Source: an uncultured Pirellulaceae bacterium (lineage in GTDB: Bacteria; Planctomycetota; Planctomycetia; Pirellulales; Pirellulaceae). Taken from it: a stretch of 64,000 nucleotides of DNA. Numbering within the stretch: position 1 is the first letter of the stretch; the number at the start of each line of letters is the position of its first letter. The translations under genes were made by a program, and so were the position numbers. Where the stretch lies: the NCBI GenBank assembly GCA_938084685.1, contig CALKGE010000001.1, forward strand, positions 372,001 through 436,000, in the 5' to 3' direction. Positions 1 through 64,000 of this stretch are shown piece after piece. Below the pieces are notes generated by a model. It was not told the DNA's origin and ran no database searches. It was given only the letters and a program-made list of their open reading frames with translations.

Positions 1-2
1 GT

Positions 3-1070
3 CATGGCGTTGTCGTAGACGCGGTGAGTGCCGGGGAAATTCATCGCGCATTGCGCGCGGGATACCAGGGAGGTGTTACCGCGGAAGGTGTTCACGAAAT
101 TGTGTATACGGCGGATATCTTTGACGCGGATGCTTTGGAGTTGGTAATCGAGCACGACATTCACGTCAATTGCGGGTCGCCCGATATGATCGACCAGTTG
201 GCTGCTCGAAAACCCGGTGCAGAAATCACGTTACGGCTGAACCCAGGTTTTGGTCATGGCCATAGTCAAAAAACCAATACCGGTGGCCAACAATCCAAGC
301 ATGGAATCTGGTACGAGCAAATTGAAGATTGTAAACAGCGTGCAGCTCAGTATGGTATTACCATCACGGGATTGCACATGCATATCGGTTCAGGGACAGA
401 CCTTGAACATCTGGCGCAGGTTTGTGGAGCCATGCAGCAGGCTGTGCGAAAAGTAGGCAATAGTGTAACGACCATCAGCGCCGGGGGTGGATTGCCTGTC
501 CCGTATAATGCCGATCAATCCTACGTAGATCTGGAGAAGTATTTTGCGTTATGGGATGAAGCTCGGAAGGAACTTGAGGCAGAGCAGGGTCATTCCATTC
601 AACTTGAAATTGAACCGGGACGCTATTTAGCAGCGGAAAGCGGAAACCTGGTTACCGAGATTCGCGCCATCAAAAGGATGGGTGAAAACATGTTCTACCT
701 CGTCGATGCAGGGTTTAACAATCTGGCGCGACCGATCATGTATGGTGCTTATCACCCCATCTCAGTGGTGGCGGGTGACGAGTCGCCTCGTGAAGAAGTG
801 GATGTTGTCGTCGGTGGCCCGCTTTGTGAATCGGGGGATATCTTTACTCAGGAAGAGGGAGGCTTCGTAAGTCAGCGAAGCCTGCCACAGGCGGAAGTTG
901 GTGAATACCTGGTGCTAGAATGTGCTGGCGCCTATGGTAGCGTCATGGGTTCAAACTATAATTCCAAGCCTCTGGCGGCTGAGGTGATGATCGTCGATGG
1001 TCAGCCGCAATTGATTCGCCAACGTCAATCCTATGACGACCTGATGCGGGGTGAACGTCTGCTTGATTAA
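3..1070 (+). CDS. lysA: Diaminopimelate decarboxylase, 5'-truncated by window edge
   Basis: PLP-dependent fold-III decarboxylase that converts meso-diaminopimelate to L-lysine, the last step of lysine synthesis in the cytoplasm. The reading frame is open to the first bases of the window (HGVVVDAVSAGEIHRAL follows the family's 'VVSGGEL' segment), so the N-terminus with the PLP lysine lies outside and about 355 residues remain. Visible family motifs are HIGSGTD, the glycine-rich 'SAGGGLPVPY', 'EPGRYL' and the substrate-site 'GPLCESGDIF', followed by 'ECAGAYGSVMGSNYNS' near the end. The GTG at 24 is internal and should not be taken as the start. A related carboxynorspermidine decarboxylase or another DABA-like decarboxylase is less likely because the CESGD motif fits LysA. 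Confidence 0.93.
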   Translation, partial: HGVVVDAVSAGEIHRALRAGYQGGVTAEGVHEIVYTADIFDADALELVIEHDIHVNCGSPDMIDQLAARKPGAEITLRLNPGFGHGHSQKTNTGGQQSKHGIWYEQIEDCKQRAAQYGITITGLHMHIGSGTDLEHLAQVCGAMQQAVRKVGNSVTTISAGGGLPVPYNADQSYVDLEKYFALWDEARKELEAEQGHSIQLEIEPGRYLAAESGNLVTEIRAIKRMGENMFYLVDAGFNNLARPIMYGAYHPISVVAGDESPREEVDVVVGGPLCESGDIFTQEEGGFVSQRSLPQAEVGEYLVLECAGAYGSVMGSNYNSKPLAAEVMIVDGQPQLIRQRQSYDDLMRGERLLD

Positions 1071-1074
1071 GAAT

Positions 1075-1173
1075 ATGCAGATTGAACCCTTGATGAACTT
1101 GGCTGATTTCAGTGAAGAAGACTGCGAGAAACGTTGTGGACGGTGTTTGCTGGGCGCCGATGAGTATTTATAA
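1075..1173 (+). CDS. Possible 32-residue cysteine-containing peptide
   Basis: A short ATG-started frame lies between lysA and the ferredoxin gene, beginning 5 bases after the lysA stop. It encodes 32 residues with three cysteines clustered as C-x3-C-x2-C near residues 17-24 and a glutamate/aspartate-rich background. No clear Shine-Dalgarno site precedes it. The cysteine spacing and position could indicate a small metal- or thiol-binding peptide, but an ORF of this size can arise by chance. Function unknown. Confidence 0.25.
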   Translation: MQIEPLMNLADFSEEDCEKRCGRCLLGADEYL

Positions 1174-1239
1174 TCAAAAGACTCGAAGGCAATTGAATTT
1201 GCCATACTTCGCATAGAAACGAACAAAGGATGCATGTCG

Positions 1240-1635
1240 ATGGGCAAAAAGAAAGCTCCTCGCAAAAAGGTACCTAAAACGCTGGCAGTCATTAACGCTG
1301 ATAACTGCACGGGCTGCGAGTCCTGTCGTGAAGTGTGTCCGGTAGATTGTATCGATTTCAATCAGATAGGATTGGGTACGAAAGGGAACCAGAGTTGGTG
1401 TGAGATCGACCTGGAGCGATGTGTGGGCTGTGAGGTTTGCGTACATATCCCTTCTCAGAAGTCGAATCCTTACGAGCTGTTGGTTTGTCCGTGGGACGCT
1501 ATCGAAATGGTCCCAACCGAAGAGGTTGCTCAGGTGGTCGCACAAATCGGTGGCCCACCGGAGTATGTCTACGAAAACTGGGACCGCCTCGTTGGTACCG
1601 CGCAGCATCTGGCTGAGCTGCGGGCCAGTAGCTGA
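1240..1635 (+). CDS. 4Fe-4S dicluster ferredoxin-like protein
   Basis: Small cytoplasmic iron-sulfur electron carrier of about 131 residues. Two ferredoxin-type cysteine clusters are visible: CTGCESCREVCPVDC, and CVGCEVC followed after a 14-residue insertion by a final cysteine in 'LLVCPWDA'. The second cluster is thus of the expanded type. The N-terminus is lysine-rich (MGKKKAPRKK). An AAGGA motif at 1226-1230 sits 9 bases before the ATG at 1240 but only 3 before the ATG at 1234, so 1240 is preferred. The redox partner is not encoded nearby, so the physiological role is unknown. Confidence 0.85.
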   Translation: MGKKKAPRKKVPKTLAVINADNCTGCESCREVCPVDCIDFNQIGLGTKGNQSWCEIDLERCVGCEVCVHIPSQKSNPYELLVCPWDAIEMVPTEEVAQVVAQIGGPPEYVYENWDRLVGTAQHLAELRASS

Positions 1636-1791
1636 CCTGCATGCTATCGGAGCGGCCGTCAGCGATTTTCTTGAACGACGCGCGGCCATAACGCTCCCTG
1701 CTTTAGCACTCTGTGGAATGTTGTACAATGCAGTTTCAACCTGCGCCGGCTTTTAGCAGCGCGCGACCTTGTATTTTCGAGTGACAAGACA

Positions 1792-2709
1792 TTGACCAAC
1801 TGGGATCAAATCAGGCAGGGTGACTGTATCGAAGGCCTTCAAGGTCTCGAAGATGAATGTGTTGATCTGGCCTTCGCTGATCCACCTTTCAACATTGGAT
1901 ATCAATACGATGTTTACCAGGACAGTCGGGATCATGACGAGTACCTCGAATGGACTCGGAAATGGATGCTGGAAGTGAAACGGGTCCTGAAGGAAGATGG
2001 GACACTTTGGTTGGCCATCGGTGATGAATATGCCGCCGAAATGAAGGTGCTGATGCAAAGAGAACTGGGGTTCACCTGTCGCAGCTGGGTCATCTGGTAC
2101 TACACCTTCGGCGTAAATTGCACTCGAAAATTCAATCGATCTCATGCTCACCTTTTCCACATGGTAAAGGATGCCAATAACTTTACATTCAATGCGGACG
2201 AGATTCGCGTCCCGTCGGCGCGTCAATTGGTGTACGGCGATAAGCGAGCGAATTCGAAAGGTAGATTGCCGGATGATACCTGGGTGCTGAGGCCTCAGGA
2301 TTTGCCCGATGGTTTTTGTGCGGATGATGATACCTGGTATTTTCCGCGTGTTGCAGGAACGTTTAAGGAGCGGCAGGGATTTCACGGCTGCCAAATGCCG
2401 GAACAATTGCTCGGGCGAATTGTACGCGTATCCAGTCATGCGGGGGACCTGGTTCTTGATCCGTTTGGAGGTAGCGGTACTACTCTGGCTGTTGCCAAAA
2501 AGCTGGACCGCCGTTTTTTGGGATTCGAATTGTCTCCGGATTATGTCAGCGCGATCGAGAAGCGTCTGGAAGGGATTTCTATTGGGGATGAGCTGGAAGG
2601 AGCACCCGAGCCGCAGCTGAGTGCACCTGCGACAGCTAACGGCCGCCGTGTGAAACTGGCCAAACAAGAGAACACAGATCAACCGTCTTTACCAGGAATG
2701 GATGAATGA
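1792..2709 (+). CDS. DNA adenine-N6 methyltransferase (beta-class, orphan)
   Basis: SAM-dependent DNA methyltransferase of 305 residues. The catalytic motif IV DPPF is at residues 30-33, and the SAM-binding motif I-like 'DPFGGSGTT' comes late, near residue 225. That order defines the beta group, and DPPF favours N6-adenine over N4-cytosine (which usually has SPPY). The region between them is the probable target-recognition domain. The start is a TTG with no obvious Shine-Dalgarno site, supported by the family-typical early 'GDCIEGL'. The last four bases overlap the next gene (ATGA), implying translational coupling. No restriction endonuclease is adjacent, so it is probably a regulatory or solitary methyltransferase; the target site cannot be read from sequence alone. 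Confidence 0.85.
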
Positions 2710-3527
2710 AATACGCGATTTGCAATGAGACGTTTCAGGATTGGCCTTTTGAAAAGGCATTTCAGTATGCCAGACAGTTGGGCTACGAAGCACTGGAATT
2801 TGCTCCTTTTACGATTCATGAAGATGCCTACCAGATTTCAGCCGAACGTCGAGCAGAAGTTCGTTCGCTTGCCGAAGACAATGGACTCCAGATCATCGGA
2901 CTCCATTGGTTGCTCGCCAAAACAGAAGGCTATTATCTGACCACTTCCGATGCGGATGTTCGGCAACGAACGGCGGATTATCTTGCCGAATTAGCTCGCC
3001 TGTGCAGTGACCTTGGAGGCCATATCATGGTTCTCGGGTCGCCTCAGCAACGTAATCTGCTGCCGGGAATCAATCATGATCAGGCGCTAGATTTTGCCGC
3101 AGACGTGTTGAAACAGGCAGCCCCTGTTTTTGAAGAGCGGGGTGTTATTCTGGCAGTGGAGCCCTTGTCACCGTTGGAGGGAGATTTTTTACTGACCGCT
3201 GATCAGGGAGCAGATCTCTGCAGCCGGGTCAACCATGAATGTGTCCAGCTTCATTTGGATGTAAAAGCGATGTGTTCGATGGGCGAGCCGGTGGAGGATA
3301 TCATCCGTAAACATGCCGGCATTACTGCTCATTTTCACGCCAATGATGAAAACCTTCGCGGGCCAGGTATGGGCGACGTTGATTTTCTTCCTATTATGCA
3401 GGCACTCAAAGATACGCAATATGATGGTTGGGTGAGTGTCGAAGTGTTTGACTATGAACCTGGCATTGAAGCATTGGCTAGTGAAAGCATCGCTTATCTG
3501 AAAGAGATCGAAAGACAGTTAAGCTGA
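2706..3527 (+). CDS. Sugar phosphate isomerase/epimerase family TIM-barrel protein
   Basis: 273-residue protein of the xylose isomerase-like/AP endonuclease 2 superfamily. Features include the start '[19 protein letters not shown]', the metal-site glutamate in 'AVEPLSP', 'HLDVKAMCS', the histidine pair 'AHFHANDEN' and the terminal '[13 protein letters not shown]'. These match the family's Glu/Asp/His/Glu metal ligands. It starts inside the methyltransferase stop codon (ATGA). The superfamily covers sugar isomerases, epimerases and inosose dehydratases, and the substrate cannot be assigned. Such genes are numerous in planctomycetes. Confidence 0.85.
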
Positions 3528-3551
3528 TAGTCGGTCTGCGAGGTTCCTGGG

Positions 3552-4715
3552 ATGAGTGAGTGGCAGGATGTTCTTTTTGGTGTAACAGTATTTCATCTCG
3601 TGGCGGTAGTGTTCTGGGAAGCGCTGGGACATTATGCGTTTTTCCGTATTCCGCATCTCCGCGACAAATTGTGTGATGTACCGAAACCGTGGCCTACGGT
3701 TTCCATCATCTTTGCAGCCAAAGATGAAGAACGGGAAATTGAGCAGGCGGTTCGTAGTATGCTCAAGGTCGATTATCCTCAGCTTCAGTACACGGCTGTC
3801 AATGATCGTTCGACCGATCGGACCGGAGAGATACTCGACCGGCTCGCCCAACAGGACCCTCGGCTTCAAGTTGTACATATCGACCGACTGCCAGATGGCT
3901 GGCTGGGAAAGAACCATGCATTGCATCAGGCGGCGCTGGCGACAGAATCCGACTATTTGTTGTTTACCGATGCGGACGTTTCTTTTGATAAGGACTCTGT
4001 TCGGCGGGCAGTGAGTTATGCCGAACACCACCAGGTAGACCACTTGGCACTATTCCCTCACGTGCCGATGCCCAGTCTGCTTCTGAACGCATTCGTCATT
4101 TTCTTTTTCAAGACCTTTGTCGTTTATTATCGAGCATGGAGAGTCTCGAATCGAAAGAGTAAAGCTTTCATCGGGATTGGTGCATTCAATCTGGTGCGGA
4201 GTGCGGTTTTTCGGGAACTGGGTGGGTTTGAACGAATTCGGATGGAAGTCGTCGATGACCTGCTGCTGGGACAAATGATCAAGCAGCACGGTTTCCATCA
4301 ACACTCGCTCGTCGCCCGCGAAGACCTCAGTGTTCCCTGGTATCTGTCTGTACGTGAAATGGTAGTTGGACTGGATAAAAATACCTATGCTGGCTTGAAC
4401 TATAACCCGTTTATGCTGATCACGATGATCTTTGTCGTAACGCTCACATTCCTTTGGCCTTTTGTGGGAATGTTTTTGTTTGAGGGCGGCTTGAGAAATC
4501 TGTTTCTGGCAATCAACGCCATTTTGATTCTCTCCTCTGGCTGGATGGCGATTCGCATGAAGTTGAACCCACTGGCGGCTGTCTGTATTCCCGTCATCGT
4601 CGGCATATTCGTTTTCACGATCGCACGAGCTGGAATTATCTTTTACGTTCGAGGTGGGATAAAATGGCGGGGTACCTTGTATACCAAAGATCAATTAAAG
4701 AGTGGACGATTATAG
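3552..4715 (+). CDS. Membrane-bound family 2 glycosyltransferase
   Basis: 387-residue GT2-family enzyme that probably transfers a sugar from a nucleotide sugar to a lipid or other membrane acceptor. An N-terminal hydrophobic segment is followed by a GT-A domain: 'VSIIFAAKDEE', 'NDRSTDRT', 'LGKNHALHQA', the metal-binding 'FTDADVSF', and the acceptor-side 'MEVVDDLLLGQ'. Three to four hydrophobic helices close the protein (residues about 285-375). The arrangement resembles hopene-associated HpnB and carotenoid CrtQ-type transferases, but no hopanoid or carotenoid genes are adjacent. GAGG at 3539 supports the start. Its stop lies in the Shine-Dalgarno region of the next gene. Confidence 0.85.
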   Translation: MSEWQDVLFGVTVFHLVAVVFWEALGHYAFFRIPHLRDKLCDVPKPWPTVSIIFAAKDEEREIEQAVRSMLKVDYPQLQYTAVNDRSTDRTGEILDRLAQQDPRLQVVHIDRLPDGWLGKNHALHQAALATESDYLLFTDADVSFDKDSVRRAVSYAEHHQVDHLALFPHVPMPSLLLNAFVIFFFKTFVVYYRAWRVSNRKSKAFIGIGAFNLVRSAVFRELGGFERIRMEVVDDLLLGQMIKQHGFHQHSLVAREDLSVPWYLSVREMVVGLDKNTYAGLNYNPFMLITMIFVVTLTFLWPFVGMFLFEGGLRNLFLAINAILILSSGWMAIRMKLNPLAAVCIPVIVGIFVFTIARAGIIFYVRGGIKWRGTLYTKDQLKSGRL

Positions 4716-4728
4716 GAGCGAGAATTCA

Positions 4729-6096
4729 GTGAGCTACCGTCGATTAGTGTTTCTGTTATGTATGTTTTTGATGACCTCGCCATTGGTGGCAGCACCGACG
4801 TGGCAGGCAGGTTCGGCTCGAATTAAACTAACGCCCGAACAATTCATGTGGATGTCGGGATATGGTGGTCGTACAGTTCCGGCAGACGGGAAGTTAACAG
4901 ACATCTGGGCCAAAGCACTCGTTCTGAAAGATGCCCGTGGTAAAGAGGTTGTCCTGATTACAGCCGACTTGATCGGCATCGGAGCGGAATCGACGAAGTG
5001 GATTGCTCAACAATTGAAGAAGAATCACGGGCTCGAGAGAAAACAGTTTGCGATTGCTACATCGCATACTCATACCGGGCCGGCGTTGTCGGATAACCTG
5101 GTGCCACTACACTATCTGCGAGCGGACGAAGCTCAACAGAATCGGATAGTGCAATACACGCTCAAGATGCGGCAGATGCTTGTCGACATCGTTGGGCAGG
5201 CCTACAAGGATTTGGAGCCAGTTTATCTCACATCGGGCAACGGTTTATGCACGGTTGCAGTGAATCGCCGCACCAATTCCGAACGGGAAGTTCCGCAGAA
5301 GCGACTCGCAGGGCAGCTCAACGGTCCTTACGACCATGACGTTCCAGTACTTGCATTGCGGACAGCGGATTACAAATTAAAAACGGTCGTCTTTGGCTAT
5401 GCTTGCCACTCGACCGTGCTTTCGTTTACTCAATGGTCCGGCGACTATCCCGGATTTGCTCAGATCGAACTGGAAGCGATGTATCCTGGCGCAACTGCTA
5501 TGTTCTGGGCAGGTTGCGGAGCAGACCAGAATCCGCTGCCCCGACGAACCGTAGAATTGGCGAAACATTACGGGCAACGGGTGGCGCAGTCTGTGGACAG
5601 TGTTTTGCGAGGAATCATGACACCAGTCGATGGCGAGTTGGTAGCGCACTACAAGGAGATAGAAGCTAAAACACAGGAGCCGATAGGCCGCGAACAGCTC
5701 AACGATCTGCTGGAAAACGGAAATCAGTATGAAAAACCATATGCTCAATATGTGTTGAAACTGTTGGGTGACAAAGATTCGTTACCAGCAACCTATCCCT
5801 ATCCGATTCAGACGTGGCATCTGGGCGAGCTCCGCATGGTATTTCTGGGCGGTGAAGTCGTTGTCGACTATGCGGTGAAGCTGAAACAACTGGAAACAGG
5901 CGCCAAAAATACAAATGTCTGGGTTGCTGGGTATGCGAATGACGTAATGGCATATATTCCGTCCACACGAGTCCTGCTTGAAGGAGGTTATGAAGGTGGC
6001 GGTTCCAATACGTATTACGGGTTCCCGGCACTGTGGAGTGAAAAATTTGAAGGACAGATTCTTCAAGAAACTCGCCGTCAAATGAACTCCGAATAA
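4729..6096 (+). CDS. Secreted neutral/alkaline ceramidase-like protein
   Basis: 455-residue exported protein resembling the N-terminal domain of neutral/alkaline non-lysosomal ceramidases. An upstream GTG at 4702 is possible, but the GTG at 4729 is preferred: AGGAG at 4714-4718 lies 10 bases before it, and it gives a clean signal peptide (MSYRRLVFLLCMFL...VAAAP). Zinc-site and family motifs include 'MSGYGGR', 'ITADLIGIG', 'TSHTHTGPAL', 'YACHSTV', 'GDYPGFAQ' and 'WAGCGADQNP'. The family cleaves ceramide or acts on related lipids. Planctomycetes carry many members of unproven substrate, so hydrolase activity is inferred only. It starts just after the glycosyltransferase and is probably co-transcribed with it. 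Confidence 0.75.
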   Translation: MSYRRLVFLLCMFLMTSPLVAAPTWQAGSARIKLTPEQFMWMSGYGGRTVPADGKLTDIWAKALVLKDARGKEVVLITADLIGIGAESTKWIAQQLKKNHGLERKQFAIATSHTHTGPALSDNLVPLHYLRADEAQQNRIVQYTLKMRQMLVDIVGQAYKDLEPVYLTSGNGLCTVAVNRRTNSEREVPQKRLAGQLNGPYDHDVPVLALRTADYKLKTVVFGYACHSTVLSFTQWSGDYPGFAQIELEAMYPGATAMFWAGCGADQNPLPRRTVELAKHYGQRVAQSVDSVLRGIMTPVDGELVAHYKEIEAKTQEPIGREQLNDLLENGNQYEKPYAQYVLKLLGDKDSLPATYPYPIQTWHLGELRMVFLGGEVVVDYAVKLKQLETGAKNTNVWVAGYANDVMAYIPSTRVLLEGGYEGGGSNTYYGFPALWSEKFEGQILQETRRQMNSE

Positions 6097-6111
6097 GCCT
6101 GCAGTTCGGCC

Positions 6112-6912
6112 ATGACTAGAATCGGATGGGCAACAGATATCCACCTGAGTGTCTGTACGGATGAGATTCGTCAACAATTTTATGACGAAGTCCGTTTGAC
6201 GAATGTCGATGCTCTGTGGATCGGTGGTGACATTGGCGAAGCAGACAATATCGAAGACCTGCTGACCGAATTACTCACGGCGGTTGAGACGAAGGTCTAC
6301 TTCGTCCTTGGAAATCATGACTTCTATTTCGGTAGTATTCACAAAGTTCGTGAAGCGGCGAGTCAATTTTGTGAACGGTTTGAGAATGCGGTTTATCTGA
6401 GTTGTTCGCAGGTCCAGGAAGTGACGCCCGGAATTGGGCTGGTCGGTCATGACGGTTGGGCCGATGGTCGTTTTGGAAATTATGAAACCAGCATGATCAT
6501 GATGAACGACTATCGACATATTCAGGAGCTTTCCCGCTTTGGAAAACTTGAACGTTGGGATTACTTGAAAGAGCAGGGGGATCTGGCGGCAAGCCATTTA
6601 CGTGAGGTGCTGCCCGAGGCCATGCAGAGATATGGAGAAGTCTATGTTGTTACGCATGTGCCGCCTTTGCAGGATGCTTGCTGGTATGAAGGGCAAACAG
6701 CGGATGACCAATGGGCGCCTCACTTTACCTGCAAAGCTGTGGGTGATGCCTTGCTGGAAGTTGCAGCTCAATACCGCGATACAAAACTGTCGGTTCTCTG
6801 TGGACACACTCATAGCCCGGGAATCTGTCACCCGGCACCTAATGTAACCATCTATACCGACGGAGCAGAATACGAACATCCTCGACTTAGTCGCGTCATT
6901 GAATTGGAATAA
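6112..6912 (+). CDS. Calcineurin-like metallophosphoesterase
   Basis: 266-residue cytoplasmic protein with all five metallophosphoesterase motifs in order: 'ATDIHL' (DxH), 'GGDIGE' (GDxx), 'LGNHDFYFG' (GNHD), 'VVTHVPP' (H) and 'CGHTHSPG' (GHxH). These form the di-metal site. The substrate may be a phosphodiester or phosphoprotein and cannot be assigned. It follows the ceramidase-like gene by 15 bases. It ends 34 bases from the end of the convergent epmA-like gene. Confidence 0.85.
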   Translation: MTRIGWATDIHLSVCTDEIRQQFYDEVRLTNVDALWIGGDIGEADNIEDLLTELLTAVETKVYFVLGNHDFYFGSIHKVREAASQFCERFENAVYLSCSQVQEVTPGIGLVGHDGWADGRFGNYETSMIMMNDYRHIQELSRFGKLERWDYLKEQGDLAASHLREVLPEAMQRYGEVYVVTHVPPLQDACWYEGQTADDQWAPHFTCKAVGDALLEVAAQYRDTKLSVLCGHTHSPGICHPAPNVTIYTDGAEYEHPRLSRVIELE

Positions 6913-6946
6913 GTGGCACGTGACCGAGCCGGACGCCAGGGCGAGA

Positions 6947-8227
6947 TCAGGCCCGGGGGAAAGGGAAGGGGAGGACTTCAGTGATCGAATTTTTATTGAG
7001 AGCGATCATGGCCAGCCTGTCAAAACCTAAAGCGACTCCACAACAGTCGGGCAAACCATGCTTCATCGCTTTTGCCAGATAGCTATCAACGGGTAACACA
7101 GGCCGATTATCCGACTGTCGCAGCGCATTGGTCTTCAGGTTTCGCTCGTATAGCTCGTTCGCGTCAAGTAATTCGTGATAGCCATTGGCCAGCTCAATTC
7201 CATGAACATATAACTCAAATCGCTCGGCAACCAGCGGGTTGTCCGGATGAATGCGAGCCAATGCGGATTGACTTGCCGGGTATTCATAGAGAATGCAGGG
7301 TTTCTGGAGTCCCAACTGGGGCTGAATAAACTCGGTCAACAACAGATCCAGCCAGTCTGTTCTGGCAAGACTTTGCCATGTCGGTGACATCCGCATGTCC
7401 AGCGCTGCGATGACATGCATGAGATCCTGGTCCGAGATTTCCAGTGGATCAAAATCAAGAAGCTTTTGGAAAGCCTGCTGATAGGTGATCTGTTCAAAGC
7501 TCTCAAATGCTAACAGCTCAGTGATAAGCTCGCCCAAAAACTGCATTGCCTGCTGAGTGGTATCTCCGACCCGGTACCATTCGACCATGGTGAATTCGAG
7601 ATTATGGAGGGGCCCCTGTTCCTCATCGCGATATGCCCGGCCAACCTGAAAAATGGACTTCATTCCGGACGCCAACAGTCGCTTCATCCCAAACTCGGGT
7701 GACGTCTGCAGCCAGTACGGTTTCCCTCCAATTTCTACCTGGATGGGATGCAGGTATCGGTCAACGACGGTATCAGCAGACAGGGTTGGTGTTTCCACTT
7801 CGTCAAACCCGGCGTCGTAGAAGAACTGACGGAGCCGCCTTAAGAGATTGCTTCTTTCCCGGAGTGTTGCGACCGTGGCGGTCGATGCAAAGTCTTCCAG
7901 ACAGTTGGTATTCGCCTGCGAGACGCTGGTTTGCATCGCGGAATAGAACCGGAGCTCCATTTCGGCAATCTGAATTTGGTCACCATGATGTAGGTGAAAC
8001 GGCTGTTGCACGAGCGCCCCGTTCACGTACGTGTCGTCAGAGTTACTGAGCTCTTCGATCACCACGTGGCCGTTGCTTACGAGCAAACGAGCATGCTGCC
8101 GACCGATAGCCTCCAAGCTCACCTGTAGCTGGCCATGCTCATCGTGACCAAGGATATTTTGGCCCGCGGACAATCTGAACAGTCGTCCCTGATCGAGCCC
8201 GTTGGTGATGATTAGGTAGGCCATCAT
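6947..8227 (-). CDS. epmA: FHA domain fused to EF-P beta-lysine ligase (EpmA-like)
   Basis: 426-residue protein. Residues about 100-426 form a class-II lysyl-tRNA-synthetase-like core without an anticodon-binding domain, as in EpmA/GenX/PoxA, which attaches (R)-beta-lysine to a conserved lysine of EF-P. Motifs include 'VETPTLSADTVVD', 'LQTSPEFGMKRLL', 'FQVGRAYRDEE', 'HNLEFTMVEWYRVG' and the terminal 'GVALGFDRLAMI'. Residues about 1-97 form an FHA-like domain (LIITNG...GHDEHG...GRQHA...DDTYVNG). The usual GR and SxxH of FHA pockets read GH and GRQH here, so phosphothreonine binding is uncertain. It lies 18 bases downstream of efp on the same strand, evidently one operon. The fusion is unusual: E. 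coli EpmA is only the 325-residue catalytic core. Confidence 0.88.
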   Translation of the reverse strand: MMAYLIITNGLDQGRLFRLSAGQNILGHDEHGQLQVSLEAIGRQHARLLVSNGHVVIEELSNSDDTYVNGALVQQPFHLHHGDQIQIAEMELRFYSAMQTSVSQANTNCLEDFASTATVATLRERSNLLRRLRQFFYDAGFDEVETPTLSADTVVDRYLHPIQVEIGGKPYWLQTSPEFGMKRLLASGMKSIFQVGRAYRDEEQGPLHNLEFTMVEWYRVGDTTQQAMQFLGELITELLAFESFEQITYQQAFQKLLDFDPLEISDQDLMHVIAALDMRMSPTWQSLARTDWLDLLLTEFIQPQLGLQKPCILYEYPASQSALARIHPDNPLVAERFELYVHGIELANGYHELLDANELYERNLKTNALRQSDNRPVLPVDSYLAKAMKHGLPDCCGVALGFDRLAMIALNKNSITEVLPFPFPRA

Positions 8228-8245
8228 TCCGGCCTCGCAAGATAG

Positions 8246-8818
8246 TTACTTCAGGCTGACGCGTTCTACGTAATCTCCGGTACGAGTATCTACCTTGATT
8301 ACGTTGCCCATTTCAATAAAGGCTGGACAAATGATCTCGGCACCCGTTTCCACTTTGACAGGTTTTGTCACGTTGGTCGCGGTGTCCCCCTTGGCTCCTG
8401 GCTCACAGAATTCCACGGCGAGTTCGACATGGTTGGGAGGTGTAATGGTAATCGGATTACCGTTCCACAGCACGGCGTGGCACTTCATGCCTTCTTTGAG
8501 ATATTTCCAGTAATCGCCAACCTGATCCGCCGACAGTTCGTACTGATCGAAGTCTGTATTGTTCATGAAGTAGAACGTATCGGTCTGACGGTAGAGAAAC
8601 TGGCAATCGATTTCTTCGACATCAGCAGCTTCCAGGGAGTCACCACCCTTATAAGTACGATCCAGGACGGTTCCGCGAATCAAGTTTCGTAACTTGCATT
8701 TGTAAAGAGCGTTTCCTTTACCTGGCTTCACGAAATTCATCTCAATCATCAGATAAGGTTCGTTATCGATTTCGACTCGGAGTCCCTTGCGGAAATCGTT
8801 AGTTTTATAGCTTGCCAC
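8246..8818 (-). CDS. efp: Translation elongation factor P
   Basis: 190-residue elongation factor P, which relieves ribosome stalling at polyproline stretches. The N-terminal KOW-like domain begins 'MASYKTNDFRKGL', and the modification loop 'VKPGKG' places Lys34 exactly where E. coli EF-P is beta-lysylated. The OB-fold domains follow, ending 'IKVDTRTGDYVERVSLK'. It starts at a GTG preceded by AAGGA 11 bases upstream. It is followed by epmA and faces epmB, so the target, the ligase and the aminomutase sit in one locus. This strongly suggests that the factor is beta-lysylated. Confidence 0.96.
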   Translation of the reverse strand: MASYKTNDFRKGLRVEIDNEPYLMIEMNFVKPGKGNALYKCKLRNLIRGTVLDRTYKGGDSLEAADVEEIDCQFLYRQTDTFYFMNNTDFDQYELSADQVGDYWKYLKEGMKCHAVLWNGNPITITPPNHVELAVEFCEPGAKGDTATNVTKPVKVETGAEIICPAFIEMGNVIKVDTRTGDYVERVSLK

Positions 8819-8913
8819 GGCGTACTTTTTCCTTGTTGATTGTCAGTTGACGTACACGGGGGTTGGTACAATCGAATGATTCCATCCAACTTTATCAAGT
8901 GTTTACTATAACC

Positions 8914-9936
8914 ATGACATCCCACTTATCACAGACCAAACGGACGTCTGGCGAGTCTTCGAGTGAGGTGGTGTCATGGCAGGCGGAGATGAAGCGGGCG
9001 ATACGTTCCTCCAGTGATTTGTGTGAGTATCTGCATCTCAATCCAGAGGAGGTTGGCTCGGCCGAAAATGATTTCCCGGTATTTGTGCCTCTTTCCTTTG
9101 CTGCTCGCATGCAGCCTGGTGACCCGCAAGATCCTCTGCTGCTGCAAGTGCTTGCCCGGATGGAGGAGTCCGTCGAAGTGGCAGGTTATCGGGCAGATCC
9201 CAACGGGGAAGCTCATGCGGGTTTATCAGCAGGCATCCTTCAAAAGTACGCTTCTCGTGCTCTGTTGATATCGACAGGCGTGTGTGCAGTTCATTGCCGT
9301 TACTGTTTTCGCCGGCACTTTCCCTATGCAGATGCTCCGTCTGGTATGGAGCAGTGGAAGCACTCTCTGGAGGCGATTGCCAGCGACAGTCAGATTGAAG
9401 AAGTCATTCTCAGCGGTGGGGACCCACTTGTTCTATCTGACCAGATGCTCGGGCAGCTGCTTAAGAAGTTGGCAGACATTCCGCACCTGAAACACGTACG
9501 TATTCACACTCGTACACCCATCATCATCGCTTCACGGATCACGGATTCTTTGCTTGCCCATCTGAATTCCACTCGGCTGAACATCTGGTTTGTGATTCAT
9601 GCTAATCATGCTCGTGAACTTGATGGGGAAGTATTAGCGGGCCTGTCACAGCTGCAGCAAATTGGTATTCCAGTATTGAATCAGGCGGTGTTACTACGTG
9701 GGATCAATGACAGTGAAGAGGCGCTTTATCAGTTGTGCAAGCGATTGATGGAGGCTCAGATTATTCCGTACTATTTACACCAGCTTGATAAAGTGGCGGG
9801 CGCCGCGCATTTTCACGTTCCCATTGAACGTGGCCGCGAGCTGATTGCCGCGATCAGAAAGCGGCTACCAGGTTACGCTGTTCCTCGGTATGTAAAGGAA
9901 ACCGAGGGTGAACCATCCAAGACGGTTTTAGCATAA
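8914..9936 (+). CDS. epmB: EF-P beta-lysylation protein EpmB (lysine 2,3-aminomutase-like radical SAM)
   Basis: 340-residue radical SAM/PLP enzyme that converts (S)-alpha-lysine to (R)-beta-lysine for EF-P modification. The 4Fe-4S cysteines are C124-x3-C128-x2-C131 in 'CAVHCRYCFRRHFPY', and 'EVILSGGDPLVLSD' is the following aminomutase signature. 'WQAEMKRAI...LCEYLHL' matches the EpmB N-terminus. The ATG at 8914 gives the family length (E. coli 342), whereas the frame open from 8863 adds 17 residues with no family similarity. It is divergent from efp-epmA across a short shared promoter region. Catabolic lysine 2,3-aminomutases are longer (around 400 residues), so EpmB is the better call given the context. 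No EpmC hydroxylase was seen. Confidence 0.9.
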   Translation: MTSHLSQTKRTSGESSSEVVSWQAEMKRAIRSSSDLCEYLHLNPEEVGSAENDFPVFVPLSFAARMQPGDPQDPLLLQVLARMEESVEVAGYRADPNGEAHAGLSAGILQKYASRALLISTGVCAVHCRYCFRRHFPYADAPSGMEQWKHSLEAIASDSQIEEVILSGGDPLVLSDQMLGQLLKKLADIPHLKHVRIHTRTPIIIASRITDSLLAHLNSTRLNIWFVIHANHARELDGEVLAGLSQLQQIGIPVLNQAVLLRGINDSEEALYQLCKRLMEAQIIPYYLHQLDKVAGAAHFHVPIERGRELIAAIRKRLPGYAVPRYVKETEGEPSKTVLA

Positions 9937-9949
9937 GGAGGCAGATGAG

Positions 9950-10618
9950 ATGGCACTGGAACGAGTGCTCGAACCGGAGGTGATGGACACTTTCGAGGAA
10001 GCGCGGGACTATGACAGCATGGATCATCGGGCAGTGAATCAGCTGTTTGTCGAAGACTTCCTTGCTATGGGCGATATTGGTACCGACATCCTGGACGTTG
10101 GTACAGGGACGGCTCAGATCCCGGTCGAACTCTGTCGTCAATCCGATTCATGCCGTATTATTGCGATCGACCTGGCAGCGCACATGCTGGATCTTGCCAG
10201 GTTCAATCTCGAAGTTGACGGTTTGACGCAGCGCATTTTCCTGCAGCAAATCGACGCCAAGGACATGGCGTTCGAATCAGAAATGTTCGATAGCGTCATG
10301 TCCAATAGTATCATCCATCACATTCCGGATCCGCTTTCTGTATTACAGGAATCGGTACGAGTAACACGTCCTGGAGGACTTCTCTTTTTTCGTGATCTTA
10401 TGAGACCTGAATCGGCCGAGCAGGTCTCACAGTTGGTGGAGACTTATGCAGGTGATGAGAACGAACATCAGCAGGGGATGTTTGAGGCTTCACTTCGAGC
10501 GGCTTTGAGTCTTGACGAAATACGAGCGATGGTGGAATCGCTGGGTTTCGCTGCAGAGACGGTGCAGGCGACAAGTGATCGTCACTGGACCTGGATCGCG
10601 CGCATTCCAGAAGCGTAA
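9950..10618 (+). CDS. Class I SAM-dependent methyltransferase
   Basis: 222-residue cytoplasmic methyltransferase with a Rossmann fold. Motif I is 'ILDVGTGTAQIPVEL', then the acidic 'IIAIDLAAHML', motif II region 'DSVMSNSIIHHI' and 'RVTRPGGLLFFRDL'. This is the UbiE/Methyltransf_11 type and the substrate is unknown. A very strong Shine-Dalgarno site (AAGGAGG, 9935-9941) overlaps the epmB stop and lies 8 bases before the ATG, so it is co-transcribed with epmB. A role in EF-P or ribosome modification is conceivable from position only. Confidence 0.8.
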   Translation: MALERVLEPEVMDTFEEARDYDSMDHRAVNQLFVEDFLAMGDIGTDILDVGTGTAQIPVELCRQSDSCRIIAIDLAAHMLDLARFNLEVDGLTQRIFLQQIDAKDMAFESEMFDSVMSNSIIHHIPDPLSVLQESVRVTRPGGLLFFRDLMRPESAEQVSQLVETYAGDENEHQQGMFEASLRAALSLDEIRAMVESLGFAAETVQATSDRHWTWIARIPEA

Positions 10619-10746
10619 AAGAGCTTAAACTAGTAATGGCGGGTGGCTAAAAATAAGGCCAGTTCATGGTACACTACACGTCATGAATTGCATGGATGCC
10701 ATGTACGAATAGTGGGTTTGCCAGTTCACAGGATGGATTAGCGACG

Positions 10747-11541
10747 ATGCAGCAGTATCTTGATTTAATGCGTCGTATTCTGGAAGAGGGTGCGGATAAG
10801 ACTGACCGTACCGGTACCGGTACGAAGAGTGTGTTTGGACATCAGATGCGTTTTGATTTGTCGGAGTCATTTCCGTTGCTGACCACCAAGAAACTTCACT
10901 TGCGATCCATCATCCATGAGTTGTTGTGGTTTTTGACGGGTGACACAAATATTCGTTATCTGCGCGAGAACAAGGTGACGATCTGGGATGAATGGGCTGA
11001 TTCGCAGGGCAATCTGGGACCAGTCTACGGTCAGCAGTGGCGTTGTTGGGAATCGTCGGATGGGCGCGTGATCGATCAGGTTTCACAGGTGATCGAGCAG
11101 ATCAAGACCAACCCCGATTCGCGTCGCCTCATCGTGAGTGCCTGGAACGTTGGCGAATTGGACAAAATGGCGCTTCCTCCCTGCCACCTGTTGTTCCAGT
11201 TTTATGTTGCCGACGGCAAGCTGTCATGCCAGCTTTATCAACGCAGTGCCGACGTCTTTTTGGGAGTGCCATTTAACATCGCTTCCTATTCTCTGTTGTG
11301 CATGATGATGGCGCAGGTCTGTGGGCTCGAGCCGGGCGAGTTTGTCCACACGCTGGGCGATGCTCATCTCTACAGCAATCACCTCGAGCAGACTGAACTG
11401 CAGCTTTCCCGGGAACCAAGAAAACTGCCCCGCATGATAATTAATCCGGAAGTCGACAACCTGTTCGATTTTAAGTTTGAGGATTTTGAGTTGGTAGACT
11501 ACGACCCACATCCTCACATCAAAGCACCTGTAGCGGTATAA
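10747..11541 (+). CDS. thyA: Thymidylate synthase
   Basis: 264-residue ThyA, the same length as the E. coli enzyme. It converts dUMP to dTMP using methylene-tetrahydrofolate. The start '[15 protein letters not shown]' and '[12 protein letters not shown]' fit the family. The catalytic cysteine in '[12 protein letters not shown]' falls at residue 146, as in E. coli. '[18 protein letters not shown]' is the nucleotide-binding signature. An upstream in-frame start at 10696 would add 17 unrelated residues and is rejected. The dihydrofolate reductase gene follows after 2 bases, the classical pairing that regenerates tetrahydrofolate. Confidence 0.97.
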
Positions 11542-11543
11542 CC

Positions 11544-12035
11544 ATGACGGTTTCGATCATTGTTGCGATGGCCGAGAATGGTGTGATTGGCCGGGACATG
11601 GATCTCCCCTGGCATATCTCGGCAGACCTGAAGCGATTTAAGGCACTGACAATGGGGCATCACATTGTCATGGGTCGCAAGACATACGAATCGATTGGTC
11701 GTCTGTTGCCAGGCAGGACGACGGTTATTATTACCCGGCAGGCCGATTATCATGTCGCTGGCGCCGTCGTTGTTCATTCTTTGGAAGCGGCGCGGGCAGT
11801 AGCTGCCGAGGATAGCGAGTTGTTCATTATCGGCGGCGGCCAAATCTATGAACTTGCGCTGCCACTGGCGGAGAAGTTGCACATCACGCGCGTGCATACC
11901 GAAGTCGACGGTGATACCCTGTTTCCTGATGTACACTGGGAAGACTGGCAACTGATCGGTGCCGAGCGTCATTCGGCGGATGAGAAAAACGATTATGACT
12001 ACACGTTCGAGTCATATCAGAAAAAATCGTCATAA
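11544..12035 (+). CDS. folA: Dihydrofolate reductase
   Basis: 163-residue NADPH-dependent enzyme reducing dihydrofolate to tetrahydrofolate. Family signatures include 'SIIVAMAENGVIGRDMDLPWH' (Met20-loop region and the catalytic acid in the DLPW segment), 'HIVMGRKTYESIG', 'FIIGGGQIYELALP' and 'ITRVHTEVDGDTLFP'. The start is 2 bases after the thyA stop, so the two are translated from one message. Function is clear from sequence. Confidence 0.96.
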   Translation: MTVSIIVAMAENGVIGRDMDLPWHISADLKRFKALTMGHHIVMGRKTYESIGRLLPGRTTVIITRQADYHVAGAVVVHSLEAARAVAAEDSELFIIGGGQIYELALPLAEKLHITRVHTEVDGDTLFPDVHWEDWQLIGAERHSADEKNDYDYTFESYQKKSS

Positions 12036-12142
12036 CCCGCCTGATTGCTTGCAGTAGACGGCAGATATTCGCATGGCCATCCAGGCCGAGGATTTCAGGT
12101 TCGTTCGTAGAAAACAGATCGCCTCAAATTTTTTTGCTCTGT

Positions 12143-12178
12143 TTGAACCATTGAAGTTATGATGCGTATATCTATACA
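12143..12178 (+). promoter_or_regulatory. Possible promoter of the ECF sigma factor gene
   Basis: Just before the ECF sigma gene there is TTGAAG (12151-12156), a 16-base spacer and TATACA (12173-12178), close to sigma-70 consensus. A second overlapping pair is TTGAAC (12143) with TATATC (12167). The start codon at 12184 is very close, so the leader would be very short. Inference only. Confidence 0.25.
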
Positions 12179-12183
12179 TAATC

Positions 12184-12819
12184 ATGCATGAGACACCGGT
12201 GATGCCCATGACGGGTGATGAATATTCGGATGAGCGGCTACTCTCACTCTACAAGAAAGAGGGAGATCGTGAGCTGTTTGCGCAACTCGTTCGCCGTTAC
12301 GAGCGCGAGTTGTACAGTTATTTACGCCGGTACATGGGTAATGCTGAGATGGCTGAAGATGTCTTTCAATCGACATTCCTTCAGGTGCATCTCAAGTGTG
12401 ATCAGTTTGATGAAGGCCGTCGCTTTCGTCCCTGGCTGTATACGATCGCCACCAATCAGGCAATTGATTCGCAGAGGCGTAACAAGCGGCATCGAATGGC
12501 GAGTCTTGATCGCACCACCAAAACAGATGATTCGGTTGATATTGGCTCGTTCGTCAATCTGTTGGAAGGCAGTGAAGGTGATCCGTTGGACCATGTTGCT
12601 CAGCTTGAACGCGGACAATGGGTGCAGCAGGCGATCGGTGAATTGTCTGAACAGATGCGCAGCGTCATTAACCTGATCTATTACCAGGGCATGAAATATC
12701 GTGAAGCGGCTGAGATACTTGAGATTCCTGTAGGGACGGTGAAGAGCAGGTTGCATGCTGCGGTCATGAAACTCCATGAGGCGTGGCAACGTACGCATCA
12801 GCAAGAAAACGAATCTTAG
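12184..12819 (+). CDS. ECF-type RNA polymerase sigma factor
   Basis: 211-residue group-4 sigma factor. Region 2 is at residues about 30-95: 'LVRRYERELYSYLRRYMGN', 'AEDVFQSTFLQVH' and 'RPWLYTIATNQAIDSQRR'. Region 4 is at about 145-200: 'LSEQMRSVINLIYYQGMKY' and the helix-turn-helix 'YREAAEILEIPVGTVKSRLH'. Regions 1 and 3 are absent, as expected. It should direct transcription of a specific regulon. The following gene, on the same strand 35 bases downstream, has a short non-zinc N-terminal segment and one membrane helix and may be its partner. A linker of about 35 residues between regions 2 and 4 is acidic. Confidence 0.93.
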   Translation: MHETPVMPMTGDEYSDERLLSLYKKEGDRELFAQLVRRYERELYSYLRRYMGNAEMAEDVFQSTFLQVHLKCDQFDEGRRFRPWLYTIATNQAIDSQRRNKRHRMASLDRTTKTDDSVDIGSFVNLLEGSEGDPLDHVAQLERGQWVQQAIGELSEQMRSVINLIYYQGMKYREAAEILEIPVGTVKSRLHAAVMKLHEAWQRTHQQENES

Positions 12820-12854
12820 GTATAGATAACAAAACGGGTAGACGAGTAATTGTG

Positions 12855-13832
12855 ATGGAATTTGATTTAGTTGGTTACGAGATGGGTGCTCTGGATCCAG
12901 ACGAGCACGCTCAGGTTGAACGGGCACTCGAAACAGATAAGCAGCTGCGGCAGCAATTAGCTTTGATCCGTACGGCCCTGAGTCCTCTCGAGTCCTGTCG
13001 TTACTGTGAGCCGACTGCTGGCTTGGTCGAGTGCACGCTGGACTATGTGTTTGAGCAGGTTGATTCTCACAAAGTTCAACCAGCAGGCATTCAGTCGCTG
13101 TCATCACTGAATTCAGCAGAGTATGTTTCCGGGGCCAGTTCCCGCTGGCGGATGGCAGACTTCCTGGTACTTAGCGTTATCCTGCTATGCCTCGGCATGC
13201 TGGTTTCGCCGGCTCTTTATAACAGCCGGTTTGTTGCCGGAAAACTTGCCTGTCAGGATAATTTGCATCATCTCTATCGTGGCATGCATAACTACTTGCT
13301 TACCAACGACGGAGTGTACCCAACGGCTCCTCTGACCAATGTGTCCATTTCCGGGATCCAGGCACCCATGTTAAAAGAGTACACCAGTGTTGAAGAAGAG
13401 CGCTTCTTCTGTCCGACGGCTCCGGAGACATTAGCATGGCGACCGCAGGGTATCCCCACGGTGCAAACCGTTGTGGACGCAACTCCGGAAGCTCTTGATA
13501 GCCTGTTGCACATGGGCGGGACTTATGGATATAACATTGGTCATCAGGATCAGGGACGGCTTATGCCGGTGAGGCATCAAGGGCGACCCTATTACGCTCT
13601 GGTTGCAGATCGACCGACAGGTGATTCGGTCAGTCGTCGTAGCATGAATCATGACGGCATTGGCCAGAATGTTCTCTTTGAAGATGGTCATGTTGCTTTC
13701 CTGCGGGAAACAAAAGAAAAGACATTGGGTGACCTGTATTTCGTCAGCGACCGGGGATTAGTAGAACCTGGAATGCACAGCAACGATGCAGTGATTATGG
13801 AGAGTGGCGTAAAGCTGTTTACCGAAGACTAA
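12855..13832 (+). CDS. Membrane protein with anti-sigma-like N-terminus and pseudopilin-like H-x-DG C-terminus
   Basis: 325-residue protein of unknown function directly downstream of the ECF sigma gene. Residues 1-65 form a short acidic helical segment ('YEMGALDPDEHAQVERAL') resembling the cytoplasmic part of planctomycete anti-sigma proteins. A single membrane helix is at about residues 100-120 ('FLVLSVILLCLGMLVSPAL'). The extracytoplasmic part has 'CQDNLHHLYRGMHNYLLTN' and ends with 'HDGIGQNVLFEDGHVAFLR', which resembles the H-x9-DG motif of DUF1559/pseudopilin-like planctomycete proteins. The ATG at 12855 is preferred. The frame extends upstream to 12783 but that part overlaps the sigma gene. 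A membrane-bound regulator of the sigma factor is the inferred role. Confidence 0.7.
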   Translation: MEFDLVGYEMGALDPDEHAQVERALETDKQLRQQLALIRTALSPLESCRYCEPTAGLVECTLDYVFEQVDSHKVQPAGIQSLSSLNSAEYVSGASSRWRMADFLVLSVILLCLGMLVSPALYNSRFVAGKLACQDNLHHLYRGMHNYLLTNDGVYPTAPLTNVSISGIQAPMLKEYTSVEEERFFCPTAPETLAWRPQGIPTVQTVVDATPEALDSLLHMGGTYGYNIGHQDQGRLMPVRHQGRPYYALVADRPTGDSVSRRSMNHDGIGQNVLFEDGHVAFLRETKEKTLGDLYFVSDRGLVEPGMHSNDAVIMESGVKLFTED

Positions 13833-13874
13833 TTAGAACAGGTCCCGGATAAACTTTCGATTAATGAGAAACAT

Positions 13875-13916
13875 AACCCTTTGACAGAGGCAGAGCTTCG
13901 GTCGAAGGGTTTTTTC
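13875..13916 (+). terminator. Rho-independent terminator
   Basis: An 11-base-pair stem (AACCCTTTGAC at 13875-13885 with GTCGAAGGGTT at 13901-13911, including one G-U pair) encloses a 15-base loop and runs into a T tract at 13910-13915. It ends the ECF sigma/partner transcript. Confidence 0.85.
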
Positions 13917-14009
13917 TTGCAAAAATATCCTGCGCGGCAGCATTTGCGCGCGAATAATTGCTTGCCGAAATCAACGCCCCTGATTCTTTCTACATGAACA
14001 TACACCACA

Positions 14010-14816
14010 GTGTTTTGCTACGAACAAATACGATTGGCCGGCTGGATTGCATTTTCCAGCAATGAACTGCTGCAATCGATGCAGTCACTCCACAGTGTTC
14101 ATGCGAGGCATTATTATATTGCTCAACGCAAGCGATATCAGTGGTACTGGCGACAGTTTCTGGAATCAGATAGTGAGCAGCAACTGGAGATTGCCAAAAG
14201 CATCATGATGTCAGAAATTCTGACACGGATTTGGACGACAGCAGTCCATGGCTGGTATCTCTACACACCGGATATGACGATTGGCCTTGAAGCAGAGTCC
14301 AACCGAAACCTGTATCTGGCTATGCAGGCGGACCATCATACCTTGAAGTTGCGGATGGTGGAGGGCATTTCAGGAGCGCGTAACCAGTTGCAGCTCAAAG
14401 AATTCCGTCGACAGTGCCAGCGGTGGACTGATCTGCTGTTGGCTTACATGGGCCAGCTACCCGGCTCTCAGGCATTTGGTTATCGGCGAGAGCGGATTGA
14501 CAGGCACCTTGAAGACCTGCAGTTTCAAATTGATTCTGGACAGCAGCAGGCGGCCCGAAAATTCACCAACCTGTCACTCAAGCAGGCTTTTCCCAAGCGC
14601 CAGCAGCCGTCGCTAACAGATCTGGAAACGCTCTATGATTTGAATGGCTATCTGGCCACAAGTATCGTTTCAAGCTTTGAACGACATTTGATGGAGATCC
14701 CTGAGTGCTGGCAGAGCTACTGGCATCCTGCTGTGTCTCAGGATATCACTCTGGCAAAACATTTGATTCAACGGTGGCAAAGAGTGGAAAGTGGTGACCA
14801 GCACTTTTGGAATTAG
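14010..14816 (+). CDS. Unrecognised conserved-looking protein
   Basis: About 268 residues from a GTG at 14010, or 245 from an in-frame ATG at 14079; neither has a clear Shine-Dalgarno site. I do not recognise the family. It is rich in His, Trp, Tyr, Arg and Gln ('HARHYYIAQRKRYQWYWRQF', 'LTRIWTTAVHGWYLYTP'), soluble and probably all-helical, with no membrane segment or signal peptide. Its TAG stop overlaps the TAA stop of the convergent ABC ATPase gene (14813-14816). The codon pattern and length support a real gene. Confidence 0.7.
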   Translation: MFCYEQIRLAGWIAFSSNELLQSMQSLHSVHARHYYIAQRKRYQWYWRQFLESDSEQQLEIAKSIMMSEILTRIWTTAVHGWYLYTPDMTIGLEAESNRNLYLAMQADHHTLKLRMVEGISGARNQLQLKEFRRQCQRWTDLLLAYMGQLPGSQAFGYRRERIDRHLEDLQFQIDSGQQQAARKFTNLSLKQAFPKRQQPSLTDLETLYDLNGYLATSIVSSFERHLMEIPECWQSYWHPAVSQDITLAKHLIQRWQRVESGDQHFWN

Positions 14817-16660
14817 CCGTGGCGCAGTACCTTGCGGTGTTCCACGAGACGTCGGATATTATCGAGGTCATCACTGGGAGTGGCTTCGATGAGTGAGCGA
14901 GTATAATCCTGGCGGGGATTACGGTAGATCGCTTCAGACGGACCGTATTCGACAAATTGCCCTTCTTTCATGACAGCCATCATGTCGGCCATAAATTTAA
15001 CCACCGACAGGTCATGACTAATGAAAATATAGGTGAGTCCGCGGCTTTCCTGCAGATCGTTGAGCAGATTCAATATCTGTGCCTGCACAGAGACATCCAG
15101 AGCGGAGACAGACTCGTCGCAAATAATAAACTCCGGTTCGACCGCGAGTGCTCGGGCAATGCAGATTCGTTGCCTTTGCCCGCCCGAAAATTCGTGCGGA
15201 TAACGTTTCAGATGCTCAGCCAAAAGTCCAACTTCTTCCAGCAACTGAGCAGCCCGGTCTCGCCGATCCCGCTTGGAGTTCCCGAATTTATGCACGGCCA
15301 TGGCTTCCATGAGCATGCTTTCAATGGTGATCCGCGGATTGAGCGAGGCATAGGGATCCTGAAAGATGATCTGAATTTTCTGGCGTAGTGATTTGATGCT
15401 GCTGGCGTTTAATTCTTCACCATCGTACTGGATAGATCCTGATGTTGGTCGGATTAGTTGCAGAATGGCGCGACCAGTGGTTGTCTTACCACATCCGGAT
15501 TCTCCGACAAGGCCGAGTGTCTGCCCTCGGTAGATATCGAAATCGATTCCATCAACAGCTTTGACATAACCAACAGTACGTTTCAGCACACCTTCTTTGA
15601 TCGGAAAGTGGACCTTGAGCTGATCCACGCTCAACAGAGGCTGTTCAGTTTCCGGAACGCAGGTGGCACCTCGTCCATACGTGGCAGGGTCATCGGTAAA
15701 ACCCAAAGTCTCAAGTTCAGACTGCTTGTTCAACAATCGACCCCGGCCATGGGTTTCATAATAGCGCATCTGCTCGTGGTCGACCGGCTTTTCAGTGATA
15801 TCGGGTGATCCGTCATTCTGAATTTGATAGTCCATGAAGTCCGACACCACCGGCAGCCGTTTAAATTTCGACTCCAATTGCGGTCGGCATGCTAACAACC
15901 CTTTCGTGTACGGATGCTCAGGATTCTCAAAGAGGGAGATGACATCCTTGTGTTCTACGATTTTACCGCGGAACATTACTGCAACGTCATCTGCAATTTC
16001 AGCAATCACGCCCAGGTCATGTGTAATAAACAAAATGGACATCCCACGTTCATCACGCAGCTTACGGATCAAATCCAGAATTTGCTTTTGAATCGTGACA
16101 TCAAGCGCCGTAGTGGGCTCGTCCGCGATAAGCAGTTTTGGATTGCACGATAACGCCATGGCAATCATGACGCGCTGTTTTTGACCACCAGACATTTCAT
16201 GAGGGTAACTGTAGATACGTCGCTCGGGTTCCGGAATGCCCACTTCACGGAACAATTCGATAGTGCGCCGAGCGGCCTCTTCTTTTGATACGTTTTGGTG
16301 AAGTATGATGGCTTCCATCACTTGAGCACCGACCTGGTACACAGGATTTAGCGAGGTGCCCGGTTCCTGGAAAATCATGCTGATTTCACCACCCCGAATA
16401 TCACACATATCTTTTTCAGGGAGTTTGACGAGGTCTTTGCCGAGAAAGACAATTTCACTGTCATGGATTGTTGCGTTAAGAGGTAGCAATCTCATGATCG
16501 AAAGCGAGGTGACGGACTTTCCTGAACCGGATTCACCTACCAGTCCCAGCGTATAACCCGAGTTAATGTCGAAGGAAACGTCATTCACTGCCTTCACGAC
16601 TTCATCATCTCCATGGAAGTGGGTCTTGAGGTTCTTGATTTGTATGAGTGGTGATGACAT
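14813..16660 (-). CDS. Oligopeptide ABC transporter, fused double ATP-binding protein (DppD-DppF-like)
   Basis: 615-residue cytoplasmic ATPase with two full ABC domains in one chain. The first has Walker A 'GESGSGKSV', signature 'MSGGQKQR' and Walker B '[12 protein letters not shown]' (residues about 1-270). The second has Walker A 'GESGCGKTT', signature 'FSGGQRQR' and '[11 protein letters not shown]' (about 340-600). Each is followed by the oligopeptide-type 'HDLGVI'/'HDLSVV' switch. It energises import of peptides or similar solutes. It lies last in a four-gene minus-strand operon with two permeases and a binding protein. Fusion of the two ATPases removes the need for two subunits. Substrate is not deducible. 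Confidence 0.93.
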
Positions 16661-16686
16661 GAGCAGGATATCGTTCGCTGGTTGAT

Positions 16687-18246
16687 CTAGCGTTGGCCTC
16701 TTAAGCGTGGGTCGGATGCATCTCGGAGTGCTTCGCCGACGAGGTTATAGCACGTGATGGTAATAAAAATAGCAATGCCCGGAGAGAATATGATCCAGGG
16801 GGCAATGTTCATTGATTCGCGACCAGTGCTCAGGATGCCACCCCAGGAAGGAATGGGGATTGTAATTCCCAGACCGAGGAAGGATAGAGCACTTTCGGTC
16901 AGGATCGCTCCTGCAATGCCAAAAGTCGCACTTACCAGCACCGGTGCGATCGCGTTGGGCAATACGTGCCTGAAAATAATGCGCCGCGAAGAATAGCCAA
17001 GTGCGCGACCCGCTAAAACAAATTCCTGATTCCCCAGACGCAGGAATTCACCGCGAATAAGACGAGCGACACCTGTCCATGCAGTGAGCCCGATGATAAT
17101 CATGATTTTGAAAATGCCGGGACCGAGAAATGCGACGATGGCAATAATCAGAAAGAAGTGAGGGAAACAGATTACCACTTCGATCAATCTGGAAATGATC
17201 ATATCGACCTTGCCCCGGAAGTACCCGGCGACAGAGCCCACAATGATACCGATGAAGACATAGATCGACACGGCCACGATTCCAACGGCCAGACTGACTT
17301 GTCCTCCCCAGACCATGCGTGACGCCAGGTCTCTGCCTTGACCGTCTGTGCCTAACAGGTGCGGCTTAACCCAGATCGTTCCCTGCAGGTCCGCTTCATC
17401 CTCTCCGATCGTCATGGGCCTGGTGTTTTTAGCTGATAGATGCGATTCCGCAATTCCATAAGGGATGAGCGGCCAGCTGCACCATTCGTAAACGATATCC
17501 GTATTGTTGGTTATTTCACTTCCATCACTGGCAAAGATTGCTGCCTTATAGTCAGCGTTATCAACATAGAAAGGGACCGCCAAAAACCAGATGATTCCGA
17601 CGGAAAGAGGCAGTATTCCAAAAAGTATCAGGAGGCATTTTTGCCATTGTGCGGTAGTCCAGTTGCGACTCCATCGGCGCATCACCTTCGTCCAGAGAGG
17701 GAGGCTGAGCAGCACGAGATTTGCTGTGATTAGCATGGCGGCAAGCGGCCCGATGGAATGAATAACTGGAAAACCAAGTTGAGTTTTTAGTTCGACCTGA
17801 GTACTCCGGAATTGTTGCCTCAGTTGCTGACGTAATGGTTCGATCGTTTGGTATTGCTCGACAGAGAGAGGCTGTTGGGCTACCAATTCCTCAATCTGAG
17901 ACTTGAAGGGAATAAACTGCTTTCTGTACGGCTCGGTTAATTGGCCATCGATTTGGGATACCAGACGTAAAACAAATTCGTCGTCAATATTCCCAGTCAC
18001 CAATTCGCCTTCGGCTGTATTGTGGTCCAACTGGCGAATCACTCCGCGGAGATCCAGCAGTGCTTTCTTGTATTCAAAAAAGTTCTTACCCGAATAAACC
18101 AGGGGGCGGTTATTGGCTAGGAAGGGAGCAAAGATGGCGCTGGAAACGAGGATCACAATAATGATCAACGCCACGACAGCAGTTCTGTTTTTCTTGAATT
18201 GCGTCCAGATAAGAGCCCATTGACCCTGCGTTTTTGTAGTACTCAT
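16687..18246 (-). CDS. ABC transporter permease, DppC-like with large insertion
   Basis: 519-residue inner-membrane permease. The C-terminal part (from about residue 290) is the standard BPD_transp_1 domain with 'LLGTDGQGRDLASRMVWGG' and the coupling-helix region 'LGYSSRRIIFRHVLPNAIAP'. Between the first membrane helix (about residues 22-45) and that domain lies an extra segment of roughly 230 residues. This insert includes charged helical sequence and two additional membrane helices ('LAAMLITANLVLLSLPLW', 'LILFGILPLSVGIIWFLAV'). Ordinary DppC proteins have about 300 residues. It pairs with the DppB-like gene, whose stop is 5 bases upstream of this start. Confidence 0.9.
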   Translation of the reverse strand: MSTTKTQGQWALIWTQFKKNRTAVVALIIIVILVSSAIFAPFLANNRPLVYSGKNFFEYKKALLDLRGVIRQLDHNTAEGELVTGNIDDEFVLRLVSQIDGQLTEPYRKQFIPFKSQIEELVAQQPLSVEQYQTIEPLRQQLRQQFRSTQVELKTQLGFPVIHSIGPLAAMLITANLVLLSLPLWTKVMRRWSRNWTTAQWQKCLLILFGILPLSVGIIWFLAVPFYVDNADYKAAIFASDGSEITNNTDIVYEWCSWPLIPYGIAESHLSAKNTRPMTIGEDEADLQGTIWVKPHLLGTDGQGRDLASRMVWGGQVSLAVGIVAVSIYVFIGIIVGSVAGYFRGKVDMIISRLIEVVICFPHFFLIIAIVAFLGPGIFKIMIIIGLTAWTGVARLIRGEFLRLGNQEFVLAGRALGYSSRRIIFRHVLPNAIAPVLVSATFGIAGAILTESALSFLGLGITIPIPSWGGILSTGRESMNIAPWIIFSPGIAIFITITCYNLVGEALRDASDPRLRGQR

Positions 18247-18251
18247 CCGCC

Positions 18252-19262
18252 CTATCCCTCATCCGAAAAGGTGACTTGAGGGTTGACCAGCACATAGAGC
18301 AGGTCAGAAATCAGAATACCGAACAACGTGAGAATGGACGAAAGAATTAGTGTTGCCATGACGACGTCGTATTCACGACGGAACACGGCATCGATAGAAA
18401 ACTTGCCCATCCCTGGAATCTGGAATATGGTTTCAATAATGACGCTGCCACCCACCAGGAAGGGCAGCAATGATGCGAACAAGGTGATGATGGGAAACAG
18501 ACTGTTGCGCAGGGCGTGGACAAAGATGACACGCATCTTGCTGGCTCCTTTAGCGCGTGCTGTGCGAATGTAATCCTGACGAATGACTTCCATCATGCCA
18601 GCTCGCATTTGCCGACTTATGTAGGCGAGCCCACCATAAGTCATGCAAATGATGGGAAGCGCTGCATGATGAGCCATATCCATAAACCATGCGAAACCAC
18701 TCAGGTTGTCTGCATCCGCACCATGCAGGTTCATGGTGGGGAACCAGATCCAGCCTGACTTGTCACTAAACCAGTGCCGCAATACTTCGGCAACAAAGAA
18801 CGATGGCAGGCTGTAAAAAATGAACAGCGTAATCGTAGAAGATTTATCCAGCAGGGAGTCCGGGTTGGCGGCACTGAAAATACCTAAGGGAATTGCAATC
18901 AGGTAGATAAGCATGAAGACAACAAGATTCATACCCATCGTCACCTTGAGCGCATCAAACATGTCATCAATGATCGGTTTTTCCTGCTGAAAGTAGGTAA
19001 GATCCATCGTGAACAGGCGTTTGATGAAATACCCAAATTGAATGTGCAGGGCTTCGTCGAGATGATACTTTTCGCGGAATCGTTTTTCTGCCTGCTCAGT
19101 ACCCTTTTGTGCATCCAGTCCAGCCGTTGCCTGACCAGCGCCTCCGAATTTTTGTGCACTAGGGTCCCCAGGAGCCAGTTTGACGATGATAAATGAGATA
19201 ACAATAATCCCAAACATCGTCGGAATCATGAGTAGAAACCGCTTTAACAGATAAGCTTTCAT
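18252..19262 (-). CDS. ABC transporter permease, DppB-like
   Basis: 336-residue inner-membrane permease of the oligopeptide importer. The N-terminal 'LLKRFLLMIPTMFGIIVISF' helix and a periplasmic stretch with 'KFGGAGQATAGLDAQKG' precede the BPD_transp_1 domain. The EAA-like coupling loop 'YIRTARAKGASKMRVIFVHA' follows at about residue 235, then 'ETIFQIPGMGKFSIDAVFRR' near the end. Together with the DppC-like protein it forms the translocation pore. The order in the operon is binding protein, DppB, DppC, ATPase. Confidence 0.93.
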   Translation of the reverse strand: MKAYLLKRFLLMIPTMFGIIVISFIIVKLAPGDPSAQKFGGAGQATAGLDAQKGTEQAEKRFREKYHLDEALHIQFGYFIKRLFTMDLTYFQQEKPIIDDMFDALKVTMGMNLVVFMLIYLIAIPLGIFSAANPDSLLDKSSTITLFIFYSLPSFFVAEVLRHWFSDKSGWIWFPTMNLHGADADNLSGFAWFMDMAHHAALPIICMTYGGLAYISRQMRAGMMEVIRQDYIRTARAKGASKMRVIFVHALRNSLFPIITLFASLLPFLVGGSVIIETIFQIPGMGKFSIDAVFRREYDVVMATLILSSILTLFGILISDLLYVLVNPQVTFSDEG

Positions 19263-19305
19263 AGTCCTCCGATGACGAAATACGTTTAAGTTGTAAACAG
19301 CTTAA

Positions 19306-21708
19306 CTATTGCAGTTCTTTGGGAATATACCATTCGGTCAGATCAAAACCGGGACGTAAACGATACCATTTGACGCCTCGGAATTTACTGTTGTAAACAG
19401 CAACTTCCTGGGCGGCATAGAGGAACATGTAAGGCTGCTCCCGGTCCAGGATGCGGTGGAAGGACCAGTGGATACGTTTTCGTTTTTCGGGATCCAGTGT
19501 GATACGTAGTTGATCGATTAAAGCATCCGCTTGATCGTTGGCAAAAGATACGTGATTCGAGCCGCGACTTTCTTTCGTGGCGCCACTGCTATGCCAGATC
19601 TGAAAGGGGTCTGATTCTAGTGCCTGAGCCCATCCCAATCGCACGACATCCGGTTCTTTTGCTTTGACTTTATCAATGAAGGAAGCCCATTCGAGTTGAG
19701 TTGTTGCCAGAGTGATACCAGCCTTTTTAAAGTTCTCCTGTACCATGGCAACCTGAGCATCTACTGTTGGATTTCCTGGTGGAAACAGGATTTCCAACTC
19801 AAGCGGTTCTCCGTTTTTATCCAGGACACCATCTCCGTTCGAATCAAACCACCCAGCCTCGGAAAGCAATTCCTTTGCCAGAGCTGGGTCGTGCGCGATC
19901 GGTGTAACGGAGTGATCGTAGCCAGGGCCAAAGTAGTATTGGGACCCAGTGACAGTGACAGCTGCTCCGTATAATTTCTCTTGAATGAATTCGTCCACGT
20001 CGAACAGCATCTTTAAAGCAATGCGAACACGTCGGTCTTGCAATTTTTCGTTGAGCATATTCCAGCCAAAATAGCTGAACGAAGGTGAATACCACCTTGC
20101 TTTTACGTGCTTATTCTCTTTGAACCACTCGGGCTCATCTTTGAGTTCGTCGAAGAACTGATCATTGTTCATACGCCAGAGGAAATCTACTTCACCTGCT
20201 CTGAAGGCGGCCATGGCAGTCGTGGCATCAGGAATGAATTTGACAATGATCCGATCCAGATAGGCTGGGTCGTCGGTATTCCAGTAACTTGGATTGCGAA
20301 CGAATTCTATGCGATCCGAAACGATCCATTTGTCAATGACGTAGGGTCCGGTTCCGATCGGCTTCTGGTTATATCTATCGTCGGTGTTGAAGAACTTGCC
20401 GAAAGGCTGGCCGTGAGCGCTAATCTTATCTTGGGCATCTTCCTCCTCTGGCTGCAGGTTCTCCAGTGTTAATTGTTTCCCCTCTTCAGCCAGATATTGC
20501 TCAAAGACATGGAACGGTGGAGTATAGAAAGCCAGGCCCATGGTGAACTCAAAAGCTTTGAAGTATTGAGTTCTGTATTTCAATCGGAGAGTAGCTTTGT
20601 CGATCGCTTTGCACTCGACGATATCCGCGTAGTACGTTCGAATCGCTTCACCATCGACAAAAGGGTTATTGATTACAGCGAATCCAAATTCCAGATCTTT
20701 GGTGGTAAACGGTTTCCCGTCAGACCAGGTAGCCTTTTCGTTCAGGCTGTAGGTGAAAACGGTTTCCCGTTGAATGTCAGACCATTCACCAGCATTGAGT
20801 GTCACCGGTTCGGTCAGCGGATTTCCATTTGCAGCTGGTGTTACGGTTAGCGAGCCATCCTCGTTCAGTTTGGTAACACCGGCCAATTCGGCTCCTACTT
20901 TGACATCATAGGTTCCGGGCACTAATCCACTGATTTTCAATTTGCCTTCGGCATCACTCCAGAAATGATAGCCGGCAATCGGTGCTCCCAGCATATCCTT
21001 GCTGGTAGCATAAAACCCGACCCACGTATTTCCTAAAAGAGTTCCACTCTGGTCGTAGGTCTGAAAAATTTCAGTCTGTTCGTCATTCTTGAACGTGACG
21101 GATAAGCCCTCATCAGGAGCATCAGATCCGATGCTAATCTGACGTTCGTAGTTGGCCAGATTGGAAGCGAGCTTGACTGAATCTTCTTTAATCCAGCCAG
21201 AAGCGATGGAAGGTTCAAATTCCAGAGTCTCAGGGTTTTGCTGGGCTAATGCCAACTGAATCCACTCACCCAGATAGGTTTGGATCGCCGAAGTTTCGAC
21301 AATGGGATTCATCGTTTTGGGCTCGGCCGCCGCTCGTATGGTGATCTGTCCACCTGTGACTGGAGTTGTTTCGGATGTGGCATAAGTGTTGAATTCGTCC
21401 TTTGGCAACTCTCCGATAATCGTGATGTTTGCTTTTTCTTTCTGTATCCGGGGAATCTCGATACCGTCTACTTCTGTCATGACGGGAACATAGGGAACGT
21501 CTTCGTAACCGATCCATTTCCCGTCAGCTTCAATTGCATCTACGTTTTCAGTTTGTGAATTTCCACTCGACGAGTCACCGGCCGCATCATTATCGTTTTT
21601 TGTAGTCGTTGCGTTGCCCGGGGATGAGTCGGTTGAGGACGAGCATCCAATAGCGATTGCGCTTAAGAGCAGTAACACGATACCGACGATTTTTGGGGGA
21701 TGAGTCAT
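19306..21708 (-). CDS. Periplasmic substrate-binding lipoprotein (SBP_bac_5) with inserted domain
   Basis: 800-residue extracytoplasmic solute-binding protein of the peptide/nickel family, first gene of the importer operon. The start at 21708 gives a lipoprotein signal peptide with lipobox 'AIGC' and Cys22. The frame remains open to 21810, but that extension is not signal-like. Binding-protein motifs are 'PKTMNPIVETSAIQTYLGEW', 'YSLNEKATWSDGKPFTTKD', 'KPIGTGPYVIDKW' and 'VDFLWRMNNDQ'. Residues about 175-305 interrupt the fold with a beta-rich insert containing 'LKISGLVPGTYDVKVG', like a carboxypeptidase-regulatory/Cna-B-type domain. Typical members have 500-600 residues. The substrate is unknown. 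Confidence 0.9.
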   Translation of the reverse strand: MTHPPKIVGIVLLLLSAIAIGCSSSTDSSPGNATTTKNDNDAAGDSSSGNSQTENVDAIEADGKWIGYEDVPYVPVMTEVDGIEIPRIQKEKANITIIGELPKDEFNTYATSETTPVTGGQITIRAAAEPKTMNPIVETSAIQTYLGEWIQLALAQQNPETLEFEPSIASGWIKEDSVKLASNLANYERQISIGSDAPDEGLSVTFKNDEQTEIFQTYDQSGTLLGNTWVGFYATSKDMLGAPIAGYHFWSDAEGKLKISGLVPGTYDVKVGAELAGVTKLNEDGSLTVTPAANGNPLTEPVTLNAGEWSDIQRETVFTYSLNEKATWSDGKPFTTKDLEFGFAVINNPFVDGEAIRTYYADIVECKAIDKATLRLKYRTQYFKAFEFTMGLAFYTPPFHVFEQYLAEEGKQLTLENLQPEEEDAQDKISAHGQPFGKFFNTDDRYNQKPIGTGPYVIDKWIVSDRIEFVRNPSYWNTDDPAYLDRIIVKFIPDATTAMAAFRAGEVDFLWRMNNDQFFDELKDEPEWFKENKHVKARWYSPSFSYFGWNMLNEKLQDRRVRIALKMLFDVDEFIQEKLYGAAVTVTGSQYYFGPGYDHSVTPIAHDPALAKELLSEAGWFDSNGDGVLDKNGEPLELEILFPPGNPTVDAQVAMVQENFKKAGITLATTQLEWASFIDKVKAKEPDVVRLGWAQALESDPFQIWHSSGATKESRGSNHVSFANDQADALIDQLRITLDPEKRKRIHWSFHRILDREQPYMFLYAAQEVAVYNSKFRGVKWYRLRPGFDLTEWYIPKELQ

Positions 21709-21896
21709 AGTTGAGGAGACCTCAAAAAAGTATTGAATGCGGCGAAGGATTGTCGCGAATGATGTCGCAACAGGTATTCTAAAGCATACGGCTTTGCGGG
21801 GTCTAGCCAATCCGCGGGTGATTTATGGAAGGATGCGAAATGTCTACAATCAATGGAGCGTTGAGCGAATGGTGCTCATTTTGTTGAGGGATTTGT

Positions 21897-23051
21897 ATGG
21901 TTGGAAAAAAGCTTGATTGGGTGCAGGACGAACTGTCAGCCCGGGATGAGCAAGGGCTGCTGCGGCGGCTGAATTCCTGCGAGCGGACGGCTGATCCGGT
22001 TGAATTGATCGTCGACGGGAAATCCCTGATCAACTTTGCCAGTAACGATTATCTTGGACTGGCCGCCGATCTGGCGAGCGAACTTCAGCGGACAAGCAGG
22101 GGAAGTCAAGGTTGGGGGAGTGGCGCCAGTCCGTTGATAACTGGGCGATCTGAAGCCCACCAGCAATTGGAAACAGCACTGGCTGAATTCAAAGGTACCG
22201 AAGCAGCGTTGTCTTTCTCCACAGGGTACGCCGCTAATATTGGTGCGATCACCGCCGTGACCGGTGAACAGGATGTTATTTTCAGTGATGCCCGCAACCA
22301 TGCCAGTATCATTGATGGCTGTCGTCTTTCCCGAGCGGATGTGCAGATTTACCGACATAATGACATCGACCACCTGACCGAACTTTGCAGTCAGGCATCC
22401 GGTTACCGCAGGAAGCTCATCGTGACCGATTCACTGTTCAGTATGGATGGTGATCTGGCTCGGCTGGATGTGCTTGCTGAACTAGCGGAACAATGCGACG
22501 CGATGCTGATGGTTGATGAGGCTCATGCCACCGGAGTTTTCGGTAAAAGTGGACGCGGACTGGCTCAACAGTTGGATTGTGAATCTGGTATTGATATTTC
22601 CGTCGGTACACTCAGCAAAGCCTTGGGATCCATCGGCGGATTTGTCGGTGGCAATCAGGAACTTATCGACCTTCTGGTTAACAAGGCACGTCCCTATATT
22701 TATTCGACCGCCATGCCTTCTCTTTGTGCCCAAGCTGGGAAACTGGCGTTGGAGCGAGTGATAGCCGAGCCTGAACGAAGGCACATGCTGTTTGAGCGTG
22801 TGCGCTATCTGTCTGATGGTCTGCGACAACGAGGGCTGCTGGAGCAGCGGGAAGATTCACCAATCGTTCCGGTCGTATCAGGCGACCCCAAGGTGGCATT
22901 GGCGAGATCAAAACAGCTTGGTGAAGCAGGTTTTTATATTCCCGCGATTCGCCCCCCGACTGTTCCAGTGGGAGCGAGTTGTCTCCGCATTAGCCTGAGC
23001 AGCGCGCATACTGTTGACCAGTTGGACCAACTGATGGACGCGTTGCGCTAG
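21897..23051 (+). CDS. bioF: 8-amino-7-oxononanoate synthase
   Basis: 384-residue PLP enzyme of the alpha-oxoamine synthase family, condensing pimeloyl-ACP/CoA with alanine in biotin synthesis. Motifs are 'FASNDYLGLAADL', 'GSGASPLITGRSEAHQQLE', 'FSTGYAANIGAI', 'DARNHASIIDGCRLSRA', 'VDEAHATGVFGKSGRG' and the PLP lysine in 'GTLSKALGSIGGFVGG' (Lys241). Related KBL or SPT enzymes share the fold, but the sequence and the presence of bioD later in the window favour BioF. GAGG precedes the ATG at about 9 bases. It stands alone, convergent with the MacB-like operon. Confidence 0.92.
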   Translation: MVGKKLDWVQDELSARDEQGLLRRLNSCERTADPVELIVDGKSLINFASNDYLGLAADLASELQRTSRGSQGWGSGASPLITGRSEAHQQLETALAEFKGTEAALSFSTGYAANIGAITAVTGEQDVIFSDARNHASIIDGCRLSRADVQIYRHNDIDHLTELCSQASGYRRKLIVTDSLFSMDGDLARLDVLAELAEQCDAMLMVDEAHATGVFGKSGRGLAQQLDCESGIDISVGTLSKALGSIGGFVGGNQELIDLLVNKARPYIYSTAMPSLCAQAGKLALERVIAEPERRHMLFERVRYLSDGLRQRGLLEQREDSPIVPVVSGDPKVALARSKQLGEAGFYIPAIRPPTVPVGASCLRISLSSAHTVDQLDQLMDALR

Positions 23052-23055
23052 AAAC

Positions 23056-24381
23056 TTATTCGTGCCGTAGCGCTTCAATCGGATCCATCTTGGCGGCTCG
23101 GATGGCCGGATAGACTCCGAAGATTGTTCCGACCGCGACCGCGATTCCAAACGAAATTGGAATGGAGGCCTCGACAATCTGTGGCGTCATTGACTGGATT
23201 TCCGGAGGTAGTCCTGCCATCTGCTCAGGGAAGTACTTGTATAACATCTGCCTTCCAACAATGACGGTTGTGGGGCCCAGAAAGCCCGCCACAATTCCGA
23301 CCAGCCCACCGAGGATTGACAGAGTAATCGTCTCTACCAGGAATTGGCGGATGATGGCAGATTGTCGGGCGCCAAGTGCTCGTCGAATTCCGATCTCCCG
23401 AGTTCTTTCGGTGACGGTAGCCAGCATGATATTCATAATTCCAATACCGCCAACCAACAGTGAGACTCCGGCAATCAGAGCCATGAAGACCATAAACATC
23501 AGCCGCGTGTTTTTGGCTTGTTCAAGGAGTTCGAGCGGAACGACAATACTGATATCCTCGATTTCGTCATGTTTCCGCAGCGCATCCTTGATGAGGTTAA
23601 AGGCGGGCATGACTCGATTAATGTCGGAGATTTGAAACGTTGCCTGATGAACTTCTACTTTTTCTCCTCCAAACGACCCACCGACTGCCGTAAAGATCTC
23701 CTTACCCATGCGAGTATTGAAGGTGGTGAAAGGTATGTAGACATCTTTGGTAAAGTCTTCTGCTGCCAGCGAGCCACCAATACCGGCCGAAGCACCTCGG
23801 GGCTTGAGTACGCCGATCACTTCAAACAGGTCCGTTTTATTTCTGAGCCGGATCTTTTTGCCAATGGGATCCTGATAAGGAAACAGCTTCTTCGCGATTT
23901 CATGTGCGAGGATACAGTAGTCCCGGTGTTTCGCAACATCACTTCCCGAGAGAAACCGTCCCCGATCGATCTCCAGGTTAGTGGCATCATAATAAGCAGG
24001 CACCGAACCAACGAGCCGACCGTCAACTTCGATTCCGCCGTAGTTAAATTTGAATTCCACTTCACGAATCGGGATAGCGCTGATGACATCAGGAATTGTC
24101 TCCTGAAGCATCTCAAATTCCGTAAGGGTGAGTCCGTATTCAGCCAGAATACCGTCGATGTCCTGAGGTTTGATCGAACGAACGATGATGTTTTGAGCAC
24201 CAAGTGATTCAATTTGGCGCTGTGCTTCCTGGCTGATCCCTTCACCGATCGCGAGCAGCCAAATGACAGAGGCAACACCGATAAAGATACCAAGCACGGT
24301 CAGCATGGAACGCATCGGATGTAGCATCAGACTTTTGATACCCAACTGAATCGTTCTTAACCAGCTTTGAAGATACGCCAT
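23056..24381 (-). CDS. MacB-type ABC transporter permease
   Basis: 441-residue inner-membrane protein with the MacB/FtsX topology. An N-terminal helix ('MLTVLGIFIGVASVIWLLAIG') is followed by a large periplasmic MacB_PCD domain (residues about 60-290), then three C-terminal helices in the FtsX domain ('GIGIMNIMLATVTERTREIG', 'IRRALGARQ', 'ISFGIAVAVGTIFGVYPAIR'). It ends 'AAKMDPIEALRHE', as MacB proteins do. It should work mechanotransmissively with the ATPase, adaptor and TolC-like protein encoded upstream. It starts 5 bases after the ATPase stop. Substrate unknown. Confidence 0.93.
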   Translation of the reverse strand: MAYLQSWLRTIQLGIKSLMLHPMRSMLTVLGIFIGVASVIWLLAIGEGISQEAQRQIESLGAQNIIVRSIKPQDIDGILAEYGLTLTEFEMLQETIPDVISAIPIREVEFKFNYGGIEVDGRLVGSVPAYYDATNLEIDRGRFLSGSDVAKHRDYCILAHEIAKKLFPYQDPIGKKIRLRNKTDLFEVIGVLKPRGASAGIGGSLAAEDFTKDVYIPFTTFNTRMGKEIFTAVGGSFGGEKVEVHQATFQISDINRVMPAFNLIKDALRKHDEIEDISIVVPLELLEQAKNTRLMFMVFMALIAGVSLLVGGIGIMNIMLATVTERTREIGIRRALGARQSAIIRQFLVETITLSILGGLVGIVAGFLGPTTVIVGRQMLYKYFPEQMAGLPPEIQSMTPQIVEASIPISFGIAVAVGTIFGVYPAIRAAKMDPIEALRHE

Positions 24382-24386
24382 GGAAT

Positions 24387-25250
24387 CTATTCTCCGGTGA
24401 CAACAGACGTTTCATCTTCGTCTTCTGTCTGGTTTTTATCGAGTTCGTACTGGTTGGACGAATCAGTTTCTCCTGATGCTTCACTGGAATTGAGCTCCAG
24501 TATTTCCCAGCTATTTTCGGGGATGATTTCGCCAGTCTCCTCATCGGTGAAGCGAAGGCGATCATGGTTGAGCTCATCCGATACGATCAGGCCGTCACGA
24601 AGTCGAATGACCCGCTTGGTTCGCGTGGCAACATCATCTTCGTGCGTCACCATGATAATTGTCTTGCCCTGATCGTTAAGCCGTTCGTAAAGCGTCAGAA
24701 TTTCTTCGGTGGTCTTGGTATCAAGGTTACCTGTTGATTCGTCCGCCAGGATGTAGTACGGGTCATTGACCAGACTGCGAGCAATCGCAACACGCTGCTG
24801 CTGTCCACCTGAAAGCTGCGTGGGGCGGTGGTCCAATCGGTCTCCCAGCCCAACAAGCCCTGCCAGTTCGACACAGCGACGGTAGGATTGTCGATTCAGC
24901 TTACCCTGGTAGTAGAGTGGTACCTGGATATTTTCCACGACACTCAACTGAGCAATCAGATTGTAGCTTTGAAAGACAAAGCCAATTCGACTTGCTCGGA
25001 TGTCCGATAACTGATTGTCGCTCATGTGGAAGATGTTATCTTCACCCAGCAACAAATCACCGGTCGTAGGTTTGTCGAGACAGCCGATGAGATTCAGAAG
25101 TGTACTCTTACCGGATCCGGAAGGCCCCATGATTGCGACATAGTCTCCTTCAGGAACTTCAAAAGAGACCCCTCGCAACGCATGGACAGTTTCGGACTTG
25201 GTGATGTAGTCTTTTGTTAAATTTTTAACAGTCAGTGCAGTTGCAGGCAC
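24387..25250 (-). CDS. MacB/LolD-type ABC transporter ATP-binding protein
   Basis: 287-residue ATPase with Walker A 'GPSGSGKST', signature 'LSGGQQQR', Walker B 'YILADESTGNLD' and H-loop 'MVTHEDDVA'. The ABC core (about 225 residues) is followed by an acidic C-terminal tail of about 60 residues rich in Glu, Asp and Ser, which is not typical of the family. The GTG start directly abuts the adaptor's TAA stop, so translation is coupled. In classic MacB the ATPase and permease are one chain; here they are two genes. Confidence 0.93.
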   Translation of the reverse strand: MPATALTVKNLTKDYITKSETVHALRGVSFEVPEGDYVAIMGPSGSGKSTLLNLIGCLDKPTTGDLLLGEDNIFHMSDNQLSDIRASRIGFVFQSYNLIAQLSVVENIQVPLYYQGKLNRQSYRRCVELAGLVGLGDRLDHRPTQLSGGQQQRVAIARSLVNDPYYILADESTGNLDTKTTEEILTLYERLNDQGKTIIMVTHEDDVATRTKRVIRLRDGLIVSDELNHDRLRFTDEETGEIIPENSWEILELNSSEASGETDSSNQYELDKNQTEDEDETSVVTGE

Positions 25251-27248
25251 TTATCGTCCTCCTCTGCCGCCACCAGGGCCTCTACCACCGGGAGCTCCAC
25301 CAGCTTCCTGGGCTTTGGCCATCTTGATGCCGGCAGCGACCAGCTCGTCTTTGCTGAGTTGACCATCCTTGTTGGTGTCGCTGGCTTTCAGCCGCTTGCC
25401 GAATTCGCCGGCGACTGCAAGTTCGTCTGAATCGATGACATCATCTTTATTCTTGTCCATTCGTTCCAGCATCTTGGTTGCGCCTTCTTCGGCCTGTTTT
25501 TTATACCGGGCCGTCTTTTCTTCTTCAGTTTCAGCAGCCTTTTCCCCAGCTCCTCCTACAGTGGCCTGGTCTTTGAGTGGAACCAAGGTATCCTGGGTCT
25601 TGGAAATAAAGGTGGCCAGTTCATCGACATCGATGCGACCATCTTTGTTGAGGTCGGTAGTCGTCACGTTGCTGATCCCCTCATATCCCAGAGTCACATT
25701 CATCTTGTCGACATCTTCTTTACTCAACGAACCGTATTCGTCGTTGTTTGCTGAGAAACGCTTCATTGCCGCTCGGGCACGATGGTGCGAAACAAGAGCT
25801 CGTAAGAACTCGGGGTACTCGCGAGGGTTCTGGACAATCTGATCACCTTTTTCGATATCGGAATCATCGCTGACGACCAGAGTCTTTTCATTGCTTCCTT
25901 CGTATTCGATCATCCTTGCTTCGATCGAAAACTCTTCGCCCTCGTCACCATGCATCTTTCCAAGCGTTTCCGAGTGCAGAGGATTGCTGGCATCGTAGGG
26001 AACACGAACCAGGACGAAACTTTGTTCGGAATCTTCGTGCAGGCATTGAACAGGGATCTGCAGTCTGTCTGGTTCCTGACTAACGGTGATTTCCACATCG
26101 GCTGAAAGCCCGACTCGAACACCTTCACTGTCCCCTTCAATCTTAATAAAGGTGGCAAATCGCTTTACCTTATCACTCCAGTGCTGTCGCTCTGCATACC
26201 GGTTGATACTGGTGACTACCCCACTGAACTCACGATCTTCCAGAGCACCTACTTTGATTTTTACGGGGAGGCCTTCCCGTACAGCAGCAATTTTACCTTC
26301 AGCAATCGGTGCTTTGACTTGAAGTTGTGCCAGATCAGGCAAGCGGATAATGGCTTGTCGCTCACGAACGGTTGCACCTAGTTCCACCGTAAAGCTCTGA
26401 TCGCCATACTGGTAGTTCGCATGCACGACGGTACCTGCTTTAGGGGCGAAAATCTTGCACTTGGAGATCATGTCATTAATCTCTTCAAGCTTTTTCAGCT
26501 CTTCGTCATAGTTTTTGTTTTCAGCTTCAAGCGTTGCTTTGCAAGTTTCGATATCGGCATCGAAACCGACGGTCATTTTTTCTTTGGTGATTTCGCGAAG
26601 CGTTCTTAACTCGGTTTCGCGTAGTGCCAATTCCAGTGAAGCTCGCTGAACAGCAAATCGTTTGGCCGACAATTGTTGCTGTGTTAGAAATCCTCGAGCT
26701 GCCAGACGTTCACTGAACGTTGCCAGGTCCTGGGCCGCCGAAAAATTCTGCTTGGCAATCAAAATATTAGATTCAATCGTTTGCTCATTGGTCTTAAACG
26801 TACCTTGGGTGTATTCCTGTTTTGAGATTTCAGCCTGTCGCAATGCTGCAGCTGCGGATGTTCGAGTGGATTCGGCACGGTTGACTACCACCTGCTGTGC
26901 TTGTTTCTCATCTTCCAATGTTGAAGTATCGAGTTCGACAAGTAGATCACCCTCTTCCACCACAATACCTTCTTCGACCACATAGATGATTTCGATACCA
27001 CCGGGTGCCCGAACTTCGCATTTGACCTCTTCATTCTGAGCGGACTCAATGTCGCCTGTTTCATTGATCGAATGGGTGTAGAGTTCGCGCTTGGCCTCAC
27101 TGAACTGAAAGCTGTAAACAATCTCCGGCTCAATTACCCCTTGCAGCATGTTCCAGGCATACCACCCGACACCGCCAATCGCGGCCAGAATGACGACAAA
27201 GATTACGTTTGTGTTACCACGGAGCCTTTGGGGTATTCGAGAATTCAT
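25251..27248 (-). CDS. HlyD/MacA-like membrane fusion protein with C-terminal EF-hands
   Basis: 665-residue periplasmic adaptor anchored by an N-terminal helix ('VIFVVILAAIGGVGWYAW'). It has a split lipoyl/barrel-sandwich domain ('GGIEIIYVVEEGIVVEEGD', later 'FAPKAGTVVHANYQYGD'), a long coiled-coil hairpin between them (residues about 105-265) and beta-barrel and membrane-proximal domains. From about residue 500 it carries calcium-binding-type EF-hand loops: DLNKDGRIDVDE (532-543), DKNKDDVIDSDE (598-609) and DTNKDGQLSKDE (624-635). The protein ends in a Gly/Arg-rich tail. The loops have Asp/Asn at 1, 3 and 5 and Glu at 12, as required for Ca2+. The fusion is not part of ordinary MacA and may make export calcium-responsive (inference). 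Confidence 0.9.
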   Translation of the reverse strand: MNSRIPQRLRGNTNVIFVVILAAIGGVGWYAWNMLQGVIEPEIVYSFQFSEAKRELYTHSINETGDIESAQNEEVKCEVRAPGGIEIIYVVEEGIVVEEGDLLVELDTSTLEDEKQAQQVVVNRAESTRTSAAAALRQAEISKQEYTQGTFKTNEQTIESNILIAKQNFSAAQDLATFSERLAARGFLTQQQLSAKRFAVQRASLELALRETELRTLREITKEKMTVGFDADIETCKATLEAENKNYDEELKKLEEINDMISKCKIFAPKAGTVVHANYQYGDQSFTVELGATVRERQAIIRLPDLAQLQVKAPIAEGKIAAVREGLPVKIKVGALEDREFSGVVTSINRYAERQHWSDKVKRFATFIKIEGDSEGVRVGLSADVEITVSQEPDRLQIPVQCLHEDSEQSFVLVRVPYDASNPLHSETLGKMHGDEGEEFSIEARMIEYEGSNEKTLVVSDDSDIEKGDQIVQNPREYPEFLRALVSHHRARAAMKRFSANNDEYGSLSKEDVDKMNVTLGYEGISNVTTTDLNKDGRIDVDELATFISKTQDTLVPLKDQATVGGAGEKAAETEEEKTARYKKQAEEGATKMLERMDKNKDDVIDSDELAVAGEFGKRLKASDTNKDGQLSKDELVAAGIKMAKAQEAGGAPGGRGPGGGRGGR

Positions 27249-27482
27249 TTTTTTGTGGGGGGTGGGGAGTTGAAGGGAAAGTGAGACACCTGAAAAGTCA
27301 TTTCAGAGTGTAACTTGCATTATCTATCTACGAGGAAGATTTTGTAAGGCAAAAACGGATAATTTGCGCCTTTCGCAACCTTATATAAACACTGATCAAA
27401 GCTCAAAGTTTCTCCCTAGTCACTCAAGTACAGCGGAAAAAACAGAGTTTGTATGACTTTGAACACAAAGCTTCACGTTTAG

Positions 27483-30167
27483 CTAAATCTCACCAGCTTC
27501 GTCATCATCTTCATTTTGCAACTTTTCAGGAGCTACAGGATAGCCATGGACGGGCCCGATTGCCCCCGGGTCGATCCAGGCGCCATTTTCGTCGATGGAC
27601 ATTGTGCCGAGTTGGAAATCCAGCAGGCCCCGGTTAATTTCATAACCAACCCATACACGCAATAGTTCATTCTGAGAGCCTTGCAGTTGTTGCAGGGAAT
27701 TAATCAGACGTCCAGCGATTTCAGGTGACTGACGCTCGTTTTCATTTTCAGGTGGTTTCTGAATTTCCATGCGTTGAAACAGTACGTTTCTCGTCGCTAC
27801 CTGAAGTTGTTTGCGGTTTGCCTCAAATTCGATTTTCTGCATCGTGATGTCACGCAGCGCATTTTTCATAGCCAGAAATTGACCATCTTCGTATTTGTAG
27901 TAACCTCGCAACGCGCTTTGATACTCCAATAAACTTTGACGGTAAATGTTTCGTTCTCGTAATCGGGTGATTGGTGCATCCCAGGCAACTCCCGCTTGAA
28001 GTGTACCGGTGGTATCACGGAAGCGGAATGGATCGTCACCTGTATTGCCAAGCGTGCCTCGCACGGTAAGCGATAAATCACTTTCCAATCGGTCGGCATT
28101 AAAGGCTAACAAACGCCATTGGTCCATCAATTGAGCTCGCTGATTCATCCAGTCCAGCCGGTTTTCAGATGCGATGTTGTAAGCATCCCGCGTGGTGAGA
28201 TCGATTGGGATCAGGGCGATGGATTCGGCACGAGCACTGGTGATTACTAAAGACAATTCAAGAGCATCGTTTTGCAGTTCCAGAATCCGTTCGGGAATCT
28301 GGGAGATGATCTGTTCGTCCAGTGCCTGGTACAGGTCCTCCTCATTCATGGCCGGACCATTTTTGAGTATGGCGTCAACCCGATCTGCGAATCCTGCTAT
28401 GGCTTCATGTTTTTCCTCCAAGCGACGTTCAATATCGTCTATATCCGCTGTCAAAAGACGGGGAAGAGTGTCCAAGTAGTTGCCATCGAGCAATTCGGAT
28501 TCCAAAGCGGATGCAGGAACGAGCGGATTGTCTTTGAGTTCTGCTCGCAGGTTATCGATTGACTTTTTACGAGCGGGAACAAGCTCTTCGAGGTTTGCTA
28601 TGTCTCGGCGTGCGTCGACCGTGGCAGCTCTGACGCCGTTGAAGAGTTCGGTAAGAGTTGTAATTTCTTCACGTATTTGATTGAGGCCTGCTTCAACTTC
28701 TGGTCCCCAGGCGATGCCCAACGGCTGCAATTGTTCGGCCGGCATTGGCATCGGCTGCAATTGCGGTTGTTCCGCCCGCAGCGATGTATTGATGATCTCA
28801 CCAATCCGCTCCTGAAGTTCGAGGATCTCATTCTGAAGATCTTGCACGCCAACATCAATCAGGTCGAACTGAGCCAGTTCACCTCCATCGATGACAACTT
28901 CTACATCCGGCGGTAAACCGATCTGATTGATGAAATTATCCAGCTGGCCATCATAGGCAGCTTCCTGCTGAATGAGCTGAGTGATTTCACGGTAGAACTG
29001 GGCTTTGGTTCGCTGCACGTTGTTAAAGTCAGTAAGTCCGGCTTCAAGATAAGACTCAAATAAATTGAGCGATCCCTTCAATGCAACAATGTTGGCCCGT
29101 TGGTTGATCAGACCTTTTTGGCTTTGAAGCAATCCCATGTATCCGCCGGCATTTGTGCCGCTACCTCCGCCACCGCGAAAGCCACCGACACCACCAAAGC
29201 CTCCGGAACCAACGCCGGTAAACCCGGAAAGCCCCGAGCCACCAAACAGACCACCGATACGCTGAATGCCTCCACCGCCTTGGCCGGTCGTAACCGTCAT
29301 ATAGTAGCCTTTTCGGTAACGTTGGTATTGCCGCACGTTATAGAGTAAGCCACGTTCGGCTCGTGTCAGCCGTTCCAGAACCTGATCTTTACCCCCCTGA
29401 CGAAGCAACGGTTGGATAATGTTGACGTCCAGCAGTGTGGTCGTGCCAAAGGCGTCCGGTCCACTGAATTGCCACATCAGGCTGTTGGCGAAATTGACGA
29501 ATGCCGTCGCACCAGATGCGTACTTTTGCCGCATTTGAATACTACGCGTGTTAAGTGACAAATTGCTGGCCGCACTGCCAGTGGTTGCCGCGCCGAGCGT
29601 TCGGTAATTGCCGCCATAGCCGCCATAGAACTGAGTGTCAAAATCAAATCGCTCGGCACTAACATCCAGTGCCGACAGGTACATCTGCTCGAGTTGGTTA
29701 CGGTAGTCGGTAGAGTGTAACAGAGCGAGCTTTAGTGCTTTGCTTGCATCCAGATGTAGTTTGCCGTCTTCGCCGATTGGCAAATGTTTACGCCACTCAG
29801 GGTTTTCAAATGTCTTGAGCTTTTCGTGTTCGTCCCAGCCATCGTATCCCTCCATTCCGTCGACTTCATCCATGTAAATTGATGCGGCGGCGTCGTCGGG
29901 AGGCATAGGCGGATTATCCGGATCATAATCCATGTACATACGGCTCTTTGGATCGATCTTGATCGTGAAGTCTTGCATGCTCCATCTATCATCGGTCCCT
30001 TTTTCGTTCAGGATATAGAGGGCCTCATGGTCAGCCTGTTTTCGATAGAACGAACGGCTGCATCCTGTCAGGTTAGCCAGCAGCAAAGCTACAACACCAG
30101 TACCCAAGGCCAGGGCTTTACATGTGGCTAAATGGCGTAAATATGAACTCACTTGTCGAGCTTTCAT
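27483..30167 (-). CDS. TolC-like outer membrane efflux lipoprotein, enlarged, with Gly-rich insert
   Basis: 894-residue protein, first gene of the export operon. The start at 30167 gives a lipoprotein signal with 'NLTGC' and Cys36; the upstream frame to 30266 lacks a signal. The N-terminal region is acidic, and two outer-membrane efflux protein repeats are suggested by long helical stretches ('ALKLALLHSTDYRNQLEQMY', 'AYNIASENRLDWMNQRAQL', 'LEYQSALRGYYKYEDG'). Residues about 293-345 are a glycine-rich, low-complexity insert. An additional helical segment (about 470-640) has several Glu/Leu-rich heptads. Ordinary TolC has about 450-500 residues. It should form the outer-membrane exit duct for the MacAB-like complex. 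A 234-base gap separates it from the adaptor gene. Confidence 0.85.
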   Translation of the reverse strand: MKARQVSSYLRHLATCKALALGTGVVALLLANLTGCSRSFYRKQADHEALYILNEKGTDDRWSMQDFTIKIDPKSRMYMDYDPDNPPMPPDDAAASIYMDEVDGMEGYDGWDEHEKLKTFENPEWRKHLPIGEDGKLHLDASKALKLALLHSTDYRNQLEQMYLSALDVSAERFDFDTQFYGGYGGNYRTLGAATTGSAASNLSLNTRSIQMRQKYASGATAFVNFANSLMWQFSGPDAFGTTTLLDVNIIQPLLRQGGKDQVLERLTRAERGLLYNVRQYQRYRKGYYMTVTTGQGGGGIQRIGGLFGGSGLSGFTGVGSGGFGGVGGFRGGGGSGTNAGGYMGLLQSQKGLINQRANIVALKGSLNLFESYLEAGLTDFNNVQRTKAQFYREITQLIQQEAAYDGQLDNFINQIGLPPDVEVVIDGGELAQFDLIDVGVQDLQNEILELQERIGEIINTSLRAEQPQLQPMPMPAEQLQPLGIAWGPEVEAGLNQIREEITTLTELFNGVRAATVDARRDIANLEELVPARKKSIDNLRAELKDNPLVPASALESELLDGNYLDTLPRLLTADIDDIERRLEEKHEAIAGFADRVDAILKNGPAMNEEDLYQALDEQIISQIPERILELQNDALELSLVITSARAESIALIPIDLTTRDAYNIASENRLDWMNQRAQLMDQWRLLAFNADRLESDLSLTVRGTLGNTGDDPFRFRDTTGTLQAGVAWDAPITRLRERNIYRQSLLEYQSALRGYYKYEDGQFLAMKNALRDITMQKIEFEANRKQLQVATRNVLFQRMEIQKPPENENERQSPEIAGRLINSLQQLQGSQNELLRVWVGYEINRGLLDFQLGTMSIDENGAWIDPGAIGPVHGYPVAPEKLQNEDDDEAGEI

Positions 30168-30764
30168 CAAGGCTATTAAATTGGTGTACTTTGGGAGAGG
30201 GGTAAGAGGCCCGATTGTCGCCTTACTACATTCGGGAACACTCTCTGGCATGAGCCTTGCTGGCAAAACAGGTAAACTGGGTAGTCATTACTGCCTGCGC
30301 AGACTCTACGGCCATGGCGTACTAATCGCCGGAGAATTGGGTTTTCTTGAGAGAATCCAATCTTAAATCCGCAAGGATTTTGGGGCAGGGAAAACTCATC
30401 GATCCGTCACCTGTCGGGCTTGGAAACACGTGAAAACGGGGCTTCCACCAAAAATTTGCTTTTCACGATCGATCGCCGTAGGATCAAATAGAAGCGGAGG
30501 GGTGATTTTTTGCCAATCGTCGACGGGTGTGCAGGTCAGCTATCAGTAATAACGGGTGGCAAAATAGTGTTAAAAACAACCGGATTTACTGATAGGACCA
30601 CCTAAAAGGTGGTAAATGCATAGCCCCTGTATTGTCGATAGTAGAGGATGAGTGCAATTGTCGTTTGCGCAAAAATAGCATTTTGTGATTCCACGCTTCT
30701 ATATATAGGAGCTTGCTTTTCAGAGATGCGGGCTTCCAACTGAGAGTCAAAGTCAGGAAAGACC
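30168..30764. other. Divergent intergenic region with several inverted repeats
   Basis: About 600 non-coding bases between the start of the TolC-like gene (-) and the next plus-strand gene. Three perfect inverted repeats are visible: AAATCC-GCAA-GGATTT (30365-30380), CGTGAAAA (30429-30436) with TTTTCACG (30460-30467), and ACCACCT-AAA-AGGTGGT (30597-30613). None is followed by a long T run in a terminating position. Candidate roles are operators or small structured transcripts. An AGGAAA motif just before 30765 is the ribosome-binding site of the next gene. Confidence 0.5.
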
Positions 30765-32492
30765 ATGTCAACAGCAGAGATCTTTGTCGTCGTATACGGT
30801 TTGTTTTTTACCGTATGGCTGTTTCTTTCGATAAAACAGTGGCGTTGGTTCCATGTATTTATGACATTTCTGTTGCTTATTTCAACGTTGCTGTTAACTC
30901 AGCTCACTTCTTATGTTCTCGATTTCCGGAACAATGCGACGCAGGAATACAGACAAGCCGCCGCGGCACGAGATAAAGTTGCGGCAGAGAACAAGTTGAT
31001 TCTTACTGGCCTGGACGATAAGAGTGCCAGAGCGGAATTTGATTCACTGGTGTCGCTCAGGCGTCAGTTGGAGCGCGCATTAGAAGGGCGAGGTCGCGTT
31101 TGGGAAGGCGCTACACTAGGTAATATTCAAGAAGTGGCAGCGATTGTTGGAACGACCGCGACAGTGACACTTACTGACGACACGCATGGCATTGAAGCAG
31201 GTGCCCGCCTGTTTGTTTTTGCTGAACAGGAGATCGATGTTGTCGATGCTCCCGCTGCCGCTCCCGCTGATCCGAACGCTCCACCTTTGCCAGGTGCTGC
31301 ACCCGCTCCGGCTGCCAAAATGAAAGTCCCTGCGATTTACCTTGGTGAATATGACGTAGAAACAGTGAATGCGGCCGCGATTACGGTTAAGTGCGCGTTT
31401 GCCCCGCGAGTGTTTAACCCTGCATTCTTCGCCGATGGTATAACTCTGGCTTTGTATGAAACCATTCCATCCGATTCACACTACAAGTTTGCGACGCGAC
31501 CAGAAGACAAATATGAGCAACTGCGGCAGGGTGGCCTGGACAACTCGGAAGCGCTATTTGGTCAAATGGATCCGCAGCACATCAACAATATTTTTCGCAC
31601 GGTGGTGGTGCCTCTGATTCAGAACCAGCACACCATTGCTAATGCCAACGAAATACTGGCGAAGAATCAGATTGTTCTGGGTACACTGGGCGATAAACTG
31701 GTGGAGCAATTTGTCGCAGACGGAAGTCCTATAAATGGTCGTGAGGTTGACCGCAAGAACGTTTGGTACAAGATTCAATTCACCGAAAAGACGACTTTAT
31801 CGCAAAAGGTTAACGGCGATGAAGCTCAGGCAGCACTCACCGATGCCGGCATTTTCGAGGTTGGGGAAGCTATCGTCCCGCAGTTCTACCACTTCTCTCC
31901 CAATACAGTTAATTTTGACGGTCAAACTATTTCAGTCTCAGCGGGCAATAAGACGGATTCCATCACATTTGAAGAAGGCGATATCGCCTATATCTGTGCT
32001 GCCGAGAAAATTGTTCAGGACAATCGAATTGTACCGGTCGAGGTACTGGTTTCCGGAGCAGAAGGAGTGGAGCCGGTTGCTCGTAAAATTGTGGAGTACT
32101 ATGTACGTCCGTTGCACGACTACAATCATGTTTTCCATAGCTATGAGGCTCGATTACAAACGTTGGCATATAGTGACGATAATGCTCGACATGACATTGT
32201 CTCCACCACGGCAGCACGGAATGATGCCGCCGTTCAAATTGAATATCGAAAACGGGAAAAGAAAGAACTGGAGCTGGACCTGGAACTGCATCGTCGTGAC
32301 GAGTACGAAGCAGAACTCTACTCGCAGGCATTGGTGGCCGAGGTCGAAAAACTGACAGCCTCACTGGCCGATTTGTTCGACCGTAATCAGGCTTTGGCGC
32401 AGGCATTAGCTGATCGTCAGGCGCAGCTTGAAGAAGCGATTGATGCTCGTACCAAGGAAGCCGTGAACGCTGCCGGCAATTCAGAAGAATAA
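30765..32492 (+). CDS. Membrane-anchored coiled-coil protein of unknown function
   Basis: 575-residue protein. Two N-terminal hydrophobic helices ('IFVVVYGLFFTVWLFLSI' and 'FMTFLLLISTLLLTQLTSYVL') are followed by a charged coiled coil, an Ala/Pro-rich linker ('APAAAPADPNAPPLPGAAPAPAAK', about residues 160-185), and a second coiled coil with Glu/Lys/Leu heptads near the C-terminus (about 490-570). The middle contains beta-like segments without a recognised domain. I know no family function. The layout suggests a scaffold or secretion-related envelope protein. An AGGAAA motif precedes the ATG. The rhomboid gene follows after 42 bases. Confidence 0.8.
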   Translation: MSTAEIFVVVYGLFFTVWLFLSIKQWRWFHVFMTFLLLISTLLLTQLTSYVLDFRNNATQEYRQAAAARDKVAAENKLILTGLDDKSARAEFDSLVSLRRQLERALEGRGRVWEGATLGNIQEVAAIVGTTATVTLTDDTHGIEAGARLFVFAEQEIDVVDAPAAAPADPNAPPLPGAAPAPAAKMKVPAIYLGEYDVETVNAAAITVKCAFAPRVFNPAFFADGITLALYETIPSDSHYKFATRPEDKYEQLRQGGLDNSEALFGQMDPQHINNIFRTVVVPLIQNQHTIANANEILAKNQIVLGTLGDKLVEQFVADGSPINGREVDRKNVWYKIQFTEKTTLSQKVNGDEAQAALTDAGIFEVGEAIVPQFYHFSPNTVNFDGQTISVSAGNKTDSITFEEGDIAYICAAEKIVQDNRIVPVEVLVSGAEGVEPVARKIVEYYVRPLHDYNHVFHSYEARLQTLAYSDDNARHDIVSTTAARNDAAVQIEYRKREKKELELDLELHRRDEYEAELYSQALVAEVEKLTASLADLFDRNQALAQALADRQAQLEEAIDARTKEAVNAAGNSEE

Positions 32493-32534
32493 ATAATCTT
32501 CGGGTCACGGTTTACCCACTCTTGGGTAAAATGG

Positions 32535-33479
32535 ATGGTTATGGGAATCTACGACCGTGATTACTATCAGCAGGAAGAAGTGCCGCACCATACCAGAGCT
32601 GCGCGCAGATTGCAGGGAATATCGGTCACCAACAAATTGCTAATAGCCAATGTGGTTGTTTATCTGGGATGTTGGCTCTTTAGTAGTGGTAGCGATGAGC
32701 GCACCGAATCCATTTACGATGCTTTATCGATCGGTAACGATTACTTCACTCGTCCGTGGGAAATCTGGAGATGGATCACCTACGGCTTTATGCACTCGCC
32801 GTTCTGGCTTGCGAGCGGAAGTATTTGGCATTTGGCCTTTAATGGTTTTGCCTTATGGATGTTTGGGAGATTTGTTGAGCAACGTTACGGAAGTGCCGAG
32901 TTCCTGCGGTTCTATATTTTGGCGATTGTTTTCAGCGGCCTGGTTTTTGTGATTACTGAACTGGGTGGCGCGCCCGCTCAGGCTGTGGGAGCTTCTGGAG
33001 GAGTGGTCGCCATCGTTATCCTTTTCTGCTTTCTGTATCCCCACGAAAAACTTTTGATTTATGGCATCATCCCGGTACCGGCCTGGTTGTTTGGCATTCT
33101 GTTAGTCGGAATGGATGTTCTTAATGGAATTAATGAAGCTAAAGGAATTGGAAGTAGAATCGCCTGGCAGGCACACTTGGGTGGAGCCGGTTTTGCGGCC
33201 GCCTATTACCTTTTGAATTGGAATTTTTCGTTCCTCGGTGGGATCTTTTCAGGACGTAAGCCAAGGCTGTCCGTCTATCGAAAGGAAAGTTCAAAGTCCG
33301 ATGTTTCAGATGAACCCAGTGCAGAATCTCAACTTATCGCCCAGGGCGAGGAAATACTGCAACAGGTGCACGAGTCTGGCGAGTCGAGTTTGACAGCTCG
33401 CCAACGCAGAATGCTGAAACGTTATAGCGAATTGATGCAAAAGCGCCGGGGGCGTGACGATGATCAGTATCGATTCTAG
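32535..33479 (+). CDS. Rhomboid-family intramembrane serine protease
   Basis: 314-residue polytopic membrane protease. The catalytic serine is in 'VGASGG' (Ser154) and the paired histidine in 'WQAHLGGAGF' (His214). The oxyanion-hole region 'IWHLAFNGFALWMFG' has the conserved His and Asn of TM2. About six membrane helices are visible, followed by a soluble charged C-terminal tail (residues about 240-314). It cleaves membrane-anchored substrates within the bilayer. ATG 32541 is an alternative start. The stop overlaps the start region of the next gene (33454-33479). Confidence 0.92.
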   Translation: MVMGIYDRDYYQQEEVPHHTRAARRLQGISVTNKLLIANVVVYLGCWLFSSGSDERTESIYDALSIGNDYFTRPWEIWRWITYGFMHSPFWLASGSIWHLAFNGFALWMFGRFVEQRYGSAEFLRFYILAIVFSGLVFVITELGGAPAQAVGASGGVVAIVILFCFLYPHEKLLIYGIIPVPAWLFGILLVGMDVLNGINEAKGIGSRIAWQAHLGGAGFAAAYYLLNWNFSFLGGIFSGRKPRLSVYRKESSKSDVSDEPSAESQLIAQGEEILQQVHESGESSLTARQRRMLKRYSELMQKRRGRDDDQYRF

Positions 33480-34866
33480 ATCACAGGGAATGACTCGCCG
33501 GCAGATGCTGATGTCCATGGGTGGCGGAGCCGGAATGATTGCCTTGCAATCGATCCTGGCCGAACAGGCAACTCAAGCAGCCGTACCCGGTAAACCGCAT
33601 TTTGAACCGCGGGCGACGCGCGTAATTTGGCTGTTCATGCATGGTGGCCCAAGCCATGTGGATCTGTTTGACCCAAAACCTGAATTAGTGAAATATGCCG
33701 GAAAACCAATTCCGGATTCCTTTGGTTCGGTGATGACACGTCGAAACGTGGCGAAGAATCCGTTGCTCGGACCTATCATGCCGTTTCGTCAACGTGGCAC
33801 TTCTGGTCTCGAGATCAGCGACTTTCTGCCCCATCTTGCAAGCCATGCAGATCGACTTTGCGTTATTCGATCGATGCATGGTGATAGTGTTAATCACCCT
33901 CAATCCGTGTACCAGATGAATACAGGTAAAATCCTGATGGGGCATCCGAGTGTGGGGAGCTGGGTGGCTTATGGTCTGGGGACAGCAAACAGAGATATGC
34001 CGGCGTTTGTTGTATTGCCGGATCCAGGCGGCGGATTGAAAGGAGGCCCGCCAGCTTGGGGAAGCGGTTATCTGCCTGCCAGTCATCAGGGAGTGACGAT
34101 GCGGCCTGGCAAGGCGCCGATTCTGAATCTGACACCTCAACCAGGTATTACTCCCGATAGCCAACACGATGCGTTCGCTCTGTTGCAGGATATCAATGGA
34201 GGGTTTGTCGAACGGGTTGGTGAGGATGATGCCTTGCAAGCCAGGATCGCTGCGTATGAACTGGCCTTTCGTATGCAGGCTGCTGCACCGGAACTGGTCG
34301 ATATTTCCAAAGAAACTGAACAGACACATCGGCTGTACGGGCTGGAGAATAAGACCACGGCAGAATTCGGCCGGCGATGTTTGCTTGCTCGCCGAATGAT
34401 CGAACAGGGTGTTCGGTTTGTACAGGTCCACTCAGGAGATACACTCGGCTGGGATGCCCATCGTGATGTGCTAAGTAACCACTCCAGGTATTGTGAGAGT
34501 ACCGATTTACCCATAGCGGGATTGTTGACGGATCTGGAGCAACGAGGATTGTTGGACGATACGCTGGTTGTCTGGTGTGGAGAATTTGGACGGATGCCCA
34601 TGAGTGAACAGGGCAAAGGTCGCGATCACAACCCGTGGGGTTATTGTAGCTGGCTTGCCGGCGCAGGGATCGAGGGCGGTCGTGCCATTGGAGCTACCGA
34701 TCCGATCGGATTGCGAGCTGCAGAAGATAAAGTCCATGTGCGGGATTTTCATGCGACGTTACTTCATCTAATGGGTCTTGATCATCACGAGCTTTCCTAC
34801 TTTCACAATGGCTTGGAAGAGCGGTTGACCGGTCCCCAGGAAGCTCATGTGGTGGAGGCAATATGA
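33460..34866 (+). CDS. DUF1501 protein (secreted, Tat-type signal)
   Basis: About 468-residue planctomycete DUF1501 protein, a sulfatase/alkaline-phosphatase-like fold of unknown activity. A twin-arginine-like leader 'MTRRQMLMSMGGGAG' suggests folded export, so the true start may be the ATG at 33490. Motifs are 'VIWLFMHGGPSHVDLFDPK', 'RSMHGDSVNHPQSVYQMNTG', 'GLENKTTAEFGRRCLLARR', 'GLLDDTLVVWCGEFGRMPM', 'RDHNPWGYCSWLAG' and the terminal 'HNGLEERLTGPQEAHVV'. The start overlaps the rhomboid gene. It precedes its usual partner, a DUF1549/DUF1553 protein, whose start overlaps this stop (ATGATG). Confidence 0.9.
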   Translation: MISIDSRSQGMTRRQMLMSMGGGAGMIALQSILAEQATQAAVPGKPHFEPRATRVIWLFMHGGPSHVDLFDPKPELVKYAGKPIPDSFGSVMTRRNVAKNPLLGPIMPFRQRGTSGLEISDFLPHLASHADRLCVIRSMHGDSVNHPQSVYQMNTGKILMGHPSVGSWVAYGLGTANRDMPAFVVLPDPGGGLKGGPPAWGSGYLPASHQGVTMRPGKAPILNLTPQPGITPDSQHDAFALLQDINGGFVERVGEDDALQARIAAYELAFRMQAAAPELVDISKETEQTHRLYGLENKTTAEFGRRCLLARRMIEQGVRFVQVHSGDTLGWDAHRDVLSNHSRYCESTDLPIAGLLTDLEQRGLLDDTLVVWCGEFGRMPMSEQGKGRDHNPWGYCSWLAGAGIEGGRAIGATDPIGLRAAEDKVHVRDFHATLLHLMGLDHHELSYFHNGLEERLTGPQEAHVVEAI

Positions 34867-36749
34867 TGCGAGAGGCGTTTTGTATCGTTTTGCTCTTCTG
34901 CCCGTTGATGGCTGAGTGTCAAGAGTACCGGGAAAGCCCGATCACCGAGGAAGAACGAGAGCATTGGTCCTTCATGCCGATTCAACGGCCAGCGGTTCCA
35001 GTGGTAAGTGATGATAGCTGGTCAAAGAATCCAATCGATGCTTTCATTCTGGAGAAGATTCGTCGAGCTGGATTGCAACCGATGCCTGCTGCTAATCATG
35101 CGGCTCTGGTGAGACGTATTTATCTGGGGCTTACCGGCATGCCGCCTGCCTATTCAGAAGTTGTTGCCGAGCGACCTTATGAACAGATCGTTGATGAGTT
35201 GTTGAGTTCGCCGAGATTTGGCGAACGCCAGGCGCAGCATTGGCTTGACCTGGCAAGGTTTGCAGAAACCGATGGATTTGAACATGACAAGGTCCGAGCC
35301 AATGCCTGGCGATACCGGGATTGGGTAATCGCTGCCTTCAATAGAAACCTGCCTTATGATCAATTCGTTCGACAGCAACTGGCGGCGGATGAATTGACTG
35401 GTTCGAGTGAAGCTCATGTTGCCACGATGTTTTGCTTGTCGGGACCCGATATGCCTGATATTAATTCGCAACAGGAGCGTCGGCATTCGCTACTGAACGA
35501 AATGACCAGTACGGTCGGCGCTGTCTTTATGGGGCTGCAGGTTGGTTGTGCACAGTGTCATGACCACAAATATGATCCGATCAGTCAGTCGGATTTTTAT
35601 CGGTTGCGAGCCATGTTTCAGCCCGCTGTTCATGTTGTTAAGAACCAGAGTGTTGGCGGATTGGAGGAGCAGGGCGAACCTGCAGTAGCCCATCTGATGA
35701 TCCGGGGTGAATTTAACAGGCCCGGAATCGAACTCGAACCAGGCGTATTGCGAGTGATCTCGGGAACAGACTCGATTGCGATCAACAGGACCGGGCAGGG
35801 AACGGCGGGTCGCCGTCTGGCGTTGGCAGACTGGTTGGTTGATAAGAACCATCCCTTAACTGCTCGAGTTATGGTGAATCGGATGTGGCAACAACACTTC
35901 GGTACCGGCCTGGTTTCCACGCACAGCGATTTTGGCACCATGGGTACCTCGCCGACACATCCGGAGTTACTGGACTGGCTGGCAGCAGAATTACAGTCCC
36001 GTCATTGGGATTTAAAGGTGATTCATCGTCTGATCGTGACCAGTGCTACTTACATGCAGGCCAGTCAGAGTAACGAGCAGCTTGAAGAGAACAAAAAAGA
36101 AGACCCGGATAACGCCTTTTGGAGCCGATTTCCTCGTCAGCGACTGGATGGAGAAGTGATTCGTGATGCGATGCTGAAGGCTGCCGGATGTATGCAGTTG
36201 GAAATGGGAGGGCCGGGCGTGCGGCCACCTATCCAGAAAGAAGTCGCTCAGACACTTTTGAAAAACCAGTGGGAGGTCTCGCCACAGGAGAGTGACCATT
36301 ATCGGCGAAGTATTTATGTCTTTGCCCGTAGAAACCTGCGTTACCCGCTGTTTGAGGCATTTGATCGACCTGATGCAAATGCCAGCTGTCCCCAACGTCA
36401 AAAGACTACCACAGCACCACAGGCTTTGATTCTGTTCAACTCGAAGCTGACTCTTGATCTGGCTCGAAAAATGGCCGGTGACATACTGCGGACCACCAGA
36501 GATGATGATGCGTTTATTCGAGAAGTGTTGCGACGCTGCTGGAGTCGTGAACCAGAGCCGGAATTGCTGGAGACCGCTCGTAACTTTTTCACCGAAAGTC
36601 GTGACAGGGCTGACAAAGTCTCTGCTGATCAACTGAATCAGGTGACACCCACTCCACTGCCGGCAGAATTGAGCATTCGGGATTCGGCTGTTTATGTGGA
36701 ATTCTGCCTCGTCGCCTTTAATACACTCGAATTTATTGTCATACAGTAG
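34863..36749 (+). CDS. DUF1549/DUF1553 protein without N-terminal cytochrome domain
   Basis: 628-residue exported protein with a signal peptide (MMREAFCIVLLFCPLMAEC). The DUF1549 domain (PSCyt2-like) includes 'NPIDAFILEKIRRAGLQPMP', 'RRIYLGLTGMPP', 'RFGERQAQHWLDLARFAETD' and the haem-type motif in 'GCAQCHDHKYDPISQSDFY'. DUF1553 (PSD1) follows with 'LADWLVDKNHPLTARVMVNR', 'THPELLDWLAAE' and 'RRSIYVFARRNLRYPLFEAF'. It lacks the N-terminal PSCyt1 CxxCH pair found in its paralogue at 36877 and in most longer members. The start overlaps the DUF1501 stop by four bases. The family is thought to work in polysaccharide or sulfated-glycan metabolism, but the reaction is unproven. Confidence 0.9.
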   Translation: MMREAFCIVLLFCPLMAECQEYRESPITEEEREHWSFMPIQRPAVPVVSDDSWSKNPIDAFILEKIRRAGLQPMPAANHAALVRRIYLGLTGMPPAYSEVVAERPYEQIVDELLSSPRFGERQAQHWLDLARFAETDGFEHDKVRANAWRYRDWVIAAFNRNLPYDQFVRQQLAADELTGSSEAHVATMFCLSGPDMPDINSQQERRHSLLNEMTSTVGAVFMGLQVGCAQCHDHKYDPISQSDFYRLRAMFQPAVHVVKNQSVGGLEEQGEPAVAHLMIRGEFNRPGIELEPGVLRVISGTDSIAINRTGQGTAGRRLALADWLVDKNHPLTARVMVNRMWQQHFGTGLVSTHSDFGTMGTSPTHPELLDWLAAELQSRHWDLKVIHRLIVTSATYMQASQSNEQLEENKKEDPDNAFWSRFPRQRLDGEVIRDAMLKAAGCMQLEMGGPGVRPPIQKEVAQTLLKNQWEVSPQESDHYRRSIYVFARRNLRYPLFEAFDRPDANASCPQRQKTTTAPQALILFNSKLTLDLARKMAGDILRTTRDDDAFIREVLRRCWSREPEPELLETARNFFTESRDRADKVSADQLNQVTPTPLPAELSIRDSAVYVEFCLVAFNTLEFIVIQ

Positions 36750-36876
36750 TCCAAGGTTTGGGTTCAAATCCGAGAATGATTGGGGACCTCCGAGTGGGTG
36801 TCACCTAATGCAGCGTGAGAATAGATTCTTTCTGGAAACAGGTGAGAGGCCCTGAGAAGTCTCTTATAATTCAGGA

Positions 36877-39804
36877 ATGATTGATCGATTTGGTTGTTGG
36901 TACGGAATTCCGTTGCGATTGGCGGGCATGGCAATGCTTGTCACCGGGCTCGTGGTACCGGTATATGGTGAGCAATCGGATTTGACTCAGGATGCTCTAA
37001 AAATCCTGAAGGCCAAGTGCTCCAAATGTCACCGTGCTGACAACCGTAAGGCAGATCTGGATCTTTCTTCGCTCGCAGCGATTCAAAAAGGTGGTGAATC
37101 GGGAGCGGTTCTTGCAGTCGATTACAAAGAGAGCCTGCTCTGGGAAATGATCGATAGTGAGCTGATGCCACCCGAGGATGAGGTTCCGCTGACCGAAGAG
37201 GAACGAAATCTTTTGGAAAACTGGCTCAAGCAGACCAGGTTGACTGCACCGCCTGGAAAAGAAATCTCGCAGTGGGACGTACTTCCCATTTTGCAACTAC
37301 GTTGTGCTGTTTGTCACGGCAAGACGGTAGTAGAGGCAGGACTCGACTTGCGATCTCATGGTTCGATTCTAAAGGGCGGTAAATCGGGGCCAGCGATTGT
37401 TCCTGGAAAGCCGGCTGAAAGTTTGCTGATCAAGCGGATCCATGCCGGTGAAATGCCTCCCAAACGTCGGATCGTCGAAGCAAGCATCAAAGTCATTACA
37501 CCCACTGAAGTAGAGTTAGTTGAGCGGTGGATTGCGGCAGGCGCTCCAAATGATACAGCGGTAATTGATGCGCCGGATGGGGGTCCAGATCCGTTAGTTA
37601 CCGACGCAGAACGGGATTTCTGGGCTTTTCGTACACCTGAGAAGAGTCCTCTTCCCGCCGTATTGGCGAAAGCCTGGCCCCAAAATCCAATCGATACCTT
37701 TATTTTGAGCGGAATGGAAAAGGCAGGGCTTTCACCTTCTGATCGAGCGGGTAGAGAGGTACTGATTCGCCGGGTTTACTTTGATCTGTTAGGGATTCCA
37801 CCGACCAGACAACAGTTAGACGTATTTCTAAACGACGATTCTCCTCTGGCTTACGAGCGGTTGATCGATCGGGTTCTGGCATCTCCTTACTACGGAGAAC
37901 GTTGGGGGGGATTGTGGCTGGATCTGGCAGGGTACTCGGATAGTGAAGGTATTCAGGAGAGTGATCCGGTACGCCCGTCGAATTACCTTTACCGAGACTA
38001 TGTCATTCGAGCTTTTAACAATGACAAGCCGTACTCGCGATTTCTCATGGAGCAGCTGGCAGGCGATGACCTGGCAGACTATACAGATCCAGCCAACGTC
38101 AACTCGGAAGTGGTAGACAATTTGATTGCGACAGGATTTTTACGCCAAAGCTCTGATGGAACGTTTTCGAATATCACCGGATTCGTTCCGGACAGAAACC
38201 GATACATCGGCGCGACAATCGAAGTTTTCAGTTCGGCAGTACTGGGGCTTACTTTGAAGTGTGCCAAATGTCACAGTCATAAATTTGATCCCATTCCGCA
38301 ACGGGACTACTACCGATTGTTGGCGGTCTTCAAGGGGGCATTGGACGAGAACGCATGGATGAGTCCTTTGCGGGATCGTGGTGTTACATCCCTCAAGCCG
38401 ATGCGGCTACTCAATGTCACTGAGACAGACAAACGGACTGCCATGGATACTCATAACGCTCAGATAGCCCAGGAAGTTGCTGCGCTTACCGGCCAGCGGT
38501 CCGCGCTGGAGACGGCAACGATTACTCGGTTACAAGACGCTGAATTTGCCGCGTTACCCGAGGAGATTCGTGAAGATGTCCGAGTAGCACTCAATCAGCA
38601 GGAAGCCAAACGGACAAACGTTCAGAAGTATCTGGTAGAGAAGTTTGAAAAACAGATACGGTATGACGTAGCTCGTGCGGAAGGGGCCGACGCGGACTTC
38701 AAAGTGCAACGTGCAAAACTAACAGCAGCCGTAGATGCCAAGCAAAAAGAGACTCAGGCGATCACTCCAATTCGAGCACTGTGGGATCGGGGAGATCCTT
38801 CACCCACATACATTCTGGCTCGGGGTGATTACTTAAACCCTACCAGGATGGTCGGTCCCGGAGTTCCAGCCGTGCTGACCGACGGCAACTCAAAATTCGA
38901 AGTGGAAAAACCGTTCGAGAATTCTCCAAGCACGGGCCGTCGTCTGGCATTGGCTCGCTGGACGATTGACAAGTCGCACCCGCTTACAGCTCGGGTCATG
39001 GTAAACCGCATCTGGAAGTTCCACTTTCAACAGGGAATTGTCAGGACGTTGGATAACTTTGGATTATCTGGAGCCAAACCATCCCATCCTGAGTTACTGG
39101 ATTGGCTGGCTGTAGAGTTCATGGAAAGTGACTGGAGTATCAAGCATATCCATCGTTTGATTCTGACCAGTGCCACTTATCAGCAGGACTCTCTGAAATC
39201 TGAACAGCACGAATTGCGGGATTCCGAAAACAAGTGGCTAAGTCGAATGCCGATGCGGCGAATGGATGCGGAAATGATTCGCGACACACTAATCACCTTA
39301 GCCGGTGTTCGGTGGGACAATCAGTTTGGTCCGGCCGACCCCGTTGCTTCCCGGGCCGATGGGCTGGTAACGTCCACACCAACAAACAATTCATGGCGCC
39401 GCAGTATCTATGTGCTTCATCGACGATCCCAGATGCCGACATTACTCACATCCTTTGACCGGCCACGCATGAGTCCTAACTGTATCGAGCGTACTGAATC
39501 GACGGTGGCACCCCAGGCGCTGCACTTGATGAATAATCAGCAGGTTAAATCCTGGGCGACCCAGTTTGCGCATCGAGTCATCGATAGGATGGGAGCTGAC
39601 AGGGAGGCACAAGTCAGGGAAGTGTACGTTCAGGCACTGAGCCGCCAGCCTGATCCAGATGAGTTGAAATTGACACTGGAAGCGATGCAGAAGATGTCCG
39701 GAATTCTTTCTGCGGACAAGACGGATGCAGAGGTTGACCGTCTGGTGCTAGGTAACGTATGCCATGCGCTGATTAACTCGGCTGCTTTCATTTATGTTGA
39801 TTGA
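36877..39804 (+). CDS. PSCyt1-DUF1549-DUF1553 protein (planctomycete cytochrome-like)
   Basis: 975-residue exported protein with an N-terminal signal (LAGMAMLVTGLVVPVYG). Two c-type haem motifs are in the N-terminal PSCyt1 region: 'CSKCH' (about residue 50) and 'CAVCH' (about residue 143). DUF1549 follows with 'NPIDTFILSGMEKAGLSPS' and a third motif 'CAKCHSHKFDPIPQRDYY'. A helical, Lys/Glu-rich spacer (about 520-640) then leads into DUF1553 ('LARWTIDKSHPLTARVMVNR', 'SHPELLDWLAVEF', 'RRSIYVLHRRSQMPTLLTSF'). The end 'ALINSAAFIYVD' is the complete family terminus. It precedes a DUF1501 gene by 6 bases. Its organisation mirrors the preceding pair in reversed order. Confidence 0.92.
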   Translation: MIDRFGCWYGIPLRLAGMAMLVTGLVVPVYGEQSDLTQDALKILKAKCSKCHRADNRKADLDLSSLAAIQKGGESGAVLAVDYKESLLWEMIDSELMPPEDEVPLTEEERNLLENWLKQTRLTAPPGKEISQWDVLPILQLRCAVCHGKTVVEAGLDLRSHGSILKGGKSGPAIVPGKPAESLLIKRIHAGEMPPKRRIVEASIKVITPTEVELVERWIAAGAPNDTAVIDAPDGGPDPLVTDAERDFWAFRTPEKSPLPAVLAKAWPQNPIDTFILSGMEKAGLSPSDRAGREVLIRRVYFDLLGIPPTRQQLDVFLNDDSPLAYERLIDRVLASPYYGERWGGLWLDLAGYSDSEGIQESDPVRPSNYLYRDYVIRAFNNDKPYSRFLMEQLAGDDLADYTDPANVNSEVVDNLIATGFLRQSSDGTFSNITGFVPDRNRYIGATIEVFSSAVLGLTLKCAKCHSHKFDPIPQRDYYRLLAVFKGALDENAWMSPLRDRGVTSLKPMRLLNVTETDKRTAMDTHNAQIAQEVAALTGQRSALETATITRLQDAEFAALPEEIREDVRVALNQQEAKRTNVQKYLVEKFEKQIRYDVARAEGADADFKVQRAKLTAAVDAKQKETQAITPIRALWDRGDPSPTYILARGDYLNPTRMVGPGVPAVLTDGNSKFEVEKPFENSPSTGRRLALARWTIDKSHPLTARVMVNRIWKFHFQQGIVRTLDNFGLSGAKPSHPELLDWLAVEFMESDWSIKHIHRLILTSATYQQDSLKSEQHELRDSENKWLSRMPMRRMDAEMIRDTLITLAGVRWDNQFGPADPVASRADGLVTSTPTNNSWRRSIYVLHRRSQMPTLLTSFDRPRMSPNCIERTESTVAPQALHLMNNQQVKSWATQFAHRVIDRMGADREAQVREVYVQALSRQPDPDELKLTLEAMQKMSGILSADKTDAEVDRLVLGNVCHALINSAAFIYVD

Positions 39805-39810
39805 AGTCTC

Positions 39811-41307
39811 ATGAACTACGAATCGAACTACGAATCGAACTACGAATCGAACCACGAATCGAACCACGAACCGGCATCGTTCAGTCGCCGCCGCTGGTTA
39901 ACCAGTACGGCGGCAGGCTTGCAAGCCGCTGCATTGACGCACTTGTTTAGCCAGGACGTTTATGGACTTGAGACACCAACACCACGGCAAGTCTACGATT
40001 TGCGGCCGCAGCCAACTCACCATGAACCTCAAGCGAAGAGTGTTATTCATCTGTTCATGAATGGTGGCCCCAGCCAGATGGATCTGTTTGATCCAAAGCC
40101 CGAACTCGATAAGCGTCACGGCCAGGCTTACTTCAGTGAACTGGCCTCAGAGGTTGAGAGCCCGACGGCGGCCGGAGCCTTGATGAAGTGTCCCTACAAA
40201 TTCGCTCAGCATGGCGAGGCAGGCCAGTGGGTTTCCGGCGCATTGCCACATACGGCACAGATGGTCGACGAACTGGCCATCATCAAGTCCATGTACACAA
40301 CGAATCTCACTCATGAACCGGCGTTGTTCAAAATTCATGGCGGACAGGAACTTCCGGGCATGCCTTCCATTGGCTCCTGGATTTCCTATGGGCTGGGTAC
40401 GGAAAACCAGAATCTACCGGCCTATATTGTTCTGGATGATCCACTTGGGTTACCGGTGAATCAGACTCAGAGCTGGCAGTCAGGTTTTCTGCCTCCGATG
40501 TATCAAGGGACGCGCTTTCGCAGTACCGGTGAGCCGGTACTCAATTTAAAGCGAGAGTATGCACAAGCGGATGAGGTGACATCGCTGGAGCGGGAATTAA
40601 TCGCAGGTCTGGACAGGATTCATCGAGACAAGCGGCCTGGCCAGCTGCGTCTCGATGCCCGCATGGCCAGTTATGAACTTGCCGCGCGTATGCAGTTGGA
40701 GGCGACCGATGCGTTGGATATTTCAAAAGAAACTCAGGCTACTTTGGACATGTATGGAATCGGCAAAGAACCAACCGATTCCTATGGTCGCCGTTGCTTG
40801 TACGCTCGGCGACTTGTGGAACGCGGTGTCCGATTTGTGCAGTTGTACATTAACTTTCAAATTTGGGACAACCACACTGGTTTGACCGCAGGATGCAAAG
40901 GAGCTTGTGATCGAACGGACTTGCCGATTGCTGGGCTTATCCGGGATCTCAAGCAGCGGGGATTGCTGGACGGAACGCTGGTGGTCTGGGGCGGAGAATT
41001 TGGCCGCTTGCCGATTGCTCAGTTACCGGCGAATAAAGACACAGCCAATGCTGGTCGCGATCACAATAAAAATGCAATGATTACCTGGATGGCGGGTGGA
41101 GGTGTGAAACCGGGCGTCTCCATCGGGGCCACCGATGAACTCGGTTTCGCAGCCGTCGAAGATCGTATTTCAGTGGCCGATTGGCATGCCACCATTCTGC
41201 ATCAATTGGGACTGCATTATGAACATCTCTATTTTGAACGGAATGGACTCAAAGACCGCCTGACCGGTGTAGAGGAAGCTCATATTATCAAGTCCATCCT
41301 GAAGTAG
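39811..41307 (+). CDS. DUF1501 protein with N-terminal tandem NYES repeat
   Basis: 498-residue DUF1501 protein, second copy in the window. The ATG is followed directly by a tandem 12-base repeat giving NYES three times and NHES/NHEP copies (39814-39873). A Tat-like leader 'SRRRWLTSTAAGLQAAAL' comes after, so the repeat lies ahead of the twin-arginine motif. Family motifs are 'VIHLFMNGGPSQMDLFDPKP', 'AIIKSMYTTNLTHEPALFKI', 'SYGRRCLYARRLVERG', 'GLLDGTLVVWGGEFGRLPI', 'AGRDHNKNAMITWMAGGG' and 'NGLKDRLTGVEEAHII'. The function of the family is unknown; a role alongside the PSCyt protein 6 bases upstream is likely. Confidence 0.9.
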   Translation: MNYESNYESNYESNHESNHEPASFSRRRWLTSTAAGLQAAALTHLFSQDVYGLETPTPRQVYDLRPQPTHHEPQAKSVIHLFMNGGPSQMDLFDPKPELDKRHGQAYFSELASEVESPTAAGALMKCPYKFAQHGEAGQWVSGALPHTAQMVDELAIIKSMYTTNLTHEPALFKIHGGQELPGMPSIGSWISYGLGTENQNLPAYIVLDDPLGLPVNQTQSWQSGFLPPMYQGTRFRSTGEPVLNLKREYAQADEVTSLERELIAGLDRIHRDKRPGQLRLDARMASYELAARMQLEATDALDISKETQATLDMYGIGKEPTDSYGRRCLYARRLVERGVRFVQLYINFQIWDNHTGLTAGCKGACDRTDLPIAGLIRDLKQRGLLDGTLVVWGGEFGRLPIAQLPANKDTANAGRDHNKNAMITWMAGGGVKPGVSIGATDELGFAAVEDRISVADWHATILHQLGLHYEHLYFERNGLKDRLTGVEEAHIIKSILK

Positions 41308-41312
41308 AGCAG

Positions 41313-41334
41313 AGCGACAGTCCCGCTTTTTTTT
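41313..41334 (+). terminator. Weak candidate terminator after second DUF1501 gene
   Basis: A 4-base-pair stem (AGCG 41313-41316 with CGCT 41324-41327) and a 7-base loop run straight into eight Ts (41327-41334), 6 bases after the stop. The stem is short, so this is a modest candidate. The T run is the strongest part of the evidence. Confidence 0.4.
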
Positions 41335-41424
41335 GGCCTGACGTTTTACCACCAGGTTCGTCATGGTGCTGGGAGTCGAAACTCGCCGGCAATGGAGTGG
41401 GTACTACTCAAAGTAGCAGGATCC

Positions 41425-42649
41425 TTACTCTTCCAGCGTAACCCGGATCGGGTGGGCAAAGTCGTTGTCGTAGCGAGAGATTACCGTCGCTTTGGCTTTG
41501 TCCTGATGGATGACGAGTCTGTGACGAGTTGTAAATATCTCGCCTGGTTTTATTGGAAAGTCGTCCAGCACCATCGGGGAGAAGCAGAAGTAGGGCATGG
41601 AGGGGTGTAAGCGAACGGGTTGTGGAGCGCGGAAATTGTCCGGATGTCCGATGACAGCGATCCCAGAGTGCGAAAGGTTGTTTTGAGAAGGGACGGGCCC
41701 GTAAATATCGACCCAGGTTGGTCGGGTATGATTCCCATTGGACCCGGTCTTTTCCTTCACTGGTCAGGAAATTCCCACCCTGATTCCAATTGCGTCGACC
41801 TCGTATCGCAAAGCCACCGTAATGGTTTTTCTGAATAAGCAAGGGGTGTTCGGTGGCGCATTGCTGGTGGGACACAAAGTCTACCAGGAAAAAATCTGTT
41901 GTTTGGTAGACGTGAACTTTCCAATCTTCATCTAAGGCAGTGACTTGCTTGTCCGTTCCGGGAAAAGCAATGTGTTTCAGTCTGGTTACAAAGCCTCCGA
42001 ATACCGGGCCGGTAACCGTTTCCACAACTTCCCGATGAAAGACATCTCCCAGTTTGGCACTTTGCTCCCAAAAGTTGACGAACTCGCCACGAAACATGGT
42101 TTTCTTATAGGGGAACATGATGCCATGCTGATGATAGTGATCGGGCGGAAAGTCATCGGTCAGTACATTGCCGGCGGGATCGTATACCGGGTGAATGAAT
42201 CCTGAGCGGGCATAAAAGGGTTGAGCCGGATCAGGACTTGGTCGGATATCGACGTTGTACTCAAGCACAGGTTTTGCACCGATACTGATTTTGATTGCTC
42301 CGTCTGCCTGTTTGGCACTCACCGGTCGGACCTTTTTGGGCAGGCGATCGACAAGGATGATGCGATAGGACCTGCTTTGCCCGGCGTACAGTGGTTGCTC
42401 AAGCATCCAGACTATTTCGGGTTGTTCCGAGGAGTGATCAATCTGTACAGGAACACGCTGATTCGTATCGTTGGCAATCAGGACCAGCGGGTGGTTTTCA
42501 GGGATGCGCTCCGGAATGGGACAACGTACCGGAACATTGATTCGGTCGAACTTGCCCGCTTCGATTTTAATCGTCTCTGCCAGGGCCGATATTTGCATGG
42601 CGAACAACAGCAGGAGTCCGGACATCAGTTTGGATGGAATTGAAAGCAT
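41425..42649 (-). pseudogene. DUF6807 (PmoA-like) protein gene broken by a frameshift
   Basis: An exported protein with a signal peptide (MLSIPSKLMSGLLLLFAMQI...ALA) and DUF6807/'PmoA' family features: 'GFIHPVYDPAGNVLTDDFPP', 'DHYHQHGIMFPYKK' and 'HYGGFAIRGRRNWNQG'. The frame runs from 42649 to about 41742 and then loses family similarity, running on to a false stop at 41408. From about 41740 the next frame resumes the family C-terminus ('NHTRPTWVDIYGPV', 'SGIAVIGHPDNFRAPQP', 'YFCFSPMVLDDFPI') and stops at 41425. Removing one base in 'GTCCAAT' (minus strand, near 41741) restores a continuous protein of about 407 residues. This is either a true inactivating insertion or an assembly error. Confidence 0.8.
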
Positions 42650-42738
42650 GGGTGCGATCCAATTTGAGTTTTTAGCGCCTATTCGACTACCAGCGTTTCA
42701 GCATACAATATAGCTACCGTTATTCGGAACCAATCAAT

Positions 42739-42743
42739 AGGAG
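42739..42743 (+). promoter_or_regulatory. Ribosome-binding site of the selenoprotein peroxidase gene
   Basis: AGGAG lies 9 bases before the ATG at 42753. This good site fixes the peroxidase start upstream of the in-frame TGA and supports translation of the complete 188-codon frame. Confidence 0.7.
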
Positions 42744-42752
42744 AATTCCAAC

Positions 42753-43319
42753 ATGCTAAAGCGAATGTTCATGAGTGCATTTGCAATGATGGCACTCGCT
42801 AGTGCCATGGTTGTATCTGCAGCGGACGCGCCGGCAGCATTGAACTTCAAAGCCAAAGATATCGATGGTAAAGAAGTTAATCTGTCAAAGTACAAAGGGC
42901 GCGTGGTACTGGTTGTTAATCTGGCAAGCCGCTGAGGACTGACGCCTCAGTACCTGCAGTTGCAGGGTTTGCACAGTAAATACAATGCCAAGGGCCTCTC
43001 AGTTGTCGGTTTTCCCTGTAATCAATTTGGGAAACAGGAGCCGGGAACAGAAGCACAGATCAAGGAATTCTGTACGTCGAATTATAAAGTCGAATTTGAC
43101 TTGTATTCCAAGATCGATGTGAACGGAGATGCGGCTCATCCGTTTTATAAGTATCTTACGAGTCAGGAGACGAAACCGAAGGGAGCCGGCAAGGTATCCT
43201 GGAACTTCGAAAAATTCCTGCTTGATCGCAAAGGCAATGTGATCGCTCGCTTTGAACCTCGCACCAAACCTGATGCTCCTGAAATCATCAAGCTTATCGA
43301 AGCCAACCTTGCTAAATAA
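42753..43319 (+). CDS. Glutathione peroxidase, selenocysteine-containing (in-frame TGA)
   Basis: A 188-residue exported thiol-peroxidase of the glutathione peroxidase family, reducing peroxides with thiol reductants. The leader 'MFMSAFAMMALASAMVVSAADA' is a signal peptide. The codon for residue 61 (42933-42935) is TGA, at the position of the catalytic Cys/Sec: 'VVNLASR-TGA-GLTPQY' matches the family's NVASxU/CG(L/F)TPQY. The frame continues with intact family motifs: 'GFPCNQFGKQEPGT', 'YSKIDVNGDAAHPFYKYL' and 'VSWNFEKFLLDRKGNV' (the catalytic Trp/Asn). Conservation on both sides and a stop-free second half argue for selenocysteine insertion rather than a nonsense mutation. A SECIS-like hairpin follows. 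The selenocysteine machinery is not in this window. Confidence 0.9.
42933..42966 (+). promoter_or_regulatory. Candidate bacterial SECIS element
   Basis: Directly after the TGA, CCTGC (42953-42957) pairs with GCAGG (42962-42966) around the tetraloop AGTT, whose second base is G. The loop begins 22 bases after the TGA, within the usual bacterial SECIS distance. A second hairpin, ACTGA-CGCC-TCAGT (42938-42951), lies between them, and TGAGG (42933-42937) can alternatively pair with CCTCA (42945-42949). These would place the UGA in structured RNA recognised by SelB. Confidence 0.65.
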
Positions 43320-43342
43320 AAGGTTTGCAGATTCCATTACAG

Positions 43343-43383
43343 AAAGCCGTGTGCCACATTCGGTGTGGTAGGCGGCTTTTGTT
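43343..43383 (+). terminator. Rho-independent terminator after the peroxidase gene
   Basis: AAAGCCG (43343-43349) pairs with CGGCTTT (43373-43379), with an inner CCACA/TGTGG stem, followed by TTTTGTTT. It separates the peroxidase from the next gene. It also shows that the GTG at 43365 lies inside a terminator and is not a real start. Confidence 0.8.
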
Positions 43384-43415
43384 TATTACCAAGGACCTCC
43401 ACTTTTCCAGTTACC

Positions 43416-44972
43416 GTGAACGCAGAGATTTCCGCCATCGTTAACCTTCTCGGACAGCCATCCTCGCATCAGCGTTGGCCGGTTGCTATTGAGACGTGGT
43501 TTGTTGGCTGTGAACAGGAGGAACTGGGTGATCTTGTCGACGTGCTTCTTCAGCAGGAGCCACCTCTACCGACAGAGGAAGAAGAGGGTAATTGGGGACG
43601 GCTGTTTGAACACCTTCTGCAAAGAGAACGTGCCGATCTGGCCAGCGAACTTGAAATAGTTCATCCTTCGACAGAACGTATCAGTCAACTTTATGATTCT
43701 CTGGGGCCAGCCAGTCGGGTACGACACTTACTGTTGGCTCTTCTGGCGCAGCGCAGCAAACCAGCAAGTATTGAAGCGATGGTCTCCCGTCTAATCGACA
43801 GTCCGCCCATCGAAGTGAGTGGTTTTGCGGTGGCCTTAAGTCCGTTTCTGCAACGCGACACCAATTGGGACTTACTGTTCCCCCGGTTATTTCAGGCACT
43901 ATCACATCCAGTCGCCGCCTCGGCCATATTGGATCTGTCCAACTACCTGACTCGCCAGGGAAAAGTCACCAGTCATCCTGCTGTTGATCTGGTGGACCAA
44001 CTCGAACAGCTCCTGAAAGGAGTGGTTAACCAGTTGGCGAGCATAGAAGATGGTTCGATCATGAAGACGGCAATGGAGCTGTCGCCTGAAGAAATTGCTT
44101 CGCAGGTCAATGAAGGGATTGCTTTAGCGTCCGCGTTGTGTGATGCCATTGCCCTGATCGGCAAGGAAGACAACACTGGGGCCCTGTTTCAAGCCATGGA
44201 TCTTGCTCACCGACGTATTCAGGCCGAAGCGGCCGCTGCGCTGGTTCGTTTAAATAATGAGGCTGGGAAACAGAGATTGGGAGGTCTGGCAGAGGAGGCG
44301 AGTATCCGGTTGCGGGTGCTGGCTTATGCTGAAGAACTGGATATCCTCGACGAAATTGACGCTCAGTACCAAACTCCAGTTGCTCGAGCGGAAGGAGCAC
44401 TTGCGTTACATTTGGCAGAGCCACACATCATGGGCTTGCCGCCGACATCGATCAATCTGTTTGATCAAACTCGGCTGTTCTGGCCCGGCTTTGATGAACC
44501 GCAGGATTGTTTTTTGTTTGAATACGAATATGCGTTGGGTGGTGAGCCGTTCCGGAATATTGGTATAGGTGCTCCGGAAGTGCTTAGCGCCGGCAGTGAT
44601 TTAACCGGCCTGTCCACCGAAGATATTTCCGCCTATTTTGCTGGGCTGATTGTTTCTCACACAGACATCTTTGAGATGCCGGCAGACGATCTGGATTCGC
44701 AGGCACAGATTAAAGCAGATCGCTATCTTCAACAGTTACGTGAATCCGGCTATGAGGACATAATTCCCGTCACGTATGGTTTCTTTTTCGAACATCAGGC
44801 ATTAGCCGCAGCTGCTCGCCAGGGAGATCAGCTTGGCGTGCTGGTAATCGACGACAACGAAGTCCTGTGGTTGCCGCACACGTCGACGACTCGTGTACTG
44901 ACAGCAGATGATGCTTACCACATCTATAAAGGCCGCAAGTTATTTGCGTCTTTTCAGCTGCAGGTGGAGTAG
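43416..44972 (+). CDS. HEAT-repeat-like protein of unknown function
   Basis: 518-residue soluble protein starting at GTG 43416, downstream of the terminator at 43343-43383. The first two thirds are repeated amphipathic helical pairs consistent with HEAT/alpha-solenoid units ('VRHLLLALLAQRSKPASIEAM', 'RIQAEAAAALVRLNNEAGKQ'). The C-terminal third is more globular and aromatic ('LFWPGFDEPQDCFLFEYEY', 'VTYGFFFEHQALAAAARQG'). No signal peptide or membrane helix is seen. A scaffold role is likely. Its stop is 4 bases before the next gene's ATG, so they form an operon. Confidence 0.75.
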   Translation: MNAEISAIVNLLGQPSSHQRWPVAIETWFVGCEQEELGDLVDVLLQQEPPLPTEEEEGNWGRLFEHLLQRERADLASELEIVHPSTERISQLYDSLGPASRVRHLLLALLAQRSKPASIEAMVSRLIDSPPIEVSGFAVALSPFLQRDTNWDLLFPRLFQALSHPVAASAILDLSNYLTRQGKVTSHPAVDLVDQLEQLLKGVVNQLASIEDGSIMKTAMELSPEEIASQVNEGIALASALCDAIALIGKEDNTGALFQAMDLAHRRIQAEAAAALVRLNNEAGKQRLGGLAEEASIRLRVLAYAEELDILDEIDAQYQTPVARAEGALALHLAEPHIMGLPPTSINLFDQTRLFWPGFDEPQDCFLFEYEYALGGEPFRNIGIGAPEVLSAGSDLTGLSTEDISAYFAGLIVSHTDIFEMPADDLDSQAQIKADRYLQQLRESGYEDIIPVTYGFFFEHQALAAAARQGDQLGVLVIDDNEVLWLPHTSTTRVLTADDAYHIYKGRKLFASFQLQVE

Positions 44973-44976
44973 TGTC

Positions 44977-45537
44977 ATGAGTAATGAATCAGAATCGCCA
45001 TCGGCAGAAACGGATCTCTCTTCTCGGCAACCGGCATCGCGGATGCGAACATTGCTGCCTGTGTTGGCTGTGCTGCTGGGTCTGCTTCTTTTCCAGAATC
45101 TGCGACCCGGCGCCTATGACGAGTTCCTTGGTCAGACATTTGATTATCAAGGAGTGAGTTACACCGGGGAGCGGATTTCAGCTGAGCAGTTGAACGGGTC
45201 GGTTGTGGTATTAAATTTTTGGGCGACCTATTGTCCGTATTGTCTGGAAGACATTGAGCATCTCAAGCAACTCGATGATGAGCTACGCTATCATGATTTC
45301 AAGATTGTGGGTATCAGTTCGGATAGTCGGGCATCGCTGGATGCGTTTTTTGAACAACGGGACCCATTGCCCTGGCCAACGTTTTATGGTCAGGATGGGC
45401 GCGACTTGGGTCGAACTTATAAGGTTTCAACGATTCCCCGGGTCATGCTGCTGGACCGAGAGGGGCAAATCGTGGCGGTTGCTCGTGGGATCGACGATAT
45501 AAAACGCCAAGTGATGCAACTGGTTCATGAGGGTTGA
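44977..45537 (+). CDS. Membrane-anchored TlpA-like thioredoxin
   Basis: 186-residue thiol-disulfide oxidoreductase. It has a short cytoplasmic Ser/Glu-rich N-terminus, one membrane helix ('TLLPVLAVLLGLLLFQNL', about residues 26-45) and an extracytoplasmic thioredoxin/AhpC-TSA domain. The active site is 'FWATYCPYCLEDIEHL', with Cys86 and Cys89 as CPYC, which resembles reducing TlpA/ResA-type proteins. The cis-proline loop is 'STIPRVMLLDREG'. The ATG at 44977 is chosen over the frame start at 44908, which lies within the upstream gene. Probable role: cytochrome c maturation or reduction of exported proteins. Confidence 0.9.
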   Translation: MSNESESPSAETDLSSRQPASRMRTLLPVLAVLLGLLLFQNLRPGAYDEFLGQTFDYQGVSYTGERISAEQLNGSVVVLNFWATYCPYCLEDIEHLKQLDDELRYHDFKIVGISSDSRASLDAFFEQRDPLPWPTFYGQDGRDLGRTYKVSTIPRVMLLDREGQIVAVARGIDDIKRQVMQLVHEG

Positions 45538-45605
45538 CATTCTCAGTCTGCCCGATTCCCGGTAGGCTATAGATATCAACGGAAAAAACTGAATTTGAGA
45601 ACTGA

Positions 45606-46880
45606 ATGAATAAACCGAACAATCAAAAGAAGACAAATAGTCAAAATACGCAATCGGAAGTGAGTTTCGCCGATATGGAGCTCACCGATGAAATGATGAA
45701 AGCATTGGAGCGTGCAGGTTATGAAACACCATCACCGGTTCAGGCGGGCGTGATTCCCCCCGTCCTGGATGGCCAGGATGTCATGGGACAGGCACAGACC
45801 GGAACGGGGAAGACAGCGGCATTTGCCATTCCGATTCTGGAACAACTGGCGCCCCGTGAGGAGATCTCAAGCGTCCAGGCACTCGTTCTTGTGCCTACTC
45901 GCGAATTGGCGGTTCAGGTTCGAAATGAATTCGAGAAGCTCGCCTATTTTATGGACTTCAAAACGGTTGCGATCTACGGAGGCCATTCGATCAGGAAACA
46001 GATCGAGGAATTAAAGCGGGGAGTACAGGTTGTGGTCGGTACGCCAGGGCGAGTGCTGGATCATATTCGCCGTAAAACACTCGATCTTCGTGAGACCTGG
46101 TGTGTCACGCTGGACGAGGCGGACCGGATGCTGGATATCGGGTTTCGCCCGGACATTGAAAGGATTCTTAGTAGCATCTCGCGCAAAGATCGACAGACGC
46201 TGTTGCTCAGCGCGACCGTTCCACCTTCGATCGAACGATTAGCAAAACGCTACATGCACGAACCAACTGTCCTTGATTTTTCCAAGGATGCGGTATCCGG
46301 AGACAGTATTGAGCAGTACTATTTCTCGGTCGACAAGGTGAAAAAATTCGAGCTGCTAGAACGGCTGCTCAATCGGGAGAAACCAGAGCAAGCCATTATT
46401 TTTTGCCGTACCAGGCGGGGTACCTATAAACTTGCCAAGCGTCTCAAAGAGTCGTTTTCGCACGTTGGCTGCATCCATGGAGATATGAACCAGCCAGTTC
46501 GTGATCGAGTGATGAAGAAATTCCGGGACGAACAACTTAAAATACTGGTAGCCACCGATGTCGTCGGACGGGGCATCGACGTGACCACCATTTCTCATAT
46601 CATCAACTTTGATACGCCGGAAGACTGCGATGACTATGTTCATCGCATTGGCCGAACCGGACGGATGGGGAAAGAGGGTGTTGCCTATACGTTTGTATCG
46701 GAAGACGACGGTGAGTTATTGACACGCATTGAAATTCGTGTCAACCAGCTGCTTGAGCAGGTCTACATGGAAGGTATGGAATTGAAGCGGGAAGTAAAAC
46801 AGGATGTGAATCCGGAACGATTGGCGGCGGTGGCAGCAATGCGCGGCCGGGGACCGAAGAAACATCGTCGGAGACTATAA
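45606..46880 (+). CDS. DEAD-box ATP-dependent RNA helicase
   Basis: 424-residue helicase. The motifs follow in order: Q motif 'YETPSPVQAGVIPPVLDGQD', I 'AQTGTGKTAAF', Ia 'PTRELAVQV', II 'LDEADRMLDIGF' (DEAD), III 'LLLSATVPPSIERLA', IV 'QAIIFCRTRRG', V 'ILVATDVVGRGIDVTT' and VI 'YVHRIGRTGRMG'. A basic C-terminal tail ('RGRGPKKHRRRL') is typical of RhlE/CsdA-like helicases. It probably remodels mRNA or rRNA, and E. coli relatives act in the cold. Family subtype cannot be fixed. Confidence 0.96.
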   Translation: MNKPNNQKKTNSQNTQSEVSFADMELTDEMMKALERAGYETPSPVQAGVIPPVLDGQDVMGQAQTGTGKTAAFAIPILEQLAPREEISSVQALVLVPTRELAVQVRNEFEKLAYFMDFKTVAIYGGHSIRKQIEELKRGVQVVVGTPGRVLDHIRRKTLDLRETWCVTLDEADRMLDIGFRPDIERILSSISRKDRQTLLLSATVPPSIERLAKRYMHEPTVLDFSKDAVSGDSIEQYYFSVDKVKKFELLERLLNREKPEQAIIFCRTRRGTYKLAKRLKESFSHVGCIHGDMNQPVRDRVMKKFRDEQLKILVATDVVGRGIDVTTISHIINFDTPEDCDDYVHRIGRTGRMGKEGVAYTFVSEDDGELLTRIEIRVNQLLEQVYMEGMELKREVKQDVNPERLAAVAAMRGRGPKKHRRRL

Positions 46881-46882
46881 AG

Positions 46883-48484
46883 ATGACTCAGCGGTTCCCA
46901 TTTCTTAATTGTTCGCCGGGGTTTTGGGGATCGATCGTCATTTCAGTCTGTTTGGGGGCAGGCATACCTGGCTGCGATTCCCGCGAGGCGGCTCAGGCCG
47001 ATCATGTTTCGAGCCAGTCTTCCCAGTCAAAAAATCGGACTGCGGATACGACTCAATCAGACAGCTCGGGCCAGCAGGCTTCCAGTACCGCTTCTACTCG
47101 AGTGCAGGCACAGACCTCGGTGGATCCATCACTCGATCCTGCAGAAACCATGTCACCCAAGCAGGAAGGCGGCCCCAAGGTTTCACCGCTGCCAGTGCAG
47201 TTTCAGGGTCCGGATGCTGAAGCAAAACAACTCCAGGTGGACCCTGAACGTCTGCTGGCTCACGGTATTCGTACGTTGACCGGTAAACATTTGATTCTGC
47301 ATACCGACCTGCCATTGGATGATGAACTCCGCAGTTTGCCAGATCTGTTTACAACCAGTACGCAGCAGTTCTGTTCGTACTTCCAGGTCGAGCCTGAAAA
47401 AGTTGCGGCCTGGCGGGTCCGCGCCTGCATCATTCAGGACATGGAAAAGTTCGAGAAGGCTGGCCTGCTGCCGCAGGTGTTGCCGAAATTTCAGCATGGC
47501 TATGCATTAGGAGACCGGCTTTTTCTGAAGGAGCAGCCCAGCGAATACTACCGTCGGCATTTGCTCATTCATGAAAGCACTCACGCTTTTATGCTCAGAT
47601 TCTTCCAGGGAGCTGGTCCTCCGTGGTACATGGAAGGTATGGCCGAGTTACTGGGGACGCATCAGTGGGATGGAGAACAGCTTACTCTTCGTCACTTTCC
47701 CGCGACCAAGGAAGAAGTACCATTTTGGGGACGGGTGAAGATTATCAAGGATGATGTTGCAGCTCAGAAGGGAAAGATGATTGAAGAGGTGATGCAGTAC
47801 GGTAGTAATGCTCATCTGGATGTAGCAGCCTATGGTTGGAGTTGGGCAGCAGCGACTTTTCTTGATCAGCATCCTGATTTTCAGAAGACTTTTCGCAAAC
47901 AAATAGCACATGCCGGAGATTCGTCTCCTCAGTTTTCGGTCAGTTTAGTCGAAGCCTACGGTGATCAGTGGTTCCAGGTTCGTCAGCAATGGCAGCTGTT
48001 CGTCATGAACATGGAGTATGGTTACGATATTGCCCGCGAAGCGATCGATGCGGTACCGATCCAGACCTACGCAGACCTTCCACCTCAACAAACTATTCAG
48101 GTTAAGGCGAACCGGGGTTGGCAGTCGACAGGATTGTTCGTCACGCAGGGAGCGAAACTGCAGCTTGAAGCCAGTGGACGCTTTGTCGTTTATCAGTCGG
48201 ATGCCACAGCCGATCAGCCTGCAGAGCAGTGGGAAGCCGAGGCCGATGGTATTACGATTCGATATTACCGCGGACAGCCGCTCGGCAAGTTACTGATCGC
48301 AATTGACAATCTGAACCAGACGGGCCTCACCGGCCTGGTGTCCTACGGAGCGATCGGTGCTGGTGGAGAAATTGAGATTCCGTATGATGGTGTTCTCTAC
48401 CTTCGCGTCAACGATTCGCCAGCGGAGCTGAGTGACAATCAGGGCGAATTAGAAGTTAAAATGTCACTAATGGAGCAGGACTAA
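46883..48484 (+). CDS. Lipoprotein with HExxH zinc-peptidase (gluzincin-like) domain
   Basis: 533-residue exported lipoprotein: the signal ends 'GAGIPGC' with lipobox Cys31, followed by a Ser/Thr/Gln-rich linker of about 75 residues. The central domain has the zinc motif 'HESTHAFML' (His230, Glu231, His234) and a downstream glutamate in 'WYMEGMAELLGTH' (Glu251), as in peptidase MA-like gluzincins. A C-terminal beta-rich domain (about 400-533, 'TGLFVTQGAKLQLEASGRFV') may bind ligand. It is co-oriented with the helicase gene, 2 bases downstream of its stop. Peptidase activity is inferred from the motif only. Confidence 0.8.
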   Translation: MTQRFPFLNCSPGFWGSIVISVCLGAGIPGCDSREAAQADHVSSQSSQSKNRTADTTQSDSSGQQASSTASTRVQAQTSVDPSLDPAETMSPKQEGGPKVSPLPVQFQGPDAEAKQLQVDPERLLAHGIRTLTGKHLILHTDLPLDDELRSLPDLFTTSTQQFCSYFQVEPEKVAAWRVRACIIQDMEKFEKAGLLPQVLPKFQHGYALGDRLFLKEQPSEYYRRHLLIHESTHAFMLRFFQGAGPPWYMEGMAELLGTHQWDGEQLTLRHFPATKEEVPFWGRVKIIKDDVAAQKGKMIEEVMQYGSNAHLDVAAYGWSWAAATFLDQHPDFQKTFRKQIAHAGDSSPQFSVSLVEAYGDQWFQVRQQWQLFVMNMEYGYDIAREAIDAVPIQTYADLPPQQTIQVKANRGWQSTGLFVTQGAKLQLEASGRFVVYQSDATADQPAEQWEAEADGITIRYYRGQPLGKLLIAIDNLNQTGLTGLVSYGAIGAGGEIEIPYDGVLYLRVNDSPAELSDNQGELEVKMSLMEQD

Positions 48485-48598
48485 CTAATTCGTTGCCTGC
48501 CCAATTGACGATTCCAGTCTGGGACTCAACAATTTGATAGAGTTGGGAGCGTGGGCGCCCGTCAATTTGCAGATAGTTAGATTTAATTAGAACAACGC

Positions 48599-49843
48599 AT
48601 GAGCATACTACAGTCACAAGATCCTGCCGTATTTGCTGCCATTCAGTCCGAAGAAGTTCGGCAACGCTCCGGACTGGAATTAATCGCCAGCGAAAACTAC
48701 ACCAGCCGGGCGGTGATGGAAGCCTGTGGAAGTGTATTGACGAATAAATATGCGGAAGGTTATCCGGGGCGTCGTTATTATGGCGGTTGTGTGCATGTTG
48801 ACACTGCCGAGTCTATTGCGATAGCCCGCGCGAAAGAACTTTTTGGTGCTGAAGCGGTCAACGTTCAGCCTCATTCAGGCTCGCAGGCAAACACAGCGAT
48901 CTATCTGTCCTGTCTGGAATATGGCGACAAGGTGCTGGGCCTCAATTTGGCTCATGGAGGCCACTTAACCCATGGCATGCACCTGAATGTTTCAGGGATT
49001 CTTTATGATTTTGTCAGCTACGGAGTGGATTCTGAAACACACCGGTTGGATATGGATCAGGTCGCGCGATTGGCCAAAGAGCATAAGCCGAAGTTGATTG
49101 TGGCCGGCGCAAGTGCTTATCCTCGCGAGATACCCCACGAGAAATTTGCAGAGATTGCGGAGGATGTCGGAGCAAAGCTGTTTGTAGACATGGCACACTA
49201 TGCAGGTTTGGTAGCAGCCGGAGTTCATCATAATCCGGTGGAGTGTGCAGATTTCGTAACGACGACGACTCACAAAACACTTCGTGGTCCTCGCGGCGGT
49301 ATGGTGATGTGTAAAGAAGAGCATGCCAAGGCGATCAATCGGAGTGTTTTTCCTGGGCTTCAAGGGGGCCCTCTGATGCATATTGTTGCTGGTAAGGCAG
49401 TTTGCTTCGGTGAAGCGCTGACAGACAATTTCAGGCAATATGGTCAGCAAATAGTGGATAACGCTAAGGTGCTGGCCGATACGCTGATGACCGGCGGTCT
49501 GACTCTTGTCAGTGGTGGTACGGACAATCATCTCATGCTGATCAACGTCTTTGCGTCTCTTGCCATAGGTGGCAGTGCTGCAGAAGCAATTCTGGATCAG
49601 TGTGGAATTACTACGAATAAGAATATGCTGCCATTTGACCAACGGAAGCCGAATGATCCATCCGGAGTTCGGATTGGAACACCAGCGCTGACCAGTCGTG
49701 GAATGGGGACGGATGAAATGGTTACGATAGGCAACTGGATTGTTTCTGCATTGCAGAACCCTGAAGATCAGCATTTGCATCAGTCCATCAAGAATGATGT
49801 CGAATCACTTTGTGAGCAATTTCCGGTTCCGGCCGATCAGTAA
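48599..49843 (+). CDS. glyA: Serine hydroxymethyltransferase
   Basis: 414-residue PLP enzyme, E. coli-like in length, interconverting serine and glycine with tetrahydrofolate; it supplies methylene-THF for ThyA. Motifs are '[20 protein letters not shown]', '[21 protein letters not shown]', '[19 protein letters not shown]', '[18 protein letters not shown]' and the PLP lysine in '[13 protein letters not shown]' (Lys226). '[13 protein letters not shown]' is present near the end. It stands with its own 114-base leader, which has no clear terminator or riboswitch. Confidence 0.97.
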
Positions 49844-49969
49844 CAAGTATTATTGCCTCTTTCTTTAGTCGGGCAGAATGGATTTTTAGTACGATATAGG
49901 AAGTTCCAGTGAGTGTCCTTGGGGAGACTTGTCGGAGAATCTAATCGTACGCCTTGGGGCTTAAACACC

Positions 49970-50407
49970 ATGTCACAAACCAGTCGTGTTTTGATTGCGG
50001 ACGACAATCAGGCTAATTGCGAATTATTGGATGCCTACCTGGCTGATCTTGATTGTGAAGTTGATTTTGCCATGGATGGTCAGGACACACTGGATAAAGT
50101 GCGATCGTTCGCGCCAGACCTTATTTTGCTGGACATTATGATGCCAAAGTTTAATGGCTTTGAAGTTTGTCAGCAGATTAAGTCGGATCCGGAATTGAAA
50201 CGAACCATGATTCTGATGGTCACGGCATTAAATGAACGAGGAGATATCGAACGTGCAGTGCAGGCCGGTACGGATGACTTTTTGTCCAAGCCAGTCAATC
50301 AGGTAGAGTTGGTAAAGCGAGTGGAGAACATGCTTAAGCTTAAGGGAGTGACCGACGAAGTAGAGCGTCTGCGTAAGTATATAGAGGAGATGGAACAGCA
50401 ACCGTAA
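49970..50407 (+). CDS. Single-domain response regulator (CheY-like) with C-terminal helix
   Basis: 145 residues. The receiver domain has 'VLIADDNQANCELL' (acidic pair), the phospho-acceptor Asp55 in 'LILLDIMMPKF', the switch threonine in 'LMVTALNERGD' and the conserved lysine in 'DDFLSKPVNQ'. A short helical C-terminal extension (residues about 115-145, 'LKGVTDEVERLRKYIEEMEQ') may be a coiled-coil dimerisation stem. The ATG at 49970 is chosen; the upstream frame from 49913 adds 19 unlike residues. No DNA-binding domain and no histidine kinase are adjacent, so output is probably via protein contact. Confidence 0.93.
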   Translation: MSQTSRVLIADDNQANCELLDAYLADLDCEVDFAMDGQDTLDKVRSFAPDLILLDIMMPKFNGFEVCQQIKSDPELKRTMILMVTALNERGDIERAVQAGTDDFLSKPVNQVELVKRVENMLKLKGVTDEVERLRKYIEEMEQQP

Positions 50408-50469
50408 TCTGATCCACTCGCATTGTTTAACAGACAGGCTGAGGGGTGGCACAGGCCACTGACCGCCAC

Positions 50470-52320
50470 ATGAATATTCGACAACAGCAACGACAAAATC
50501 TGCAGCCCGGGATGCCAGGCGTTGCATGCCTGTTGCTGATGTTTTGGGGCACAACGGTCGGTTTGGCTGAGGACTCGCTGGAAACGCAGAAGACTCAGGT
50601 TGCCGTTCTGATTGATCAACTCGGAGACGGCGACTTTACCACCCGGGAACTTGCGCAAAGCAAACTTCGGGAACTCGGGTTGATCGCCTTTGATCAGTTG
50701 TTTGCTGCTCAAACTCATAATGATATCGAAATTGCCAAACGAGCAACGTATCTTATTCGTAGCCTGCAGGTTCAGTGGGCATTACGAACCGATGCTCCGG
50801 AAGTTCGACGGTTACTGGCAAAATACGAAGAAACCAACGCGGCAGGGCGACGAAGTTTAATGGAACAACTGGCGGCTTTGCCAGATGGAAAAGGACTGAA
50901 CGCATTAAGTCGTATGGTCCGTTTTGAATTTGACGGACGTCAGTCCCGTTATGCAGCCTTGCAGGTGATGAAACTGAAACTGCCAGAGGAAGCTGCTGAG
51001 TTGCAAGCCTTTGCGACACATTTGCAGGACTTGCACCGATTGAGTTCCCGTACGGCCGCTCGCTGGATTGATGCGTATGCTGTCAGTCTTGTCGCTCCGG
51101 AGGAGTCCGTCGGGTTATGGGAACAGATCGGCAGGAAGGAAGAGCAGCTACTGACTACATTTCCCGGGCGCACGAGTCGTGCTTTGGTCGGGGACTTGCT
51201 GCGAAGACAGTTTAAGCTGTTACGGCAGTTGGAACGACAGGATGATGCAGAGGCAGTTGCCAGGCGGAGTGTCAATTTGCTGGATGGTTCTCGTGAACAA
51301 CTGATTGAAGCAATTGATTGGTTCGCAAGTGAAAAGAGCTGGATGTTCGCACAAGTGATCGCGGACCGGTTTCCGGTCGAGTTCCAGGAATACCCGGAAC
51401 TCATGTATCGTCTGGCGGAGGCGTTTCTGCAGGGTGGCGACAATGAACGAGCAGATAAGCAGGCCGAGTTGGCGCTGGCGATCAATCCGCAGGACCTCGA
51501 CGCGCACATCACCATCGCTTCGTTTCTTACGGCACGGCAACACCATCGATGGGCTATTGCGGAATATGAACAGGGGCTTACGCATGTGCCTCTGGAATCT
51601 GAAGCAGGAGTCCGGATGCGGATTTTGCTGGGTGAGTTGTTCCATGATTTGAAGCAGGACCATGATGCTCGGCTTGTCTTTGAGCCGGTAGTAGAGAACC
51701 GCGAAAATGAAGATCTGAAACAATCCGTCGTGCGGTTTTATTCACAAATGGAATCTTTCGTTTCACGCTACTGGTACTTCCGCGCGTGCGATCATGCCAG
51801 CCGGGAAGAGTGGGATCAACAGCGTGAGTGTCTGGAGGCTGGATTGGCTGAAGATCCTGACGACGGCGATATCCTGATTGCGATGTTTCGATTTGAAGAA
51901 TCGGATGAAGCATTTCGCGAAAAGACTCTGCAAGCGATCAACGCTTCGGTGCAGTCGCATGAGGATGATGTTAAAGCCGTAGAAATCAAAATCAAAAATA
52001 CGCTGGATCGACTCGAGAAATCACGTTTGGAGTGGAATTTAGCCCGGATATTCAACCAGTATGCCTGGCTCGTCGGTAATACAACCGGTGACTATCAACG
52101 AGCCATCTCATACAGCAGACGCTCGCTCGAATTGAGAAACTGGGAGTCGGCGAGTTATCTGGATACGCTCGGCCACTGCTATTATGCTGCGAAAGACTAT
52201 GAAAATGCAGTGAAGTACCAGCAACTGGCTGTTGACAAGGATCCTGGAAGTCTGGGAATGCGACGTCAACTGGAAGTGTTTCAGAAAGCTCTTCGTCAGC
52301 AACGGGAAAACCAGGGTTAG
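50470..52320 (+). CDS. Secreted TPR-repeat protein
   Basis: About 616 residues with an N-terminal signal (GVACLLLMFWGTTVGLAED). A helical N-terminal half ('KTQVAVLIDQLGDGDFTTRE', 'LAQSKLRELG') resembles HEAT-like repeats. The C-terminal half contains tetratricopeptide units ('QAELALAINPQDLDAHITIA', 'NTTGDYQRAISYSRRSLEL', 'YLDTLGHCYYAAKDYENAVK'). The ATG at 50470 gives a cleaner signal peptide than the GTG at 50446. No enzymatic motif is visible. Probably a periplasmic scaffold or assembly protein. Confidence 0.8.
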   Translation: MNIRQQQRQNLQPGMPGVACLLLMFWGTTVGLAEDSLETQKTQVAVLIDQLGDGDFTTRELAQSKLRELGLIAFDQLFAAQTHNDIEIAKRATYLIRSLQVQWALRTDAPEVRRLLAKYEETNAAGRRSLMEQLAALPDGKGLNALSRMVRFEFDGRQSRYAALQVMKLKLPEEAAELQAFATHLQDLHRLSSRTAARWIDAYAVSLVAPEESVGLWEQIGRKEEQLLTTFPGRTSRALVGDLLRRQFKLLRQLERQDDAEAVARRSVNLLDGSREQLIEAIDWFASEKSWMFAQVIADRFPVEFQEYPELMYRLAEAFLQGGDNERADKQAELALAINPQDLDAHITIASFLTARQHHRWAIAEYEQGLTHVPLESEAGVRMRILLGELFHDLKQDHDARLVFEPVVENRENEDLKQSVVRFYSQMESFVSRYWYFRACDHASREEWDQQRECLEAGLAEDPDDGDILIAMFRFEESDEAFREKTLQAINASVQSHEDDVKAVEIKIKNTLDRLEKSRLEWNLARIFNQYAWLVGNTTGDYQRAISYSRRSLELRNWESASYLDTLGHCYYAAKDYENAVKYQQLAVDKDPGSLGMRRQLEVFQKALRQQRENQG

Positions 52321-52409
52321 AGTTAAACCGGGTTCAGATTTTTCTATGGCGCCCAATTTGTCTTACTAGCTTTTATTTCTGGATAAGCGAGATAAGCGAG
52401 ATAAGCGAC

Positions 52410-53138
52410 TTGGCATCTGCGTTTCACCGTTATCTGGAAGATTCAAAAACACCGCTGACGAATCTCGTGTTCTATCTTCCCTGGTTAATCCTCTACGAGT
52501 TGGGGTTGTGGGGCAGTGGTGACTCTTACAGAAATCTGGCCAGTACCTGGTTGAGAGAGGTGCTGCAATGGGCCGGATTTAGCCAGTACTTTTTGCTCCC
52601 CGTGCTCTCCTGTGCGGTACTGCTAGCCTGGCATCATCTTGTCAGGCTGCCGTGGCGGGTTTACTGGCATGGTCTGCCTGGGATGTTTCTCGAATGCATG
52701 CTCTATGCAGCATTGTTGCTGGGCATGTTCCAACTTCAGCAGGTGGCAGTAGATGTGATGGTCCAGTTGCCATATGGATCGGCGCTAGCGACACTGGATG
52801 TTGATACCAGCCTGGATGCGAATGTGCACTTGATGCTGAGCATGGTCGGCGCGGGGATTTATGAGGAATTGTTTTTCCGCTTGTTACTGCTGCCAGTGGT
52901 GATCTGGGTTCTGTTGCGAATTGAATTGAAGGACTGGCTGGCCTACGGGTTGGGGGTTGTGATCGTCAGCGCCGTTTTTGCTGCTGCACATTCGATCGGT
53001 GCTGAGCAGGACTGGTTTACGTTCACGTTTCGGTTTTTAGTGGGCGTGGTTTTAGCTACGGTGTTTCTGAAACGAGGGTTCGGAATTGCAGTCGGAGTAC
53101 ACGCTCTATACAACATCTCCGTGGCACTGATGTATTAG
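52410..53138 (+). CDS. CPBP-family intramembrane metalloprotease (CAAX/Abi-like)
   Basis: 242-residue polytopic membrane protein with about six hydrophobic helices. The signature is 'GIYEELFFRLLLLPV' with Glu152-Glu153 and Arg157, and the second motif includes 'AAAHSIGAEQD' (His194). The EExxxR and HxxxN/D-type motifs match the CPBP (CAAX protease and bacteriocin-processing) family, which uses Glu/His residues for proteolysis within the membrane. The start is a TTG directly after a three-fold 9-base repeat. The substrate is unknown. Confidence 0.85.
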   Translation: MASAFHRYLEDSKTPLTNLVFYLPWLILYELGLWGSGDSYRNLASTWLREVLQWAGFSQYFLLPVLSCAVLLAWHHLVRLPWRVYWHGLPGMFLECMLYAALLLGMFQLQQVAVDVMVQLPYGSALATLDVDTSLDANVHLMLSMVGAGIYEELFFRLLLLPVVIWVLLRIELKDWLAYGLGVVIVSAVFAAAHSIGAEQDWFTFTFRFLVGVVLATVFLKRGFGIAVGVHALYNISVALMY

Positions 53139-53152
53139 CCGTGTCGTGATGT

Positions 53153-53686
53153 TTAGACGCGGAAGAGCGACTGGCTCTTGATGATTGCCAGATCGTCTGG
53201 AAACGTGTGGAAGGCCTGAACCAGCAGACTGTTTTGCCGGGTTTCCAGGTTGATATAGCTCATTGCACCGGTGGCCACACGTCGGTGATTGTTAAAGAAA
53301 TGTACCATTCCTCGAACTTCACTGTCCTGGCTCAGTTCCTGCTGAAACGCCCAAAAGATTTCCTGAGGCACGACTTCCAACTGAAAACTGGTTTGGTATT
53401 CGATACCCCGACAGTTGATGACTTCATTACGTTCGCCAGCAATCGGATGTGCCAACAGTCTACGGCGTTGAGGTAACGGCTGCGATTGAGCGGCCGCGAC
53501 TTCGGCGATGGTGGAGCCGCCATGCTTAAACGTAATGACATGGCCATCACGAGTGATGTCTACTTGCGCTTCGTAACTGCCGCGTTGTATTGGGCGGCTC
53601 TGGAAAACGTCAAAAAGTTCAGGGTGCAGAGAGCGAGAAAAGAGTTGAAACGTAAGTTCCTTGACTTTCGGTCTTAAAGAAAGCAC
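53153..53686 (-). CDS. DUF2617-like protein of unknown function
   Basis: 177-residue soluble protein starting at a GTG. It contains 'ELTFQLFSRSLHPELFDVF', 'YEAQVDITRDGHVITFKHGG', 'NCRGIEYQTSFQLEVVPQEI', 'MVHFFNNHRRVATGAMSYIN' and 'VQAFHTFPDDLAIIKSQSLF'. I tentatively relate it to the DUF2617 family, whose role is unknown. It has no membrane segment or signal peptide. It is convergent with the CPBP gene (14 bases apart). Confidence 0.72.
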   Translation of the reverse strand: MLSLRPKVKELTFQLFSRSLHPELFDVFQSRPIQRGSYEAQVDITRDGHVITFKHGGSTIAEVAAAQSQPLPQRRRLLAHPIAGERNEVINCRGIEYQTSFQLEVVPQEIFWAFQQELSQDSEVRGMVHFFNNHRRVATGAMSYINLETRQNSLLVQAFHTFPDDLAIIKSQSLFRV

Positions 53687-53904
53687 ACCGAGGTTCCCGT
53701 ATTTGTAATCCTGTCAAAGCGATAAGAGCCTGACGGATGTTATTTTATTTTTCAGGTACTACAGCGGGTGCTGAACCGTGACATTCAACCTCCGCGTTCC
53801 CTTCTCTGTTGTGACCATTATAGGACTTTCCTCAGTTGGCCACAAAGTCTACTGCTGTAAATTCCGGTGATACCAGAATAATTTTGATATGAGTCTTCGA
53901 ATCG

Positions 53905-54720
53905 CTAGCAGGATGTGGTCGTTTGCCATAGAAACCGACGGATGACCTCGTTGACTTTTTGCGGATTTTCCAGGGGGGCCATGTGGCCCACGCCGTCAAT
54001 GATTTCCAGCGCCGCGTCGGGTAGAGCTTCAGCCATAGTCTGCATCTGCTCGACAGGACTGATTTGGTCGAGTTCTCCACAGATCAGGAGAGTTGGGATC
54101 TGGATTTTGGGTAGCCATGTGGAGGCGTCATTGCGGCTGGCAAGCGCAAGCTGGGTTTCCGCAATCATCTGGGGGTTGCTACTGGCGATGACATCCCGAA
54201 GTTGAGACACACGTTCCGGAGTAGCCTGAGCAGATTGCGGACTGAATAGCCTGGGGATCATGGTGTCGGCTGCCAGGATGCTTCCCTGGGAGCCTTGCTC
54301 TGTAATACGTGCAGCCATTTGTCGTCGGCCTCGGGCCATGGGAGCTGAGTCGCCAGCACTACGAGTATCACACTGGATCAGGCGATGAATCTTACTCGGA
54401 TAGTGTTTCCAGAATTCCCATCCGATGTAGCCTCCCATCGACAGTCCACAGTAGGTGATTGGTTGAGTAATGGTCAGTGTATCAAGCAAACCGGCAAGAT
54501 CATGGGCAAATTGTTTCATGGAAATGGGAGCACGACCTCGGGAGGATTGACCGAATCCGCGCAAATCCGGCGAGATCACCTGGTATCTGGTTGCCAACAC
54601 TTCGAATTGAAACCGCCACATCGAGTGGTCGAGTGGAAAGCCATGCACCATTAGTAGCGGCGGGCCGTGACCACGGATTTGATAAGCAATTTCGATATCG
54701 TTAACTTTGGCTCGGAACAT
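53905..54720 (-). CDS. Alpha/beta hydrolase
   Basis: 271-residue hydrolase. The start 'MFRAKVNDIEIAYQIRGHGP' leads to the oxyanion loop 'LMVHGFPLDHSMW' and the nucleophile elbow 'YCGLSMGGYIGWEFW' (GxSxG). The acid and histidine are expected in 'LLICGELDQISPVEQM' and 'IIDGVGHMAPLENPQKV'. The start at 54720 is favoured over 54753, since the extra 11 residues lie within the preceding gene and are not family-like. The start overlaps the end of the upstream gene by 20 bases. It could be an esterase, a C-C hydrolase or a haloperoxidase-like enzyme. Confidence 0.88.
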   Translation of the reverse strand: MFRAKVNDIEIAYQIRGHGPPLLMVHGFPLDHSMWRFQFEVLATRYQVISPDLRGFGQSSRGRAPISMKQFAHDLAGLLDTLTITQPITYCGLSMGGYIGWEFWKHYPSKIHRLIQCDTRSAGDSAPMARGRRQMAARITEQGSQGSILAADTMIPRLFSPQSAQATPERVSQLRDVIASSNPQMIAETQLALASRNDASTWLPKIQIPTLLICGELDQISPVEQMQTMAEALPDAALEIIDGVGHMAPLENPQKVNEVIRRFLWQTTTSC

Positions 54721-55243
54721 GAACCTGCTTTCTGGCCAGGCTGGCGACGGCAATGAGCAGGAGCCCGAGTGCCGCTACGCCGATTTCGATATAGGCGTAA
54801 AGATGTAACTTTTTGTAGCGCCTCTCATTTTGCTGGAAGGTAGCGATTTGTTGTTCACCGAGTCCCATTCCTCGTACAAGCCGCCACTGTTTGATGGCGC
54901 CAAGCGGATCCATCTGATCGATGACGATATTTCCATAGATAATTTGTTCATTCGTCTCATCGGTCAGATCGAGTTGACTGGCCTGGTAGAAGTGGAAGCC
55001 TGCCAGTCCTACCCCAAGTGCAAGGAGGATACTGCCGAACGCGAAGAGCAGACCGTTGTGTTTGTCCCAAGCCAGCTCTTTGGTATTTGATGATTCGCCA
55101 GCTTGCGGTAACTCACGAATCTCTCGGAGATTGGGAACAACCGTTTCCGCTCCACAATCGGCACATTCCAGCGTCTTACCGGCATCGAAGGTTGCGATAC
55201 TGAATTGCGAACCACATTTACATGGGAGTAAGTAGATAGCCAT
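54701..55243 (-). CDS. Zinc-ribbon membrane protein of unknown function
   Basis: 180-residue protein. The N-terminus holds a zinc-ribbon-like CxC...CxxC ('LPCKCGSQFS', 'LECADCGAETVVP'). Two membrane helices follow ('LLFAFGSILLALGVGLAGFH' and 'YIEIGVAALGLLLIAVASLA'), with a charged loop between. Such zinc-ribbon/TM proteins are frequent in planctomycetes and their role is unknown. It overlaps the hydrolase gene downstream and probably shares its transcript. Confidence 0.75.
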   Translation of the reverse strand: MAIYLLPCKCGSQFSIATFDAGKTLECADCGAETVVPNLREIRELPQAGESSNTKELAWDKHNGLLFAFGSILLALGVGLAGFHFYQASQLDLTDETNEQIIYGNIVIDQMDPLGAIKQWRLVRGMGLGEQQIATFQQNERRYKKLHLYAYIEIGVAALGLLLIAVASLARKQVHVPSQS

Positions 55244-55276
55244 GAGTTTTATTATCAGTTGACGGATTGAAAGAGT

Positions 55277-56071
55277 TTAGTCTGAAGGTGCAGCAGATCC
55301 TCGGGCGGCCCACCAGGGCAGGCTGATTCCGCCATCCACCAGTAACGTCGCCCCGGTCATGTATTCGTGTCGGGGGTCGCTGAGGAACAGGATGGCCTCG
55401 GCGATTTCCTGCGGGTTCCCCAGTCGCCCCATAGGAATTTTAGCTCCTGCCTTCTCCAGTGTCTCTTCACTGGCGAATTTTCGTTCTCCCGGAGTGTCAA
55501 TCCAACCGGGTTGAATCATGTTGATTCGAATCTTGTGTTCCGCCACTTCAATGGCTGCTGTGCGGGCCATGTGTTCGAGCGCCGCCTTGGACATGTTGTA
55601 AGCCATCGCTCGGGGTGCGGGAATAAAAGCGTGAGGTGAACTTACCAGCGTAATGACTCCTCCGTCGCCCTGTGCGATCATCTGCTGAGTTGCGACTCGG
55701 GTCAGATAGAAAGCACCCCACATGGTCACATCCACCGTTCTGCGAAAGCCCTCCATATCAGCCTGATAAAATAGTTCGCGATCGCTGTAGGCCGCGTTGC
55801 TGACGGCGATATCAAGCCGCCCAAACTCGCTCACAGCCCTGTCAACCAGTGTTTGTACAGAATCCAGATCCGCGACATCTGCCTGGTGGGCGACTGCCTT
55901 TCCGCCAGCATCTTTGATAGCACGAACCACCTCTTCTGCCTGGTCGGGATGCGATCGATAGTTGACAACTACTTTGGCGCCAGCGCGTCCGAATGCAATG
56001 GCTGAGGCTCGGCCGATTCCAAGGCTGGCTCCGGTGACGATGACTACTTGATCTGAAAAATTAGTACTCAT
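55277..56071 (-). CDS. SDR-family oxidoreductase (glucose-1-dehydrogenase-like)
   Basis: 264-residue classical short-chain dehydrogenase with NAD(P) motif 'VTGASLGIGRASAIAFGRAG', structural 'VSNAAY', active-site serine in 'ITLVSSPHAF' and the 'YNMSKAALEH' (YxxxK) tetrad. 'GATLLVDGGISLPWW' closes the fold. Residues downstream of the cofactor-binding strand ('NYRSH') suggest NADPH preference. The substrate is not deducible. It starts 33 bases upstream of the zinc-ribbon gene. Confidence 0.9.
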   Translation of the reverse strand: MSTNFSDQVVIVTGASLGIGRASAIAFGRAGAKVVVNYRSHPDQAEEVVRAIKDAGGKAVAHQADVADLDSVQTLVDRAVSEFGRLDIAVSNAAYSDRELFYQADMEGFRRTVDVTMWGAFYLTRVATQQMIAQGDGGVITLVSSPHAFIPAPRAMAYNMSKAALEHMARTAAIEVAEHKIRINMIQPGWIDTPGERKFASEETLEKAGAKIPMGRLGNPQEIAEAILFLSDPRHEYMTGATLLVDGGISLPWWAARGSAAPSD

Positions 56072-57021
56072 AAATGTGTTACTGACTCATCAACAGGAAG
56101 TGGGTAATTGGTATTGAAAGTATGCCACTTAATTCTCGTCAGGCATTTAATTTCTTACGCAGAACTGTCTAAGTTGGCTCGCAATTCAACAGAAAAAAGT
56201 GAGCGGAATTCCCGAGGTTTCTGGATGGAGTTGGCGATGTCTGTCGAAACGACACCAGGATGAAGGCCGAACATGCTCCCAGTTTGTCATCGTGAACAGG
56301 GGCAGGCGGTTCTCTGTTTGGACGTCGGATTGGTCGAGTTATGAGGATTCTCTGGAATCCTCTGAGTTTGAGACTAGACCCTCTACTGGCCGTAGTTAAA
56401 ATTAACGACATGACGGTGGCTCAAATAAACCAATTGGGATGGTAGGTGAGCTTATCAGTGAAACGCTCGACGTCATGGGGCATCCACGAGGTGTCTCCGG
56501 TCGAGGCGGTTGGAGCTGAAACCGCAGGCCGGCTTGTCTGGTCTTCCGGTCTGTCTGGTATGTCAAGTTGCGAAGACTGAATTAAGTTGTTCGCGGACCC
56601 TGGTAGAGTTTTAGGCTCCGTGAATGTTTAACGAGGTCGAGTTAGTAAGTTGGTCGGGCTGCACGTATTGTTACGAGCAAACCCCAATAACAGGTGTGCT
56701 AATTCGATTGAAATGTTTCGCAGTGACAACCACCGAGTCGACCTGATGGTAGGATAGCATCAAGTTCAACAGTGAGCCGACGGTGAAATGCCGATGCCAT
56801 GTTGGACTTCTAAACCATCAGATTGCAGGTTGATTTTGTCAGCAGTGAGTCTTCAACATTCAGACTCATTGGGGGTCGTCCGAGTCAGTAGTAGGATGGA
56901 TGTTCTACTTATATGATGAGTACGATATTCCTCAGGTGTACCCCGGCGCCTGATGGTGAATGGCATGGAATAAATGCCATTGGTCATATCCGAAAAATAT
57001 TAAACAACACAAGAGTAACGT
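56072..57021. other. Long non-coding region upstream of the primary sigma factor gene
   Basis: About 950 bases without a convincing gene. A perfect 8-base-pair hairpin GAGGATTC-TCTG-GAATCCTC is at 56343-56362. Two adjacent hairpins occur just upstream of the sigma gene: TCAGGTG (56932-56938) with CGCCTGA (56947-56953), and AATGGCAT (56959-56966) with ATGCCATT (56974-56981). An 80-codon minus-strand frame (56169-56411) lacks family features and codon character and is not called. I see no rnpB, tmRNA or SRP motif. It may hold promoters, an antisense RNA or a small RNA. Confidence 0.5.
56932..56981 (+). promoter_or_regulatory. Tandem hairpins in the 5' leader of the primary sigma factor gene
   Basis: Two consecutive stem-loops: a 7-base-pair stem with one G-T pair (TCAGGTG/CGCCTGA, 8-base loop) and, 5 bases later, a perfect 8-base-pair stem (AATGGCAT/ATGCCATT, 7-base loop). 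The second ends 40 bases before the ATG. They could stabilise the message or tune translation. Neither has a T run, so they are not terminators. Confidence 0.45.
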
Positions 57022-58575
57022 ATGAGCATATACGATCCACTTCTTGATGACTTTGAAGAAGATAGTGAAGTAACCGTCGCCCGCGGTTTTCAAAAACAGA
57101 CAGATGAATCGGACGAGGAGAATCAGAAGTCCTCGGCCAACAAAAGCGAGAGTGCTGATCCCGAAGAAAATTCGGATGATGAGCTGGTAGAGGTAGAGGA
57201 GCAGGAAGCCTGGTCGGATGACCCGGTGCGAATGTATCTGACTCAGATGGGTGAAATCCCTCTGTTGACTCGAGTAGAAGAGATTCGCCTGGCAAAACGT
57301 ATCGAAGACACGCGTCGCGCTTTTCGCGCCAAGTTGCTCGAATGTGACTATGTCTTTCAAATGGCCTTTAAGATTCTTCGTCGCGTCCATCACGGTGAAC
57401 TGCCGTTCGACCGTACCGTTCAGGTTTCTGTTACCGACCGTCTCGAGAAAGAACAAATCATGGGGCGTATGCCTCATAATCTGGAAGTGATCGAGACTCT
57501 GGTTCGATTGAACAAGCGGGATTTCCGCGTTGCTGTCAGTAAATCGTTTTCGAAAGCCGAACGCCGGGAAGCCTGGAAAAACCTGGGGCGTCGTCGCCGT
57601 CGTTGTGTTCGTCTGGTGGAAGAACTTGGTTTACGAACGCAGCGGATTGAACCAATGATCAATACGCTGAATGATTTCAGTGACTGTATTGATAAGCTGT
57701 TGCTGGATATTCAGGAAGCCAAAGATAACAAAGATCATCAACGTAAGCGCGACCTGCTTTCGCAGTATCGCAATATTATGCTTGCCATTCAGGAGACGCC
57801 TACCAGTCTTCGTAACCGAGTGAAATATCTCAATACGGTTTATGCCGAGTATCAGCAGGCGAAGCGGGAGTTGTCAGAAGGAAACCTGCGACTGGTCGTA
57901 TCGATTGCCAAGAAGTATCGTAATCGTGGCTTGAGTTTTCTGGATCTGATCCAGGAAGGTAACGCTGGTTTGATGCGAGCGGTTGATAAGTTTGAATATC
58001 GCCGCGGCTTCAAGTTTTGTACCTATGCAACCTGGTGGATTCGTCAGGCGATTACTCGTGCCGTTGCAGACCAGAGCCGTACGATCCGGATTCCCGTGCA
58101 CATGGTGGAAACGATGTCACGCGTTCGAAATGTCTCTCGCCAACTGGTCCAGGAACTGGGGCGGGAGCCGACTTTGGAAGAGACGGCTCGTCGAGCAGAA
58201 ACGACAGTTGAAGAAGCTCGACGTGTGCTGGCCATGAGTCGTTACCCAATCAGCCTCGATCGCCCGGTTGGAAACAGTGAAGATAGCCAGTTCGGAGATT
58301 TACTGCCCGATGGCGACGCTGAAAGTCCCGCTTCGGGAGCTTCTCAGGAAATGCTTCGTGATCGTATCAATCGTGTTCTCAAGACGTTGAGTTATCGTGA
58401 ACGCGAAATTATCAAGCTGCGATACGGTCTGGGCGATGGATACAGCTATACGCTAGAAGAAGTGGGACACATCTTCAAAGTGACTCGAGAGCGAATTCGT
58501 CAGATCGAGGCCAAAGCGGTCCGTAAATTGCAGCAACCAAGCCGCAGCCAGGAGCTGGTAGGTTTCCTCGATTAA
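57022..58575 (+). CDS. rpoD: RNA polymerase primary sigma factor (RpoD/SigA)
   Basis: 517-residue housekeeping sigma-70 protein. After an acidic N-terminus (residues about 1-65, no canonical region 1.1) come region 1.2 '[20 protein letters not shown]', a long charged spacer, region 2 '[20 protein letters not shown]', '[20 protein letters not shown]' and '[20 protein letters not shown]', region 3 '[20 protein letters not shown]', and region 4 '[20 protein letters not shown]' with helix-turn-helix '[20 protein letters not shown]'. Region 2.4/4.2 residues fit recognition of TATAAT and TTGACA. The ATG at 57022 has no strong Shine-Dalgarno site. Confidence 0.95.
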
Positions 58576-58590
58576 GCAATCAATTCTACG

Positions 58591-58624
58591 AAAACGCGTG
58601 TTGCCAGGCAGCACGCGTTTTTTT
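58591..58624 (+). terminator. Rho-independent terminator of the primary sigma factor gene
   Basis: AAAACGCGTG (58591-58600) pairs perfectly with CACGCGTTTT (58612-58621) around an 11-base loop, followed by further Ts to 58624. A strong, GC-rich terminator, 15 bases after the stop codon. Confidence 0.93.
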
Positions 58625-58723
58625 ATGCGCCAATGTTGTTTGTGGGGGCAGATATAGAATCTGGCAGTCGCATTTGCCACCCCGCTTGGAGAAAAGAACG
58701 GTTGGTTTTCTATTGACCGTCCG

Positions 58724-60187
58724 TTACAGATTTCGAGCGATCGATGCTCCAACCAGTCTGCCACTGGTCATTGCCCAGGCAATATGACACCCGTGACTCC
58801 AAAGAATCATGCCGTTAAGTCCACATTGCCCGACAGCATAAAGTCCCGGGATCACTTTCTGATCTGTATCCAGTACTTGTAGCTGCTGGTTCACCGCTGG
58901 GCTTCCTTCAGTGGTCGTGAAATACGACTTCACCGGCCCTAGCAAGACCCACGGCCCGACACGGCTACCAAACGATTGCCGAGCTGTTTCGATCAGGCAT
59001 TCGCCTGGCACTCCTGTCGTCCGAGCCAATTCTTCGAGCGTGTCGGTCCTGGTAGTAATATCGGCTCGCAAACGTAAATAGTCATCGACATAGGCATAGG
59101 CAATATCAGGGGCTGTTGATACAAAGTGGGGCCAATGAGAAAATCTGGCAATCTGTTCCGGTCCCAGCAGGATGTATGCCTGCTTGTCTGGCTGTCGCGA
59201 GACAGCACGGTTACGTTCCTCCACATCGGTTTCTACACAAAACCGTTCACCATGTTTGTTGATCAGAATGGCACCGTGGTCAAACAGGGCATCTTCCGGG
59301 TGCTGCCAGGTGACAAGCAGTCGTTTGATGATCTTTCGAAAAACCCACTGAGGTAACAGACTGGCGATCCAGTTTTGTAGCTTGGCCAGCGGGCCAGTGA
59401 CAGGCAGCCACTGCTGAAATGGACGTCTAGCGGTAGCGATAAACCGAAGCTCGGGCCCATAAGTGATATCCATATTTACCAGTTTCGCGTTAACACTTTC
59501 GGCTAACAGGTGGCCCAGTCCGGTTGCATTTGGATTGATGCCATCAATGTTCTCATAGCCAGGTCCCTTGAACCGTTTGATTAATGCCGGATTGTTGGCA
59601 TAGTCTCCGGCCGCCAGTATGACAGCATGCTTGGCGTACAGAGTATGCTGATCGCCAGCAGCGTTGCAATACTGGACGCCCGTTACTCGTTTTCCATCGG
59701 TTTTCAAATGTTCCACGGTGGCTCGCGGGAGAATTTCGACTCCATGTTTTCTTGCTGCGAGCTGCAGTCTGGCGATATAAGCTTTCGCACCGGGTACCAC
59801 ATTGTGCATACGAGGTTGCGTGTTTGGAGGTTCTGCGGCCGGTCCGACGAATTGGATGCCATGGGATTGTAACCAGTCGATGGTGTCTGCCGCATGTCGC
59901 ACGAAAAATGCGCGGTGCGTAGGATTATTGCGAGCTTCGATATCAGCAGGAGCAAATTCCGTAAGATCAATCTGATGCTGCTCGGCCGTGTCCACAATAC
60001 CCTGTTTGCGCTGGAACGTAGTTCCTGCGGCAGTAAAAGAGCCGACAGCGATTCCCGTCGTACCGCCCGTTTGCTCACATGCTTCAAGCACAACCGTTGT
60101 CAGATGGTGCTCTGCACAGGATACGGCGGCCGCTAACCCGCTACCTCCGGCTCCAACCACAATCACGTCAGGCTGCTTGTGTTCCAT
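58724..60187 (-). CDS. FAD-dependent oxidoreductase (fumarate reductase/ketosteroid-dehydrogenase type)
   Basis: 487-residue flavoprotein. The FAD-binding Rossmann motif is 'VIVVGAGGSGLAAAVSCAEH' with 'EACEQTGGTTGIAVGSF'. The FAD_binding_2 core continues with 'HAVILAAGDYANNPALIKRF' and closes with 'AVGQCGLNGMILWSHGCHIA' and 'AMTSGRLVGASIA'. The family includes fumarate reductases, urocanate reductases and 3-ketosteroid dehydrogenases, so the substrate is uncertain. It is 3 bases downstream of glnE on the minus strand and may be co-transcribed, but a functional link is not obvious. Confidence 0.85.
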   Translation of the reverse strand: MEHKQPDVIVVGAGGSGLAAAVSCAEHHLTTVVLEACEQTGGTTGIAVGSFTAAGTTFQRKQGIVDTAEQHQIDLTEFAPADIEARNNPTHRAFFVRHAADTIDWLQSHGIQFVGPAAEPPNTQPRMHNVVPGAKAYIARLQLAARKHGVEILPRATVEHLKTDGKRVTGVQYCNAAGDQHTLYAKHAVILAAGDYANNPALIKRFKGPGYENIDGINPNATGLGHLLAESVNAKLVNMDITYGPELRFIATARRPFQQWLPVTGPLAKLQNWIASLLPQWVFRKIIKRLLVTWQHPEDALFDHGAILINKHGERFCVETDVEERNRAVSRQPDKQAYILLGPEQIARFSHWPHFVSTAPDIAYAYVDDYLRLRADITTRTDTLEELARTTGVPGECLIETARQSFGSRVGPWVLLGPVKSYFTTTEGSPAVNQQLQVLDTDQKVIPGLYAVGQCGLNGMILWSHGCHIAWAMTSGRLVGASIARNL

Positions 60188-60190
60188 CGG

Positions 60191-63100
60191 TCACTGGCTG
60201 TTAAAGATTCTTTCGAAACGGCGACGATTTTCCTGGCAGTATCGGCGACAGACAGTTACCAGAGATTGAGGGCTTTCATATCCCAGAAGGGACGCCAGTT
60301 TTTCGAGCTCCAATTGCTGTTCAGGTAAATCGTGCCGGTGTGCGGTGTCCATCAGACGTAGGCCTGACTCGACCCGTCTCAAAAACAGATACGACTTACT
60401 CAGCGTCGTAGCATCATCCTCAGATAACAGGCCATGTTCTTTCAGCTTTTCCAACGCTACCAAAGTCCCCGGATGCTGGATTCCTTCGATATCCCCATGG
60501 GTAAGTTGTAACATTTGAACAATGTATTCAATGTCCATCGTTCCCCCACGAAAACGTTTCAGGTTTCTATCGGTTGCACCGGACTCCGATTCAATGCGTG
60601 TCTGGTAGATTTGAGATATCAACGAGGTCTTCTGATTGGCCGTGGCTATCGTTCGGGAAATGATGTTCTGAGCACGGTTTTTGGCGCTGTCCGACCCCAA
60701 CAGGATGCGTGCTTTGCATAAGCCCATATACTGCCAAAGTGGGACTTCAGCTTGACTGAGATACGCATCATAGTCATCCAGCGAAATGGCCAGAGGGGCA
60801 TGTTGGTGTGTTGCCCGTAGCTTGCTATCAATATCAAACAGACGCCCATGTGGCCGTGTGCGAGTCGCCGTCTGAAGAACTCGCTTTGCCAGCTCATTGA
60901 AGAAATGGTGATTGGAGGTTTGGCGAATCTTGTGGTTCCGCCGCGTTGGCTGTGTGCTGCCTTCTCCTTCATACAGGAAGAGTATATCCACGTCACTGTG
61001 AAAGTTGGGTTCCTGACCTCCCAGTTTTCCCAGGCCAATCAGTACCGGAGAAGCGGGCTCTCCATCGCATGGTCCTCCTTCCATCATCGGCTGACCATGT
61101 TTTTCGACCAGTTGCCGATAATGCTCGTGGACGATTTCCCGCAGACAAATTTCGATGATGTCGGACAGAGATTTATGTGAATCGGCCAGCGAGTCTTTAC
61201 CGAGGATTTCACGGACACCGACGCGGAGGTGCTGAGCGTGTTTGAAGGCCAGTACCACGTCAACCAATTCCTGCCCTTCGATTTGAGCACCTTTGACCAG
61301 TTCGGTCATCACACGTTGAAGTGATTCCTGGGTGGGCAGGTGATCGAGAATGAGGCAATCCAGCAGCTCATCGATCATGCCCGGATAACTGGTGAGGATC
61401 GTGATGAGGTAAGGGCTGTTGGAGCAAAGTTTGACGTAGAGGTTGAGAGTAGCAGGGTTTACCTGAAACAGCTCCCAGAGGACCCCTTTTCCGCCAAGTG
61501 AATCACTGACAGTACTCAGATTGGCAAGTGTCATATCCGGATCAGGAGTTTGAGCGATGGACTCAAGTAATCTCGGCGCGATCATCGCCAAAAAGTGCCG
61601 GCACCGGCGAGTGGACAGAAAAGGTATACGCTCTGTTGCCAAGTCCATGAGATACTGGTAGCAGGACTGAACGTCCTTGAAGTTGTGTTTTCCTAACACT
61701 TCTTCAAGCATTTCGTCACCGGGGTCCGGACTGAGAATCAGGTCTACTTCCGGCTCGGTTTCCTGGTCGTCATCAAACGAGGATTCAAGTAATCGATCAA
61801 GTATTTGCTGACTGACCTGGAGCAGATGAGCCACATCGTTTTGTAATGTTTCTGGGGCCTCTTCACCTTGATATCCCAGACTTTGAGCGAGGGCGGTGAG
61901 TTCCGCTGGTTCATTTGGAATGGTCGTCGTCGTTACGTTATCCAGTGTTTGCAGTCGATGATGGATTCGCTTGAGTTCGAGGAAGGAGTCTCGCAGAACA
62001 TTGGATTCTTCCTGTGACAGCAGGCCAGCCTTATGCAGTTGCAGGATGGCTGGCAGAGTGCCACGGACACGAATTGCTTCAAAGCTGCCGCCATTGATCA
62101 ATTGCAGAAAAGGGACAACGAAATTGATCTCCCTGATTCCGCCCGGAGCATTGACGACATCCTGTTGACCGGTATCTTCCCAACGATGCAGCCGCCGTTT
62201 TTGAGCTTTGATTCCAGTGATGTCGGCACGGTTGAGGTAGCGTCGATAGATCCATTTTTCCATGTGTTTCAGGAATCGCTGACCTAATCGGAGATCACCA
62301 GCAATGGCTCGGGCATTGATCAATTCCTGACGTTGCCAGGTTCTACCCGAAAAGTCAAGGAATCGAATAGCATCGTTAATATGAACGGCTGTTGTGGAAG
62401 ATTGGGCAGATAATTGAAAGCTGATGTCAATATCCAGTAGTTTGGTGCCGTTGGGCAGGGTCAGAAAACTGATGGTGTCGTTGAGAATAGTCGCATAACG
62501 CTGTTCATCCTGCGACTGCCCGGATGGTGATTCTGACGGTTTGTTTTGATAGATCAGAAAGGCTTGCAGCGTGGTTCCGTAGCTGAGTTGGTTGCCAGCC
62601 AGATCTCCCAGAGCAATGAGCGAGAAGGGAAGGTCGGCGGCCGAGGTAGCATTCAGCTGATGTTTCTTAATTGATTTCCGTGAGGCCAGCTCCACAGCAC
62701 TTTGCAGCAGGGCTTCACAGAGTATGGATGTTTGATTGGCAACCACATCAGCGGGCTGTTTCATGACCAGGTCACCATAAGCAATCCGCAGCAGCTCGCG
62801 ATTCCGGATCCGTTCGAGTTGCTCTGAAATGTCCGGATCACTTGCCAGATTCAGCACCTCGGTTCGGATTTCATCAATCAGGATTGCTCGATCAACCGGT
62901 TGGCCGTCGGTCATACGAAGCAGGTCGTAGCACTCCGGATCCTGGATAAGAAGTTCAGCGATTTGCTCACTGGCTGAAAACATGACCAGCAAAGTTGGCA
63001 ATGCGGACTGGTCTCGTTCCCAAAGTGAACCCAGTGCAATGGGGTTACGTGATACGTTGGAGAATCGAGCCAGATAATTCAACGCTTGATTTGGCTTGGG

Positions 63101-63286
63101 TACGTTGGGAAGTGCCTGTTCCAGTTGAGTTGCTGTAACAGCGACCAGATCGAGTGTCATACCGGACTCGGCAATAGCTGTTAACGCGTCATGTGCCTGA
63201 CGCTTATCCGTGAGTGTCACGCTTTGAAACCACTTACGGGCGACAGCAGGTGAATCGAGAATTGTGATAAGCTGCTCGGTGTCCAT
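60191..63286 (-). CDS. glnE: Glutamine synthetase adenylyltransferase-like protein, N-terminal catalytic site degenerate
   Basis: 1031-residue GlnE-like protein, which (de)adenylylates glutamine synthetase in response to PII. The C-terminal nucleotidyltransferase domain is intact: 'LIGLGKLGGQEPNFHSDVDI', with metal ligands Asp765 and Asp767. The corresponding N-terminal segment, 'LIALGDLAGNQLSYGTTLQA', keeps the fold but has Thr239 and Gln241 in place of the two Asp. Linker helices ('RRLHRWEDTGQQDVVNAPGG', 'FVVPFLQLINGG') and the final 'RFRGGTMDIEYIVQMLQLTH' match the family. The adenylyl-removing half is therefore probably inactive. A glutamine synthetase gene is not in the window. Confidence 0.88.
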   Translation of the reverse strand: MDTEQLITILDSPAVARKWFQSVTLTDKRQAHDALTAIAESGMTLDLVAVTATQLEQALPNVPKPNQALNYLARFSNVSRNPIALGSLWERDQSALPTLLVMFSASEQIAELLIQDPECYDLLRMTDGQPVDRAILIDEIRTEVLNLASDPDISEQLERIRNRELLRIAYGDLVMKQPADVVANQTSILCEALLQSAVELASRKSIKKHQLNATSAADLPFSLIALGDLAGNQLSYGTTLQAFLIYQNKPSESPSGQSQDEQRYATILNDTISFLTLPNGTKLLDIDISFQLSAQSSTTAVHINDAIRFLDFSGRTWQRQELINARAIAGDLRLGQRFLKHMEKWIYRRYLNRADITGIKAQKRRLHRWEDTGQQDVVNAPGGIREINFVVPFLQLINGGSFEAIRVRGTLPAILQLHKAGLLSQEESNVLRDSFLELKRIHHRLQTLDNVTTTTIPNEPAELTALAQSLGYQGEEAPETLQNDVAHLLQVSQQILDRLLESSFDDDQETEPEVDLILSPDPGDEMLEEVLGKHNFKDVQSCYQYLMDLATERIPFLSTRRCRHFLAMIAPRLLESIAQTPDPDMTLANLSTVSDSLGGKGVLWELFQVNPATLNLYVKLCSNSPYLITILTSYPGMIDELLDCLILDHLPTQESLQRVMTELVKGAQIEGQELVDVVLAFKHAQHLRVGVREILGKDSLADSHKSLSDIIEICLREIVHEHYRQLVEKHGQPMMEGGPCDGEPASPVLIGLGKLGGQEPNFHSDVDILFLYEGEGSTQPTRRNHKIRQTSNHHFFNELAKRVLQTATRTRPHGRLFDIDSKLRATHQHAPLAISLDDYDAYLSQAEVPLWQYMGLCKARILLGSDSAKNRAQNIISRTIATANQKTSLISQIYQTRIESESGATDRNLKRFRGGTMDIEYIVQMLQLTHGDIEGIQHPGTLVALEKLKEHGLLSEDDATTLSKSYLFLRRVESGLRLMDTAHRHDLPEQQLELEKLASLLGYESPQSLVTVCRRYCQENRRRFERIFNSQ

Positions 63287-63357
63287 GACCTGATCGCGTT
63301 CCTGAATATATTCCTAGTCTAGCACGCCACGACAGGAATCGACAATTACGAGTGCAC

Positions 63358-64000
63358 TCAGGATTGGACCAGCTGTAACCAGTCGATTTCCTGGCTCAGT
63401 CCCTGCTGGAAACCGACGGTGGCCAGAACGGGAGGGATACAACACCGTTCAATTTCCGCTGGATTCGAACGAAGGCTCAGATCCTGATCTCCGACAGGCT
63501 TCAGATGATTGATAATCACGCCTGCGATAGGAATTCCATCTTCGTAGGAAGCTGCCGTAATGAGCGTCTGCAGGGTGTGATTAATACACCCCAGTTTGTT
63601 GGGGACGACAACCACGAGCGGAAAGCCGAATGCATAAGCCAGATCCGCAACAAAGTGCTCGTCACTGATCGGTGACATCAGCCCACCTGCTCCTTCGACA
63701 ATGATAAAGTCTGAATGTTCTTGCCAGAACTGGATTCCATCTACCAGCAACTGCGAGTTAATCTCTTTTCCCTCTGCCTTGGCGGCGAGATGGGGTGCCA
63801 GCGGAGCGGCAAACATTTGTGGGCAAACATCTTCTACTGTGCCAGGTTTACCAGCCGCATTCCACAGCGCATCTGCATCTTCACTGAATAGTGTGCCGTT
63901 GCCTTGATCGATACAACCACTGGCGGCTGGTTTGTAGACGCCGACGTTCACACCCTGAGCTCGCAGTTGCCTGGCAATGAGTGCAGATACGTACGTTTTC
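63358..64000 (-). CDS. bioD: Dethiobiotin synthetase, 5'-truncated by window edge
   Basis: About 213 residues of an ATP-dependent carboxylase forming dethiobiotin from 7,8-diaminopelargonic acid. The frame is open to the window end, with 'KTYVSALIARQL' (the end of the Walker A) at the edge, so the start lies outside and the GTG at 63951 is internal. Motifs are 'VNVGVYKPAASG' (substrate-site Lys), 'FIIVEGAGGLMSPI' (catalytic region) and 'VVPNKLGCINHTLQT'. It is on the minus strand, far from bioF, and is followed by glnE after 70 bases. Confidence 0.92.
   Translation of the reverse strand, partial: KTYVSALIARQLRAQGVNVGVYKPAASGCIDQGNGTLFSEDADALWNAAGKPGTVEDVCPQMFAAPLAPHLAAKAEGKEINSQLLVDGIQFWQEHSDFIIVEGAGGLMSPISDEHFVADLAYAFGFPLVVVVPNKLGCINHTLQTLITAASYEDGIPIAGVIINHLKPVGDQDLSLRSNPAEIERCCIPPVLATVGFQQGLSQEIDWLQLVQS

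Follow-up and report, generated by a model that had tools for sequence, protein, structure and literature searches.

What is an FHA domain doing at the front of EpmA, and why should the binding pocket of that domain look so odd? The modification of EF-P is commonly regarded as a constitutive process, and the gene that raises these questions lies next to the gene for EF-P itself, in a window of 64,000 nucleotides (the whole stretch of DNA that was analysed) from an uncultured Pirellulaceae bacterium. A single uninterrupted reading frame on the minus strand (8227..6947) encodes a 426-aa protein in which an FHA domain, a short linker and an EpmA catalytic domain follow one another (Table 1). A preliminary description of the locus had given the gene these limits and had read about 95 extra N-terminal residues as FHA. 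Both points stand, and the FHA-EpmA architecture is certain.

Table 1. Coordinates in the window of the fusion gene, its altered pocket codons and the neighbouring genes
Feature	Position	Strand	Basis
FHA domain, residues 1-97	7937..8227	-	PF00498; AlphaFold2 pLDDT 90.9; Z 13.7
Altered pocket codons H28 (8146-8144), G42 (8104-8102), D64 (8038-8036), D65 (8035-8033)	8033..8146	-	alignment with eight genus members
Linker, residues 98-112	7892..7936	-	pLDDT <50 at residues 100-111; 0-50% interspecies identity
EpmA catalytic domain, residues 113-426, and stop codon	6947..7891	-	TIGR00462, PRK09350, Foldseek, active-site residues
efp (EF-P)	8246..8818	-	TIGR00038, E=2.2e-70; directly upstream of the fusion, 18 bp gap
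epmB (EF-P lysine 2,3-aminomutase)	8914..9936	+	TIGR03821, E=6.1e-123, 409.9 bits vs 369.3; divergent

Architecture of the fusion

The N-terminal segment is recognized as FHA by profile and by predicted fold alike. PF00498 (FHA) matches residues 26-87 (E=1.7e-9, 38.4 bits against a cut-off of 20.7), and the related FHA-like family Yop-YscD_cpl also matches, over residues 7-96. Modelled alone with AlphaFold2, the domain has ten strands, and the solved structures that it resembles best are the FHA domains of GarA, OdhI, FhaA, DgcB and EmbR (Z 13.4-13.7, 87-91 residues, 2.1-2.4 A); for GarA and FhaA, at the top of that range, the rmsd is 2.3 A over 88 residues. The segment is conserved in the homologues of the genus. 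For a PDB sequence search, and for that only, the unknown residues (X) in the FHA domain of one genus member, NAT223, were filled with Lys. In the AlphaFold2 model of the whole fusion (mean pLDDT 87.9) the linker is disordered. The true start of the protein is probably Met2 (8224), the position at which all relatives start. An internal start that would yield an EpmA without FHA was considered and is rejected; neither Met90 nor Met98 of the window species is conserved across the genus.

Where might the FHA domain have come from? Its best-scoring paralogue in the genome is the FHA domain at the N-terminus of a 557-aa protein (locus L003, 136-1809), which is 30% identical to that of the fusion; relatives have FHA matches in frames of 550-620 aa. 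An FHA domain of the L003 type is a possible source of the fused one.

The ligase and its neighbours

The remainder of the protein is a complete EpmA, as had been proposed. TIGR00462 (EpmA, NCBIfam) matches residues 122-421 (E=3.6e-104, 348.5 bits against a cut-off of 286.9), PRK09350 matches the same part (E=3.1e-96, 322.4 bits against 264), and Pfam assigns residues 114-422 to tRNA-synt_2, while the LysRS profile scores only 170.6 bits on the fusion against its cut-off of 468. The AlphaFold2 model finds E. coli GenX (3A5Y, 3A5Z) and Salmonella EpmA in Foldseek with target TM values of 0.93-0.96, and 133 of 311 positions aligned with E. coli EpmA (3A5Z) are identical (43%). Eleven residues that we take to form the active site (E. 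coli numbering S76, E78, R100, H108, E116, Y118, E244, N247, E251, A298 and R303) are kept without exception; of these, Ala298 presumably separates EpmA from LysRS, which has Gly there. The fusion is best read as an EF-P (R)-beta-lysine ligase, and its ligase activity we infer from these sequence features.

Because the EF-P gene adjoins the fusion and epmB lies divergently beyond it, the efp/epmA/epmB set for EF-P beta-lysylation is present here. The mechanical epmB frame opens at TTG 8863, and the likely start is ATG 8914. The narrow gap between efp and the fusion suggests that the two are co-transcribed. The Lys of the KPGKG loop of EF-P is present in nine of nine genus members, and the order epmB-efp-epmA is the same in all nine genus loci and is common to many relatives too. 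To judge from this gene order, the FHA segment entered that shared arrangement at the junction of efp and epmA. In six of eight genus members the beginning of the EpmB N-terminal tail, M[TS]S[HD]LSQTK (8914-8940 in the window), is conserved and the remainder of the tail varies. This tail overlaps the stretch that separates the start of efp from that of the divergent epmB, so its conservation may reflect a constraint at the DNA level.

Distribution of the fusion

How widespread is this architecture? The fusion was found at full length in nine of nine genomes of one uncultured marine Pirellulaceae genus, among them the Pirellulaceae MAGs NAT223, UBA2972, SP166, SP4, S1_Bin_33, SI074_bin7 and UWMA-0045 and 'Rhodopirellula sp.' NAT69, and each of the nine proteins matches both Pfam families on its own. 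Outside the genus the picture is different. Among 392 genomes drawn across the phylum, EpmA was found in 73 (E<=1e-40), and the FHA part is absent from all 72 of those other than the fusion's own, their matches beginning at query residue 90 or later. A survey of 241 genomes of the family found EpmA in 230; among the matches listed, EpmA proteins from outside the genus begin at query residue 70 or later. Searching 396 genomes of the order with a profile of the fusion gave, among the matches listed, coverage of the FHA part only by the five genus members drawn, the others beginning at position 62 or later. A profile of the fusion's FHA domain had no match in about 120 loci from outside the genus, which reach into Proteobacteria and Patescibacteria; these loci are partly redundant, some being duplicates of one genome, and may include a few LysRS genes.

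Two further observations belong with these surveys. One family member (locus L034, genome G010) has an in-frame TAG inside its EpmA match, which may point to a pseudogene or to an error in the assembly, or may mean that the match was extended upstream. The viral contigs scanned yielded only LysRS-like proteins; two IMG/VR contigs (L144, 4491-5873, and L145, 4491-5882) carry genes for near-identical proteins (about 460 aa) that are matched best by lysine--tRNA ligase profiles, under the cut-offs and with the catalytic part alone scanned.

Might the fusion be an artefact, in which separate FHA and EpmA genes were joined in error during annotation or assembly? Nothing in favour of this was found beyond the fact that most members of the genus are metagenome-assembled genomes. 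The same single frame, with the same boundary, recurs in nine separate assemblies whose proteins differ at up to half of their residues, and we reject an assembly or start-codon artefact as extremely improbable. It had been asked whether the fusion is clade-wide, and at the level of the genus it is. The preliminary description also knew of no described FHA-EpmA fusion, and none was found in the open-access full-text literature searched; architecture databases may list the fusion without comment. A large survey counted EpmA as a single-domain protein only (PMC6544042), and would on that account pass over the FHA-bearing form. The fusion is confirmed as a domain architecture that is specific to this clade, in an enzyme that is itself known; as far as we have checked, it has not been described before.

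The phosphothreonine pocket

In the window species the pocket motifs GR, SxxH and NGT are replaced by GH, GRQH and DDT. The first two replacements (G27-H28 and G42-R-Q-H45) had been pointed out before, and N64D and G65D are to be added to them. The alignment gives the changes R28H, S42G, D59E, S62N, N64D and G65D, which are seen in the window species alone. The other eight species show no variation at Gly27, Arg28, His45, Asn64, Gly65, Thr66 or Asn69; among them Ser42 is replaced only in SP4, by Asn, so that seven of the eight carry every motif. This constancy holds in a domain whose identity between distant pairs of the eight canonical species is 40-73%, and pocket positions are enriched among the invariant columns (7/8 versus 31/95, P=0.0014). 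It had been suggested that the pocket might bind something other than phosphothreonine; because the other eight pockets are canonical (one Ser to Asn), this does not apply to the fusion generally and can be entertained for the window species only. On this alignment the odd pocket is a local loss in the window species, not the nature of the fusion, and by analogy with known FHA proteins the domain in the genus is probably a phosphothreonine-docking domain.

One alternative makes the FHA domain a module for docking or assembly that works independently of phosphorylation, occupies the place of the anticodon-binding domain of LysRS and helps to hold EF-P or a partner by its loop surface, much as GarA and OdhI hold 2-oxoglutarate dehydrogenase. 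EpmA has been described as LysRS reduced to its catalytic core, with no anticodon-binding domain (PMC2821294), the best fold matches of the fused domain are GarA and OdhI, including their complexes with their enzyme, and in the window species the predicted fold persists although its phosphate ligands are lost. These points would fit such a module. The conservation above chance of the phosphate-binding residues in eight of the nine species, with its single Ser to Asn change, argues against it, and we consider it unlikely.

Phosphothreonine docking remains our preferred reading for the genus. What then becomes of the domain in the window species, where the residues that would hold the phosphate are gone? 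Because of that loss, we expect one of two outcomes from the sequence: either the FHA domain there docks in a phospho-independent manner, or it is decaying. Since the domain is kept without its phosphate-binding residues, phosphothreonine binding would seem to be dispensable, at least in this species. The species with canonical pockets, set beside the pocket-less window species, provide a ready-made natural mutant.

Is there a Thr in the neighbouring proteins that the pocket might recognize? Among the Thr residues special to the genus, none in EF-P or EpmB tracks the state of the pocket cleanly. EF-P Thr134 was considered as a covarying ligand and fits in part. Six species whose pockets are intact or nearly so have Thr at residue ~134, and the window species has Ala; the two deepest species, however, have Lys there and yet carry canonical pockets, and for that reason we regard this candidate as too weak to use.

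Selection and rates of change

Two close species pairs gave dN/dS values of 0.124 and 0.130 for the FHA domain, 0.069 and 0.138 for the enzyme, and 0.26 and 0.94 for the linker. The FHA domain is under purifying selection, like the enzyme. Over the tree of the genus it has accumulated 4.06 substitutions per site versus 2.05 for the enzyme, a rate about twice as fast.

Do the rates indicate that in the window species the FHA domain has become a passenger, its ligand lost and its sequence drifting, while EpmA activity is maintained? Such decay would concern the window species only, and would be compatible with phosphothreonine docking elsewhere in the genus. Five of the six departures of the window species from genus-invariant FHA columns lie in binding loops (28, 59, 62, 64 and 65), and in the nine-member alignment the window species is alone in departing at a pocket column on which all the remaining species agree. 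The terminal branch leading to the window species is also long for the FHA domain (0.87 versus 0.23 for the enzyme, a ratio of 3.8), as decay would have it. That ratio is matched, however, by SP166 (3.95) and SP4 (3.25), in both of which the pocket is intact or largely so, and with a strict set of pocket positions the enrichment of window-species changes does not reach significance (Fisher P=0.11). Moreover, the frame has neither stop nor frameshift, the Pfam match is a good one as given above, and the fold is modelled with confidence. Decay is a tentative explanation, to which we allow clearly less than an even chance.

A possible link to kinase signalling

Planctomycetes had been said to have Ser/Thr kinases in abundance, and the genus agrees with this: Pkinase (Hanks-type) matches number 14 in the window genome and 21, 30 and 46 in three relatives. 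That EF-P can be a kinase substrate is known from Streptococcus suis, where a Ser/Thr kinase phosphorylates it at Ser148 and Thr176 and its function is affected (PMC12595652). A search of the open-access full-text literature found no study of EF-P phosphorylation in planctomycetes. There is precedent too for FHA domains acting on enzymes: in DgcB a fused FHA domain switches the enzyme through phosphothreonine (PMC6733907), and the FHA proteins GarA and OdhI bind and inhibit 2-oxoglutarate dehydrogenase (PMC10415282).

What sequence of events might account for the fusion? The scenario that we prefer, and to which we would give a probability of about 0.5, is that the EF-P ligase acquired its N-terminal FHA domain in a single event, in the ancestor of this uncultured genus of Pirellulaceae, that the domain serves for phosphothreonine docking in the genus, and that the pocket was lost in the window species. 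A Ser/Thr kinase would make phosphothreonine on a partner, and this partner might be EF-P or some other member of the pathway, or else a kinase; the FHA domain would dock there and so place EpmA on that partner. Docking might then speed up or slow down EF-P lysylation locally, in the manner in which FHA domains control enzyme activity in DgcB and in GarA and OdhI. In the window species the domain would act by phospho-independent contact or would be losing its function, with the ligase intact. Phosphothreonine binding, a partner of this kind and a regulatory effect in one direction or the other are plausible by analogy.

A further step would be that a kinase marks EF-P or a partner, that the FHA domain recruits EpmA to the mark, and that beta-lysylation is thereby regulated, so that kinase signalling in the genus adjusts how polyproline proteins are translated. 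This fuller scheme we regard as speculative and rather doubtful. If it were true, the fusion could put EF-P activation under protein-kinase control. An FHA-bearing ligase that selection maintains in one genus offers a well-delimited natural setting for asking whether the extent of EF-P modification is set by kinases.

Comparison with known systems

How does the fusion stand beside the systems it resembles? With EpmA (PoxA, GenX, YjeA; E. coli 3A5Y and 3A5Z) it shares the whole catalytic core, the active site and the linkage to efp and epmB. EpmA is usually described as a single-domain protein, whereas the fusion adds about 97 FHA residues and a linker. The 557-aa L003 protein of the same genome resembles the fusion in its FHA domain, the best-scoring paralogue, which also starts with MAYL and has a near-canonical pocket; the rest of L003 consists of other domains, GAF and a phosphatase (PP2C/SpoIIE-like), which, the FHA domain excepted, were named by reading the sequence alone.

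Among characterized proteins, DgcB of Bdellovibrio (FHA-GGDEF) is like the fusion in carrying an N-terminal FHA domain on an enzyme, and the two FHA folds match at Z 13.6. The DgcB domain senses phosphothreonine and controls catalysis (PMC6733907). The enzymes differ, and the ligand in DgcB is its phosphorylated N-terminal tail, whereas no tail precedes the FHA domain of the fusion. GarA and OdhI have the closest FHA folds, and their FHA domain binds and regulates a metabolic enzyme; they differ from the fusion in being free-standing proteins, each with an N-terminal phosphorylation site of its own.
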